DNA of 37,191 nucleotides, taken from a bacterium (lineage in GTDB: Bacteria > Hydrothermota > Tepidihabitantia > B3-TA06). The notes under the pieces were generated by a model. The model did no database searches. It saw only the letters and a list, made by a program, of their open reading frames with translations, and was not told the origin of the DNA. The stretch lies in NCBI GenBank assembly GCA_012517375.1, contig JAAYVC010000109.1, forward strand, positions 1 through 37,191. Reading direction: 5' to 3'. This document shows, one piece after another, positions 1 to 37,191 of the stretch. Position numbers and translations under genes: made by a program. The first letter of the stretch is position 1. Every line of letters begins with the position of its first letter.

Positions 1-174
1 CTGGATATAGCCTGCCGCTTGATAATCCCAACCGGCAGCAATATAGCCTCCATCGGGCGTGTTCTCTACGAAATCGCCAAAAGATGCGTCATGAGGACAA
101 TATGTCTTTATCCAACCTGCCTGCAGATAAAAAAGCAAACCTGAGAAGAGGAATATAAGAACCCGTTTCGGCAT
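1..174 (-). CDS. Partial secreted protein, N-terminus only
   Basis: This gene starts at ATG 174 and runs off the left edge, so only 58 codons are visible. The start is supported by a strong AAGGAGG ribosome site 4-10 bases upstream and by a good promoter further up. The N-terminus is a signal peptide (MPKR, then a run of Val/Leu/Ile/Phe, ending near LQAG). After it comes a TPDGGYIAAG stretch. That pattern is typical of repeated short blades in secreted beta-propeller-like proteins of uncultivated bacteria, but only one unit is visible, so the family is an inference. The product is probably exported; its function is unknown. Confidence 0.7.
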   Translation of the reverse strand, partial: MPKRVLIFLFSGLLFYLQAGWIKTYCPHDASFGDFVENTPDGGYIAAGWDYQAAGYIQ

Positions 175-199
175 TGTCTCCTCCTTATTTCAACATCAA

Positions 200-227
200 A
201 GATTAAGCTTGATTCGTTTCATGTCAA
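200..227 (-). promoter_or_regulatory. Promoter of the left-edge secreted gene
   Basis: On the minus strand TTGACA (227-222) and TAATCT (205-200) are separated by 16 bp, followed by an AAGGAGG site and ATG 174. It matches the promoter form seen repeatedly in this window. Confidence 0.65.
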
Positions 228-252
228 GAGGACGGCGTTGAACGCCGTCCTC
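228..252. repeat. Perfect 10-bp inverted repeat between two minus-strand genes
   Basis: GAGGACGGCG (228-237) pairs perfectly with CGCCGTCCTC (243-252) across a 5-base loop. It lies 12 bases past the stop of the Trp-rich secreted gene and directly before the next promoter. It is the likely 3' end of that transcript, but no real U-run follows on the minus strand, so calling it an intrinsic terminator is tentative. Confidence 0.55.
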
Positions 253-264
253 TGTTTATAATCA

Positions 265-687
265 TCAGTCTCCTGCGAGGTCGCCCCACCATGTGCCGCC
301 GTTGGTCGCACTCTCGCCTATTCCCCATTGACCCCATGCCGTGTCAGGGCTTGAGGGGTGATACCAGCCCTTCCAGTGACCTATCGTGTCGTTAGCAAGT
401 GCCCAATGTCCGTAGCCGCCTGCGCTGGCGTATCCAACATAGTACGTGCCTGTCTCGGAATCATACTGGTCAACATTTCCGCGTATCCAGTTGTATAAGC
501 TTGTACCCCAGTAGCCGCCAAAGCGCACTGGCGATTCGTCAGTGTGAAGGGTTCCCTGCCAGATGTAGAAGGGATGCAGACCTCCCCAATCGCCCGTTCC
601 GTAGCCTGACCAGTCTGTGTCGGCGAAAGCCGCTGGACATAAAGCAAGCGCCAGAAGCGCCGCTATTGCGAAGCGCTTGAGTTTCAA
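265..687 (-). CDS. Small Trp/Gly-rich secreted protein
   Basis: A 140-residue protein whose start is TTG at 687, chosen because AGGAGA lies 5 bases upstream and a promoter sits at 741-768. Residues 1-22 form a classic signal peptide with an AFA cleavage site. The mature part is very rich in Trp, Gly and Tyr, with recurring Gly-x-Trp and Trp-x-Gly units (DWGG, GGYWG, HWKGW, GTWWG). This suggests a small all-beta domain with stacked aromatic residues, exported to the periplasm or cell surface. There are no cysteines in the mature part. I do not recognise the family. It is a single-gene unit with its own promoter and a hairpin after the stop. Confidence 0.7.
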   Translation of the reverse strand: MKLKRFAIAALLALALCPAAFADTDWSGYGTGDWGGLHPFYIWQGTLHTDESPVRFGGYWGTSLYNWIRGNVDQYDSETGTYYVGYASAGGYGHWALANDTIGHWKGWYHPSSPDTAWGQWGIGESATNGGTWWGDLAGD

Positions 688-740
688 TGCATTCTCCTAT
701 GGTTAGAAAGAAGAGCTTTATTGCTCTTTCTTACCCCTTG

Positions 741-768
741 ATTGTAAAAAAAAAAACGCAAATGTCAA
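741..768 (-). promoter_or_regulatory. Promoter of the Trp/Gly-rich secreted gene
   Basis: TTGACA (768-763) and TACAAT (746-741) are 16 bp apart on the minus strand. The spacer contains a run of 11 T (A on the plus strand). The -35 and -10 boxes are identical to those of the mraZ promoter. Confidence 0.7.
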
Positions 769-820
769 GGTTTGGGCAAAAAAATCTCAGTACAGTTTTG
801 GGGTGTATGTGGTACAAGGC

Positions 821-849
821 TTGACGAACGCCTTATCTTGCGGAAAATT
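821..849 (+). promoter_or_regulatory. Weak promoter of the acetyltransferase gene
   Basis: TTGACG (821-826) is followed after 16 bp by GAAAAT (843-848), or after 17 bp by AAAATT (844-849). The predicted +1 is about 855, which is also the GTG start codon. The -10 is poor, so this is tentative. Confidence 0.35.
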
Positions 850-854
850 GACTT

Positions 855-1400
855 GTGAAGCCCGGAGTCGATTTCAAGCCCATTTCAGGAAAGCTCGTTG
901 TGCTCAAGCCGCGCAATCAGACCCTCTTGCGTGAATACTACGCACGCAGGCTGCGACCCGACGTTCTTGCCTGGGCGGACGTGTGGCCAAAGAACCCCAC
1001 ATATGAGGAGGTGCGTCTTTCGTTCGCAAAGCAGGAGGAATCTCCAAAAGAATGGCGGCTGTGGGTACATTCGTTCGCCTCCAGGCTCGTCGGCGAGGTG
1101 AACCTTTTCGATATCGACAGGGCGAACAAGCGCGCAGAGTTCGGCATCTGCATATTCGATCCCGATTACTGGGGCAAAGGATACGGCACAGAGGCGGGAA
1201 GACTGTTTCTTCGAGACGCATCTTCAAGGTTCGGGCTGGAGCTATTCTACCTCTTCACCACCCAGGCAAACAAGCGGGGCATTGGCTCGTTCGAGAAGAT
1301 AGGATTCACGATAACGGAACGACTCAGCATGGAGGGCAAGCAGTTCGTACGCATGGAAGCGTCAAAAGAGGAGATCAAGACCTCGATCATGAGAGCTTGA
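855..1400 (+). CDS. GNAT-family N-acetyltransferase (RimJ/RimL-like)
   Basis: A 181-residue acetyl-CoA-dependent N-acetyltransferase. The acetyl-CoA binding signature WGKGYGTEA is at about 106-114, preceded by a beta strand (AEFGICIFDPDYW). The family's late Asn...Ser...Lys-x-Gly-Phe pattern is also present (ANKRGIGSFEKIGF). This layout matches the RimJ/RimL-type group that modifies protein N-termini, antibiotics or small molecules; the substrate cannot be read. The start codon is GTG 855 with no visible Shine-Dalgarno site, and the predicted transcription start falls on it, so the mRNA may be leaderless. The stop codon overlaps the -35 box of the next transcription unit. Confidence 0.8.
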   Translation: MKPGVDFKPISGKLVVLKPRNQTLLREYYARRLRPDVLAWADVWPKNPTYEEVRLSFAKQEESPKEWRLWVHSFASRLVGEVNLFDIDRANKRAEFGICIFDPDYWGKGYGTEAGRLFLRDASSRFGLELFYLFTTQANKRGIGSFEKIGFTITERLSMEGKQFVRMEASKEEIKTSIMRA

Positions 1401-1424
1401 CAAACAGTCAAAGAGGTCTATCCT
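1397..1424 (+). promoter_or_regulatory. Promoter of the three-gene envelope operon
   Basis: TTGACA (1397-1402), 16-bp spacer, TATCCT (1419-1424). The -35 box overlaps the stop codon of the upstream acetyltransferase gene. Confidence 0.6.
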
Positions 1425-1448
1425 TTACGTAATAATTATAAGGAGGAT

Positions 1449-2066
1449 ATGATGAAAAAGAAGAGAGGTTTCCTGAGGAAAATTATGGGCTTCTTAGTGA
1501 CAGCTTTTTTATCCGTATGTTTAACGGGTTGTTTTTCGCCCGTTTACGATACAGCACGCACTTATACCGGTCTCACGGTAGGAGGAGGGGTTGCCTACCA
1601 CGACATGAACTATACGAGCGGAACGCCGGATTTTACGGCGAAGGGCGTACGGCCCGATTTCTGCGTAGGATTCGCTCCAGTGAACTGGTTCAGCGTTGTG
1701 GGACATGCAGGTTTCTTGATTTCTGCGGACACGAGCGATGGTCAGGCGTACCCTTTTGCAGGCGCGGGCGTCAAGTTCTCGACCCCCTGGGAGGTCTTCA
1801 ACATGGGAATAAGGATAGAGGCCGAGTTTCCGCGAATAGGTTCTATCACTCCCATGATAGGCTTTTCGATTCCCAAGCGATGGGAGATAGTTACCCCGGG
1901 CATTTCAACCTCCTACTTGATAATCCCTGCGTCGGCTTTTATAAACATTCACCCTTTCAAAGGCGCACATCTTTTCGCGGGCGTCTCGCTTCCTGACAAT
2001 GATGATGCGCCGGAGGTGTGTTTGGGAATAGGATACACGTATACGTTTGAATTTTCCAGTGAGTAG
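1449..2066 (+). CDS. Envelope lipoprotein, first of three tandem genes
   Basis: A 205-residue protein of unrecognised family. The signal peptide is long and Lys/Arg-rich at the front and ends in the canonical lipobox LTGC (Cys28), so it should be a lipoprotein. The mature part alternates aromatic and small residues in short strands (GLTVGGGVAYHDMNY, HLFAGVSL) and ends in Tyr-Thr-Phe-Glu-Phe, as in small beta-barrel or transthyretin-like envelope proteins. AAGGAGG precedes the tandem ATGATG; the first ATG is used here, and the second would shorten it by one residue. It shares the GC(F/V)SP(V/F)Y post-lipobox motif with the next gene, suggesting duplication. Confidence 0.7.
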   Translation: MMKKKRGFLRKIMGFLVTAFLSVCLTGCFSPVYDTARTYTGLTVGGGVAYHDMNYTSGTPDFTAKGVRPDFCVGFAPVNWFSVVGHAGFLISADTSDGQAYPFAGAGVKFSTPWEVFNMGIRIEAEFPRIGSITPMIGFSIPKRWEIVTPGISTSYLIIPASAFINIHPFKGAHLFAGVSLPDNDDAPEVCLGIGYTYTFEFSSE

Positions 2067-2076
2067 AGGAGGAAGT

Positions 2077-2688
2077 ATGAAGAAGAGAGGGATAATCCTT
2101 GGATCAATCGCAGTCATCTCTACATTGATGACAACAGGCTGCGTTTCCCCCTTTTACGGCGCTTCAAGGATAGAGCCGGGCTGGGATTTGAATGCAGGTT
2201 TGGCTTTAACGAGTTTTTCTTCGCCTGCTTACGACTGGAATTACTGCATAGGCCTGCGCGGGGATTGCGAAATAGGTTACGGATTCAACAAATACTTTAA
2301 AGCAGGCGGCCGAGTTGGGGGAGGAGGAGGTTTTTCAATTCCCGGCGGCGAGGAGCCGCCGACTTCATACTCAGGTCCTTTTCCATTGATTGAAGGCGCA
2401 CTGGCAGTTCAGGGCTCATACCCTTTCAAACAAGTAACGCCTGCCTTGCGTATTGAGGCGGGTTCAAATTTTTCTATTATGCCTCTTGTGGGTTTTGGTT
2501 ATCCTGAGTGGTTGACTCTTGGATGTCGTATCTGGTTTTTGTATACTGCCGAAGTTTTAGTTCCTGATTTCTTTGTGACGGTTCGTCCCTTGCCCAGGCT
2601 GTCAATATTTGCGGGCGTCAACGCCGTCTCGATTTTAACTGAGTCGTTACCGATTGCCTCAATAGGCTTTGGCTATAAACTTAAATAA
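2077..2688 (+). CDS. Envelope lipoprotein, paralogue of the preceding gene
   Basis: A 203-residue lipoprotein that starts 10 bases after the previous stop. ATG 2077 is chosen because GAGGAGGAAGT lies directly before it and a clean signal peptide follows; the longer reading from 2047 would overlap the upstream gene. The lipobox is MTTGC (Cys22), followed by VSPFYG, very like the FSPVYD of the upstream protein. The mature region is Gly-rich with predicted short strands and three further Cys (YCIG, GDCEIG, LGCR). Function is unknown. It is probably co-transcribed with both neighbours. Confidence 0.7.
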   Translation: MKKRGIILGSIAVISTLMTTGCVSPFYGASRIEPGWDLNAGLALTSFSSPAYDWNYCIGLRGDCEIGYGFNKYFKAGGRVGGGGGFSIPGGEEPPTSYSGPFPLIEGALAVQGSYPFKQVTPALRIEAGSNFSIMPLVGFGYPEWLTLGCRIWFLYTAEVLVPDFFVTVRPLPRLSIFAGVNAVSILTESLPIASIGFGYKLK

Positions 2689-2703
2689 TAAAAGGAGGAT
2701 AAG

Positions 2704-3306
2704 ATGAAAAGAATAATCTTAGCGCTATCTCTTTTTGCTTTTGCGAGTCAACTTATGGCATTCATGCCCCAGTACTACGAAACAGCAGAGGTTACCCCAG
2801 GTAAGGGTTCGTTACTTTTGAGTGTCGCGCCGGCAATGTACGGCTACGGATTCGAAGATTCGTATTGGTCAGAGGGTTATGGAGCTAATGTTGAACTCTC
2901 CTTCCGGAAAACTATCAACATTGATACTTCTCTTGCCCTTTTTGGGTATGCTGGAGGACTTATAGGGACTAATTCTTTGGGTTTTACCTTAAGCAAGAAT
3001 CCAGATATTGGCATATGGCCTAACGGTGGTGTAGGTGCACAAGTTGAGTTTCTTGAAAACCCTTCCCTTGCCCTACAGTTATCCGCCGAGTTTCCCTCCG
3101 TACTCTCCCTGATATTTCTTGCCGGAATAAACTCGAGCAAGCTAAACCGTGAAGTAGCGACCTTCGGACTGAAAAGCCTGTTCTACTATCCAGGCATGGC
3201 ATTTATCACGTTGCATCCATTATCAAACTTGCACATCTCTATTGGCGCATCAACTCTTATATTTTTGGGTTATGAGCTACATGCCGGCTTAGCTTACACA
3301 TTTTAA
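2704..3306 (+). CDS. Secreted barrel-like outer-membrane protein
   Basis: A 200-residue protein with an AAGGAGG site and a signal peptide of about 19 residues ending in QLMA. The mature chain has alternating hydrophobic/polar strands (SLLLSVAPAMYGYGF, GANVELSF) and ends in aromatic Tyr-Thr-Phe. A C-terminal aromatic residue is typical of outer-membrane beta barrels. It has no lipobox, unlike the two genes before it, but a similar length and Gly/aromatic strand pattern. The 15-base gap to the upstream stop holds only its ribosome site, so it completes the three-gene unit. No specific family is recognised. Confidence 0.65.
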   Translation: MKRIILALSLFAFASQLMAFMPQYYETAEVTPGKGSLLLSVAPAMYGYGFEDSYWSEGYGANVELSFRKTINIDTSLALFGYAGGLIGTNSLGFTLSKNPDIGIWPNGGVGAQVEFLENPSLALQLSAEFPSVLSLIFLAGINSSKLNREVATFGLKSLFYYPGMAFITLHPLSNLHISIGASTLIFLGYELHAGLAYTF

Positions 3307-3371
3307 AGTCAAGGTCAAGGAACTTTCGAGTATCAATCAAATTCAAGTGCCGTCCATGGATAGCATTTATA

Positions 3372-3399
3372 TTGACATACCCCTCAAAGGGAGTAAAAT
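3372..3399 (+). promoter_or_regulatory. Promoter of the tRNA-Thr/tRNA-Tyr unit
   Basis: TTGACA (3372-3377), 16-bp spacer, TAAAAT (3394-3399). The predicted +1 is about 3406, some 13 bases before tRNA-Thr. Confidence 0.7.
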
Positions 3400-3418
3400 C
3401 CCTTCTCAAACAACATAG

Positions 3419-3492
3419 GCCGGAGTAGCTCAGTCGGTTAGAGCAGCTGTTTTGTAAACAGCAGGTCGGGGGTTCGATTCCCTTCTCCGGCT
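3419..3492 (+). tRNA. tRNA-Thr (anticodon TGT)
   Basis: All arms fold by eye: acceptor GCCGGAG/CTCCGGC, D arm GCTC/GAGC, anticodon stem GCTGT/ACAGC with loop TTTGTAA (anticodon TGT), and T arm GGGGG/CCCTT with loop TTCGATT. Two G-U pairs close the T stem. The discriminator base is T and CCA is not encoded. The length is 74 nt. Confidence 0.95.
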
Positions 3493-3512
3493 TGGTATTG
3501 ATTTTGAAAACC

Positions 3513-3596
3513 GGGTAGGTACCCAAGTGGCCAAAGGGGGCAGACTGTAAATCTGCTGGCTGTATGCCTTCGGAGGTTCGAATCCTTCCCTGCCCA
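3513..3596 (+). tRNA. tRNA-Tyr (anticodon GTA)
   Basis: Type II tRNA with acceptor GGGTAGG/CCTGCCC (one T-G pair), anticodon stem GCAGA/TCTGC and loop CTGTAAA (anticodon GTA). It has the long variable arm expected for bacterial tRNA-Tyr and T loop TTCGAAT. CCA is not encoded. It lies 20 bases after tRNA-Thr, the start of the common Thr-Tyr-Gly-Thr-tuf order, but the set ends here at a terminator. Confidence 0.95.
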
Positions 3597-3600
3597 TTAT

Positions 3601-3645
3601 ACCCCGCGAAAATACTTCGCATTTTCGCGGGGTGTTCCTTTTTAG
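3601..3645 (+). terminator. Intrinsic terminator of the tRNA unit
   Basis: A perfect 13-bp stem (ACCCCGCGAAAAT, 3601-3613, with its complement at 3621-3633) has a 7-base loop and is followed by GTTCCTTTTTAG. It lies 4 bases after tRNA-Tyr and is the clearest terminator in the window. Confidence 0.9.
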
Positions 3646-3720
3646 TTGATTTAGTTTAAGGAGTTATGTTATTGGAAGAAACAGGAGGCTAAAGTTTCTT
3701 ATGAAGTTCTGTCTTTGCGA

Positions 3721-3837
3721 TCTTTTCGTTTTGAGCGAAAAGGAGCATACAAGGGTCCCCATGGAAACACAAAGTGTTTCCATGGGGATCTTATATTTAG
3801 CCCAAATCCCGGCTGGAATCTGATCCATACCGGGATT
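3721..3837. repeat. Three successive inverted repeats between the tRNAs and purB
   Basis: Hairpin 1 is CTTTTCG (3722-3728) with CGAAAAG (3736-3742). Hairpin 2 is CCCCATGGAAACAC (3757-3770) with GTGTTTCCATGGGG (3774-3787), a perfect 14-bp stem with an AAA loop. Hairpin 3 is AATCCCGG (3805-3812) with CCGGGATT (3830-3837) and an inner TGGA/TCCA pair. They lie just beyond the purB stop, so hairpins 2 and 3 probably end the minus-strand dcw-purB transcript. No U-run is obvious. Confidence 0.6.
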
Positions 3838-3868
3838 CGAGCTTTGGTTGCGTTGGTGATGTGGGTAA

Positions 3869-5161
3869 CTATAAATTCATACGTTTGTAGAGCATGTCTA
3901 TTTTTTCAAGATAGAGTTCGAGTGAGAATATCTCTTCGAGTTCTTTTTTACTAAGTTTTTCCGTAACCTTTTCCTCATCCTTAGCTATCTTCTCAAAAGG
4001 CAATCCGCTTTCCTTCACCTTGAACGCTATGGTTTGAACCAGTCTGTATGCATCCTCGCGCGTCATGCCCTTTCGAATCAACGCTAAAAGCAGTCTTTGC
4101 GAATAGAATGTTCCTCCGGTTCCCTCAAGTATTCTTTTCATGTTTTCAGGCTCAACCCTTAATCCGGAAATTATCGCCTTCATCTTTAAGAGAAGATAAT
4201 GAGCGAGATTGAATGAATCTGGAAGCATCACGCGTTCGGCGGATGAATGAGATATATCCCGCTCGAACCAGAGCGCCACATTTTCCAAAGCCACCTGTAC
4301 GTTGGCCTTCAGTATCCTAGAGAGTCCGCAAACGCGTTCGCACAGTACAGGGTTGCGTTTCTGGGGCATTGCAGAAGAGCCTGTCTGGCGCTCCTTGAAG
4401 GGTTCAAAGAGTTCGTCAAGACCCTCAAGCTGGGATATGCGGATATTCAAGGCCATACGTTCGAGCCACGTTCCTACTAATGCGAGCGTAAAAACGAGCA
4501 CCGCGTGCCTGTCTCTCGGAATCACCTGCGTTGCAACAGGCTCAGGCTCGAGGCCTAAGTCCTTCAAAGCCTCCTCCTCGACCCCAGGAGGAAGAACGGT
4601 GAATGTTCCAACGGTTCCCGATATGCGACCTCTTGCAGAAATATGCCTGGCGCGCTTTATATCCGCTGCAACCCTTAAGCCCTCGGCATACCACGAAAGA
4701 ACTCTTGCTCCGAATGTTATTGGTTCTGCTCCGCGGCCGTGAGTGCGGCCAAGTACAGGCGTGTTTTTGTGTTTTAAGGCAAGTTCTTTCAAAAGTTCGC
4801 AAAGCTCTTTAATCTCCGCTTCAACCAGGTCCAGCGATTCAATAATCCTGAGCGATGTTGCGTTGTCCACAACATCGTAGGAAGTCAGCCCGTAGTGAAG
4901 GAATTCCTTTGAACATGGAGCGGCTTCCCATACCGTTTGCAGAAAGGCGGTTACTTCGTGCTCTGTTTCGCGTTCTATCTCTGAAACTCTTTTGTGGTCA
5001 ACATCCTCTAATCCCTTCAGGCATTCGCTCAATCCATTAGGGATGATTCCGAGTTTCTCCTCGGCGCGCGCGACCGCCTTTTCGACCTTCAGCCAGTAGC
5101 GGAACCGGTTTTCGTCCGTCCATATATCCTTCATTTGCGGAGTGGAATATCTCTCAACCAT
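3869..5161 (-). CDS. purB: Adenylosuccinate lyase
   Basis: The enzyme removes fumarate from SAICAR and from adenylosuccinate in purine synthesis (cytoplasmic homotetramer). The fumarase/aspartase-superfamily signature GSSAMPQKRNP is present, with its catalytic Ser loop. The TSYDVVDNA and GRTHGRGAEPITFG blocks, which supply active-site residues (including the His of RTHG), are also intact. The length of 430 residues equals the Bacillus-type PurB. GAGGTGG lies about 5 bases before ATG 5161. It follows the HtrA gene after a 182-base gap in which I see no gene and no convincing promoter, so it may be the last gene of the long dcw transcript. Hairpins follow its stop. Confidence 0.93.
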   Translation of the reverse strand: MVERYSTPQMKDIWTDENRFRYWLKVEKAVARAEEKLGIIPNGLSECLKGLEDVDHKRVSEIERETEHEVTAFLQTVWEAAPCSKEFLHYGLTSYDVVDNATSLRIIESLDLVEAEIKELCELLKELALKHKNTPVLGRTHGRGAEPITFGARVLSWYAEGLRVAADIKRARHISARGRISGTVGTFTVLPPGVEEEALKDLGLEPEPVATQVIPRDRHAVLVFTLALVGTWLERMALNIRISQLEGLDELFEPFKERQTGSSAMPQKRNPVLCERVCGLSRILKANVQVALENVALWFERDISHSSAERVMLPDSFNLAHYLLLKMKAIISGLRVEPENMKRILEGTGGTFYSQRLLLALIRKGMTREDAYRLVQTIAFKVKESGLPFEKIAKDEEKVTEKLSKKELEEIFSLELYLEKIDMLYKRMNL

Positions 5162-5343
5162 TCGACCACCTCAACTGTCTGTAGTTTATTGAAAGGCGTG
5201 CATTCGGAGGTCGTTTGAGGAATACCGCCGATTTTACTCCTATTTTGGACATGAAAAGTCTCTGCACAAAATTGCAGCGCCTGCCGAAACGTTTTATCAT
5301 GGAACCTAGAAGTGATCGGTTGTTAAAATGTCTGGTTTTCATA

Positions 5344-6759
5344 TTAAAAGCCCCGGTACAAGCGGTACCGTCCTCCGCCGCGTTCAATAACGAGAGACTT
5401 TGGGTCATGTTCCGCTTTTAAGGCTTGCTTCAGATTTTTTACGTTTGAAACCTTGTAGGAACCATAGGCAAGAATTACATCGCCTTCGGAAAGGCCGAGC
5501 TTTGATGCAAAGCCGCCTTTTTCAACCTTTGATACATAAACGCCTTCCTGGCTTTGTATGTTGAAGCGGTAGCGCGTTGCGGGGTCAATCTCCATGACTT
5601 CGGCCCCAAGGTCCGCTATCATTTCCGCTTTTTGAGGTTCGTATTCGGAAGCCTTCAGGGTTCTTGTGAAGGATTTTCCTTCGTCGGTTATTCCTGATAG
5701 CCTTACTGTATCGCCTACGAAGAGTCCCATCTCCATCATCTGCCAGTCTGCCTCGCTTGAATACTTTATTCCGTTTGCAGAGATTACAACCCAGGCCTCA
5801 GATATTCCGGCCGTGGCTGCCGGGGTGTTGGGGAAAACGTTCGTAATGATGAGGCCGGTCGTTCCTGAGATTCCCATGGCTCTTGCCATTTCTGAAGTAA
5901 GGGTTTGCACTCCCATGCCGAGCCAGGCGTTTCTTCTTGTTGCGTGTGATTGGAGCTCGTATATGAACTTCTTGACCTGATTTATAGGAATGGCAAACCC
6001 GAGACCTTCGGAGCCTCCGCTTTGCGTGAAGATGAATGTGTTTATGCCTATTACCTCGCCGAGGATGTTTACAAGGGGACCGCCCGAGTTACCAGGGTTT
6101 ATTGCCGCATCGGTCTGGATTACACCGGTGTAGTTAAACTGCTTTCCTTGTTGTGATTGAACCCTTCGGTCAACGGCGGAAACCACTCCCACTGTAACGC
6201 TCGGTCTTGCGTCAGCCATAAGGAATCCGAATGGGTTTCCAAGAGCTATTGTCCATTCTCCTATCATTATGTCGTCAGAATTCCCGAGCGCTGCAGGGTA
6301 TAAATCGTTCGGCGGGTTAGTAATTTCAAGAAGTGCAAGATCGAGGGCTTCGTCGATTCCTTTTACCTTCACGTCGTAGTTGCGTCCATCGGCAAGCGTG
6401 ACCTTTATCTTATCAGCATTCTTAACGACATGGGCATTGGTGATGATGTTTCCATCCTTGGAAAGTATGAGGCCTGAACCGAGACTCTGTATTTCTCTTG
6501 AGTAATCGTAAGGGAACATCTGACCGAAGAACTCCCTGAAGAACGGGTCAGAAAAAGGCGACGAGTATGTCTGAGTCTGGAATACGGTAATAGAAACAAC
6601 GGAAGGCATAACCTTTTGAGAAGCCACAACGATGCCTGTTCTTCTTGCATCCGAAACAATTGCGTTGACGGAATCGCGTTCGGTAGGCTGAGCCTTAAGT
6701 ATCGATGAGAGGCCAAGAAGAACCAGTATTGGCAATATGTTAAAATTTATCTTAGTCAT
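5344..6759 (-). CDS. HtrA/Deg-family periplasmic serine protease with two PDZ domains
   Basis: A 471-residue envelope protease/chaperone. Residues 1-23 form a signal peptide. The trypsin-like domain carries the full catalytic triad: His110 in TNAHVV, Asp140 in EALDLALL and Ser225 in NPGNSGGPLVN. An aromatic LA-type loop (SDPFFREFFGQMFP, about 70-83) is typical of DegP/DegQ. Two PDZ domains follow: about 285-370 (NAWLGMGVQTL onward) and 385-471 (EGVYVSKVEKGGFASKLGL). It starts 22 bases after ftsZ on the same strand, with a GGAAGG site, so it is probably co-transcribed with the division genes. It could be called degP or htrA; the exact orthologue is not determined. Confidence 0.92.
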   Translation of the reverse strand: MTKINFNILPILVLLGLSSILKAQPTERDSVNAIVSDARRTGIVVASQKVMPSVVSITVFQTQTYSSPFSDPFFREFFGQMFPYDYSREIQSLGSGLILSKDGNIITNAHVVKNADKIKVTLADGRNYDVKVKGIDEALDLALLEITNPPNDLYPAALGNSDDIMIGEWTIALGNPFGFLMADARPSVTVGVVSAVDRRVQSQQGKQFNYTGVIQTDAAINPGNSGGPLVNILGEVIGINTFIFTQSGGSEGLGFAIPINQVKKFIYELQSHATRRNAWLGMGVQTLTSEMARAMGISGTTGLIITNVFPNTPAATAGISEAWVVISANGIKYSSEADWQMMEMGLFVGDTVRLSGITDEGKSFTRTLKASEYEPQKAEMIADLGAEVMEIDPATRYRFNIQSQEGVYVSKVEKGGFASKLGLSEGDVILAYGSYKVSNVKNLKQALKAEHDPKSLVIERGGGRYRLYRGF

Positions 6760-6781
6760 TTCTTATTACCTTCCATGATCT

Positions 6782-7924
6782 TTAGTCCACCTGTCTTCTC
6801 AAGAAAGCGGGGATATCCAGGTCTTCATCCGACAAAGGCTTCGGTTCAACCTTTTCGAATGTTCTCGATATCCGTTTTTCATTTCCGCGGCGCATGTATG
6901 CCGGGACCTTATTGAGCGTTTCGGCAGAGGGATGGAGCAGCTCTTCAACCTTTTCGACTCTCGGAGGCATCTCCTCGATTCCAGTGGCTATGACCGTTAC
7001 ACGCAATTCGTCAGCGAATTCAGGGTCCTGTATGGCTCCGAAGATTATGTTCGAATCCTGGTTTGCGTATCCGTAAATGATTCTTGCGGCCTCGTTTACT
7101 TCGTGGAGTGAGACGTCTTCTCCGCCTGAGATGTTCAATAGGATTCCTTTTGCTCCGGATATCTCGAAGTCCTCAATCAATGGGGAGCTTATTGCCTTCT
7201 GGGCTGCGTCCACCGCTCTGTTCTCGCCTCTGGATGAGCCGATACCGATGACGGCGCTACCGCGGTAAGACATAATCGAACGTACGTCAGCGAAGTCGAG
7301 GTTTATCATGCCCGTTCTCGTAATGAGATCGGTCACTCCTCTGGTGGCGTTAAAGAGAACGTCATCGGCCATCTTGAAACTGTCGCGCAGACTTACATTC
7401 TGGGGAATTACCGAGAGGAGCTTCTGGTTCGGAATCACTATCAGGGTATCCACGTAGCGCTTCAGAAAGCTTATGCCTTCCTCTGCCTGGCGCTTGCGTA
7501 TGGGGCCCTCGAACTCGAATGGTCTTGTCACGACCGCCACCGTCAGGATAGAAAGCGAGTGGGCGAGTTCTGCAACTAAGGGAGCCGCTCCTGTGCCTGT
7601 ACCGCCTCCTTCTCCGGCTGCAATAAAGAGCATGTCGAGATCGAGAAGTATCTCCTTGATGTGCTCTAGCGACTCTTCTGTAGCCTGTCTTCCGACATCC
7701 GGATTTCCGCCCGAGCCTAGACCGCGAGTAAGATTAGGACCAAGCTGAATCTTGTGCTCGGCCTTGCTTCGCTCAAGGGCCTGAACGTCTGTGTTCAATG
7801 CAAAAAAGCGCATGCCAGGCATTCCGCGTTCAATCATGTGGTCGACCGCGTTGCCGCCTGCACCGCCGAGCCCCATTACACCTATCTGCGCCTGATAGCG
7901 ATTTTCATCAACTGGTTCAAACAT
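6782..7924 (-). CDS. ftsZ: Cell division protein FtsZ
   Basis: The tubulin-like GTPase that forms the division ring. The GTP-binding signature GGGTGTG is at 106-112 and the N-terminal GGAGGNAVDHM block at 20-30. The catalytic T7-loop pattern is NLDFAD (208-213), with both acidic residues present. After a short variable linker the protein ends in DIPAFLRRQVD, the conserved peptide that binds FtsA and other partners. Its length of 380 is normal. AAAGGAGG lies 6 bases before ATG 7924, the strongest ribosome site in the cluster, as expected for a protein needed in large amounts. It follows ftsA after 16 bases. Confidence 0.98.
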   Translation of the reverse strand: MFEPVDENRYQAQIGVMGLGGAGGNAVDHMIERGMPGMRFFALNTDVQALERSKAEHKIQLGPNLTRGLGSGGNPDVGRQATEESLEHIKEILLDLDMLFIAAGEGGGTGTGAAPLVAELAHSLSILTVAVVTRPFEFEGPIRKRQAEEGISFLKRYVDTLIVIPNQKLLSVIPQNVSLRDSFKMADDVLFNATRGVTDLITRTGMINLDFADVRSIMSYRGSAVIGIGSSRGENRAVDAAQKAISSPLIEDFEISGAKGILLNISGGEDVSLHEVNEAARIIYGYANQDSNIIFGAIQDPEFADELRVTVIATGIEEMPPRVEKVEELLHPSAETLNKVPAYMRRGNEKRISRTFEKVEPKPLSDEDLDIPAFLRRQVD

Positions 7925-7940
7925 CGCGTTCCTCCTTTAA

Positions 7941-9176
7941 TCAAAAAAAGTCTTTAAACCATTCCCTCATCCTCTTCAGGATATTGCCGAAGACGCGCTC
8001 TTCGGTTCCACGAGGAAGAAGGGTAAGGTTTTGTTTATCTATTCCGTACCTGACAAGTCCGACAGCCGTCGAGAATATGGGATCGGCGATGATGTCGGTC
8101 AACCCTGACGTACCCCAGGGTTTACCGACCTTGACAGGAAGATCGAATATCTGTTCCGCTATCTTTTCAATTCCTTCCAGATGAGCGGTTCCGCCTGTTA
8201 CTACGACGCCGGCTGCAAGAAGATCAGCGAAATCCGTCTTGCGCATCTCACGGTTGGCAAGGGAGAGTATCTCCTCAATTCTTGGTTCTATAATCGAGGC
8301 AAGTATTCTTCTTGAGACCTGTTTCTCATCCCTGCCGCCGACGCCCTTGACGGTGAAGGATTGATCCTCTTCTACCCAGTTTGCGAGAGCGCAGCCGTAT
8401 CGTCTCTTGATCTCTTCGGCTTCCTTTGTAGGCGTTCTCAGCCCTATGGCTATATCGGAGGTTATGTGCTCTCCGCCGAGGGCGAGAACCTGGGTATGGC
8501 GTATCGAACCTTCCTTGAATATCGCGAGATCGGTCGTTCCGCCGCCTATATCCACGAGAAGCACTCCAAGCTCCTTCTCATCGGCCTCAAGCACGGCAGT
8601 CGCCGATGCGAGAGGCTGCAGAACAAGATCTTTTATCTTGAGGCCCGTTCTTTCTATGGAGCGATAGATGTTCTGGGCTGAAGTAACGGCGCCGGTTACG
8701 ATATGCACCTCAACTTCTAGCCTTTTTCCGAACATGCCTATGGGATCGCGAATTCCAGGCTGATCGTCTACAATAAATTCTATTGGAATTACGTGAATTA
8801 TCTCACGGTCAATGGGCAGGCCGATTGTTTTGGCCTGCTCAATAACGCGGGCTTTATCCTTCGGTGTTATTTCGCCGCCGGCTTTTTCAACAGCTACAAC
8901 GCCTCGGCAGTTCATGCTTGAAATATGGCTGCCTGCGATTCCGACGTAGCAAGAGTCAACCTTGCATCCGGCCATGCGCTCCGCTTCTCCTACGGCGCGT
9001 TTGACAGATTCGACCGTCTGCTCAAGATTGACTACTGTTCCTCTGCGCATACCGCGTGACGGAGCAAGTCCTACTCCTACTATACGCGGCTCAAGGTTGT
9101 CATCCAGCTCGGCGATCACCGCGGCGACCTTGGTAGTACCGAGATCAAGACCCACGATTCTTTCGCCTTTAGCCAT
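7941..9176 (-). CDS. ftsA: Cell division protein FtsA
   Basis: The actin-like ATPase that ties FtsZ filaments to the membrane. The ATP phosphate motifs are seen at GLDLGTTKVAA (about 9-19) and LLVDIGGGTTDLAIF, with the FtsA-specific 1C domain between them and an adenosine-type motif (GVVVTGGTAHLEG) later. The end is an amphipathic, Trp/Phe/Lys-rich helix (LKRMREWFKDFF), the expected membrane-targeting tail. Its length of 411 is typical. ATG 9176 has GGAGG upstream and overlaps the murB stop by 8 bases, so translation is probably coupled. The gene directly follows murB with no ftsQ between. Confidence 0.97.
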   Translation of the reverse strand: MAKGERIVGLDLGTTKVAAVIAELDDNLEPRIVGVGLAPSRGMRRGTVVNLEQTVESVKRAVGEAERMAGCKVDSCYVGIAGSHISSMNCRGVVAVEKAGGEITPKDKARVIEQAKTIGLPIDREIIHVIPIEFIVDDQPGIRDPIGMFGKRLEVEVHIVTGAVTSAQNIYRSIERTGLKIKDLVLQPLASATAVLEADEKELGVLLVDIGGGTTDLAIFKEGSIRHTQVLALGGEHITSDIAIGLRTPTKEAEEIKRRYGCALANWVEEDQSFTVKGVGGRDEKQVSRRILASIIEPRIEEILSLANREMRKTDFADLLAAGVVVTGGTAHLEGIEKIAEQIFDLPVKVGKPWGTSGLTDIIADPIFSTAVGLVRYGIDKQNLTLLPRGTEERVFGNILKRMREWFKDFF

Positions 9177-10110
9177 TTAGAGCCTCCATGCTTTTTGCTT
9201 TCACAATTCTTATCTCCTCCCTAAGCTCTATACCGAATTTCTTCATTACTTCCTTCTTAATCTCCGATATCAACGCAAGTACGTCCGCCTGTGAGGCGTT
9301 TCCGACGTTAACGATGAAATTAGCGTGTCTGGGTGAGCACATAGCGTCGCCTATCCTGCGGCCCTTGAAACCAAGTTCTTCTATCAACCTTCCTGCGGTT
9401 ACCCTTGGGGGGGCAGGGTTTATGAATACGCTGCCTGCAGAAGGTTCGGATGGATGCTTCTCCATCCGTTGGGCAAGAATTCTCGCTATTTCGTCCATTG
9501 CCTCGCTTACATTCGTAGGTTCCAATTTCAAGGCTATCTCCGTCAGGAACAGCGTGTCAGGCAGATTCGATTTCCTGTACGACCATGAAATTTCCTCAGC
9601 TTTCAACTCAACCTTTTTCAGTTCTGCCATTTCGTACCCCTTTATTGATGCAACACGCTCCGATATCGAGTGTCCAAACGCGCCTGCATTGCCCTTTACC
9701 GCGCCTCCCACCGAACCGGGGATTCCCGCACAATATTCCAGCCCCCCATAATTCCACTCAGCGGACTTCTTTATAACCTCCATCAAGCTCGCGCCCGAGC
9801 CCGCAATAATCAACCCTTTTTTTTGAGAGATTTGAGCAAGGCCTTCTCCGGGATGTATAACGATTCCTTCGAAACGCTCGGGATAGAGCACATTGCTTCC
9901 GCCGCCCAGTATCTGATATCCTATTCTTTTATTTTCTGCCAGGAATTCGGCGATTAAGCTCAAATCCTCCTCGCACTGGGCTTCGACAAAAACAAGAGCA
10001 GGACCGCCTATCCTGAACGTTGTCCGTCCGGCCATTTCTTCGCCGAACTTTGTCTCGCCCTTCAGGTGCGGCAGGACATTCTTTCTATAATTACTGATCC
10101 AATCTTCCAT
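9169..10110 (-). CDS. murB: UDP-N-acetylenolpyruvoylglucosamine reductase
   Basis: The FAD- and NADPH-dependent enzyme that makes UDP-MurNAc, the second committed step of peptidoglycan synthesis. The FAD-binding block TTFRIGGPA is at 30-38 and ILGGGSNVLYP at 67-77. Expected catalytic residues are Arg179 (SYRKS), Ser227 (SAGSVF) and Glu299 (LREEIR). The short 313-residue form with SAGSVF fits type II MurB. The start at ATG 10110 lies 49 bases inside murC in another frame; no ATG, GTG or TTG occurs again before residue 26, and earlier residues are needed for the fold, so the overlap seems real. The ribosome site is weak. Confidence 0.96.
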   Translation of the reverse strand: MEDWISNYRKNVLPHLKGETKFGEEMAGRTTFRIGGPALVFVEAQCEEDLSLIAEFLAENKRIGYQILGGGSNVLYPERFEGIVIHPGEGLAQISQKKGLIIAGSGASLMEVIKKSAEWNYGGLEYCAGIPGSVGGAVKGNAGAFGHSISERVASIKGYEMAELKKVELKAEEISWSYRKSNLPDTLFLTEIALKLEPTNVSEAMDEIARILAQRMEKHPSEPSAGSVFINPAPPRVTAGRLIEELGFKGRRIGDAMCSPRHANFIVNVGNASQADVLALISEIKKEVMKKFGIELREEIRIVKAKSMEALNG

Positions 10111-11441
10111 ACATCACCAGCGCCCAGGGTCAGAAAAACGTCCCCTGGATTAAGGGTTTGGGAAAAATATTCCACTATTTTTTTTCTATCGGACATAACC
10201 TGAACACTGACTTTGGGTGCCGCTTTCTTGATGCTTTGTTCAATAAGCTCGGATGAGACTCCAGGAATCGGCCTCTCACTTGCCTTATAAATGTCAGTAA
10301 GAACGACTTCATCGGTCTCTGTGAAAGCGGGACCGAACAGCTTATGAAGGTGTTTCGTTCTCGTGTATCTATGAGGCTGGAAAAGCACTTTCAGGGGTTG
10401 TTGCGGAAAGACTCCTCTGAGGGCTTTTATTGTTGCGGCAATCTCGGTAGGATGATGACCGTAGTCGTCAATGAAAGTAATGCCGTCTAGTTCATCCACT
10501 TTTTCCATGCGTCTCCTGACGCCTCTGAATCTCGAAAGGGCTTCCTTCATGACCATGGGAGAGACTCCCAGCTCGCGGCCGACTGCAATGGCCGCTATAG
10601 CGTTCTGAACGTTGTGTTCTCCAGGCAGATTAAGCTCAAACTCGAAAAGTTTCTCGTCGAATTTCATGACAAACCTAGAACGCCACCCCTCGCTTCGTCT
10701 CCACATGGGTCTTATTTCGTTCTCATTACCAAGACCGTAAGATATTTTTCTTACCTTCAAATCAGGATAAATCGATTTCACTCCCTCGTCGTCTCCGCAC
10801 AGCACGGCCAGCCCATAGAAAGGAATCTTCTCAACGAACTCCTTAAAGCAGTTCTTTATGTCATCAAGGTTTTTGTAATAGTCGAGATGTTCTGCCTCAA
10901 TATTTGTCACCACAGCTATGCTCGGGAAGAGATGCAGAAATGAACGGTCGCTCTCATCTGCTTCCGCAACAAGATACTGGCTCTTGCCCATTTTGGCGTT
11001 AGAACCCATCTCAAGAACCTTGCCGCCGATAATTGATGTGGGATCAAGCTCACCTAGCTCGAGCATGAAACTTATCATTGAGGAGGTCGTAGTCTTGCCA
11101 TGAGTACCGGCAACAGCCGTGGAATACTTCATGCGCATCAATTCACCAAGCATCTCTCCTCTTCCGATTATCGGAATCCCTCTCTCCCTTGCGGCTTTTA
11201 TCTCGGGGTTTGTCGGCTTGACTGCTGATGAGATAACAACGACATCTGCTTCCTTTAGATTCGTTTTCCTGTGGCCTATATCGACCCGGATTCCTGTCTT
11301 CCCAAGACCTTCAGTTATTTCCGAACGCGATATGTCCGAGCCTGCCACCTTGAAACCGAGGTTATGGAGGATATATGCTATTCCGCTCATTCCTATGCCG
11401 CCTATCCCAATCATGTGTATGTGATTTACGCGGCCAAACAT
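10062..11441 (-). CDS. murC: UDP-N-acetylmuramate--L-alanine ligase
   Basis: Adds the first amino acid to UDP-MurNAc. The N-terminal UDP-binding Rossmann block is GIGGIGMSGIA (12-22), the Mur-ligase P-loop AGTHGKTTT is at 111-119, and the C-terminal domain carries FIDDYGHHPTEI, a signature of MurC. Its length of 459 is normal. ATG 11441 overlaps the murG stop by 16 bases, and its own end overlaps murB by 49 bases. It is a cytoplasmic ATP-dependent ligase, part of the continuous Mur pathway of this operon. Confidence 0.97.
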   Translation of the reverse strand: MFGRVNHIHMIGIGGIGMSGIAYILHNLGFKVAGSDISRSEITEGLGKTGIRVDIGHRKTNLKEADVVVISSAVKPTNPEIKAARERGIPIIGRGEMLGELMRMKYSTAVAGTHGKTTTSSMISFMLELGELDPTSIIGGKVLEMGSNAKMGKSQYLVAEADESDRSFLHLFPSIAVVTNIEAEHLDYYKNLDDIKNCFKEFVEKIPFYGLAVLCGDDEGVKSIYPDLKVRKISYGLGNENEIRPMWRRSEGWRSRFVMKFDEKLFEFELNLPGEHNVQNAIAAIAVGRELGVSPMVMKEALSRFRGVRRRMEKVDELDGITFIDDYGHHPTEIAATIKALRGVFPQQPLKVLFQPHRYTRTKHLHKLFGPAFTETDEVVLTDIYKASERPIPGVSSELIEQSIKKAAPKVSVQVMSDRKKIVEYFSQTLNPGDVFLTLGAGDVWKIGSVIIERMSCRT

Positions 11442-12454
11442 TGCTCTATCCTTTCTGCTATAATGTCTGCAGCATTTGTAGGAACAAGTCTTCTTGCATT
11501 GACACTCATCTTTTCTCTAAGATCCCTGCGTTCAATCAAATCCTTGAGCAGATATTCGACGCAATCGATCTCACCTTCCTCTGCAATATATGCTGCATCG
11601 TTATCTCTTGCCCACGAGGCGTTGTACAGCTGGTCTTTATCAATCGAATATGGAAAAGGCACGAATATGGAAGGTATTCCGTTGACCATCAATTCAGATA
11701 GAGCCATTGCTCCTGATCTCGATATCGCTATTTTTGCTCTGGCGTAAAGTTTCTCGGGTTGCTCTGCAAAATCTATTATTTCGAGATTCGAAGGTCTGAC
11801 CCTTGCTGTCATCTCTTCGAAATCTCTTTTGCCCGATATAAGGATGAAACGCTCTCCCGGAAACTTAGCCGCAAGTTCGAAAGCGAGATTGTTTAGAGAC
11901 CTTGCTCCCTGGCTGCCACCCTGCACGAGGATCGATTCACCTTCGCTACGCTTGTCCAGCACAACCGTTTTTCTTAATATGTTTCCTGTTATTACGACCT
12001 TGTTTTTGCACTTATCCATATGAGGGGCAGGCGGTATTCCAAAGAAAACAAGTCGGGCTCTTTTTTGAGTCAAACGCGTAACCCTTCCGGGCACCGAGTT
12101 CTGTTCGATTAAAAAGTAGGGAATTTTTTTCGCTCGTGCGGCCTGTATTGCAGGGAAGCTCGTGTAGCCTCCGAATCCCACAACGGCATCTGCATTGAAC
12201 GAATCAATCACTTTCTTTGAAATCCTTACACCCTTGAAGTATGCACCCAGCGAAAGAACTTTCTTTACTATCGATTTGCCGAAGAAAGCGATGGATGGAA
12301 CGGTCTCGTAGTTCACGCCGGAAGTAATGAATCTTGCACCCCTGTCATCGGTGATAAGCATTATATCGCTGCCCATTTCAGTAAGTTTCTGTCCGAGTGC
12401 CAGCGCCGGAAACATATGGCCTCCGGTTCCACCGCAAGCGAGAATCAACCGCAT
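11426..12454 (-). CDS. murG: UDP-GlcNAc:lipid I N-acetylglucosaminyltransferase
   Basis: A peripheral membrane glycosyltransferase that turns lipid I into lipid II. The N-terminal Gly-rich loop ACGGTGGHMFPALAL (6-20) is diagnostic, as is the C-terminal nucleotide-sugar part with SRSGAMALSELM. ATG 12454 is chosen: AAGGAG sits 7 bases upstream and the protein then begins MRLILACGG as in the family. An in-frame GTG at 12472 would add six residues. The first 77 bases also encode the C-terminal tail of FtsW in another frame. The length is 342 residues. Confidence 0.96.
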   Translation of the reverse strand: MRLILACGGTGGHMFPALALGQKLTEMGSDIMLITDDRGARFITSGVNYETVPSIAFFGKSIVKKVLSLGAYFKGVRISKKVIDSFNADAVVGFGGYTSFPAIQAARAKKIPYFLIEQNSVPGRVTRLTQKRARLVFFGIPPAPHMDKCKNKVVITGNILRKTVVLDKRSEGESILVQGGSQGARSLNNLAFELAAKFPGERFILISGKRDFEEMTARVRPSNLEIIDFAEQPEKLYARAKIAISRSGAMALSELMVNGIPSIFVPFPYSIDKDQLYNASWARDNDAAYIAEEGEIDCVEYLLKDLIERRDLREKMSVNARRLVPTNAADIIAERIEQCLAA

Positions 12455-13541
12455 GGGAATGCTCCTTTCCACGGCTTATATTTAAAAGGATTCCAATGCC
12501 CAGGAGATTGGATGTAAGGGCAGATCCTCCGAAGCTGATGAATGGTAAAGGGAGTCCTGTTGTCGGGAGTAGACCCATGCTGACTCCTGCATGGATGATA
12601 AAGTAGAGAAAGACCATGACAACTAGCGAGGAACCAAGGTAGCGTCCAAAGGAATCCTCGTTTTTTTGTGCGATTCTCAGGCCCTTGATAAGGAAAAAAA
12701 CAAAAAGTACGGTCAAGCCTGCAATGCCTACAAATCCCAACTCCTCGCCTATTACCGCGAAGATAAAATCGGTGTGCGGCTGAGGAAGAAAGAGATACTT
12801 CTGCCTGCCTCCTCCGAGACCGACGCCGAAAAGCCCTCCCGACCCCATCGCTATGCGCGATTGCTCGAGCTGGTAGTTACCGTTTCCGAGGAATCCGGCT
12901 ACGCGAGCGTGCGCATGAGGGAAGACATTGACAATCAGAAGAAATACGCCCGCGACGACAACGGAAAGGACCAAGAGATATCTTAGTTTTACGCCGGCAA
13001 TGAACATCGCAAACCCGACGAGTAAGGCAAGAACGGTCGCAGTGCCGACGTTCGGCTGAAGAACAATCAATCCTATAAGTAATCCTGATACAAGCATGGG
13101 GGGAAAGGTATAGCGCTTGAAGTTATGTTCGGCGTCTTCACGCTTTGAGAAGAAATTCGCAAGATAGATGAGCAGGGCTATCTTCACGAATTCAGAGGGC
13201 TGCATCGAAAAAGTTAGAACACTCAACCATCGAGTGGCTCCTCCCGCAGTTCTTCCCGTTATCAGAACGACAACGAGTATCACTGCCGAGAAAACAACAA
13301 GGATTCCGCTTATCTTGCCCCAGAAACGGTAGGGTACTTTCAAGCCTAAGATAAAGAATACCGCGGCTATGGCAATCCTTAATGCCTGGTTTTTGAGGAA
13401 GTACAATGGATCGTTTATCGAGAGGAACAGGCTTGACGAGAAAACCATAACGAGTCCGAATCCAACGAGAAGGATTATTATAGCAAGGAAACCCGAGTTA
13501 GATTCGTTTTTCGTACTCTCTGAATTCCTGAATAAAGGCAT
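12378..13541 (-). CDS. ftsW: SEDS-family peptidoglycan glycosyltransferase FtsW
   Basis: The polytopic membrane protein that polymerises lipid II at the septum with FtsI. Many hydrophobic helices are visible, and the SEDS C-terminal signature LPTTGLPLPFISFGGSALTSN is intact (shown here as a 21-residue region; key residues are the Pro-rich turn and FGGS). ATG 13541 is chosen because GAGG is 9 bases upstream and a cytoplasmic lead then runs into the first helix; a TTG at 13595 has no ribosome site. The family core ends near LLNISRG. Here about 28 more polar residues follow, most read from the start of murG in another frame. The gene overlaps murD by 44 bases. Confidence 0.93.
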   Translation of the reverse strand: MPLFRNSESTKNESNSGFLAIIILLVGFGLVMVFSSSLFLSINDPLYFLKNQALRIAIAAVFFILGLKVPYRFWGKISGILVVFSAVILVVVLITGRTAGGATRWLSVLTFSMQPSEFVKIALLIYLANFFSKREDAEHNFKRYTFPPMLVSGLLIGLIVLQPNVGTATVLALLVGFAMFIAGVKLRYLLVLSVVVAGVFLLIVNVFPHAHARVAGFLGNGNYQLEQSRIAMGSGGLFGVGLGGGRQKYLFLPQPHTDFIFAVIGEELGFVGIAGLTVLFVFFLIKGLRIAQKNEDSFGRYLGSSLVVMVFLYFIIHAGVSMGLLPTTGLPLPFISFGGSALTSNLLGIGILLNISRGKEHSHAVDSRLRWNRRPYVSGAGTRTETY

Positions 13542-14838
13542 GTCCGCGTTCCTCAAAGTTTTTAAAGTTTCCGAAGCTCGCAAACCCCGGAGCAAAAAGA
13601 ATTATGTCTCCTTCAAGACTTGCCTTGAGGGCCGCATCGAGTGCGGCCCTCAAAGAGTCGACTATGATGTAGGAGGAGAACTGCGATTCGGCGCAGAGAA
13701 TTTCTGCAATCCTCTCGGAGTTTTCTCCGAAGAGTATCAAATATTTCGCCCTTTCCTTGACACCTTTTATGAAAGGATCCAGAGGCAGGTTCTTCTCGGT
13801 TCCGCCCGCTATTATCACTGAAGATTCCTCAAAGCTTGTTACGGAATAATAAAAAGCCTCCGGGTTAGTGCACATTGAATTGTTGTATACCTTTCTTCCC
13901 TTCAACTCGCCCAGGAATTCCATTCGATGCGGAAGTCCTTTGAAACGCTTGAGGCCCTTTTGCATCTGCTTGGGTTCAACGCCCGCTTGCGAAGCGGCGG
14001 CAATTGCTGCCAGCGCATTTGCGACATTGTGCATCCCCGGCAGAGGAATATCTTTTATTTCAGAGACTTTTGTTTCCTTTATATACAAACCGCCATTCTT
14101 CGTATAGGCATCAGCGGTGTCGTCACGAAGCGAGAAGAGAACTTTCCTGGAGCGGATGCTTTCGATATTGTTCATCGTGGTGTTATCGTCGCGGTTCAAT
14201 ATCGCAGAATCATTTTGTGCTGCGTTTTTAAAAAGCGACAGCTTTAGGTTGACGTAGTCCTCGTTGGTGTGTCTGTTCAGGTGATCTGCCGTTATATTTG
14301 TGATAACTCCGACATCGGGTCTGAATTCGGGGCATCTTTCAAGCTGGAAGGTAGATATCTCGATAACGTATACTTCCTGTATTGACAGGGAAAGAGCCTC
14401 TGAAAAGGGATTTCCGGGAGCTATATTCCCTCCGCAGAAGACCTTTCTTCCTGCAGCCTTGAGAATTTCTGAAATCCAAGCGGTTGTCGTGGATTTGCCG
14501 TTTGTTCCGGTCACGGCGATCGTAAACGGCCTGCCGAGTTCCTTCCACACGAATTCTATCTCGTCCACCATTGGAACCCCTTCCCTGTCGAGTGCCTTTA
14601 CCCATTCCAGTTCGTTCGAGATGCCCGGACTTTTTATTATAATTCCGGCTCTGGCAAGCGAGTCAGGTGTTTCAAGCCGTACAACGTTCTTTTCTCCAAG
14701 CGTACCTGCGACGTATCTGTTCAGGAACGCTTCAGGATTTTCATCGTAGAGAAGAATCTCTTTTGCGCCTTTATCCAAAAGATATGCGAGTATGCTTCGG
14801 CCGACCCTGCCTAAACCCAAGATTCCTATTCTTTCCAT
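13498..14838 (-). CDS. murD: UDP-N-acetylmuramoyl-L-alanine--D-glutamate ligase
   Basis: Adds D-Glu to the growing stem peptide. It begins with the short nucleotide-binding block GILGLGRVGRS (5-15), and the Mur-ligase P-loop TGTNGKSTT lies at 110-118. The central FQLERCPEFRPDVGVITNI and C-terminal ILFAPGFASFGNFKNFEERG blocks fit MurD. ATG 14838 shares its A with the TAA stop of mraY (TAATG), with AAGGTGAG just upstream; the longer reading from 14925 would run through the end of mraY. The length is 446 residues. Its last 44 bases overlap ftsW. Confidence 0.96.
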   Translation of the reverse strand: MERIGILGLGRVGRSILAYLLDKGAKEILLYDENPEAFLNRYVAGTLGEKNVVRLETPDSLARAGIIIKSPGISNELEWVKALDREGVPMVDEIEFVWKELGRPFTIAVTGTNGKSTTTAWISEILKAAGRKVFCGGNIAPGNPFSEALSLSIQEVYVIEISTFQLERCPEFRPDVGVITNITADHLNRHTNEDYVNLKLSLFKNAAQNDSAILNRDDNTTMNNIESIRSRKVLFSLRDDTADAYTKNGGLYIKETKVSEIKDIPLPGMHNVANALAAIAAASQAGVEPKQMQKGLKRFKGLPHRMEFLGELKGRKVYNNSMCTNPEAFYYSVTSFEESSVIIAGGTEKNLPLDPFIKGVKERAKYLILFGENSERIAEILCAESQFSSYIIVDSLRAALDAALKASLEGDIILFAPGFASFGNFKNFEERGHAFIQEFREYEKRI

Positions 14839-15926
14839 TATCTCACCTTCAATGTTGCAAGACCTGCCAGAGCGAAAAGAATTCCCCATATCCAGAAGCG
14901 TACAACAATTTTGGATTCCGCCCACCCGACCATCTCGAAATGGTGGTGCAGGGGCGCTTTCTTAAAAAGTCTCTTCTGTCCCTTGCTAGCCCTGAACCAG
15001 ATTATCTGGAGTATTACGGATAACATCTCGAGCACGAAAACGCCTCCGATTATCGCAAGGAGTATCTCCTGCTTAACCACTATCGCGATAAATCCAAGAA
15101 GAGCTCCCAGAGGAAGGGAGCCAGTATCACCCATGAAAATCGAAGCCGGGTGTGCGTTGAACCACAAGAACCCGAGTCCTGCACCCACGACTGCCGCGCA
15201 AACAACAGCCATCTCGCCGGCTTTGGGTATAAAGAGAACATTCAGATATTCGGCGATCTTGACGTTACCCGCGACATATGCGAGCGCGGCGAACGCTGCA
15301 GCGGCGATAGCTATGAGTCCTATCGCAAGACCGTCGAGGCCGTCTGCGAAGTTGACTGCGTTGCCCGCACCTACAACTATGAAGCTAGTGAATAAGATGT
15401 AGAAGATTCCCATCTGTACAACGTAATTCTTGAAAAAGAGAACGTTTGTGCAGCATCTGAGGGACTCGCTTTCAGGGAAGAAGTAAAGGTAAAGACTTAC
15501 TCCGAGTGCGAGTATGGATTGGCCGAGAAATTTCCAGCGTTTTTTGAGTCCCCTCTTATGCTTGCGAAGCTTGGTGAAGTCATCAAGAAAACCCAGAACG
15601 CACATCCCAGCAAGTATGATCAGAGAAAGCACGACATACGGATTAGTCAGGTCGGCAAACAAGAGCAGTGAAAATATGACTGCTGCTACGATGAGTATTC
15701 CGCCCATAGTGGGAGTGCCTGCCTTCTTGCGGTGAGTGTCCGGAAGCTCTTCGTATATCTCCTCGCCTATTCCGAGCCTTTTTATTCTTCTTACAACGGG
15801 TCTTCCGAAAATAACGATAACGAGTATGGCGAATCCTGCGGCGAGCGCAGCGCGGAACGTTATGTAGCGAAACAGATTCGCCTGAGAGAACACTGGTAGG
15901 AGCCATTTTGAGAGAAGATAGATCAT
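14838..15926 (-). CDS. mraY: Phospho-N-acetylmuramoyl-pentapeptide transferase
   Basis: The integral membrane enzyme that joins UDP-MurNAc-pentapeptide to undecaprenyl phosphate, giving lipid I. Conserved cytoplasmic motifs are present: the Asp pair in GFLDDFTKL, NFADGLDGLAIG, FMGDTGSLPLG and the late HHH motif KKAPLHHHFE. About ten hydrophobic segments alternate with these loops. Its length of 362 is normal. The start ATG 15926 overlaps the murF stop (ATGA), and the stop overlaps murD (TAATG), so translational coupling is likely in both directions. Confidence 0.98.
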   Translation of the reverse strand: MIYLLSKWLLPVFSQANLFRYITFRAALAAGFAILVIVIFGRPVVRRIKRLGIGEEIYEELPDTHRKKAGTPTMGGILIVAAVIFSLLLFADLTNPYVVLSLIILAGMCVLGFLDDFTKLRKHKRGLKKRWKFLGQSILALGVSLYLYFFPESESLRCCTNVLFFKNYVVQMGIFYILFTSFIVVGAGNAVNFADGLDGLAIGLIAIAAAAFAALAYVAGNVKIAEYLNVLFIPKAGEMAVVCAAVVGAGLGFLWFNAHPASIFMGDTGSLPLGALLGFIAIVVKQEILLAIIGGVFVLEMLSVILQIIWFRASKGQKRLFKKAPLHHHFEMVGWAESKIVVRFWIWGILFALAGLATLKVR

Positions 15927-17248
15927 GCGGTTCCCCAGATCAGTGAAACGATATCCTCAAGAGCGCACGCTCTTGAGCCTTTTACTAGAACCGAAGCGCC
16001 TGGAAGCAGCCTCTTCCTTAGCTCTTCAGCCGCTTCAATTTTATCTGGTATTACCATAACGCCTTCATGCGGAGGATAAAGCTCAGAGTGCGGTCCTGTT
16101 ATGATAACTAGGTCTGCAGTATCCCGGGCCATTTCTATTATCTCTTCATGATACTTGGATGATTCCTTGCCGAGTTCGAGCATTGCGCCTAGGACTGCGA
16201 TTCGGGGCGCAGGGAACAGCGTCAAGAGCCCGAACGCTTCCTTCATTGATACAGGATTAGCATTGTAGCAATCCATGAGGAGATGCATATCGCCTATGTC
16301 TCTTCTTTCGAGTCTCCATTTTTCAGGTTTTACTTCGGAAAGTACGGTCGCCGCCTCTTCAAGGGTTATCTCAAAGCCTCCAACTGCAACCGAGAGTGCA
16401 GCGACAGCGTTTGCAAGATTTGCCGCTCCTAGAAGGGGAAGCCTGAAAGCTTCGCCCATGAACTTGAAAGATGTACCTTCCATTCCATACTTAACTTCTA
16501 CAGGCGTGAATTCAGTATTGTTCTGAACAGCAAATGTACGGGTCTCCATGCCTGCTTGTTGAGCCCTTTTCAGTAGTTCCGGATAATCGCTGTTTAAAAA
16601 CAGCACGCCTTTGTTTCGAGTTACAGCTTCGCCAAGCTCCCATTTTGCTTCCAATACATCCTCAAGGGTTCCAAGTTCTTCCAGATGGCCTGGTCCCACA
16701 TTTGTTATTAAACCATGAGTAGGTTTTGAAATATCGCAGAGCCTGGTTAGTTCGCCTCTTGCACTGATACCGGCCTCAAGTATGGCAATTTCGACTTCTT
16801 CGTCAATCTCCAATATGGACAAGGGAAGACCTATTAGGTTGTTTCGGTTACCTTTGTTCGCAAAGGTCTTATATCTTACGTCGAGCAGAGCCTTCAGAAT
16901 GTTTTTTACCGTTGTCTTGCCGTTAGTTCCGGTAATCACGATTACCGGAATATCCAGGGTTGATCTGTAAGCCTTTGCAATCTCGCCGAGAGCTATCAGA
17001 GTATCCTTGACTGATATAGTTCTCGGCAAACCAACAGGATTTGATACAATACAGCTTATGGCGCCTTTTGCGAAAGCGTCCTCTACAAAGTCGCCGCCGT
17101 CGTAATACGGACCCTTGAGTGCCACAAAGAGCTCTCCCTGCGCCATGGTCCTTGAGTCTGTCGAGACGCCGGTCGGCTTAAGGGTCAAATCCTCAAGGCC
17201 CAGAGGGGTGCCTGAAGTTGCCTTGATTATCTCTTCAAGGGAGAGCAT
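15923..17248 (-). CDS. murF: UDP-MurNAc-tripeptide--D-alanyl-D-alanine ligase
   Basis: Adds D-Ala-D-Ala to complete the UDP-MurNAc-pentapeptide. The P-loop VITGTNGKTT lies at about 104-113, with the family blocks GNRNNLIGLPLS and LLMDCYNANPVSM downstream. ATG 17248 is chosen because AAGGAGG sits 5 bases upstream and the next residues (MLSLEEII) fit the family N-terminus. A reading from 17335 would extend deep into murE. The length is 441 residues. It overlaps the murE stop by 14 bases and mraY by 4. No ddl gene for D-Ala-D-Ala is seen in the window. Confidence 0.96.
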   Translation of the reverse strand: MLSLEEIIKATSGTPLGLEDLTLKPTGVSTDSRTMAQGELFVALKGPYYDGGDFVEDAFAKGAISCIVSNPVGLPRTISVKDTLIALGEIAKAYRSTLDIPVIVITGTNGKTTVKNILKALLDVRYKTFANKGNRNNLIGLPLSILEIDEEVEIAILEAGISARGELTRLCDISKPTHGLITNVGPGHLEELGTLEDVLEAKWELGEAVTRNKGVLFLNSDYPELLKRAQQAGMETRTFAVQNNTEFTPVEVKYGMEGTSFKFMGEAFRLPLLGAANLANAVAALSVAVGGFEITLEEAATVLSEVKPEKWRLERRDIGDMHLLMDCYNANPVSMKEAFGLLTLFPAPRIAVLGAMLELGKESSKYHEEIIEMARDTADLVIITGPHSELYPPHEGVMVIPDKIEAAEELRKRLLPGASVLVKGSRACALEDIVSLIWGTA

Positions 17249-18692
17249 CAACGGCCTCCTTCGCGACTTCCTTGTCGTCGAAGTGAATCTTTTCTGTTCC
17301 GAGAATCTGATAATCTTCATGACCTTTGCCTGCAACGAGAAGCACGTCGTCCTTTTCTAGAAATCTTACCGCTGCGTGTATGGCTTCCCTGCGGTCAACG
17401 ATGACAGTATTGTTATTCCCGTCAACCCCCGCAAGAATCTCTCTGATAATTTCATCAGGATTCTCCGTGCGCGGGTTATCCGACGTGACGAATACGTAAT
17501 CGGAGAGGCCGGAAGCGATTCTGCCCATCATCGGACGCTTTCCCTTATCCCTGTCTCCGCCGCATCCGAAAAGGGTGATAACGCGGCGCGGAGCAAGCTC
17601 TCTGGCAGATTTTATTAGGCGCTCGAGTGCATCCGGTGTGTGGGCGTAGTCCACAAAGATGAAAAAACCCTTGTCGTTCTCAACCTCCTCGAACCTGCCC
17701 GGAACGCATTTAAGAGCTTCAACGCCTATCTTCAATGTTTCTGGTTCGATACCCAGAGTGAGGGCGGCTCCTGATGCAGCGGCAAGATTGCTTATGTTGT
17801 GGCCACCCGGGAGCCCCAGGAAGCAGGGGAGAGCCAGACCTCGATAATGTATTACGGCTGCCGAACCTTTGATGGTCGAGTATTCGAGTTCCACCCACAA
17901 ATCGGCTCCTCTTCCGGAGGTTGAGTAGGAAACTACCCTTTTTCCATTGAGTCTTTCAATAAGCTCAAGACCTGTTTGATCGTCCGCGTTGACTATTGAA
18001 ATACCCTCTTTCTTGATATTGTCAAACAGCTTGAATTTGGCCGCCTTGTAGGAGTTCATGTCTTTGTGAAAGTCAAGATGATCCTGGGTAAGGTTAGTGA
18101 ATACGGCTATATCCACATCAAGCCCCCAGACCCTGTCCAATTCAAGAGAATGCGAAGAAATCTCCATTGCAACCGTGTCGCATCCTTTATCCTTCATCCC
18201 TTTTAGTATATTCCACAAATCAGCGCTTTCCGGAGTAGTATGCGAGAGCTTTTCCCAGCTCTCCCCGTTAAAAAAACCGGTTGTGCCGATGACTCCTGTT
18301 TTTCTGGAGCCGGCTCTTAATATACTCTCCAGAAGATACGTTATTGTAGTTTTTCCGTTGGTTCCAGTAACCCCAATGATAGTCATCTCCCGGTCAGGAT
18401 ATCCTGTAAAACATGCCGAGGCCTCAGCCAGAAACTTGCGGGCATCATTGATTTTAATTCTTGCTTTGAAATCCGGCAAGTCTTCAATTGATTCAGAAGC
18501 GATGGCCGCCGCGCCGCTTGCCGACGCTTCCTTAGCGAAACGGCGGCCATCGGTCCTAAGGCCTGTGATTGCTACGTACAAAGCTCCGTCTTGAACCGTT
18601 CTTGAATCATAACTCACCGACTTCAAATCAAGCTCCTGGCTGCCTTCATAACTTTCGAACCGTACGCGCTTGAGAAGCTCACCTAGCTTCAT
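17235..18692 (-). CDS. murE: UDP-MurNAc-L-Ala-D-Glu--meso-diaminopimelate ligase
   Basis: Adds the third stem-peptide residue. The P-loop GVTGTNGKTT is at 107-116, and DNPRTE begins at 405. The DNPR motif is the known signature of enzymes that select meso-diaminopimelate rather than L-lysine, so the wall is probably of the mDAP type, as in most diderm bacteria. ATG 18692 overlaps the ftsI stop (ATGA) with AAGGAA upstream; an earlier reading from 18803 lies inside ftsI. Its length of 485 is normal. Confidence 0.96.
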   Translation of the reverse strand: MKLGELLKRVRFESYEGSQELDLKSVSYDSRTVQDGALYVAITGLRTDGRRFAKEASASGAAAIASESIEDLPDFKARIKINDARKFLAEASACFTGYPDREMTIIGVTGTNGKTTITYLLESILRAGSRKTGVIGTTGFFNGESWEKLSHTTPESADLWNILKGMKDKGCDTVAMEISSHSLELDRVWGLDVDIAVFTNLTQDHLDFHKDMNSYKAAKFKLFDNIKKEGISIVNADDQTGLELIERLNGKRVVSYSTSGRGADLWVELEYSTIKGSAAVIHYRGLALPCFLGLPGGHNISNLAAASGAALTLGIEPETLKIGVEALKCVPGRFEEVENDKGFFIFVDYAHTPDALERLIKSARELAPRRVITLFGCGGDRDKGKRPMMGRIASGLSDYVFVTSDNPRTENPDEIIREILAGVDGNNNTVIVDRREAIHAAVRFLEKDDVLLVAGKGHEDYQILGTEKIHFDDKEVAKEAVDALP

Positions 18693-20416
18693 TGTGCAGT
18701 TCCTTCGCTTGCCGCAAGCGATTGCTGGTCTTCGAGAGCTTTTATCCGTATGTCCTGATATTTCGGGAGTCTCAAGGTGCGCTCCATAATATTCTTGAAA
18801 CAAGGAGCGGCAATCTCTCCTGCGAAGCGACCCAGCGCGGGTTCGTCAATGACTACGACCGCAAGAAGCTTGGGTTCTTTTCTTGGAAGAAATCCTGCGA
18901 ATGAAGCGGTGCTCAAAGTCGCAGAATAGCCCACGCCCGGGACCGATTTCTCCGCGGTGCCTGTCTTGCCGCAAATCTCAATCCCTTTTATCCTGGCGGA
19001 AGTTCCCGTTCCCTCATCAACGACTTTCTCGAGAATCTCTGCAATCTGCTCAGTGGTTTCTTTCGAGAACACCCTGCGAAGCACGTTATCCTTGCTTTGA
19101 AATACAATCCTTTCATCTTGTTCAATCTTCTTTATAAGTCTCGGAGCGTGAAAGACGCCGCCTGAAGCGAATGTAGAGTATATAGCCGCAAGCTGCAGCG
19201 TAGTCAGGGAAAGACCCTGTCCGAATGCGTTGTTGGTCAGACGCAGCTCGGTCATCTTGGATGCAGGATCGAGTTTGCCGCTGGCTTCTCCAGGCAGACC
19301 TATACCTGTAGGAATGCCGACACCCAAAAGCCTTGAGACCTCGTAAAATCTTGTCGTGCCGCACCTGAGCGCCAGTTTGGCAGTACCGATATTGCTCGAT
19401 AGAAAAAACACCTCGTCAAAGGTAAAACCCGCTCTTCCGTGAATATCGGAGATTTTTCTGCCTTGAACTATTACGCCGTCTCCCGTAGGTATATACTCGC
19501 TTCTTTTCGCCAGGCCGTCCTCAATACATATTGCGGCTACTACGGGCTTATAAACAGAACCGGGTTCAAATTCGTCGGTTACAACGCCTACATTCCAGAG
19601 TTCCTTGGGGTAGCTTGCGAATCGTTGCGCAGAGAAGTCGGGATAATCAACCATCGCAAGAATCTCTCCGTTCCGGGGGTCCATTACCACGCAGTATCCG
19701 CGCCTTGCCTTGAACGAATCGCATGCAGATTTAAGTTCTTCGTAGGCGATGCTTTGAATGTCCAGGTCGATTGTCAAGGTCACGTCCGCGCCGTTCACGG
19801 ATTCCTTAAGAGGGTATGCCGTCGTGGGGTGTTCTCTTCCGAGGGCGTCCCGCTGATACGTGGCCCATCCCAGTTCTCCGGCAAGGACGGAGTCCATCGC
19901 GAATTCAATACCTGCAAGTCCTTTATGCTCTCCTCCCACAAAGCCTACTATACTTCCAGTAGCTTCTCCCCACGGATATATCCGCCGGGCTTCCTCCTCG
20001 ATGTTAATCGCATTCAGTAACCCTTCGCTTTCGAGCTCTGCCTTAAGTTTGCATGATTTCTCGAAGTCGCATTTTCGGGCAAGCCAGAAGAAGCTTTTAC
20101 GGGTTCTTAGATTCCTTTCGATGATGGTTGAAGAACCTATGCCGTATTTCGAAAGGATTTTTGCCGCCTTTGGTATATCAGCGACATATTGAGGAAGCGC
20201 ATACACTGAAGCTGCCTTTTCGTCTGTAACCAGTGGTACGCCGTTACGGTCGAATATCTTTCCCCTTTGCGGAAGAAGCTCTATGTGTTCCTCGTGCTGC
20301 GCTCTTGCTCGTTCAGCGAATTTTGGTCCAAGAATTATCTGCATATAGAAGGCGTATCCGAGAACGCCTAGCGCAAGAAAGCAAAGCACGCCTGCTGTAA
20401 ATTTAACGCGGCCCAT
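18689..20416 (-). CDS. ftsI: Septal penicillin-binding protein (FtsI/PBP3-type transpeptidase)
   Basis: The membrane-anchored transpeptidase that cross-links septal peptidoglycan. A single transmembrane helix (about 8-30) is followed by the dimerisation domain with the RGKIFDRNGVPL motif (51-62). The transpeptidase domain has all three active-site motifs: SVYK with catalytic Ser287, SSN (340-342) and KTG (484-486). No PASTA domain follows. ATG 20416 is chosen because it overlaps the upstream ftsL-like gene by 14 bases and leaves a normal short cytoplasmic start; the length is then 575. Its partner SEDS protein FtsW is encoded five genes downstream. Confidence 0.94.
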   Translation of the reverse strand: MGRVKFTAGVLCFLALGVLGYAFYMQIILGPKFAERARAQHEEHIELLPQRGKIFDRNGVPLVTDEKAASVYALPQYVADIPKAAKILSKYGIGSSTIIERNLRTRKSFFWLARKCDFEKSCKLKAELESEGLLNAINIEEEARRIYPWGEATGSIVGFVGGEHKGLAGIEFAMDSVLAGELGWATYQRDALGREHPTTAYPLKESVNGADVTLTIDLDIQSIAYEELKSACDSFKARRGYCVVMDPRNGEILAMVDYPDFSAQRFASYPKELWNVGVVTDEFEPGSVYKPVVAAICIEDGLAKRSEYIPTGDGVIVQGRKISDIHGRAGFTFDEVFFLSSNIGTAKLALRCGTTRFYEVSRLLGVGIPTGIGLPGEASGKLDPASKMTELRLTNNAFGQGLSLTTLQLAAIYSTFASGGVFHAPRLIKKIEQDERIVFQSKDNVLRRVFSKETTEQIAEILEKVVDEGTGTSARIKGIEICGKTGTAEKSVPGVGYSATLSTASFAGFLPRKEPKLLAVVVIDEPALGRFAGEIAAPCFKNIMERTLRLPKYQDIRIKALEDQQSLAASEGTAQ

Positions 20417-20645
20417 CGGCTTCCCAGGCGTAGTAAAGTCCGAGCGTTCTTGCGCGCGGCTCAAGATTGGTGACCAGAAGCTCCCTTGATAAAGCAATTT
20501 GCTCACGCTCAAGCCTTTCTTCTAGTATGCCTGAACGACGCTCAAGATCGGTCACCTTTTCGGCAAGATTGTTGTTGGTAAAACGCATCCATACATAACC
20601 TAGCATCAGTACTACGAATACCAGAACGAATAATATCTTTTTCAT
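20403..20645 (-). CDS. ftsL: FtsL-like small bitopic division protein
   Basis: An 80-residue protein with one transmembrane helix (about 4-22) and then a heptad-patterned, charged coiled coil (about 27-58). That is the architecture of FtsL/DivIC proteins, which bridge FtsQ, FtsB and FtsW-FtsI at the septum. The position between rsmH and ftsI is the standard ftsL position. ATG 20645 overlaps the rsmH stop (ATGA). FtsL sequences diverge strongly, so the call rests mainly on architecture and location. Confidence 0.85.
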   Translation of the reverse strand: MKKILFVLVFVVLMLGYVWMRFTNNNLAEKVTDLERRSGILEERLEREQIALSRELLVTNLEPRARTLGLYYAWEADGPR

Positions 20646-21514
20646 ATTTTTTCAATTATCCTTAATCTTGCACTGCGTGAAGCGGGATTGCGAGCCTGCT
20701 CCTCGCGAGATGCAACTATCGGTTTGGAATTAACTTTTCTATAAGTGCCTTGAGACTGGGCTTCCTTGTATATCTTTTTGACGATTCTTGCCTCAAGGGA
20801 GTGATAGTCGATTACGGCAACCCTGCCGCGAGGCGCAAGATGCGCTACAGCCGAATGCAATCCTTTTTCAAGGTTTGAAAGTTCGTCATTTACCGCTATC
20901 CTTAAAGCCTGAAACACCCTCATGGCTGTTTTGCGGAGTCTGTTTTCGCCGACCACCTCCCTCAACATCTCGCGAAGATCTGCAGCCGTCTTGATACTGT
21001 GCCTTTTCCGGGATACTTCATCCGCTATCCTTCTTGCGAAGGGTTCCTCCCCGTAATCCCTGAATATCTTTTCCAGGACATCTCTCTTTTCTTTCCTTAT
21101 AATATCCAGAGCGGTAGGCCCGGAAGCCTGCGTATCGAATCTCATGTCGAGTTTTCCTTCACCCTGGTAGCTGAAGCCGCGATCAGGGCTCCTGACCTGA
21201 TGCCAGGAGAGTCCGAGATCGAACACGACTCCATCCACTTCCTTAATTCCCTCCGCACTAAGAACCTCGTCCATAAACTTGAAGTTCTTATTGTGGAGGG
21301 AAAGCCGCTCGGCAAAGCACGCCAGTTTACGGCCTGCGTGGGCGAGGGCTTCCCCATCCATGTCCAGTGCGATGAGCATTCCTGCTCCCTTCTGCAGTAG
21401 CGCCTCTGCGTGTCCGCCTCCCCCCAGGGTTGCGTCCACGTACACTCCTTTTGGAGTCGGCGAAAGCGCCGTCACTATCTCCTCAAGCAAGACAGTCTTG
21501 TGAAATTCATCCAC
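20642..21514 (-). CDS. rsmH: 16S rRNA (cytosine-1402-N4)-methyltransferase
   Basis: The SAM-dependent enzyme (MraW) that methylates C1402 in the decoding centre of 16S rRNA. The SAM-binding motif DATLGGGGHAEALL (about 28-41) and the HKTVLLEE start are typical, as are FDLGLSWHQ and VIDYHSLEARIVK. Its length of 290 is normal. The start is GTG 21514, overlapping the STAS-gene stop by 8 bases. It is the standard early dcw-cluster gene that normally follows mraZ directly; here one extra gene separates them. Confidence 0.96.
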   Translation of the reverse strand: MDEFHKTVLLEEIVTALSPTPKGVYVDATLGGGGHAEALLQKGAGMLIALDMDGEALAHAGRKLACFAERLSLHNKNFKFMDEVLSAEGIKEVDGVVFDLGLSWHQVRSPDRGFSYQGEGKLDMRFDTQASGPTALDIIRKEKRDVLEKIFRDYGEEPFARRIADEVSRKRHSIKTAADLREMLREVVGENRLRKTAMRVFQALRIAVNDELSNLEKGLHSAVAHLAPRGRVAVIDYHSLEARIVKKIYKEAQSQGTYRKVNSKPIVASREEQARNPASRSARLRIIEKI

Positions 21515-21869
21515 CGATACTCTTCAGGACGCTCATTCTTGCGATACTCTTAAGGGCGGCCTGCTTTGAAGGATAGATATCGAATGGATGAAATCCGTAA
21601 AGACTGAAGAGCGAGTTGACATAATCCGAAACATTAATGAGCTTTATATCTCCGCCGCGTTCGTTGAATCGGCGCTTGAAATTAATAAGTTCTGGAATGA
21701 GATTGGTTTGTATATGTTCGCATCCGGCCAGGTTCATAACAACGCTGAGTTCATTTGCAGCCAAAAGACCCGTAAAAAGAGCCTCAAGTTCCTCGAAGTC
21801 TTCTTCAGTGACCTCGCCGGAAAGATTTACGAAGGGCACGCCTTCGGTACGTTTAAGTATAGTTTTCAT
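21507..21869 (-). CDS. STAS-domain protein inside the dcw operon
   Basis: A 120-residue single-domain protein. The order of strands and helices, VPFVNLSGEV then SVVMNLAGCEHI then NERGGDIKLINVSDYVNSLF, matches the STAS fold of anti-sigma-factor antagonists such as SpoIIAA and RsbV. In those proteins a Ser in a DSxG loop is phosphorylated by a kinase. Here the aligned loop is QTNL (54-57), so the Asp and Gly are lost and the Ser is replaced by Thr55. It could still be phosphorylated or be a degenerate scaffold. It overlaps mraZ by 4 bases and rsmH by 8, so it is a true operon member. No partner kinase or sigma factor lies in the window. Confidence 0.75.
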   Translation of the reverse strand: MKTILKRTEGVPFVNLSGEVTEEDFEELEALFTGLLAANELSVVMNLAGCEHIQTNLIPELINFKRRFNERGGDIKLINVSDYVNSLFSLYGFHPFDIYPSKQAALKSIARMSVLKSIGG

Positions 21870-22330
21870 GGGTTTCTCCCTTGAGAAAGGTACTTTTCAA
21901 GGTTTTCGGAATCCTCCTCCTGACTCTGTTCGGATTCTGAGTCGAACCGGACGAACGTCTCAGGATTCCATATCTCAAAATGACTTATGGCTCCACTGAT
22001 CACGACTTCCGCCTCAACAGAGGCGTATTCGATTAAATGACGGGGAAGCATGATGCGGCCCTGGGAGTCGAGCTCCACCTCTGCGGCAGCAGCTGCCCGG
22101 CGCCGCATGAAGCGTCTGGTTTCTTTCTTGTGTCTCGGGATAGCTAGAAGCACCTCATCCTCATATCCCTCCCACTCCGACAGGGGATGAACCTCTATCT
22201 CGCCGTCATAGCCTTTAGTGAGAACCAGGGTGCGCTGGTTCGCGGCGTCAAGTGCCCGGCGGAACTGGGCGGGTATGGCTACCCGGCCCTTATGGTCTAC
22301 CGAATACCTGAACTGTCCACGAAATCGCAT
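21866..22330 (-). CDS. mraZ: Transcriptional regulator / division protein MraZ
   Basis: The first gene of the dcw cluster. MraZ is an AbrB-like DNA-binding protein that represses its own operon in characterised bacteria. The 154-residue protein holds two SpoVT/AbrB-type repeats: RGQFRYSVDHKGRVAIPAQF (about 3-22) and a second with ELDSQGRIMLPRHL, each with the D-x-x-G-R-(V/I)-x-(I/L)-P signature. ATG 22330 is chosen because the family begins M-F-x-G; an in-frame ATG at 22351 would add seven residues and start only about 4 bases after the predicted transcription start. The C-terminal tail is acidic (Glu/Ser/Gln). It overlaps the STAS gene (ATGA). Confidence 0.93.
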   Translation of the reverse strand: MRFRGQFRYSVDHKGRVAIPAQFRRALDAANQRTLVLTKGYDGEIEVHPLSEWEGYEDEVLLAIPRHKKETRRFMRRRAAAAAEVELDSQGRIMLPRHLIEYASVEAEVVISGAISHFEIWNPETFVRFDSESEQSQEEDSENLEKYLSQGRNP

Positions 22331-22335
22331 TTCTG

Positions 22336-22360
22336 CCCCACGAATCACCATTCATAACCA
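22336..22360 (-). promoter_or_regulatory. Candidate MraZ operator: three TGG boxes at 10-bp spacing
   Basis: Reading the minus strand, TGGTT (22360), TGGTG (22350) and TGGGG (22340) recur exactly every 10 bases with 5-base gaps. E. coli MraZ is known to bind TGGGN repeats separated by 5 bases. The boxes lie between the -10 box and the mraZ start, so bound MraZ would block transcription. A further TGGGG is in the promoter spacer (about 22381). Confidence 0.7.
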
Positions 22361-22361
22361 C

Positions 22362-22389
22362 ATTGTATGCATTTTTCCCCACTTGTCAA
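22362..22389 (-). promoter_or_regulatory. dcw operon promoter (mraZ)
   Basis: TTGACA (22389-22384), 16-bp spacer, TACAAT (22367-22362); the predicted +1 is about 22355. It is the only strong promoter seen upstream of the 18-kb run of minus-strand division genes. Confidence 0.8.
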
Positions 22390-22429
22390 GCCCCCTAAAT
22401 CCAATTCGGACTCAATTCAAAAATCAACC

Positions 22430-22885
22430 TAAGTCCCGCAATTGCTTTTACTTGCATCTAAATTGACGATTTTCTCAATTTTCCGTATGTGTTCGTGCAT
22501 TCGTGAATTGTAAAGTTTTCCACATTTTGGGGTCGAAAAAAGAGGCTTTCCCACCGGTGAGTTAAAGGGAAAAAGTTGTGTGTTGAAGATTGCAAATACC
22601 CCTTCCCTTGATGGGAAGGGGTATTCTCCGGGAGGAGAATTGGGGTAAGGTGAAGTAGCCTCCCGGGGAGACATGGCTGAATTTCATTCCGCAAGGGTCG
22701 AACGAAGTTCGACAGACGCTCATCTAGAGCGTACACCTCCACCCAGCCTCCCCCATCAAGGGAAAGGAGAGGGGTATTCTGCATCGTTCAATCTTGGAAA
22801 AAAAACTTAGATAAGGGACCGACCTCAGCGTGCCCCTTGGGATAAGGCTTTATCCCATAGGGTATTAGGTCGGCACGATATTTAA
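22430..22885. repeat. Non-coding, hairpin-rich spacer between ispG and mraZ
   Basis: No credible gene is seen in 22390-22936. Instead there are several inverted repeats: AATACCCCTTCCC (22595-22607) with its perfect complement at 22613-22625; GTCGAAC (22697-22703) with GTTCGAC (22707-22713); ACGCTC (22716-22721) with GAGCGT (22727-22732); and GGGATAA with TTATCCC at about 22838-22855 inside an outer CCGACCT/AGGTCGG pair. CCCTTGATGGGAAGG-like text occurs twice in opposite orientation. It resembles dispersed intergenic repeat DNA. Confidence 0.6.
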
Positions 22886-22891
22886 AAGTTC

Positions 22892-22917
22892 GGGCGCACC
22901 TGAAGGTACGCCCCTAC
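22892..22917 (-). repeat. Dispersed palindrome, copy C (after ispG)
   Basis: GGGCGCACCT, loop GA, AGGTACGCCC, then CTAC, as read on the plus strand. Same family as the copies at 28090-28115 and 28661-28686. It lies 20 bases after the ispG stop and is followed on the minus strand by GAACTTTT, so it may also end the ispG transcript. Confidence 0.7.
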
Positions 22918-22936
22918 GTAAAGATACCCAAAAACC

Positions 22937-23983
22937 TCAAAAATCCTTCTCAATCAACTCGATAAGGCTGTTCACCAACCTATCCTCGGTCACCGTCTTC
23001 ACTATCTCGCCCTTTCTGAAGATGACGCCCTTGCCCTTTCCGCCCGCAATGCCGTAATCGGCCTCTCTTGCCTCGCCCGGGCCGTTGACCACGCAGCCCA
23101 TAACGGCGACCGTTAACGGCCTCTCCACTCGAGCAAGTCTTGTTTTTACCTCTTTTACCAATCTCGAAAGCTCTATCTCAGTTCTTCCGCAGCCCGGGCA
23201 TGCGATTAGCTTGACCCCTTTCTTCTTCCTCAATCCAAGGCTGTCCAGAAGTTCCCAACATGCTGTAACTTCCTGGACAACCGTTCCGGTTAAGGATATC
23301 CTTATTGTGTCTCCAATTCCCTCAAGCAGTAATGGAGCCATTGCCGCTACCGACCGTATTGCTCCCTCGAAAGGCAGGCCAGCCTCTGTTACGCCAAGAT
23401 GCAAGGGATAGGGGAAGTTCCGTCTCATCACCCGGTAAACGTCGATGGTCGTTCTCGCATCCGAAGACTTTGCCGAGAGCACAAGATCCGAAAACCCAAA
23501 ATCCTCAAACATCTTTACTGAATTCGAAAGCGCTGCAATTATCGCTTCCGTCGTCGGATGCTTGAATCTTCTCAGAATTCCTTGAGGCAAGGAGCCTGAA
23601 TTTACGCCTATTCTTATGGGAATTCCCCTCTCACCTGCTCTGTCCGCAATCTCCCTTAGTTCTTTTTTTGAGGAGATATTTCCTGGGTTTATCCTCAATT
23701 TGTGCGTTCCCGCCTCGATTGCCCCAAGTGCAAGTTTAGGGTTATAATGCACATCGGCAATGAGAGGGAGAGGGGAGGTCTTCAGCGCTCTCTTGAAGCT
23801 TAAAAGAGCCTCTTCGTCCGGCACTGCTACCCTTACAAGCTCAGCGCCAGCAGCTTTTGCTCGTCCGATCTCGGCAAGCACCAGCTTGACATCCCTTGTA
23901 TCTCGCTTAGTCATCGTCTGCACGGCAATAGGAAAACTTTTCCCTATTCCCAAGCCTCCGACCATTACGTACTTGCGCTTCAT
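22937..23983 (-). CDS. ispG: 4-hydroxy-3-methylbut-2-enyl diphosphate synthase (flavodoxin/ferredoxin)
   Basis: The penultimate enzyme of the MEP isoprenoid pathway, which feeds undecaprenyl carrier synthesis. It reduces MEcPP to HMBPP with a [4Fe-4S] cluster. The cluster ligands are Cys262, Cys265 and Cys297, in ACPGCGRTE and VMGCVVNGPGEA, with the conserved Glu304. The TIM-barrel part holds LIADVHYNPKLAL and LRINPGN. Its length of 348 is the short bacterial form without the plant insert. ATG 23983 overlaps the murA stop (ATGA), so the two are translated together. Confidence 0.97.
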   Translation of the reverse strand: MKRKYVMVGGLGIGKSFPIAVQTMTKRDTRDVKLVLAEIGRAKAAGAELVRVAVPDEEALLSFKRALKTSPLPLIADVHYNPKLALGAIEAGTHKLRINPGNISSKKELREIADRAGERGIPIRIGVNSGSLPQGILRRFKHPTTEAIIAALSNSVKMFEDFGFSDLVLSAKSSDARTTIDVYRVMRRNFPYPLHLGVTEAGLPFEGAIRSVAAMAPLLLEGIGDTIRISLTGTVVQEVTACWELLDSLGLRKKKGVKLIACPGCGRTEIELSRLVKEVKTRLARVERPLTVAVMGCVVNGPGEAREADYGIAGGKGKGVIFRKGEIVKTVTEDRLVNSLIELIEKDF

Positions 23984-25251
23984 TCCTCTCCGGGCGCAGA
24001 AACCCTTTCTATCTGAGCGCCGACGGATTCCAGTTTGCGCTCGAGACCTTCGTAGCCCCTATCCAGATGATAAATCCTCGATACCGTTGTGGTCCCTTTT
24101 GCGGCAAGTCCTGCAAGAACGAGGGATGCCGAAGCCCTCAAGTCTGAAGCCATAACCTCGGTTCCGGAGAGTTTTTCCGTACCTTCGATTACTGCCGTGT
24201 TCCCTTTTAACGTGATCTGGGCGCCCATACGCTGAAGCTCCATTGCCTGCATGAATCGGTTCTCGAATATGGCCTCAGAGATTATGCTTGTGCCTTCACC
24301 AAGTGCCAGCCAGGCCATAAACTGAGCCTGCATATCGGTTGGGAAACCGGGGTAGGGTGCCGTGTTCAAAATCAGGGGCGAAGGTCTGTGCATCATTGAC
24401 ACGGTAAGATGATTGCCTGATGCCTCGATTTCTGCTCCGGCCTCAAGAAGAGGCTGTATCAAATTACCCATATGGGACGAAGGCGCATTTCTTAAGATCA
24501 ATCTTCCACGGGTGATTGCCGCGGCAACGGCATAGGTCCCTGCCTCTATTCTGTCCGGTATGTTTGCGAACTCAGCGCCATGAAGTTCCTTTACGCCTGC
24601 GACGGTTATTTCGTGTGTGCCTTCTCCTCGTATATCGGCGCCCATCTTGCGCAGAAAGACGGCAACCGTCGAGACCTCTGGTTCTGCTGCAGCGCCAATT
24701 ATCTTGGTTTCACCCTCGGCAAGAACGGCTGCCATCATTACATTGATGGTCGCGCCTACGCTCGGACCCTTGGTTCCCTCGAGAAATATCTCAGAGCCTA
24801 CAAGTTTTTTTGCACGCGCGTGGACGTATCCTTCTTCAACAATGACTTCTGCGCCCAGCTTCTCCATGCCCTTGATGTGAAGGTCAATAGGTCTTGCTCC
24901 TATTGCGCATCCGCCCGGCAAGGCTACTTTTGCTTCTTTGAACCTTCCCAGCAACGGGCCTAGAACATAATAGGATGCTCTCATCTTGCGGACTATCTCA
25001 TAAGGAGCTTCAATACCGGGATTTAGAGCCTGGATTCTGACTGTATCCTCGCTGTGTTCCGATTTTACTCCCAGTGTATCCAGAAGTTCGCACATTGTGG
25101 ATACATCAACAAGTGAAGGCACGTTAGACAGTACGCAAGGTTCATTTGTCAGAAGCGTTGCCGACATCAGTGGCAACGCGGCGTTCTTTGACCCTGAGAT
25201 TGTTACTTCTCCGTGCAGAGGGTGACCGCCTGTTATGAGAAGTTTATCCAT
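23980..25251 (-). CDS. murA: UDP-N-acetylglucosamine 1-carboxyvinyltransferase
   Basis: Catalyses the first committed step of peptidoglycan synthesis, adding enolpyruvate to UDP-GlcNAc. The catalytic loop LPGGCAIGARP places the active Cys at residue 115, the same number as in E. coli. Having Cys rather than Asp there predicts sensitivity to fosfomycin-type inactivation. The N-terminal SGSKNAALPLM block (19-29) is typical. Its length of 423 is normal. It lies outside the dcw cluster, downstream of HU, the microprotein and tRNA-Arg on the same strand; I see no strong separate promoter in the 95-base gap. Confidence 0.97.
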   Translation of the reverse strand: MDKLLITGGHPLHGEVTISGSKNAALPLMSATLLTNEPCVLSNVPSLVDVSTMCELLDTLGVKSEHSEDTVRIQALNPGIEAPYEIVRKMRASYYVLGPLLGRFKEAKVALPGGCAIGARPIDLHIKGMEKLGAEVIVEEGYVHARAKKLVGSEIFLEGTKGPSVGATINVMMAAVLAEGETKIIGAAAEPEVSTVAVFLRKMGADIRGEGTHEITVAGVKELHGAEFANIPDRIEAGTYAVAAAITRGRLILRNAPSSHMGNLIQPLLEAGAEIEASGNHLTVSMMHRPSPLILNTAPYPGFPTDMQAQFMAWLALGEGTSIISEAIFENRFMQAMELQRMGAQITLKGNTAVIEGTEKLSGTEVMASDLRASASLVLAGLAAKGTTTVSRIYHLDRGYEGLERKLESVGAQIERVSAPGEE

Positions 25252-25346
25252 TTTAATCCTCTCTTTATTAGGGCTTTCCTCTTTTTGACGATCATGCAGG
25301 GATTTTGTGAACCCTATTCGGCGCGTCTAAGCCTTACAAGCCCAAA

Positions 25347-25420
25347 CGCGCCCGATAGGACTCGAACCTACGGCCTTCACGTCCGGAGCGTGATGCTCTG
25401 TCCGTCTGAGCTACGGGCGC
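25347..25420 (-). tRNA. tRNA-Arg (anticodon CCG)
   Basis: The fold is complete: acceptor GCGCCCG/CGGGCGC, D arm GCTC/GAGC, anticodon stem TCACG/CGTGA with loop CTCCGGA (anticodon CCG, reads CGG), and T arm GTAGG/CCTAT with loop TTCGAGT. The discriminator is G and CCA is not encoded. It begins 2 bases after the microprotein stop codon, so it is probably processed from the HU transcript. Confidence 0.95.
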
Positions 25421-25421
25421 G

Positions 25422-25511
25422 TTAGCTGCGTTTCTTTCTGAGAAGCTTGCGTCTTTTCTTAAACTTGTGGCGTTTTACCTTTTTCAGTTTACGTTTACGA
25501 CCGCATGGCAT
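25422..25511 (-). CDS. 29-residue basic ribosomal microprotein (bS22/mS38-like, AURKAIP1/COX24 domain)
   Basis: A tiny, extremely basic protein that begins MPCGRKRKLKKVKRHKFKK and ends RRKLLRKKRS. Known relatives are the small AURKAIP1/COX24-domain proteins: mycobacterial bS22, mitochondrial mS38 and the Bacteroidetes MPSGKKRKRHK-type peptide, which sit at the decoding side of the small ribosomal subunit. The (K/R)xxKHxxKKxRKLLRK core is the shared part. The ribosome site is weak (AAAGG about 13 bases up). It lies 23 bases after the HU gene and 1 base before tRNA-Arg, so it is likely co-transcribed with both. Confidence 0.75.
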   Translation of the reverse strand: MPCGRKRKLKKVKRHKFKKRRKLLRKKRS

Positions 25512-25534
25512 CTATTATTAGCCTTTCTTTTTAG

Positions 25535-25825
25535 TTATTTCTGGGTTACTACCTGTTTGAGTATCTTGGAGGGCTTGAAAACCGGTACTAGGCGGGCAGG
25601 GATGTTAATCTCCTTGCCTGTTCTTGGGTTGCGTGCTATCTTTGAGTTGCGGCGCTTGGATTTGAACACTCCAAATCCTCTTATTTCAATTCTTTTGCCC
25701 TCTGCGAGCAGACTAGATATCTCCTTAAGGAATATGTTTATTACCATGGAGATGTCCTTCTTAGTTACGCGGGGGCCAAGCTTGCGCTCGATTACTTCTA
25801 CTATGTCCGCCTTGCGTACGCTCAT
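25535..25825 (-). CDS. HU/IHF-family nucleoid protein
   Basis: A 96-residue DNA-bending, histone-like dimer. The N-terminal helices (MSVRKADIVEVIERKLG) lead into the family signature GFGVFKSKRRNSKIARNP, whose beta-ribbon arm (ARNPRTGKEINIP) carries the intercalating Pro. Length and motif fit HU or an IHF subunit; the two cannot be separated by eye. AAAGGAGG lies 8 bases before ATG 25825. It has a perfect-consensus promoter (TTGACA, 17 bp, TATAAT), as expected for an abundant protein, and a leader of roughly 110 bases. Confidence 0.95.
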   Translation of the reverse strand: MSVRKADIVEVIERKLGPRVTKKDISMVINIFLKEISSLLAEGKRIEIRGFGVFKSKRRNSKIARNPRTGKEINIPARLVPVFKPSKILKQVVTQK

Positions 25826-25911
25826 TGGGCGCCTCCTTTGTTATTCCGGCTTATTGCCGTTTCAAGAATCTCGCCAATTTCGTTTCGCATCAATTTCTTC
25901 CATTGCTCCAC
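25822..25911 (-). other. Possible leader ORF coupled to the HU gene
   Basis: Within the HU leader a GTG at 25911 opens a 29-codon frame (starting VEQWKKLMRNEIGEILETAI). Its TGA stop overlaps the HU ATG (ATGA), and the HU ribosome site lies inside it. The composition looks like an amphipathic helix, but the GTG has no good ribosome site, so it may be chance. Confidence 0.25.
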
Positions 25912-25942
25912 GTTAAGGAGAAAGCGAAACTTATCACCAACG

Positions 25943-25971
25943 ATTATATACAAAACCGTGATTCATGTCAA
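25943..25971 (-). promoter_or_regulatory. Consensus promoter of HU and following genes
   Basis: TTGACA (25971-25966), 17-bp spacer, TATAAT (25948-25943): a perfect sigma-70 consensus, the strongest promoter in the window. It faces away from the PPIase promoter. Confidence 0.85.
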
Positions 25972-26038
25972 GTGCACTTTATCACAACTCTTAGCGAATC
26001 AGATGAAACTCGAAACCTTTCTTTTGCACTCAATCTAC

Positions 26039-26066
26039 TTGACGTTTGCGATATTCTTCATATCAT
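26039..26066 (+). promoter_or_regulatory. Promoter of the PPIase lipoprotein gene
   Basis: TTGACG (26039-26044), 16-bp spacer, TATCAT (26061-26066), 25 bases upstream of the start codon. Confidence 0.6.
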
Positions 26067-26091
26067 CATATCAAGAAATAAGGAGGATGAA

Positions 26092-26649
26092 ATGCAGAGA
26101 CGACTCATTATCCTGGCCGTATTAGCCATTGCGTTCATTGGCCCTGCTTGCAAGCCCAAATCAAAAGATGAACTTTCGAAGAACATCCAGGCGGTTGTTG
26201 AAGTTGAGGGCCGCGGAAAGATGCGAATTCAGCTCTTTCCGGAACAAGCACCGCGTGCGGTAAAACAGTTCGTAAAACTCTCAAAGGAAACTTTCTATAA
26301 TAACAGGCAAGTCTGGCGCGTAGGGCAGATGGGTGAAGGCAAGGAATTCGTCATGACCGGATGCCCGAAGAACAACGGAAACGGTTACTACACTATAAAA
26401 GGAAAAGGTTACTTCATAAGAGAGGATATTGATTCTACGCTTCATCACGAACGCGGAACGGTCTCCATGATAAACTTCGGCAAGCCCCAGACCACCTCCT
26501 CGCAGTTCATTATCTGCCGCGGGCAGATTCCCGAGTTCGACGGCAAGTACTCGATAATCGGCAAGGTTACGGACGGACTAAACGTTCTTGATTCCCTTGA
26601 AAAAGGAGATAACATTCTGTCGGTTACGATAGAAGAAGGCGCCGAATAA
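26092..26649 (+). CDS. Cyclophilin-type peptidyl-prolyl cis-trans isomerase lipoprotein
   Basis: A 185-residue exported cyclophilin that catalyses cis-trans isomerisation of Xaa-Pro bonds in envelope proteins. ATG 26092 follows AAGGAGG and gives a signal peptide with a plausible lipobox (IGPAC, Cys20). The cyclophilin core shows PRAVKQFVKLS, the catalytic-region strand (FYNNRQVWRVGQ), the core motif SSQFIICRG and FDGKYSIIGKV. The usual FHR catalytic Arg is replaced by VWR, and the usual GGD after it is missing, so it is a divergent member. It is monocistronic by spacing: it has its own promoter, and the next gene also has one. Confidence 0.9.
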   Translation: MQRRLIILAVLAIAFIGPACKPKSKDELSKNIQAVVEVEGRGKMRIQLFPEQAPRAVKQFVKLSKETFYNNRQVWRVGQMGEGKEFVMTGCPKNNGNGYYTIKGKGYFIREDIDSTLHHERGTVSMINFGKPQTTSSQFIICRGQIPEFDGKYSIIGKVTDGLNVLDSLEKGDNILSVTIEEGAE

Positions 26650-26678
26650 GCCAGATAGCGCCAGATCATTCAATCTTG

Positions 26679-26718
26679 TTGACAGGGGGCTGAAAATTAC
26701 TATCATTACAGTATGATA
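26679..26718 (+). promoter_or_regulatory. Permease promoter with inverted repeat on the -10
   Basis: TTGACA (26679-26684), 16-bp spacer, TATCAT (26701-26706). The -10 is also the left arm of TATCAT-tacagt-ATGATA (26701-26718), whose arms extend with near-matching ATTA/TAAT. An inverted repeat over the -10 is a common operator layout for ArsR-type metal sensors; the regulator is not identified here. Confidence 0.55.
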
Positions 26719-26744
26719 ATTAGGCATCCTCTGTTGGAGGAGAG

Positions 26745-28016
26745 GTGTTAGCGGTTCTTGCATGGATATGGAACGCCCTCATCGGAGTTCTTGCCGCGAG
26801 CTGGGAGCTTCTCTTAGAAATGTCTCCTTATCTCCTTCTTGGGTTTCTCTTCGGGGGTATCCTTCATATATTCGTATCTGTCCAGAAGATAGCGAAACAT
26901 CTCGGCGGAGCAAGCTTCTGGTCGGTTCTAAAAGCAACACTCGTCGGCATCCCGCTCCCCCTATGCTCCTGCGCCGTCATACCGACCGCTGCATCCATCC
27001 GCCAGAGCGGAGCATCCAAAGGCGCAACGCTTGCGTTCCTCATCTCGACTCCTACAACCGGCGTGGATTCGATTCTTGCGACGTACTCACTCCTCGGGCC
27101 CATCTTTACCCTCTACCGGATAGCCGCGTCCTTCCTTGCGGGTTTTGCTGCAGGAGTCGGCGCAAACGTCTTTGATAAAGACAAACCTGGGGATAGAGAC
27201 AAGATAAGCAACAACAATTGCGTAGTTTGCGGCAACTCGACAGACGATGAACACACACATGGTTTTTGGGTTCGCGCTAGGGCAATGGTCGCTTACTCGT
27301 TCGGCGAACTCGTAGGTGACATAGGCAAATGGCTCGTAATCGGCACGCTTATAGGCGGCGCTATCGCCTACTTTATTCCTCCGCAGATAATCGGCACTTA
27401 CTTCAAGTCCCCTATTCTTCAGATGTTAGTGATGCTGGCCGTAGGCGTACCGCTCTACATCTGCGCGACCGGTTCGCTTCCAATAGCGGCCGCGCTCGTG
27501 GCTAAGGGCATATCGCCGGGCGCCGCGCTCGTATTCCTAATCGCCGGTCCTGCGACCAACGCGACCACGATCACGGTTGTAGGCAAAACGCTCGGAAAAC
27601 GTTCACTTATAATCTACCTCACATCCATCGCCATCGTCTCACTCGGTCTTGGGTTTCTCTACAACGTCATTTTTCCATCGGGTATGGTATTCTCATCCTC
27701 GGGGAAAATCGTCGGGCTTTTCGAGCTTCCGCCGCTCGTGAGCACCATCTCCGCCGTTATCCTCATCGCTTTGATCCTCCTGCAGTTCGGGCTCTGGATG
27801 TACCGCAAGATAGCGCACAAGCCTCACCACTGCTCAGATCAAACCTGCTCCGTCGACGCTTGCTCTTGCTCCGACCATGATCATCACGAAGAGGGAGAAG
27901 GGGAGGAGGGTTGCCACTGCGGCGGCAACCACAGCGGTGGTGGCGGTCACGATGAGGGAGATAGTTGTGGTTGTGGACACTCGCACTGCCACGAACCCGT
28001 GCACAAAGACCCGTAA
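26745..28016 (+). CDS. SO_0444-type Cu/Zn efflux permease with His/Cys-rich tail
   Basis: A 423-residue polytopic permease of the DUF318/ArsP-like superfamily. The duplicated core shows GIPLPLCSCAVIPTAASIRQ (about 67-86) with FLISTPTTGVDS, and later GVPLYICATGSLPIAAALV with FLIAGPATNATT. The CSC and CATGS loops are the likely metal-path cysteines. The last 50 residues hold about 14 His and 10 Cys in short clusters (HHCSDQTC, CGCGHSHCHEP), a metal-binding tail as in SO_0444-type copper/zinc efflux proteins. A short Cys pair (CVVCG) lies in the central loop. The start is GTG 26745, with GGAGGAGAG directly before it. The metal is inferred, not shown. Confidence 0.85.
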   Translation: MLAVLAWIWNALIGVLAASWELLLEMSPYLLLGFLFGGILHIFVSVQKIAKHLGGASFWSVLKATLVGIPLPLCSCAVIPTAASIRQSGASKGATLAFLISTPTTGVDSILATYSLLGPIFTLYRIAASFLAGFAAGVGANVFDKDKPGDRDKISNNNCVVCGNSTDDEHTHGFWVRARAMVAYSFGELVGDIGKWLVIGTLIGGAIAYFIPPQIIGTYFKSPILQMLVMLAVGVPLYICATGSLPIAAALVAKGISPGAALVFLIAGPATNATTITVVGKTLGKRSLIIYLTSIAIVSLGLGFLYNVIFPSGMVFSSSGKIVGLFELPPLVSTISAVILIALILLQFGLWMYRKIAHKPHHCSDQTCSVDACSCSDHDHHEEGEGEEGCHCGGNHSGGGGHDEGDSCGCGHSHCHEPVHKDP

Positions 28017-28055
28017 CACCCGTAACACCCGTGACACACTTAACCCACGTAACAC
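28011..28055 (+). repeat. 9-bp tandem repeat with five in-frame stops
   Basis: CCGTAACAC occurs at 28011 and 28020, CCGTGACAC at 28029, with decayed units to about 28055. The permease stop is the first TAA. Because 9 is a multiple of 3, stop codons recur in the same frame at 28014, 28023, 28032, 28041 and 28050. Confidence 0.75.
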
Positions 28056-28637
28056 ACCTTTGACCTCGATTTTGACAAGGGGCTTAAGCGTAGGGGCCGA
28101 CCTTCAGGTCGGCCCGATTCATAATGAAAGAACATACTGGCAAAATCTATAGATAAACTTGTACAGGTCGCTTTCAGGCATAACAAGCTGAAAGTGCTTT
28201 TTTTAGAATGATCATCAAAAGAAAAGTTTAGTCTTGTTTCAAAGGAGAAGCCAGCGTGGCTTAGGGAGTTCCGAATATGGGTCACTATTCCCTTCAGATT
28301 TCTATCTTTATCAGGACACTGGAGAATCTGAATACTACTCCATTCGGCTTCCTGCAGGCCTTCGATAGGTATCTCTTCAATCTTTTCATAGAATTTCTCC
28401 TTCGGATAAACGAAAAAACCGTACAAGCTTGTAATAAGAACGCCTTGATTGAACAATACATAGTTATCAAGCTGATCCCAGTGTAACGATTTCCGCCATT
28501 CTTCAAAGAAACTCCCTATAGATAAGTTAGGCTTTTCTTGAAATGCAGAGGTAAAAGCTGTTTAAAAATTCAAGATTGAGGAATACCTGCCTAGTGATAA
28601 CTTTATCGTCTATTTGAGGTTGTTTTATGGTGGGCAT
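28040..28637 (-). pseudogene. Frameshifted HEPN-type protein (pEK499_p136-like)
   Basis: ATG 28637 has an AAAGGAGG site and opens a frame that stops after 36 codons (28527). The +1 frame then continues to 28040 with clearly protein-like sequence. The span is 598 bases, 3n+1, so one extra base in 28530-28561 (the A4 run at 28553-28556 is a good candidate) restores a protein of about 198 residues. The downstream part has SLYGFFVYPKEKFYEKI and then HIRNSLSHAGFSFE. The RNxxxH pattern (28256-28273) is the HEPN ribonuclease motif. The family call is by eye. Its last codons run into a palindromic repeat, and a second copy lies just upstream. It may be a real pseudogene or an assembly error. Confidence 0.6.
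28090..28115 (+). repeat. Dispersed palindrome, copy A (3' end of HEPN gene)
   Basis: GTAG followed by GGGCCGACCT, loop TC, AGGTCGGCCC: a perfect 10-bp stem. It lies inside the reading frame at the 3' end of the HEPN gene, giving a GRPEGRPLRLSP tail. It is inverted relative to copy B. Confidence 0.8.
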
Positions 28638-28660
28638 AGTGCCTCCTTTATGGTTTATCA

Positions 28661-28686
28661 GGGCCTACCTGAAGGTCGGCCCCTAC
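28661..28686 (-). repeat. Dispersed palindrome, copy B (5' side of HEPN gene)
   Basis: On the plus strand GGGCCTACCT, loop GA, AGGTCGGCCC, then CTAC, with one mismatch in the stem. It lies 23 bases upstream of the HEPN start and 30 bases past the rlmN stop. Confidence 0.8.
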
Positions 28687-28715
28687 ATTTCCTATCGATA
28701 TTTTTACGGGGTGTA

Positions 28716-29771
28716 TTAGTCAGGGTCCCCGACGGAATGCGGGGCATTCTTTTGGGGTGCAGCCAGTTGCCCGCATCCAGCAAGGATGGCTGAGCCAAGG
28801 CTCTTGCGCAAGGTCACCGCGGGCAGGTTAGGCATAATCCAGCGCATGAACTCCTCAACGTGGGCGGGTGAGGGGGACCGCAACGCGCATCCGGGGAATG
28901 GGTTCAGGGGAATGAGATTTATCTTGCAGGGGATGCCGGCAAGAAGCATCTCTAAATTCTCCGCATCCTTTTTGCGGTCGTTGACGCCCGAAACGAGCAC
29001 GTACTCGAACGTCACGCGCTTGCCCTTTAGTTCCACGAACCTCCTCACCTCCGGGATAAGCTCGTTCAAGGGATACTTCGCGGCAATCGGCATTATGCGC
29101 TCGCGCGTCTCCTGGTCTGCCGCGTTCAAGGACACAGCCAACTTGAACTGCTCAGGCTCCTTCGCGAAGCGCTTTATGCCGGGCACTATCCCCGCGGTCG
29201 ATATCGTTATCTTGCGGGCGCCGATGCTTAAGCCGAAATCCTCGTTGAGAATCCGTGCCGCAGTCAGGGTCGCTTCGTAGTTCAGGAACGGCTCGCCCAT
29301 GCCCATGAAGACCACGTTCGTTATACGTTCCGTCTGTCCCCGCTGAACCTCGAGGACCTGTCCTGCAATCTCAGAGGGTTCGAGATTTCTTACCAACCCC
29401 ATCTGCCCGGTTCTGCATATGAAACATCCTAGCGAGCAGCCCACTTGCGTGGAGACGCAAACGGTCCTGCGGTCCCTGTCCTTGAGCCAGACAGACTCTA
29501 CCGAAAACCCGTCCTCAAGCTCGAAGAGATGCTTGACCGCGCCCTCCTTTGCGGAGCCGGTGCGGTTTTTAATCTTCAAGTCCGATATCCTGAATCGCTG
29601 TGCGAGCTTTTCGCGCAAGGGCTTTGAGATATCGGTCATATCCTCAAAACCCCTCGAACCCTTCTGCCAGAGCCACTTGAATACCTGGCGCGCCCTGAAC
29701 GCAGGCAGTTCAATCTTTGAGAGCTCCTTTTCGAGTTCCTTGAGCGTGAAGTTCCTTAGTTCAGTCTTCAC
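28716..29771 (-). CDS. rlmN: 23S rRNA (adenine-2503-C2)-methyltransferase RlmN
   Basis: A radical-SAM enzyme that methylates A2503 of 23S rRNA and A37 of some tRNAs. The cluster motif is CSLGCFIC, with Cys112, Cys116 and Cys119. The two mechanistic cysteines are in place: Cys105 (VCVSTQVGC) and Cys333 (GCGQL). MGMGEPFLN and the later KINLIPLNPF are further family signatures. Its length of 351 is normal. The start is GTG 29771, overlapping the stop of the upstream MtaB gene by 4 bases (GTGA), with AGGAAG upstream, so the two RNA-modification genes are coupled. Confidence 0.96.
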   Translation of the reverse strand: MKTELRNFTLKELEKELSKIELPAFRARQVFKWLWQKGSRGFEDMTDISKPLREKLAQRFRISDLKIKNRTGSAKEGAVKHLFELEDGFSVESVWLKDRDRRTVCVSTQVGCSLGCFICRTGQMGLVRNLEPSEIAGQVLEVQRGQTERITNVVFMGMGEPFLNYEATLTAARILNEDFGLSIGARKITISTAGIVPGIKRFAKEPEQFKLAVSLNAADQETRERIMPIAAKYPLNELIPEVRRFVELKGKRVTFEYVLVSGVNDRKKDAENLEMLLAGIPCKINLIPLNPFPGCALRSPSPAHVEEFMRWIMPNLPAVTLRKSLGSAILAGCGQLAAPQKNAPHSVGDPD

Positions 29772-31015
29772 GTCTTCCTACCCATAGTTGTATCCAATCT
29801 GCCGCGCGTTTCCTTTTCGGCAGCATCCGTGATAGTCACCATCGCCAAAGATCGAACAGGCAAATCCGTCGGGGATATGTGTACATCCACATAGTTATCC
29901 GTGAGAACCCTTGTTCTGGAAAGGACGACAGCCTCCCTTCGGCTGCCGATGAATCCGCTTCTGAACTCGAGAGATTTTTGTGCGCCAAGCTCCCTTAGTA
30001 TTTTCGTCCGCTCCCTTGGATTCGAGTTCCTTCTTTGAAGCGCCATGGGCGTGCCCGGCCTCGCAGAATAGGTGAATGCGTGCAGGTATGAGAACGGCAT
30101 CGAGCGCACGAAATCAAGAGTCCGCGCAAAGCTCGCTTCATCCTCGCTCGGAGTCGAAGTGATTATATCGGTTCCTATCGAAGCGTCAGGAATCCCAGCC
30201 AGAACTTTTTCAACAAGCCTTGCGAACTCCGAAGTGGTGTAGGGGCGATTCATCGTTCTCAATATTCCATCATCTCCAGATTGCAGAGGTATGTGAAGGT
30301 GCGGGCATATCCTCCTCGACCGGGCTACTACCTCAATAATCCTGTCGTCAATAGTATCAGGTTCGAGCGATGTCAGACGAACTCGCGGAAACGTGCTTTT
30401 TTCAGCTTCAATCCTTTCCAATAGTCCGGCAAGGGATTCTCCTCTATCTGCGCCCCAGAGTCCAAGGTTCAATGCGACGAGAACGACCTCACCGAACCCC
30501 TTCTCGTAAAGAACGCGAAGTTCGTTCAGAACATCATTAGCTGGCTTGGAGCTTACGGGTCCCCGTATCCTTGAAACTATGCAGTAGGAACATCTGCGGT
30601 CGCATCCATCTCCGATTCGAAGAAAAACTCGGTTTCTCGATATTGCCGCAACCGAATCACCCTCCTTGAAATCGACGCCTCCGATAATATCTTGCTTTCG
30701 CCCGTAAGGGATAATTTCTGTTACTCCGGGAAGAGTTGAGATTTTTTTTGGATTCGTTTCTGCGCCGCAGCCTGTCACCTTTATCTCGGCGTTCGGGTAT
30801 TTGCGATGAAGCCGGCGGATGAGCGATACGCTCGACCGATCCGCCGGCTCAGTTACCGTGCAAGTTGTTACGAGACACAGGGAAACTTCTGAATCAAGAG
30901 TCTCCTCGTCTGCAAGCTCATACCCGTTGCTTCTATACCAGGCCTTCCAAAGATCGGCCTCGGCTTGACTTAGTTTACAGCCTGCGGCAGCAACTAAGGC
31001 TTTGGGCAGAGCCAT
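29768..31015 (-). CDS. mtaB: MtaB-type tRNA methylthiotransferase
   Basis: A radical-SAM methylthiotransferase, probably adding the 2-methylthio group to t6A37 in tRNAs that read ANN codons. The N-terminal UPF0004 domain gives three cluster cysteines (Cys13 in AGCKLSQAE, Cys52 in TTCTV, Cys83 in TGCGA). The radical-SAM motif is CDRRCSYCIVSRIRGPV, with Cys138, Cys142 and Cys145. GCK-start and RGPV fit MtaB better than MiaB or RimO. The C-terminus has a short TRAM-like stretch (EAVVLSRTRVLTDNYVDVHI). ATG 31015 has no clear ribosome site and lies 20 bases after rpsA. Confidence 0.88.
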   Translation of the reverse strand: MALPKALVAAAGCKLSQAEADLWKAWYRSNGYELADEETLDSEVSLCLVTTCTVTEPADRSSVSLIRRLHRKYPNAEIKVTGCGAETNPKKISTLPGVTEIIPYGRKQDIIGGVDFKEGDSVAAISRNRVFLRIGDGCDRRCSYCIVSRIRGPVSSKPANDVLNELRVLYEKGFGEVVLVALNLGLWGADRGESLAGLLERIEAEKSTFPRVRLTSLEPDTIDDRIIEVVARSRRICPHLHIPLQSGDDGILRTMNRPYTTSEFARLVEKVLAGIPDASIGTDIITSTPSEDEASFARTLDFVRSMPFSYLHAFTYSARPGTPMALQRRNSNPRERTKILRELGAQKSLEFRSGFIGSRREAVVLSRTRVLTDNYVDVHISPTDLPVRSLAMVTITDAAEKETRGRLDTTMGRKT

Positions 31016-31035
31016 AAATCATCTATGATTAATAT

Positions 31036-32964
31036 TTAGTCTTCTTCCTTTTTCTTTCGAGTAGTGCGGCGTTTGGGCTTTTCTTCCTTCTTTTCAGGTT
31101 CCTTTTCTTCTTTCTTCGCTCTCGGCTTTCTTACAGTCTTCTTCTTCGGGACCTCGGGTTTTTCTTCTTCTACAGGGGTTGCTTCTTCTTTCTGAGTTTC
31201 TTGTTCTTCGGTTTCTTCGACTTCGGGTTCTTTTTCCAGGCTGTAATCTTCCTCTTCTCCAGTGTCTTTTCTCTCGGCTACTTCCTCGAGGGTGCTCAAA
31301 TCGCCCAGGTGATCCTTGAGAGAGAAGCCCTTCGGCGCACGGATGGGTGCAGTCTCCTGGCGTTCCTTTTCTTCGGTCTTCTGGTAGAATTCCCTTTCGG
31401 AAAGTATTACCCGGCGCGCCTTGGAGTCAATCCTGCGGATAACAAGCTGGAGTTCCTCGCCGAGTTCGTAGTGATCTTTAATCTTCTTTATCTTGCGTCT
31501 GCGAAGCTGCTGCTGAGGAATAAAGCCTTCTATATCTTCGGTAAGGGCAACCACGACGCCGGACGCAGGCATATCGATAATCTTGCCGGTGATCTGGGCG
31601 CCTTCCTTGAACTCCTTTGACCAGTGATAGAACGGGTCTTCCTGTGTCTGTTTGAGTCCAAGGGTTATGCGTCTGCTTTCCTTATCGATATCGAGAATGA
31701 TGGTTTCTATCTTGTCGCCCTTCTTGAGTATCTCGCGCGGGTGTTTGACCCTTTTAGTCCACGAGAGATCGACGTTGCGGACAAGGCCTTCGATTCCTTC
31801 CTCTATCTCGACGAAAGCGCCGAAGTTCTTTAATGAAGATACGACTCCTTCGAGGCGCTGTCCTATGTGGTAGCGTTCATCTATAATCGACCACGGGTCT
31901 GGGGTCGTCTGCTTGAGTCCGAGGGATATGCGGCGGTTTTCCTTATCAAGAGAGAGAACGATGGCTTCTACATCCTGACCTATCTGGAGAATCTGTGCAG
32001 GATGACTCACTGTACGGGTCCATGACATCTCCGAGACGTGAATAAGACCCTCGATGCCTTTCTCAAGCTCAACGAACGCGCCGTAATCGGTAAAACTCGT
32101 TATCTTGCCCTGGACTTTTGAGCCGATGGCGTATCGCTGGTCGATGTTCTCCCATGGGTGCGGGGTAAGCTGCTTGAGACCCACGGTTACCCTGCCGGTT
32201 TCGTCGTTCTTGGTGAGAACCTTTACTTCTATCTTTTCGCCTACCTTGAGAACCTCGGCAGGGTGGACAATCTTCTTCCAACTGATATCTGAGATATGAA
32301 GGAGAGCGTCGAGTCCGCCAAGATCGATGAATGCGCCGAAATCGACTATGTTCTTTACTACGCCTTCGACGACTTCATCTACATTCAGTTTTTCCATGCG
32401 CTCGCGGTGCATTCGCGCCTGTTCTTCTTCAAGCAGCATCCTGCGGGAAACGACGATGTTTCTTTTGTTCCAGTTGACCTTAATAATCTTGACTTCCATC
32501 TCGTCGCCTATGTAGCGGTCGAAGTCGGTTACCGAGCGGATGTCGACCTGTGAGCCGGGAAGGAAGGCATCGAGCCCGAATACCTCAACCTGAAGCCCGC
32601 CTTTAACCTTTTTGCGGACTATGGCAGGACAGGACTCCTCGGCTTCGAGCTTGCGCTTGATTGTATCCCAAGCCATCTGGAAGTCGGCTTTTTTCTTCGA
32701 GATTACGGGAAGGCCCTCGCGGTTTTCAAGAGACTCGACGAAGACCATTATTTCGAGGCCTTCTTCGAGTTTTTCGGGTTCGTTGAACTCCGTTATCGAT
32801 AATACGCCCTCGGATTTCCATCCAAGGTCCACGAAGACGGTATTGCCCTGTACACGGGCTATTGTTCCCTTGACTATCTCACCTGTAGTGAATCTGGAAA
32901 GCGATTCCTCGATTAGTCTTTCGAGGTCATCGCTTGAGGGATCTCGTAAAACGTTTTCTTGCAT
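31036..32964 (-). CDS. rpsA: 30S ribosomal protein S1
   Basis: The mRNA-binding ribosomal protein with six S1 (OB-fold) repeats, at about 27-92, 111-176, 195-263, 280-350, 367-437 and 454-522. Repeats 3 to 5 are the most canonical (VVKNIVDFGAFIDLGG, ITSFTDYGAFVELEKG, VVSSLKNFGAFVEIEEG). After them comes a tail of about 110 residues, first Glu-rich and then Lys/Arg/Pro-rich (KPRAKKEEKEPEKKEEK), not found in E. coli S1. GGAGGAAAT lies 7 bases before ATG 32964. The order cmk, plsC, rpsA is a common conserved arrangement. Confidence 0.96.
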   Translation of the reverse strand: MQENVLRDPSSDDLERLIEESLSRFTTGEIVKGTIARVQGNTVFVDLGWKSEGVLSITEFNEPEKLEEGLEIMVFVESLENREGLPVISKKKADFQMAWDTIKRKLEAEESCPAIVRKKVKGGLQVEVFGLDAFLPGSQVDIRSVTDFDRYIGDEMEVKIIKVNWNKRNIVVSRRMLLEEEQARMHRERMEKLNVDEVVEGVVKNIVDFGAFIDLGGLDALLHISDISWKKIVHPAEVLKVGEKIEVKVLTKNDETGRVTVGLKQLTPHPWENIDQRYAIGSKVQGKITSFTDYGAFVELEKGIEGLIHVSEMSWTRTVSHPAQILQIGQDVEAIVLSLDKENRRISLGLKQTTPDPWSIIDERYHIGQRLEGVVSSLKNFGAFVEIEEGIEGLVRNVDLSWTKRVKHPREILKKGDKIETIILDIDKESRRITLGLKQTQEDPFYHWSKEFKEGAQITGKIIDMPASGVVVALTEDIEGFIPQQQLRRRKIKKIKDHYELGEELQLVIRRIDSKARRVILSEREFYQKTEEKERQETAPIRAPKGFSLKDHLGDLSTLEEVAERKDTGEEEDYSLEKEPEVEETEEQETQKEEATPVEEEKPEVPKKKTVRKPRAKKEEKEPEKKEEKPKRRTTRKKKEED

Positions 32965-33003
32965 TCGGTATTTCCTCCTAGTTCGGAGTTTTAGCGCTCT
33001 GCG

Positions 33004-33735
33004 CTAGGCCCTTTTGGGCTTTGCCGCTGCCCCTTTGGGCATACGGGTTTTAAGGGTTTTTACATAATCATAATGTGGAGTATTGTAGAACTCTCCACAC
33101 TGTTTTTCAAATCTCTTCTCGCCTTCCCAGGCAATATCCCTAAGGCGGTGGATTTTTTCTTCCACTTTCCTGGTGAATGCCTCGTACTTCTCTTTTTCCT
33201 TCGAGCGCTCGCCAGGGTGCATGGCTTCATCCAAAAAGACCTCCACCCTTGAGTCCCTGCGTAGCCATTCCTGCCATGGTTTATAAGTGTTTTTGATGTA
33301 TGCGGGCACAACCGGAATGTTGTACCTCAGGGCTATGAGTCCCACCCCCTCCTTGAAGGGCAGGAATTCGCCCGTTCTGCTTCGCGTCCCCTCCGGAAAT
33401 ATCACGAGCGCCTGCTTAAGCTTGATGAGTCTGTCCACTTCCTTGAAGAGATGGATATCAAAGGCTTTGCCTCTTTTTATAGGTATAGAGTTGAAATACT
33501 CAATGAGCCATCTGAAGAATTTAGATTGTCCGAATAACTCCTCTTTCGCAAGAAAGAAACACTCCCTTTTCGCCGCGTGTCCTATTAGAGGAGGGTCAAA
33601 AAAACTCGCGTGGTTGGATGCGATTATCACAGGTCCCTTCGTTGGAACATTCTCTCTTCCGTGAACTTTTATCCGCAGAATCCATTTGAACAGAGGGTAG
33701 GTTGCTGTCCAGCCCCATGCCCATCTCGATTTCAT
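33004..33735 (-). CDS. plsC: 1-acyl-sn-glycerol-3-phosphate acyltransferase
   Basis: A membrane-associated enzyme that acylates lysophosphatidate to phosphatidate. The catalytic HX4D motif is NHASFFD (His42, Asp47) and the glycerol-phosphate motif is FPEGTRSR (113-120). The N-terminal hydrophobic stretch (WAWGWTATYPLFKWIL) likely anchors it. Its length of 243 is typical. ATG 33735 overlaps the cmk stop (ATGA). The last residues, MPKGAAAKPKRA, form a basic tail of unknown meaning. It lies between cmk and rpsA. Confidence 0.94.
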   Translation of the reverse strand: MKSRWAWGWTATYPLFKWILRIKVHGRENVPTKGPVIIASNHASFFDPPLIGHAAKRECFFLAKEELFGQSKFFRWLIEYFNSIPIKRGKAFDIHLFKEVDRLIKLKQALVIFPEGTRSRTGEFLPFKEGVGLIALRYNIPVVPAYIKNTYKPWQEWLRRDSRVEVFLDEAMHPGERSKEKEKYEAFTRKVEEKIHRLRDIAWEGEKRFEKQCGEFYNTPHYDYVKTLKTRMPKGAAAKPKRA

Positions 33736-34409
33736 GACTTTTCGCCCATACGTTTTTGAACCTCCTCCTCGATTATTGCAACCTGCTCCTCAATGGTCAA
33801 ATCCGTTGTATCTATCCTGAATGCGTCTGAAGTGCACTTCAAGGGGCTTATCTTTCTGTTTGAATCAATCTCATCACGCCTGGCAAGACTTGCTTCAACA
33901 TCCTCACCGCTCTGGTCTATTCCTTTTTCTCTGAGTTCTTTTTGCCTTCGCATCGCCCTTTCAGCCATGTCGCATGTCATGAAGACCTTGAGCCCGGCGT
34001 CGGGAAAAACAACAGAACCTATATCCCTGCCTTCGCAGACTATTTTCCGGTTCCTGCCTATCTCTCGCTGCTTGGCCACGAGGTATGCCCTGACTATAGA
34101 ACGTTCTGAAACAGGAGAAACCCAGTTGTCGACTTCAGGCGTCCGGAGCTCGTCCTTAAGCTCCTTATCTCCCAGGTATACATGAAGAGAACCTCTTTGA
34201 ATCTTAAAAGTTAGGGATGATTTGAGGAGAACGTTTGCGATTCGTTCGTCATCGCTTTCCTGCGCCTTCTTCGTAAGCAATAAATAAGTAACCGCACGGT
34301 ACATAGCCCCCGTATCAAGATGCACGAATCCAAGTTTTTTTGCGAGTAATCTTGCGGTTGTGCTTTTTCCTGAAGACGCCGTACCATCAATGGCGATGAC
34401 AAATTTCAA
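33732..34409 (-). CDS. cmk: Cytidylate kinase
   Basis: Phosphorylates CMP and dCMP for nucleotide recycling. The P-loop GTASSGKS is at 9-16, followed by LGFVHLDTGAMYRAVT with the CMP-binding region. IVCEGRDIGSVVFPDAGLKVF and the lid-region Arg residues (RAMRRQKEL) are also typical. Its length of 225 is normal. The start is TTG 34409, with AGGAGG about 11 bases upstream; the P-loop follows so closely that no later start is possible. A 17-bp-spaced promoter lies at 34502-34530 and probably drives cmk, plsC, rpsA, mtaB and rlmN. Confidence 0.95.
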   Translation of the reverse strand: MKFVIAIDGTASSGKSTTARLLAKKLGFVHLDTGAMYRAVTYLLLTKKAQESDDERIANVLLKSSLTFKIQRGSLHVYLGDKELKDELRTPEVDNWVSPVSERSIVRAYLVAKQREIGRNRKIVCEGRDIGSVVFPDAGLKVFMTCDMAERAMRRQKELREKGIDQSGEDVEASLARRDEIDSNRKISPLKCTSDAFRIDTTDLTIEEQVAIIEEEVQKRMGEKS

Positions 34410-34501
34410 TTCAAGGGTTTCCTCCTTTTTTTAATTTCTGCGGATGGGGTTTCGTCCGTCGGATTATCCTCTCGAGACACAATCCATCGCTGCAGCCGCA
34501 A

Positions 34502-34530
34502 ATTATAGATAAATCCAACTACTAAGTCAA
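34502..34530 (-). promoter_or_regulatory. Promoter of the cmk-plsC-rpsA operon
   Basis: TTGACT (34530-34525), 17-bp spacer, TATAAT (34507-34502). Its -35 is only 12 bases from the -35 of the divergent SH3-lipoprotein promoter. Confidence 0.75.
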
Positions 34531-34542
34531 CCCCTTCCAGGC

Positions 34543-34570
34543 TTGACACATCGGTATCCGGGCATATAGT
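34543..34570 (+). promoter_or_regulatory. Promoter of the SH3-domain lipoprotein gene
   Basis: TTGACA (34543-34548), 16-bp spacer, TATAGT (34565-34570), followed by AAGGAGG and ATG 34595. Back-to-back with the cmk promoter. Confidence 0.75.
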
Positions 34571-34594
34571 CCTGACATAACAAGGAGGCAGAAT

Positions 34595-35128
34595 ATGATT
34601 CAAAGAATGAGCGCCTGTGTCTTTCTTTCAGTCTTTTTAGCTCTGATGCCCGGCTGCAATTCCAAACCCCAGCAGGAAACAATCGAAAAATCAGCGGAAA
34701 AACCTGATACTCTTAAGGCTCTTATCAGCGGCAAGGGCGTCAACGTACGCTCGGGTCCGGGCATCAAGTACTCGGTGAAATTTCAGCTCTCGGACGGGGA
34801 GCGTGTAGTGATTCTCAAAGAGGCATACTCATCGAACGAGGAAGGAAAGCCTGTCGAGCTTATCCTTACTTCGCCGCTTAACGTTCACGCCAACGGCGAA
34901 AAAATCACCCTTGCGAAGGGTACAGCCGTAACCTCAACATCAGCCGGAGACGAGGGGGGAGACCTCCTTATCATCACATTTGAACTCGAAGGCAAGCACT
35001 ACGCGGACTCCTCCATATACATCGAGAACGTAAAAGCCAAGCCCATTGCGGATAAGCCTTGGTACAGGATAGAAACACGGGACGGCAGGCGGGGCTGGGT
35101 GTATGCCGAGTTCGTTGAGGTGATATAA
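34595..35128 (+). CDS. SH3b-domain lipoprotein with an internal insert
   Basis: A 177-residue exported protein. The signal peptide ends in a plausible lipobox (LMPGC, Cys21). A bacterial SH3 fold begins at about 46 (GKGVNVRSGPGIKYSVKFQL), the classic NVRSGPG start, and ends at WYRIETRDGRRGWVYAEFV. Between the two halves lies an insert of about 65 residues (about 85-150), much longer than the usual loop. Such domains bind peptidoglycan or peptide ligands in the periplasm. AAGGAGG precedes ATG 34595. It is monocistronic, divergent from cmk. The ligand is unknown. Confidence 0.85.
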   Translation: MIQRMSACVFLSVFLALMPGCNSKPQQETIEKSAEKPDTLKALISGKGVNVRSGPGIKYSVKFQLSDGERVVILKEAYSSNEEGKPVELILTSPLNVHANGEKITLAKGTAVTSTSAGDEGGDLLIITFELEGKHYADSSIYIENVKAKPIADKPWYRIETRDGRRGWVYAEFVEVI

Positions 35129-35131
35129 CCC

Positions 35132-35869
35132 TTACAACGGCTTCACGCAGATGAAGACACTGTAGCTTTCGCCCTCGTAAACCTGGTTCCTCTCGTGAAC
35201 CTCGAATCCCGCTTCGTTAAGCTTTTTACGCCAGGTCTCAAGTGTAAAGATGCCGCAGGTGTGGAAATCGTTCTCTATCCTCAGCTTGCCCTGCTCCCTT
35301 ATCAAGTAAACGAAGGTCGTCTCGTAAGTCGTATCGTCAGGGTTAGGGTCGTAGTTGTTCTCGATATACGTAATCTTTGGTTCCTCGCTTTGAGATTCAA
35401 AGACCTTTGTCTGATTCTCGTGAAAGTTGCCCTTGAAATGCTCAGCAATCGTTATCATCACACCGCCCGGTTTCAGATGTTTGAACGCTTTTAAGAAAAC
35501 CTTGCCTAAGTCTTGCTCGGTTGTAATGTATGCAATTCCGTCGTTTATATATACCGCGTCGAACTGTCTTTCGAGATCGAAATCCCTCATGTCGCCTTTC
35601 ACGTATTCGCATTCCGGGTTAAGTTTCTTTGCGTTTTCAAGCATCGCCTCGCTCAAATCGAGTCCGGTCACCTTAAAGTATTTTTTGAGAGTAAAGTCGT
35701 TCTTGCCGCCTCCGCAAGTGATATCCAGAATAGTCGTTGGTTCTATGCGTGAGAACTCCCTTATCATCTTGACAGCGTCCTCGCTCTCCGGTCTGTACTC
35801 CTCAACGCTTCCCCATATGGGCCATATCCAGGCAAGGTCAGCGTATAAACGATTTTCCATATTCTTCAT
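35132..35869 (-). CDS. Class I SAM-dependent methyltransferase
   Basis: A 245-residue methyltransferase of unknown substrate. Motif I, normally DxGCGxG, reads ILDITCGGGKNDFTL (about 47-61). The acidic residue that binds SAM ribose follows (VTGLDLSEAML), and later FDAVYINDGIAYI and LKPGGVMITIAEH fit motifs II and III. The C-terminal part has beta-hairpin segments seen in small-molecule and lipid methyltransferases. ATG 35869 is at the predicted +1 of the promoter at 35875-35903, so the mRNA may be leaderless; an ATG three codons later is the alternative. It converges with the SH3 gene (4-base gap). Confidence 0.87.
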   Translation of the reverse strand: MKNMENRLYADLAWIWPIWGSVEEYRPESEDAVKMIREFSRIEPTTILDITCGGGKNDFTLKKYFKVTGLDLSEAMLENAKKLNPECEYVKGDMRDFDLERQFDAVYINDGIAYITTEQDLGKVFLKAFKHLKPGGVMITIAEHFKGNFHENQTKVFESQSEEPKITYIENNYDPNPDDTTYETTFVYLIREQGKLRIENDFHTCGIFTLETWRKKLNEAGFEVHERNQVYEGESYSVFICVKPL

Positions 35870-35874
35870 TAATG

Positions 35875-35903
35875 AATATATCCTCTAAAACATCTAAAGT
35901 CAA
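35875..35903 (-). promoter_or_regulatory. Promoter of the methyltransferase gene
   Basis: TTGACT (35903-35898), 17-bp spacer, TATATT (35880-35875). The +1 predicted 6-7 bases past the -10 is the A of ATG 35869. Confidence 0.6.
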
Positions 35904-36012
35904 TAGAAATGCACTTGCATTCCTCGCCCATCCTCAGGCGTTGCGTTTTCATGTTGTGAAGGGGCTTAGTCATAAAGTACAGGAGAGGGTAAACGTGTTA
36001 CGGCGGGCTTTG

Positions 36013-36040
36013 TTGACATACTCATCTTTATTCTTATAGT
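36013..36040 (+). promoter_or_regulatory. Promoter of nadA
   Basis: TTGACA (36013-36018), 16-bp spacer, TATAGT (36035-36040). The predicted +1 coincides with the ATG at 36047. Confidence 0.75.
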
Positions 36041-36046
36041 AGCACT

Positions 36047-36985
36047 ATGCCAAACAATAAAGGCTCTGAACCAGAAATGAACGCTGGAGAGATGGCCGCT
36101 CGAATCCGTGAGCTTGCCCGGAAGAAGGATGCCGTAATCCTCGTGCACAACTACCAGCTTCCAGAGATACAGGACATAGCCGACATCCTCGGCGACTCTC
36201 TTGACCTAGCCCGGCGCTCCGCAGAAATAAAAAAGTCCTGCATTGTCTTCTGCGGGGTGCGCTTTATGGCAGAGACTGCAAAGATACTTTCGCCGGACAA
36301 GACGGTTCTTCATCCCCGTCCTGATGCCGGCTGCCCGATGGCGGACATGGTCGGTGTCGAAGGACTCCGCAAGCTCAAACAAGAACACCCCAAGGCAAAA
36401 GCCGTCGCCTACGTGAACACGAACGCCGATGTCAAGGCGGAGGTCGACGTTTGCTGCACGTCCTCGAACGCTCTAAAGGTCGTCGAAGGAATCGATGCAG
36501 AGGAAATCATCTTCGTGCCAGACTGCAACCTTGCATCCTGGGTCCAACGGCATACCAAGAAGCTCATCATTGCGTGGGCAGGCTTCTGTCCGGTGCACCG
36601 GAGATTCAGAGTAGGGGAAGTAAATGCCTCCCGCGACCGATATCCTGACGCGCTCGTAATGGTTCATCCAGAGATAGACCCCGAAATCGTCGACCTTGCA
36701 GACGAGGTAGCGTCCACCAACGGCATGGTCAAGCTTGCAAAAGCCTCCGACCGCAAGCGTTTCATAGTAGGCACCGAGGAGGGGCTTATCTATCGTCTGA
36801 AAAAGGAGAATCCGGGAAAGGAGTTCTACTCATTGGGCGCGCCAAAGGTCTGCGAAAATATGAAGAAGATAAGACTCGACCACGTTCTTGCATCACTCCA
36901 AAAAGAGCAATACAGGGTTGATGTTCCACGAGAAATAGCTGTAAAAGCCAGGCGCGCTCTGGACGAGATGCTCAAATACGCCTGA
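36047..36985 (+). CDS. nadA: Quinolinate synthase
   Basis: Condenses iminoaspartate with dihydroxyacetone phosphate to make quinolinate for NAD. The [4Fe-4S] ligands, by family alignment, are Cys96 (DAGCPMADM), Cys181 (GFCPVH) and Cys269 (VCENMK). HNYQLPEIQDIAD (34-46) and CCTSSNA (136-142) are further signatures. Its length of 312 is the short three-domain form. No Shine-Dalgarno site precedes ATG 36047, and the predicted transcription start is the A of that ATG; later in-frame ATGs (codons 11 and 16) also lack a site. No nadB or nadC is adjacent. Confidence 0.95.
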   Translation: MPNNKGSEPEMNAGEMAARIRELARKKDAVILVHNYQLPEIQDIADILGDSLDLARRSAEIKKSCIVFCGVRFMAETAKILSPDKTVLHPRPDAGCPMADMVGVEGLRKLKQEHPKAKAVAYVNTNADVKAEVDVCCTSSNALKVVEGIDAEEIIFVPDCNLASWVQRHTKKLIIAWAGFCPVHRRFRVGEVNASRDRYPDALVMVHPEIDPEIVDLADEVASTNGMVKLAKASDRKRFIVGTEEGLIYRLKKENPGKEFYSLGAPKVCENMKKIRLDHVLASLQKEQYRVDVPREIAVKARRALDEMLKYA

Positions 36986-37057
36986 TTATCCAAATGCGGT
37001 AATTAGTCGATGCGTTTTTTCTCTTGACGCACTAGGAATGAGTTGGTTACTAACCCC

Positions 37058-37086
37058 TTGACATTCAAGCTTTAGCGGAGTAAAAT
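37058..37086 (+). promoter_or_regulatory. Promoter of the right-edge secreted gene
   Basis: TTGACA (37058-37063), 17-bp spacer, TAAAAT (37081-37086). A small perfect hairpin, GGTTA-c-TAACC, sits at 37045-37055 just upstream. Confidence 0.6.
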
Positions 37087-37130
37087 TTAAGACATAAGGA
37101 AATAATCCACTTAGGCAAAGGAGGAACCTT

Positions 37131-37191
37131 ATGAAGAAGAGTGCGATCGTTCTGGCAGTTGCGCTGGGCGTTTTCGCTGTTGTTTTTACAG
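37131..37191 (+). CDS. Partial exported protein, signal peptide only
   Basis: ATG 37131 follows AAAGGAGGAACCTT and opens a frame that runs off the right edge after 20 codons. What is visible (MKKSAIVLAVALGVFAVVFT) is the positively charged start and hydrophobic core of a signal peptide. Nothing more can be said of the product. Confidence 0.7.
   Translation, partial: MKKSAIVLAVALGVFAVVFT

Follow-up and report, generated by a model that had tools for sequence, protein, structure and literature searches.

The DNA analysed here, referred to as the window, is a stretch of 37,191 nucleotides from a bacterium of the candidate division WOR-3/'Stahlbacteria'. Its minus strand carries a dcw cluster headed by mraZ (Table 1), and ispG (gcpE) and an EPSP synthase gene lie upstream of mraZ on the same strand. 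The MraZ protein matches PF02381 in two stretches (103.8 bits against a cut-off of 23) and TIGR00242 with 110.3 bits against a cut-off of 98.35; its matches to five narrower NCBIfam MraZ models fall below the cut-offs of those models. It is related to the MraZ of solved structure 1n0e (6.3e-24), and 13 aligned relatives all keep residues D12, R16, D88 and R92. In E. coli MraZ the corresponding arginine, R15, presumably matters for DNA binding. The gene is a genuine, full two-repeat MraZ. The two Mur ligase genes and mraY are presumed to form the downstream part of the operon.

Table 1. Features of the mraZ promoter region and dcw cluster in the window.
Feature	Position	Strand	Evidence
-35 hexamer TTGACA, mraZ/dcw promoter	22384..22389	-	sequence match
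Spacer box TGGGG between -35 and -10	22377..22381	-	TGG invariant in 7/7 same-family genomes
-10 hexamer TACAAT	22362..22367	-	sequence match
MraZ box 1, TGGT (putative)	22357..22360	-	phased motif; TGG invariant in 7/7 family genomes
MraZ box 2, TGGT (putative)	22347..22350	-	phased motif; TGG invariant in 7/7 family genomes
MraZ box 3, TGGG then G (putative)	22337..22340	-	phased motif; TGG invariant in 7/7 family genomes
mraZ, dcw cluster transcriptional repressor, 154 aa	21866..22330	-	PF02381 4.6e-30; TIGR00242 7e-32
STAS-domain gene between mraZ and rsmH	21507..21869	-	PF13466 5.4e-08
rsmH (mraW)	20642..21514	-	PF01795 1.5e-90
ftsI-type penicillin-binding transpeptidase	18689..20512	-	PF00905 2.8e-67
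Two Mur ligases (murE, murF by order) and mraY	14838..18803	-	PF08245, PF00953, PF10555

A STAS gene between mraZ and rsmH is found in 26 of the 46 loci that are long enough to tell, spread over nine families. Anti-sigma antagonists carry a DSSG phosphoserine motif; the corresponding stretch of these STAS proteins reads HIQT, HINY and the like, so that the protein may be non-phosphorylated and may be tied to division. The gap between ispG and mraZ holds a second feature, at 22595-22778, which is bounded by imperfect terminal inverted repeats (arms 22595-22615 and 22752-22778). Ten further partial matches to it, of 24-77 bases and 82-96% identity, occur elsewhere in the genome, and it has the appearance of a small, non-autonomous mobile element.

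The mraZ promoter is located in the same 606-nt gap. It is a sigma-70-type match, TTGACA-16-TACAAT, with 11 of 12 consensus bases. Read on the minus strand, the -10 hexamer ends at 22362 and is followed directly by TGGT, TGGT and TGGG, the T residues of which lie at 22360, 22350 and 22340, giving steps of exactly 10 bp. The first box begins 29 nt after the start of TTGACA, and mraZ, which starts at 22330, lies directly behind the boxes. A further TGGGG occupies the promoter spacer and precedes box 1 by 21 bp, not 20. The first-pass annotation had described this arrangement, with three TGG(T/G) boxes at exact 10-bp spacing just after the -10 hexamer and another TGGGG in the promoter spacer, and both elements are found as described.

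The translation start of mraZ is most likely the ATG at 22330 (MRFRG...). An alternative in-frame ATG at 22351 overlaps box 2, which leaves the start not fully settled. Box 3 stands just before the ATG at 22330 and may double as its ribosome-binding site; in the aligned sequences of one family of relatives (f3) the nearest in-frame ATG falls inside box 3. Both positions would suit a role for the phased GTGG boxes in RNA or translation, as G-rich ribosome-binding sites or as the context of the mraZ start codon, with no DNA-binding protein involved. We regard this as highly improbable. The likely transcript start lies at box 1 or downstream of it, and a fourth box sits in the promoter spacer; a period of 10 bp is not a multiple of three; repeats in direct orientation have no means of pairing with one another; and in some families (for example at loci L115 and L117) a distinct purine-rich leader follows well downstream of the boxes. 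The mraZ leader RNA folds no better than its shuffles (z 0.89).

Conservation of the phased boxes

The motif TGGK-N6-TGGK-N6-TGGK matches once in the window, where 0.02 matches are expected from shuffled sequences. In the whole 2.54-Mb genome it matches twice, and a backwards control pattern matches six times. The triple motif is therefore not rare at the genome scale, and it is position and conservation that carry the argument. The second match lies inside a long open frame, and for this reason no wider MraZ regulon is claimed. A class-wide scan with a stricter form of the motif, which the window's own site does not satisfy, gave matches in 35 of 61 genomes, many of them in mraZ upstream regions. 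Short TGGG arrays with 10-bp steps were also seen away from the mraZ position on three contigs of one genome (G011; C2, C14 and C24), where they are probably a 10-bp tandem repeat.

Upstream regions of mraZ were collected from the class and the phylum and anchored on the start of MraZ by profile. MraZ is present in 122 of the phylum's 147 genomes, and the analysis covered 108 of them. In 76 of the 108, three or more TGG follow one another at exact 10-bp steps upstream of mraZ: 70 of these genomes have a longest exact run of three boxes and 6 have one of four. A further 24 genomes reach two boxes and 8 have one. Among 107 distinct regions, 97 hold a TGG pair at 10 bp, compared with 4 that hold one at 9 bp and 4 at 11 bp, and 74 have three boxes in phase, as against about 0.3 per 107 regions in dinucleotide shuffles. 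The peak at 10 bp persists when families are counted instead: 28 of the 31 families have a TGG pair at this distance, and 25 include at least one member with three or more phased boxes. The array also keeps its place relative to the promoter. All 76 genomes with at least three boxes have TTGAC no more than 60 nt upstream of them, and in 62 of the 76 the first phased box begins 27 to 33 nt after the start of TTGACA, which positions the array on or just behind the -10 hexamer.

Conservation is sharpest in the window's own family. Seven genomes of this family agree at every one of the 12 TGG positions in the four boxes and at 11 of the 12 positions of the promoter hexamers. Invariance drops to 18 of the remaining 35 bases from the promoter to the start, and to 11 of 81 bases farther upstream. 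An eighth genome of the family (G003) gave no MraZ match, and its rsmH lies near a contig end. Outside the phylum, two Rokuibacteriota loci also have TGG-N7-TGG-N7-TGG upstream of mraZ. Phased boxes at the mraZ promoter or just behind it are thus shared by the family, by most of the class and by most of the phylum. The comparison of mraZ upstream regions that the first-pass annotation proposed therefore came out in its favour: loss of the boxes in relatives, which it had named as evidence against the operator, is absent from the family and confined to a minority of the phylum.

These data bear directly on chance. A fortuitous TGG triplet in a G-rich leader would agree with the two genome-wide matches to the triple motif, no more than the reversed control gives, but with exact phasing conserved at a single promoter in most of the 31 families it is scarcely credible. 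A chance origin is contradicted by the comparative data.

Variants of the putative operator and the spacer box

Fewer than three exactly phased TGG are found in 32 of the 108 genomes, among them all 16 examined members of family f6, all three of f5, both of f19 and the single genomes of f8, f14 and f12. Most of the f6 and f5 genomes retain two phased boxes plus others. Two is the largest number of exactly phased boxes in f6, and many upstream regions of this family have an extra TGGG near or between the promoter hexamers, some with a further box at 12 bp. Loci of f6 such as L019, L021 and L030 show a distinct form, with TGGGGATATAG overlapping the -10 hexamer and leader boxes of the GTGGA or GTGGT type at 12- and 10-bp steps. 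In f5 (L054-L056) the 10-10 pattern is replaced by TGG steps of 10, 21 and 42 bp, a spacing that would fit the omission of one or more turns. Family f12 reads TGG, CGG, CGG at 10-bp steps. In f14 and f19 neither an array nor TTGAC was found in the stretch examined.

Genomes without mraZ offer a weak control: three boxes occur in none of 15 rsmH upstream stretches, many of which look coding and one of which (G003) ends at a contig edge. In families f17, f22 and f23 all listed genomes are without detectable MraZ and most of those searched have rsmH, an apparent loss of the regulator.

The spacer box is a feature of more restricted range. In the window's family its TGG is fixed 21 bp before box 1 (7/7 genomes), and in family f11 a spacer TGG box recurs at 20 or 21 bp. 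Over 25 family-distance pairs, the helical phasing of the spacer box was not significant (resultant 0.31 at a period of 10.5; 2634 of 20000 random sets attained this value). Phasing across families is thus not supported, and the spacer box is claimed for the window's family only. There, the 21-bp-spaced spacer box and the possible use of box 3 as a ribosome-binding site are lineage-specific extras, and modest variants. A more elaborate arrangement for this family, one that we consider rather unlikely, is that one MraZ ring holds the spacer box together with the three boxes behind the -10 hexamer, two helical turns away, and so clamps the -10 hexamer, with box 3 doubling as the mraZ ribosome-binding site, so that operator and translation start would have evolved as one element.

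Comparison with described MraZ sites

An E. coli MraZ operator at Pmra was reportedly described by Eraso and colleagues in 2014. In our E. coli K-12 control (L098) TGG-N7-TGG-N7-TGG lies between the promoter and mraZ, and the two sites have in common three TGG boxes at exact 10-bp steps in the interval from promoter to mraZ. They differ in three respects. The E. coli boxes are all TGGG, whereas two of those in the window are TGGT; counted from the first base of TTGACA, the E. coli boxes start at about 40 nt and the window array at 29 nt, directly behind the -10 hexamer; and the extra box in the promoter spacer sets the window's site apart from that of E. coli. The resemblance to E. coli noted in the first-pass annotation therefore holds for the 10-bp TGG array, but not for the strict TGGGN box in every repeat, from which boxes 1 and 2 depart. 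As TGGT boxes are common across much of the phylum, we take TGGT as a preference of the lineage and TGGG as no criterion for all MraZ sites.

Sites in two other groups resemble the window's in part. According to excerpts of PMC7761207, Burkholderia cenocepacia MraZ shifts a fragment with four 7-nt repeats separated by 3-nt gaps, a 10-bp period, and these repeats follow the -10 hexamer and lie over the start site 'as in E. coli'. The window shares the 10-bp period and the position downstream of the -10 hexamer and over the start site (in the window, the expected one); the gel shift belongs to B. cenocepacia, which also differs in having four repeats and a leader of about 100 nt. In excerpts of PMC8475190, MraZ of M. 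genitalium is reported as a repressor of the cluster that encodes it, and the Mollicutes MraZ site is given as repeats of AAAGTG[T/G] (Fisunov et al. 2016, as cited there). As far as these excerpts go, both systems have GTG-cored direct repeats upstream of mraZ, but the Mollicutes core is AAA followed by GTGT or GTGG, whereas the window has GTGG or ATGG without a constant AAA.

A different kind of element has been put forward for the same promoter in S. aureus, where, in the part of PMC11796246 available to us, G-tracts are proposed to form a G-quadruplex that controls mraZ. The window contains four tracts of GG or longer within 45 nt and could in that respect be read likewise. A quadruplex, however, needs no exact loop length, yet the TGG pair is kept at exactly 10 bp in 28 of the 31 families; furthermore, the boxes read GTGGTGAA in many families, with only two G in a row, and boxes 1 and 2 of the window have GG only. 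We therefore give a G-quadruplex very little weight.

A putative operator for MraZ

The analysis demonstrates the sequence of the three boxes, their phasing and conservation, the promoter-like hexamers, the identity of the MraZ encoded behind them and the match to E. coli. On this evidence the boxes are very probably the operator of an MraZ autorepressor. Because the link to MraZ in the window is drawn from sequence, another regulator of the dcw cluster that uses the same boxes might be considered; this would be a most surprising outcome, given that mraZ itself is the gene behind the array and that the parts of the literature consulted ascribe such repeats to MraZ in E. coli, Burkholderia, mycoplasmas and B. 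subtilis. Autorepression of the dcw operon by MraZ is thus the best reading of the site; binding, the start site, repression and the extent of the operon are what we infer from it. The operator proposed in the first-pass annotation gains support from the comparison of relatives and from the genuine MraZ downstream; that the whole division operon is autoregulated, as it further suggests, is a prediction from the site.

MraZ is an AbrB-fold protein, described in publications as a ring in other species. In the proposed mechanism each helical turn would offer MraZ one GTGG(T/G)-like box to contact, so that three boxes spaced by 10 bp would all face the same side of the helix. The array begins two bases behind the -10 hexamer; if transcription started near 22355, the boxes would span about -5 to +19. 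As the boxes lie on or behind the -10 hexamer and over the expected start site, bound MraZ would block or exclude RNA polymerase. The cluster would be transcribed less, from mraZ through the STAS gene and rsmH to the wall and division genes that follow, and the outcome would be a negative feedback loop.

The site is an ordinary one, with a layout that is known from E. coli and recurs through a little-studied phylum. A search of the open-licence PMC literature found no paper joining mraZ and WOR-3. Under the reading given here, an uncultured phylum would share a regulatory circuit known from a small number of cultured bacteria. The reading also suggests that an MraZ site built on GTGG with a 10-bp period beside the -10 hexamer has been kept over very long times. 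The more than 100 operators collected, with variants that include 21-bp spacing, extra spacer boxes and GTGGA forms, may serve as natural material for testing how phased DNA is read by a ring protein.

Follow-up and report, generated by a model that had tools for sequence, protein, structure and literature searches.

The window, by which we mean the whole analyzed stretch of 37,191 nucleotides, carries on its minus strand, in the gap between arsP (ending at 28016) and rlmN (ending at 28716), a gene of 519 nt whose product matches in its middle part the HEPN family pEK499_p136 (PF18736; Pfam profile search, E = 1.3e-9; the score of 38.4 bits exceeds the cut-off of 26.6). Together with the RNxxxH motif, present as RNSLSH, this match bears out the HEPN assignment given in the preliminary description, and the strong ribosome site claimed there is likewise found a few nucleotides ahead of the ATG (Table 1). 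Moreover, rlmN runs in the same direction as the HEPN gene and ends 79 nt upstream of its start codon, and the HEPN gene could be expressed via read-through from rlmN. The absence of an antitoxin or MNT partner holds as well: the neighbors are arsP and rlmN, nothing further lies between the two palindromes that enclose the gene, and no MNT antitoxin gene was found adjoining it. The PADLOC models matched neither the window protein nor its intact homolog nor the other cargo proteins described below, and Rfam gave no match at the locus.

Table 1. Features of the HEPN locus in the window (positions in the window) and genes enclosed by REPs in the surveyed genomes (genome and contig)
Feature	Location	Strand	Remarks
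HEPN pEK499_p136 (PF18736) gene with two frameshifts	28119..28637	-	G000; outward REP pair; ATG 28637; native stop TGA 28119-28121 by homology
Shine-Dalgarno AAAGGAGG	28642..28649	-	within the leader from REP to start codon, about 23-24 nt
RNxxxH motif (RNSLSH)	28256..28273	-	
First frameshift region	28545..28560	-	
Second frameshift, at seven-base T run	28198..28204	-	
REP at 5' end of HEPN gene	28661..28686	-	GTAG outward; 5'-GTAGGGGCCGACCTTCAGGTAGGCCC-3' on minus strand
REP at 3' end of HEPN gene	28090..28115	+	inverted relative to the other copy; GTAG outward; GTAGGGGCCGACCTTCAGGTCGGCCC
Third REP of the same family, singleton	22892-22917	-	GTAGGGGCGTACCTTCAGGTGCGCCC
Cassette interior	28116..28660		GC 0.376, lowest of 733 equal-length stretches in 37 kb
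Second HEPN-like gene	G000 C42		outward REP pair; frameshifted; a relative carries RNGVFH
RAYT	G004 C32		outward REP pair
PD-(D/E)XK-like gene	G004 C57, G004 C65, G006 C67		outward REP pairs
PD-(D/E)XK-like gene, fourth copy	G002 C39		two REPs, one with a loop insertion
57-aa ORF	G002 C1		outward REP pair; weakest case

Intact homologs of the gene are present in the family-mates G002 and G006, and alignment against them shows that its frame is interrupted twice. The broken frame reported earlier is therefore real, but the single +1 event proposed for it gives way to two. Past the second frameshift, the C-terminus of the homolog, NFRFIIGVNDLRQFIFKF, matches HFQLVMPESDLYKFIYRF of the window in the starting frame, a match that is weak by itself (E = 0.024), and by homology the native stop falls 3 nt short of the REP. 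Because the homolog C-terminus follows the starting frame and stops before the REP, the palindrome is not the native end of the protein; it supplies C-terminal codons, as had been suggested, only in the shifted frame. For the same reason, we reject a functional C-terminal tail derived from the palindrome. Nor do we favor programmed frameshifting at the run of seven bases, given that the gene is also broken by a second, separate frameshift. The gene resembles the PF18736 family in scoring above the Pfam gathering threshold and in carrying RNxxxH, its RNase role being a prediction, and differs in its two frameshifts; as a HEPN-family gene interrupted in this manner, it is plausibly an inactivated gene of the defense or toxin type.

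The two palindromes that bracket the gene are inverted and 96% complementary over 26 nt. They had been described as a 22-base inverted palindrome; the two inverted copies are indeed there, but the repeat extends beyond 22 nt, contains an invariant GTAG and belongs to a dispersed family. The palindrome has 4 matches in the window compared to 0.00 in shuffled sequence (chance expectation, 0). A third REP of the family in the window, the singleton at 22892-22917, had been missed previously. A search of the window's own genome (G000; 2.54 Mb, 125 contigs) with the pattern GTAGGGG-N6-T..A-N6-CCC retrieved about 28 copies, 24 of them exact and 4 palindromic with one mismatch, against 0-1 in the reversed control; the arms of these copies covary and the GTAG is invariant. 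Matches are also found in all 7 family-mates, with 12-58 per genome in genus g3 and few (4-7 per genome) in genus g2, one genome of which also has one control match. Judged by the GTAG tag, the dispersed copies and the control count of 0-1, the palindrome is a GTAG-type REP, that is, a member of the class of dispersed palindromes of 20-40 nt, tagged at one end with GTAG, that serve as substrates of REP-associated tyrosine transposases, or RAYTs (PMC3733652, PMC8266576). About 26 copies occur in the genome independently of the HEPN gene, an observation that the preliminary description would have counted against a repeat-bounded cassette; it does not refute the cassette, however, since this REP is dispersed and marks the ends of several further gene units as well. 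In two further loci, L178 (2956-3003) and L053 (about 1210-1280), the REP loops are interrupted by another small palindromic repeat.

The orientation of REPs was surveyed for 159 copies from four genomes (G000, G002 and G004 nearly completely, G006 in part). Among the 22 pairs no more than 60 nt apart, 21 have GTAG facing outward, none is inward, none is '++' and one is '--'; such close inverted pairs are classical REPINs. At distances of 61-1500 nt, there are 8 outward, 5 '++', 5 inward and 2 '--' pairs, an outward excess (8 vs 12 others) that is not strong by itself. One of the 8 long outward pairs (G002 C23) depends on a spurious match, and each of the 7 that remain encloses a single gene (Table 1). 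Like a REPIN, the HEPN interval is limited by inverted REPs with GTAG outward, but in place of a short non-coding spacer it holds 545 nt with a gene. With respect to adjacent genes, many REPs adjoin the 3' end of a gene, on either side of the repeat (43/159 and 43/159), and few lie just upstream of a gene start (9/159); thus the REP at the 5' end of an enclosed gene is the informative one.

The interiors of the REP-gene-REP units tend to be AT-rich: for 5 of the 7, no flanking stretch of equal length is as low in GC. Other cassettes are broken as well, with a frameshift in C42, an in-frame TGA in C45 and an in-frame TAG in G006. This damage bears on the possibility that the frameshifts in the window are errors of assembly or sequencing in an intact HEPN gene. 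One of the frameshifts does fall in a seven-base homopolymer and the genome is a draft bin; nevertheless, two frameshifts in a single gene of 519 nt, the intact domains in the neighboring genes examined (arsP, rlmN, mtaB, the EPSP-synthase family gene, HU and cyclophilin) and the damage to other cassettes make us regard such errors as rather unlikely. Read at face value, the frames indicate that the HEPN-family cargo is decaying, like that of other cassettes. A 5' leader common to the cassettes was considered as well and is not relied on here, being supported only for the HEPN gene compared with one PD-(D/E)XK copy.

Other genes were noticed between REPs in the course of the survey. The loci L063 (G002 C8) and L060 (G006 C80) contain HicA/HicB-like genes, a HicB-like gene and a TIR-like gene of 280 aa, all named by eye, which lie between REPs in other, non-outward arrangements. 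In L012 (G000 C49:33743-34515), a 118-aa gene, DUF1801-like by eye, has a degenerate REP on one side and a REPIN on the other and is a possible further unit.

The clearest record of movement is offered by the PD-(D/E)XK-like unit, which is present in four copies at unrelated sites in three genomes. Within 150 nt inside the REPs, the copies are 63-93% identical, compared with 51-65% over the 150 nt outside and 60% for shuffled sequence; two of the outside comparisons exceed their shuffles, which we attribute, without proof, to other dispersed repeats. Given that the REPs mark both limits of the homology, it is the REP-gene-REP segment that would have moved, and on these comparisons the mobility of the unit is well supported. 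Comparison of flanking-gene segments revealed orthologous gaps in relatives that lack the PD-(D/E)XK gene; a clean pre-insertion site was found for none of the units, the orthologous gaps varying in length and being full of other repeats. All four PD-(D/E)XK genes found have a REP upstream of the start. In the protein, D109 and E126-A-K128 are invariant, as in the D...ExK motif of the PD-(D/E)XK superfamily, of which it is a putative member; it has no Pfam or PDB match, and its predicted structure, of low confidence (pLDDT 43), was set aside. Relatives are confined to three of the 147 genomes of the phylum, all in one genus, and none was detected in viral contigs. The recurrence of the same architecture around different genes, along with homology that stops at the REPs, upholds the earlier suggestion that the window contains a repeat-bounded cargo cassette.

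The arsP-rlmN-mtaB synteny is conserved among relatives, and the contents of the arsP-rlmN gap vary. In the window's genome the gap is occupied by the HEPN unit, in G006 by a PD-(D/E)XK unit and in G004 (L022 about 1145-1375, C18) by one REP and a 77-aa ORF that belongs to no family over the cut-off, and in G002 it spans about 120 nt with no REP and is empty. The comparison with sister genomes that had been proposed thus yielded an empty gap, but no clean join at the palindromes. The insertion points relative to the end of arsP differ between genomes, and arsP-rlmN thus looks like a permissive convergent gap that has been used repeatedly, not like the site of a single inherited bracket. Could the cargo have been exchanged at resident, dispersed REPs through gene conversion or homologous recombination, with no transposase involved? 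This is the main alternative mover, and it would suit both the abundance and likeness of the REPs and the finding of REPs with different cargo in the same gap of three species. We nevertheless consider it decidedly unlikely, in view of the differing insertion points, the shortness of a 26-nt common stretch as a substrate for recombination and the occurrence of a RAYT in the same kind of unit.

The distribution of the HEPN family itself is narrow. PF18736 scores above the cut-off in only 3 of the 147 genomes of the phylum, all 3 in the host family, and each of the 3 genes has an outward-facing REP upstream. The distance from REP to start codon increases from about 23-24 nt in the window to 62 nt in G002 and about 115 nt in G006 for one chosen start, being greater for the alternative start used in the alignment. 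The copies in G002 and G006, both of genus g3, have the upstream REP with no REP at the 3' end and hence represent incomplete units. This leaves the window copy as the sole complete HEPN unit, which is the chief weakness of the HEPN case. No PF18736 homologs were detected in plasmids by tblastn, and a GTDB-wide scan with the HEPN alignment returned one locus only, apparently the G006 C118 copy. Directly before the REP and HEPN gene in that contig lies a small gene (L068 460-861) that matches DUF7508 just below the cut-off and is GIY-YIG-like by eye. Elsewhere, a 435-aa ORF in G004 C57 (L216 610-1917) has an RNEVVH motif and is HEPN-like by eye, with no Pfam match over the cut-off; it occupies a gap that in G002 contains the PD-(D/E)XK unit.

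Against this background, the main null explanation can be weighed, namely that an accessory HEPN gene settled in a permissive convergent gap and the REPs were added separately, making the bracket coincidental. The many REPs that adjoin the 3' end of a gene on either side (43 + 43 of 159), the other accessory genes, HicAB-like and TIR-like, that occur close to REPs not arranged outward, and the single REP of the g3 HEPN copies all agree with independent insertion. What it does not account for is the PD-(D/E)XK homology bounded by REPs at four unrelated sites; moreover, a REP upstream of a start is rare, yet it is present in 3/3 PF18736 and 4/4 PD-(D/E)XK genes. Independent insertion is therefore unlikely in our estimate.

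With respect to the mover, a candidate is available in the family. The G004 RAYT scores 117.5 bits with the NCBIfam model REP_Tyr_transpos (cut-off 80) and retains the HLH (HUH-type) motif, and full RAYTs adjoin REPs of this family in G002 and G004. In G000, only a RAYT-like start is seen, right behind a REP, where contig C45 breaks off, and the window's own genome thus appears to have a RAYT. Separately, a Y1 transposase-like domain is found in frame within a 1148-aa DNA-methyltransferase-like open frame in L019 (G000 C47, 1-3074), where it lies between recurring DKGFKPLV segments that apparently represent a further palindrome family.

Taken together, these data lead us to propose that the window unit is probably a decayed, non-autonomous, REP-bounded cargo cassette that would have been moved in trans by a RAYT. 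The cassette would have the topology of a REPIN in which a single AT-rich gene replaces the usual spacer of 10-45 nt; a RAYT, as a REP-specific HUH transposase, could recognize both GTAG-tagged ends as hairpins and move the interval between them, as the ends themselves and the elements associated with them suggest. The cargo may have originated outside the genome and its HEPN product may once have been an RNase, the gene now being probably a pseudogene and not a mis-assembled gene.

Comparison with known systems places the cassette among elements of the REP/RAYT kind, as a variant and not a REPIN proper, because its spacer is not short. With REPINs and BIMEs (PMC3116915, PMC3733652) it shares two inverted, GTAG-outward palindromes, dispersed and located in gaps at gene 3' ends, and in these genomes REPs of this family build classical short-spacer REPINs as well; GTAG REPs, their dimers and REP-flanked transposase genes have been described, but the dimer spacers are non-coding and mostly 20-100 bp (PMC3733652), whereas those of the cassettes are 437-685 nt and hold one gene. 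REPtrons (PMC2817692, PMC6006769) have the same REP-gene-REP layout, and the unit in G004 C32 encloses a RAYT itself; in contrast, the gene enclosed in the window is not a transposase, and the sister unit is found at several sites, while REPtrons reportedly do not move as whole units (PMC6006769). In the literature searched, with most subscription papers outside its reach, no mention was found of cargo genes bounded by REPs. Palindromic ends are also typical of the non-autonomous (PATE-like) elements of the IS200/IS605 family, in which HUH Y1 transposases, relatives of the RAYTs, process them. The cassette is similar to these elements, described in part in PMC7290912, in its palindromic ends and differs from them in that the ends are GTAG-tagged REPs in inverted orientation.

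More generally, it seems to us an evenly balanced question whether the REP/RAYT system of the host family transports whole nuclease-type genes in minimal REP-gene-REP cassettes, gained and lost at shared permissive gaps such as arsP-rlmN. If so, these cassettes would represent a very small type of gene-carrying mobile element that has not been described so far, and patchily distributed single nuclease genes flanked by small palindromes would find an explanation. Palindromes regarded as spreading nothing but themselves seem to transport cargo genes too, and REP/RAYT systems would be gene vehicles if two inverted REPs are enough to carry a gene of about 500-700 bp. REPs and their transposases are present in many bacteria, and cargo of this kind would bear on how REPs spread and why RAYTs are retained, since it would allow RAYTs to gain a selective benefit.
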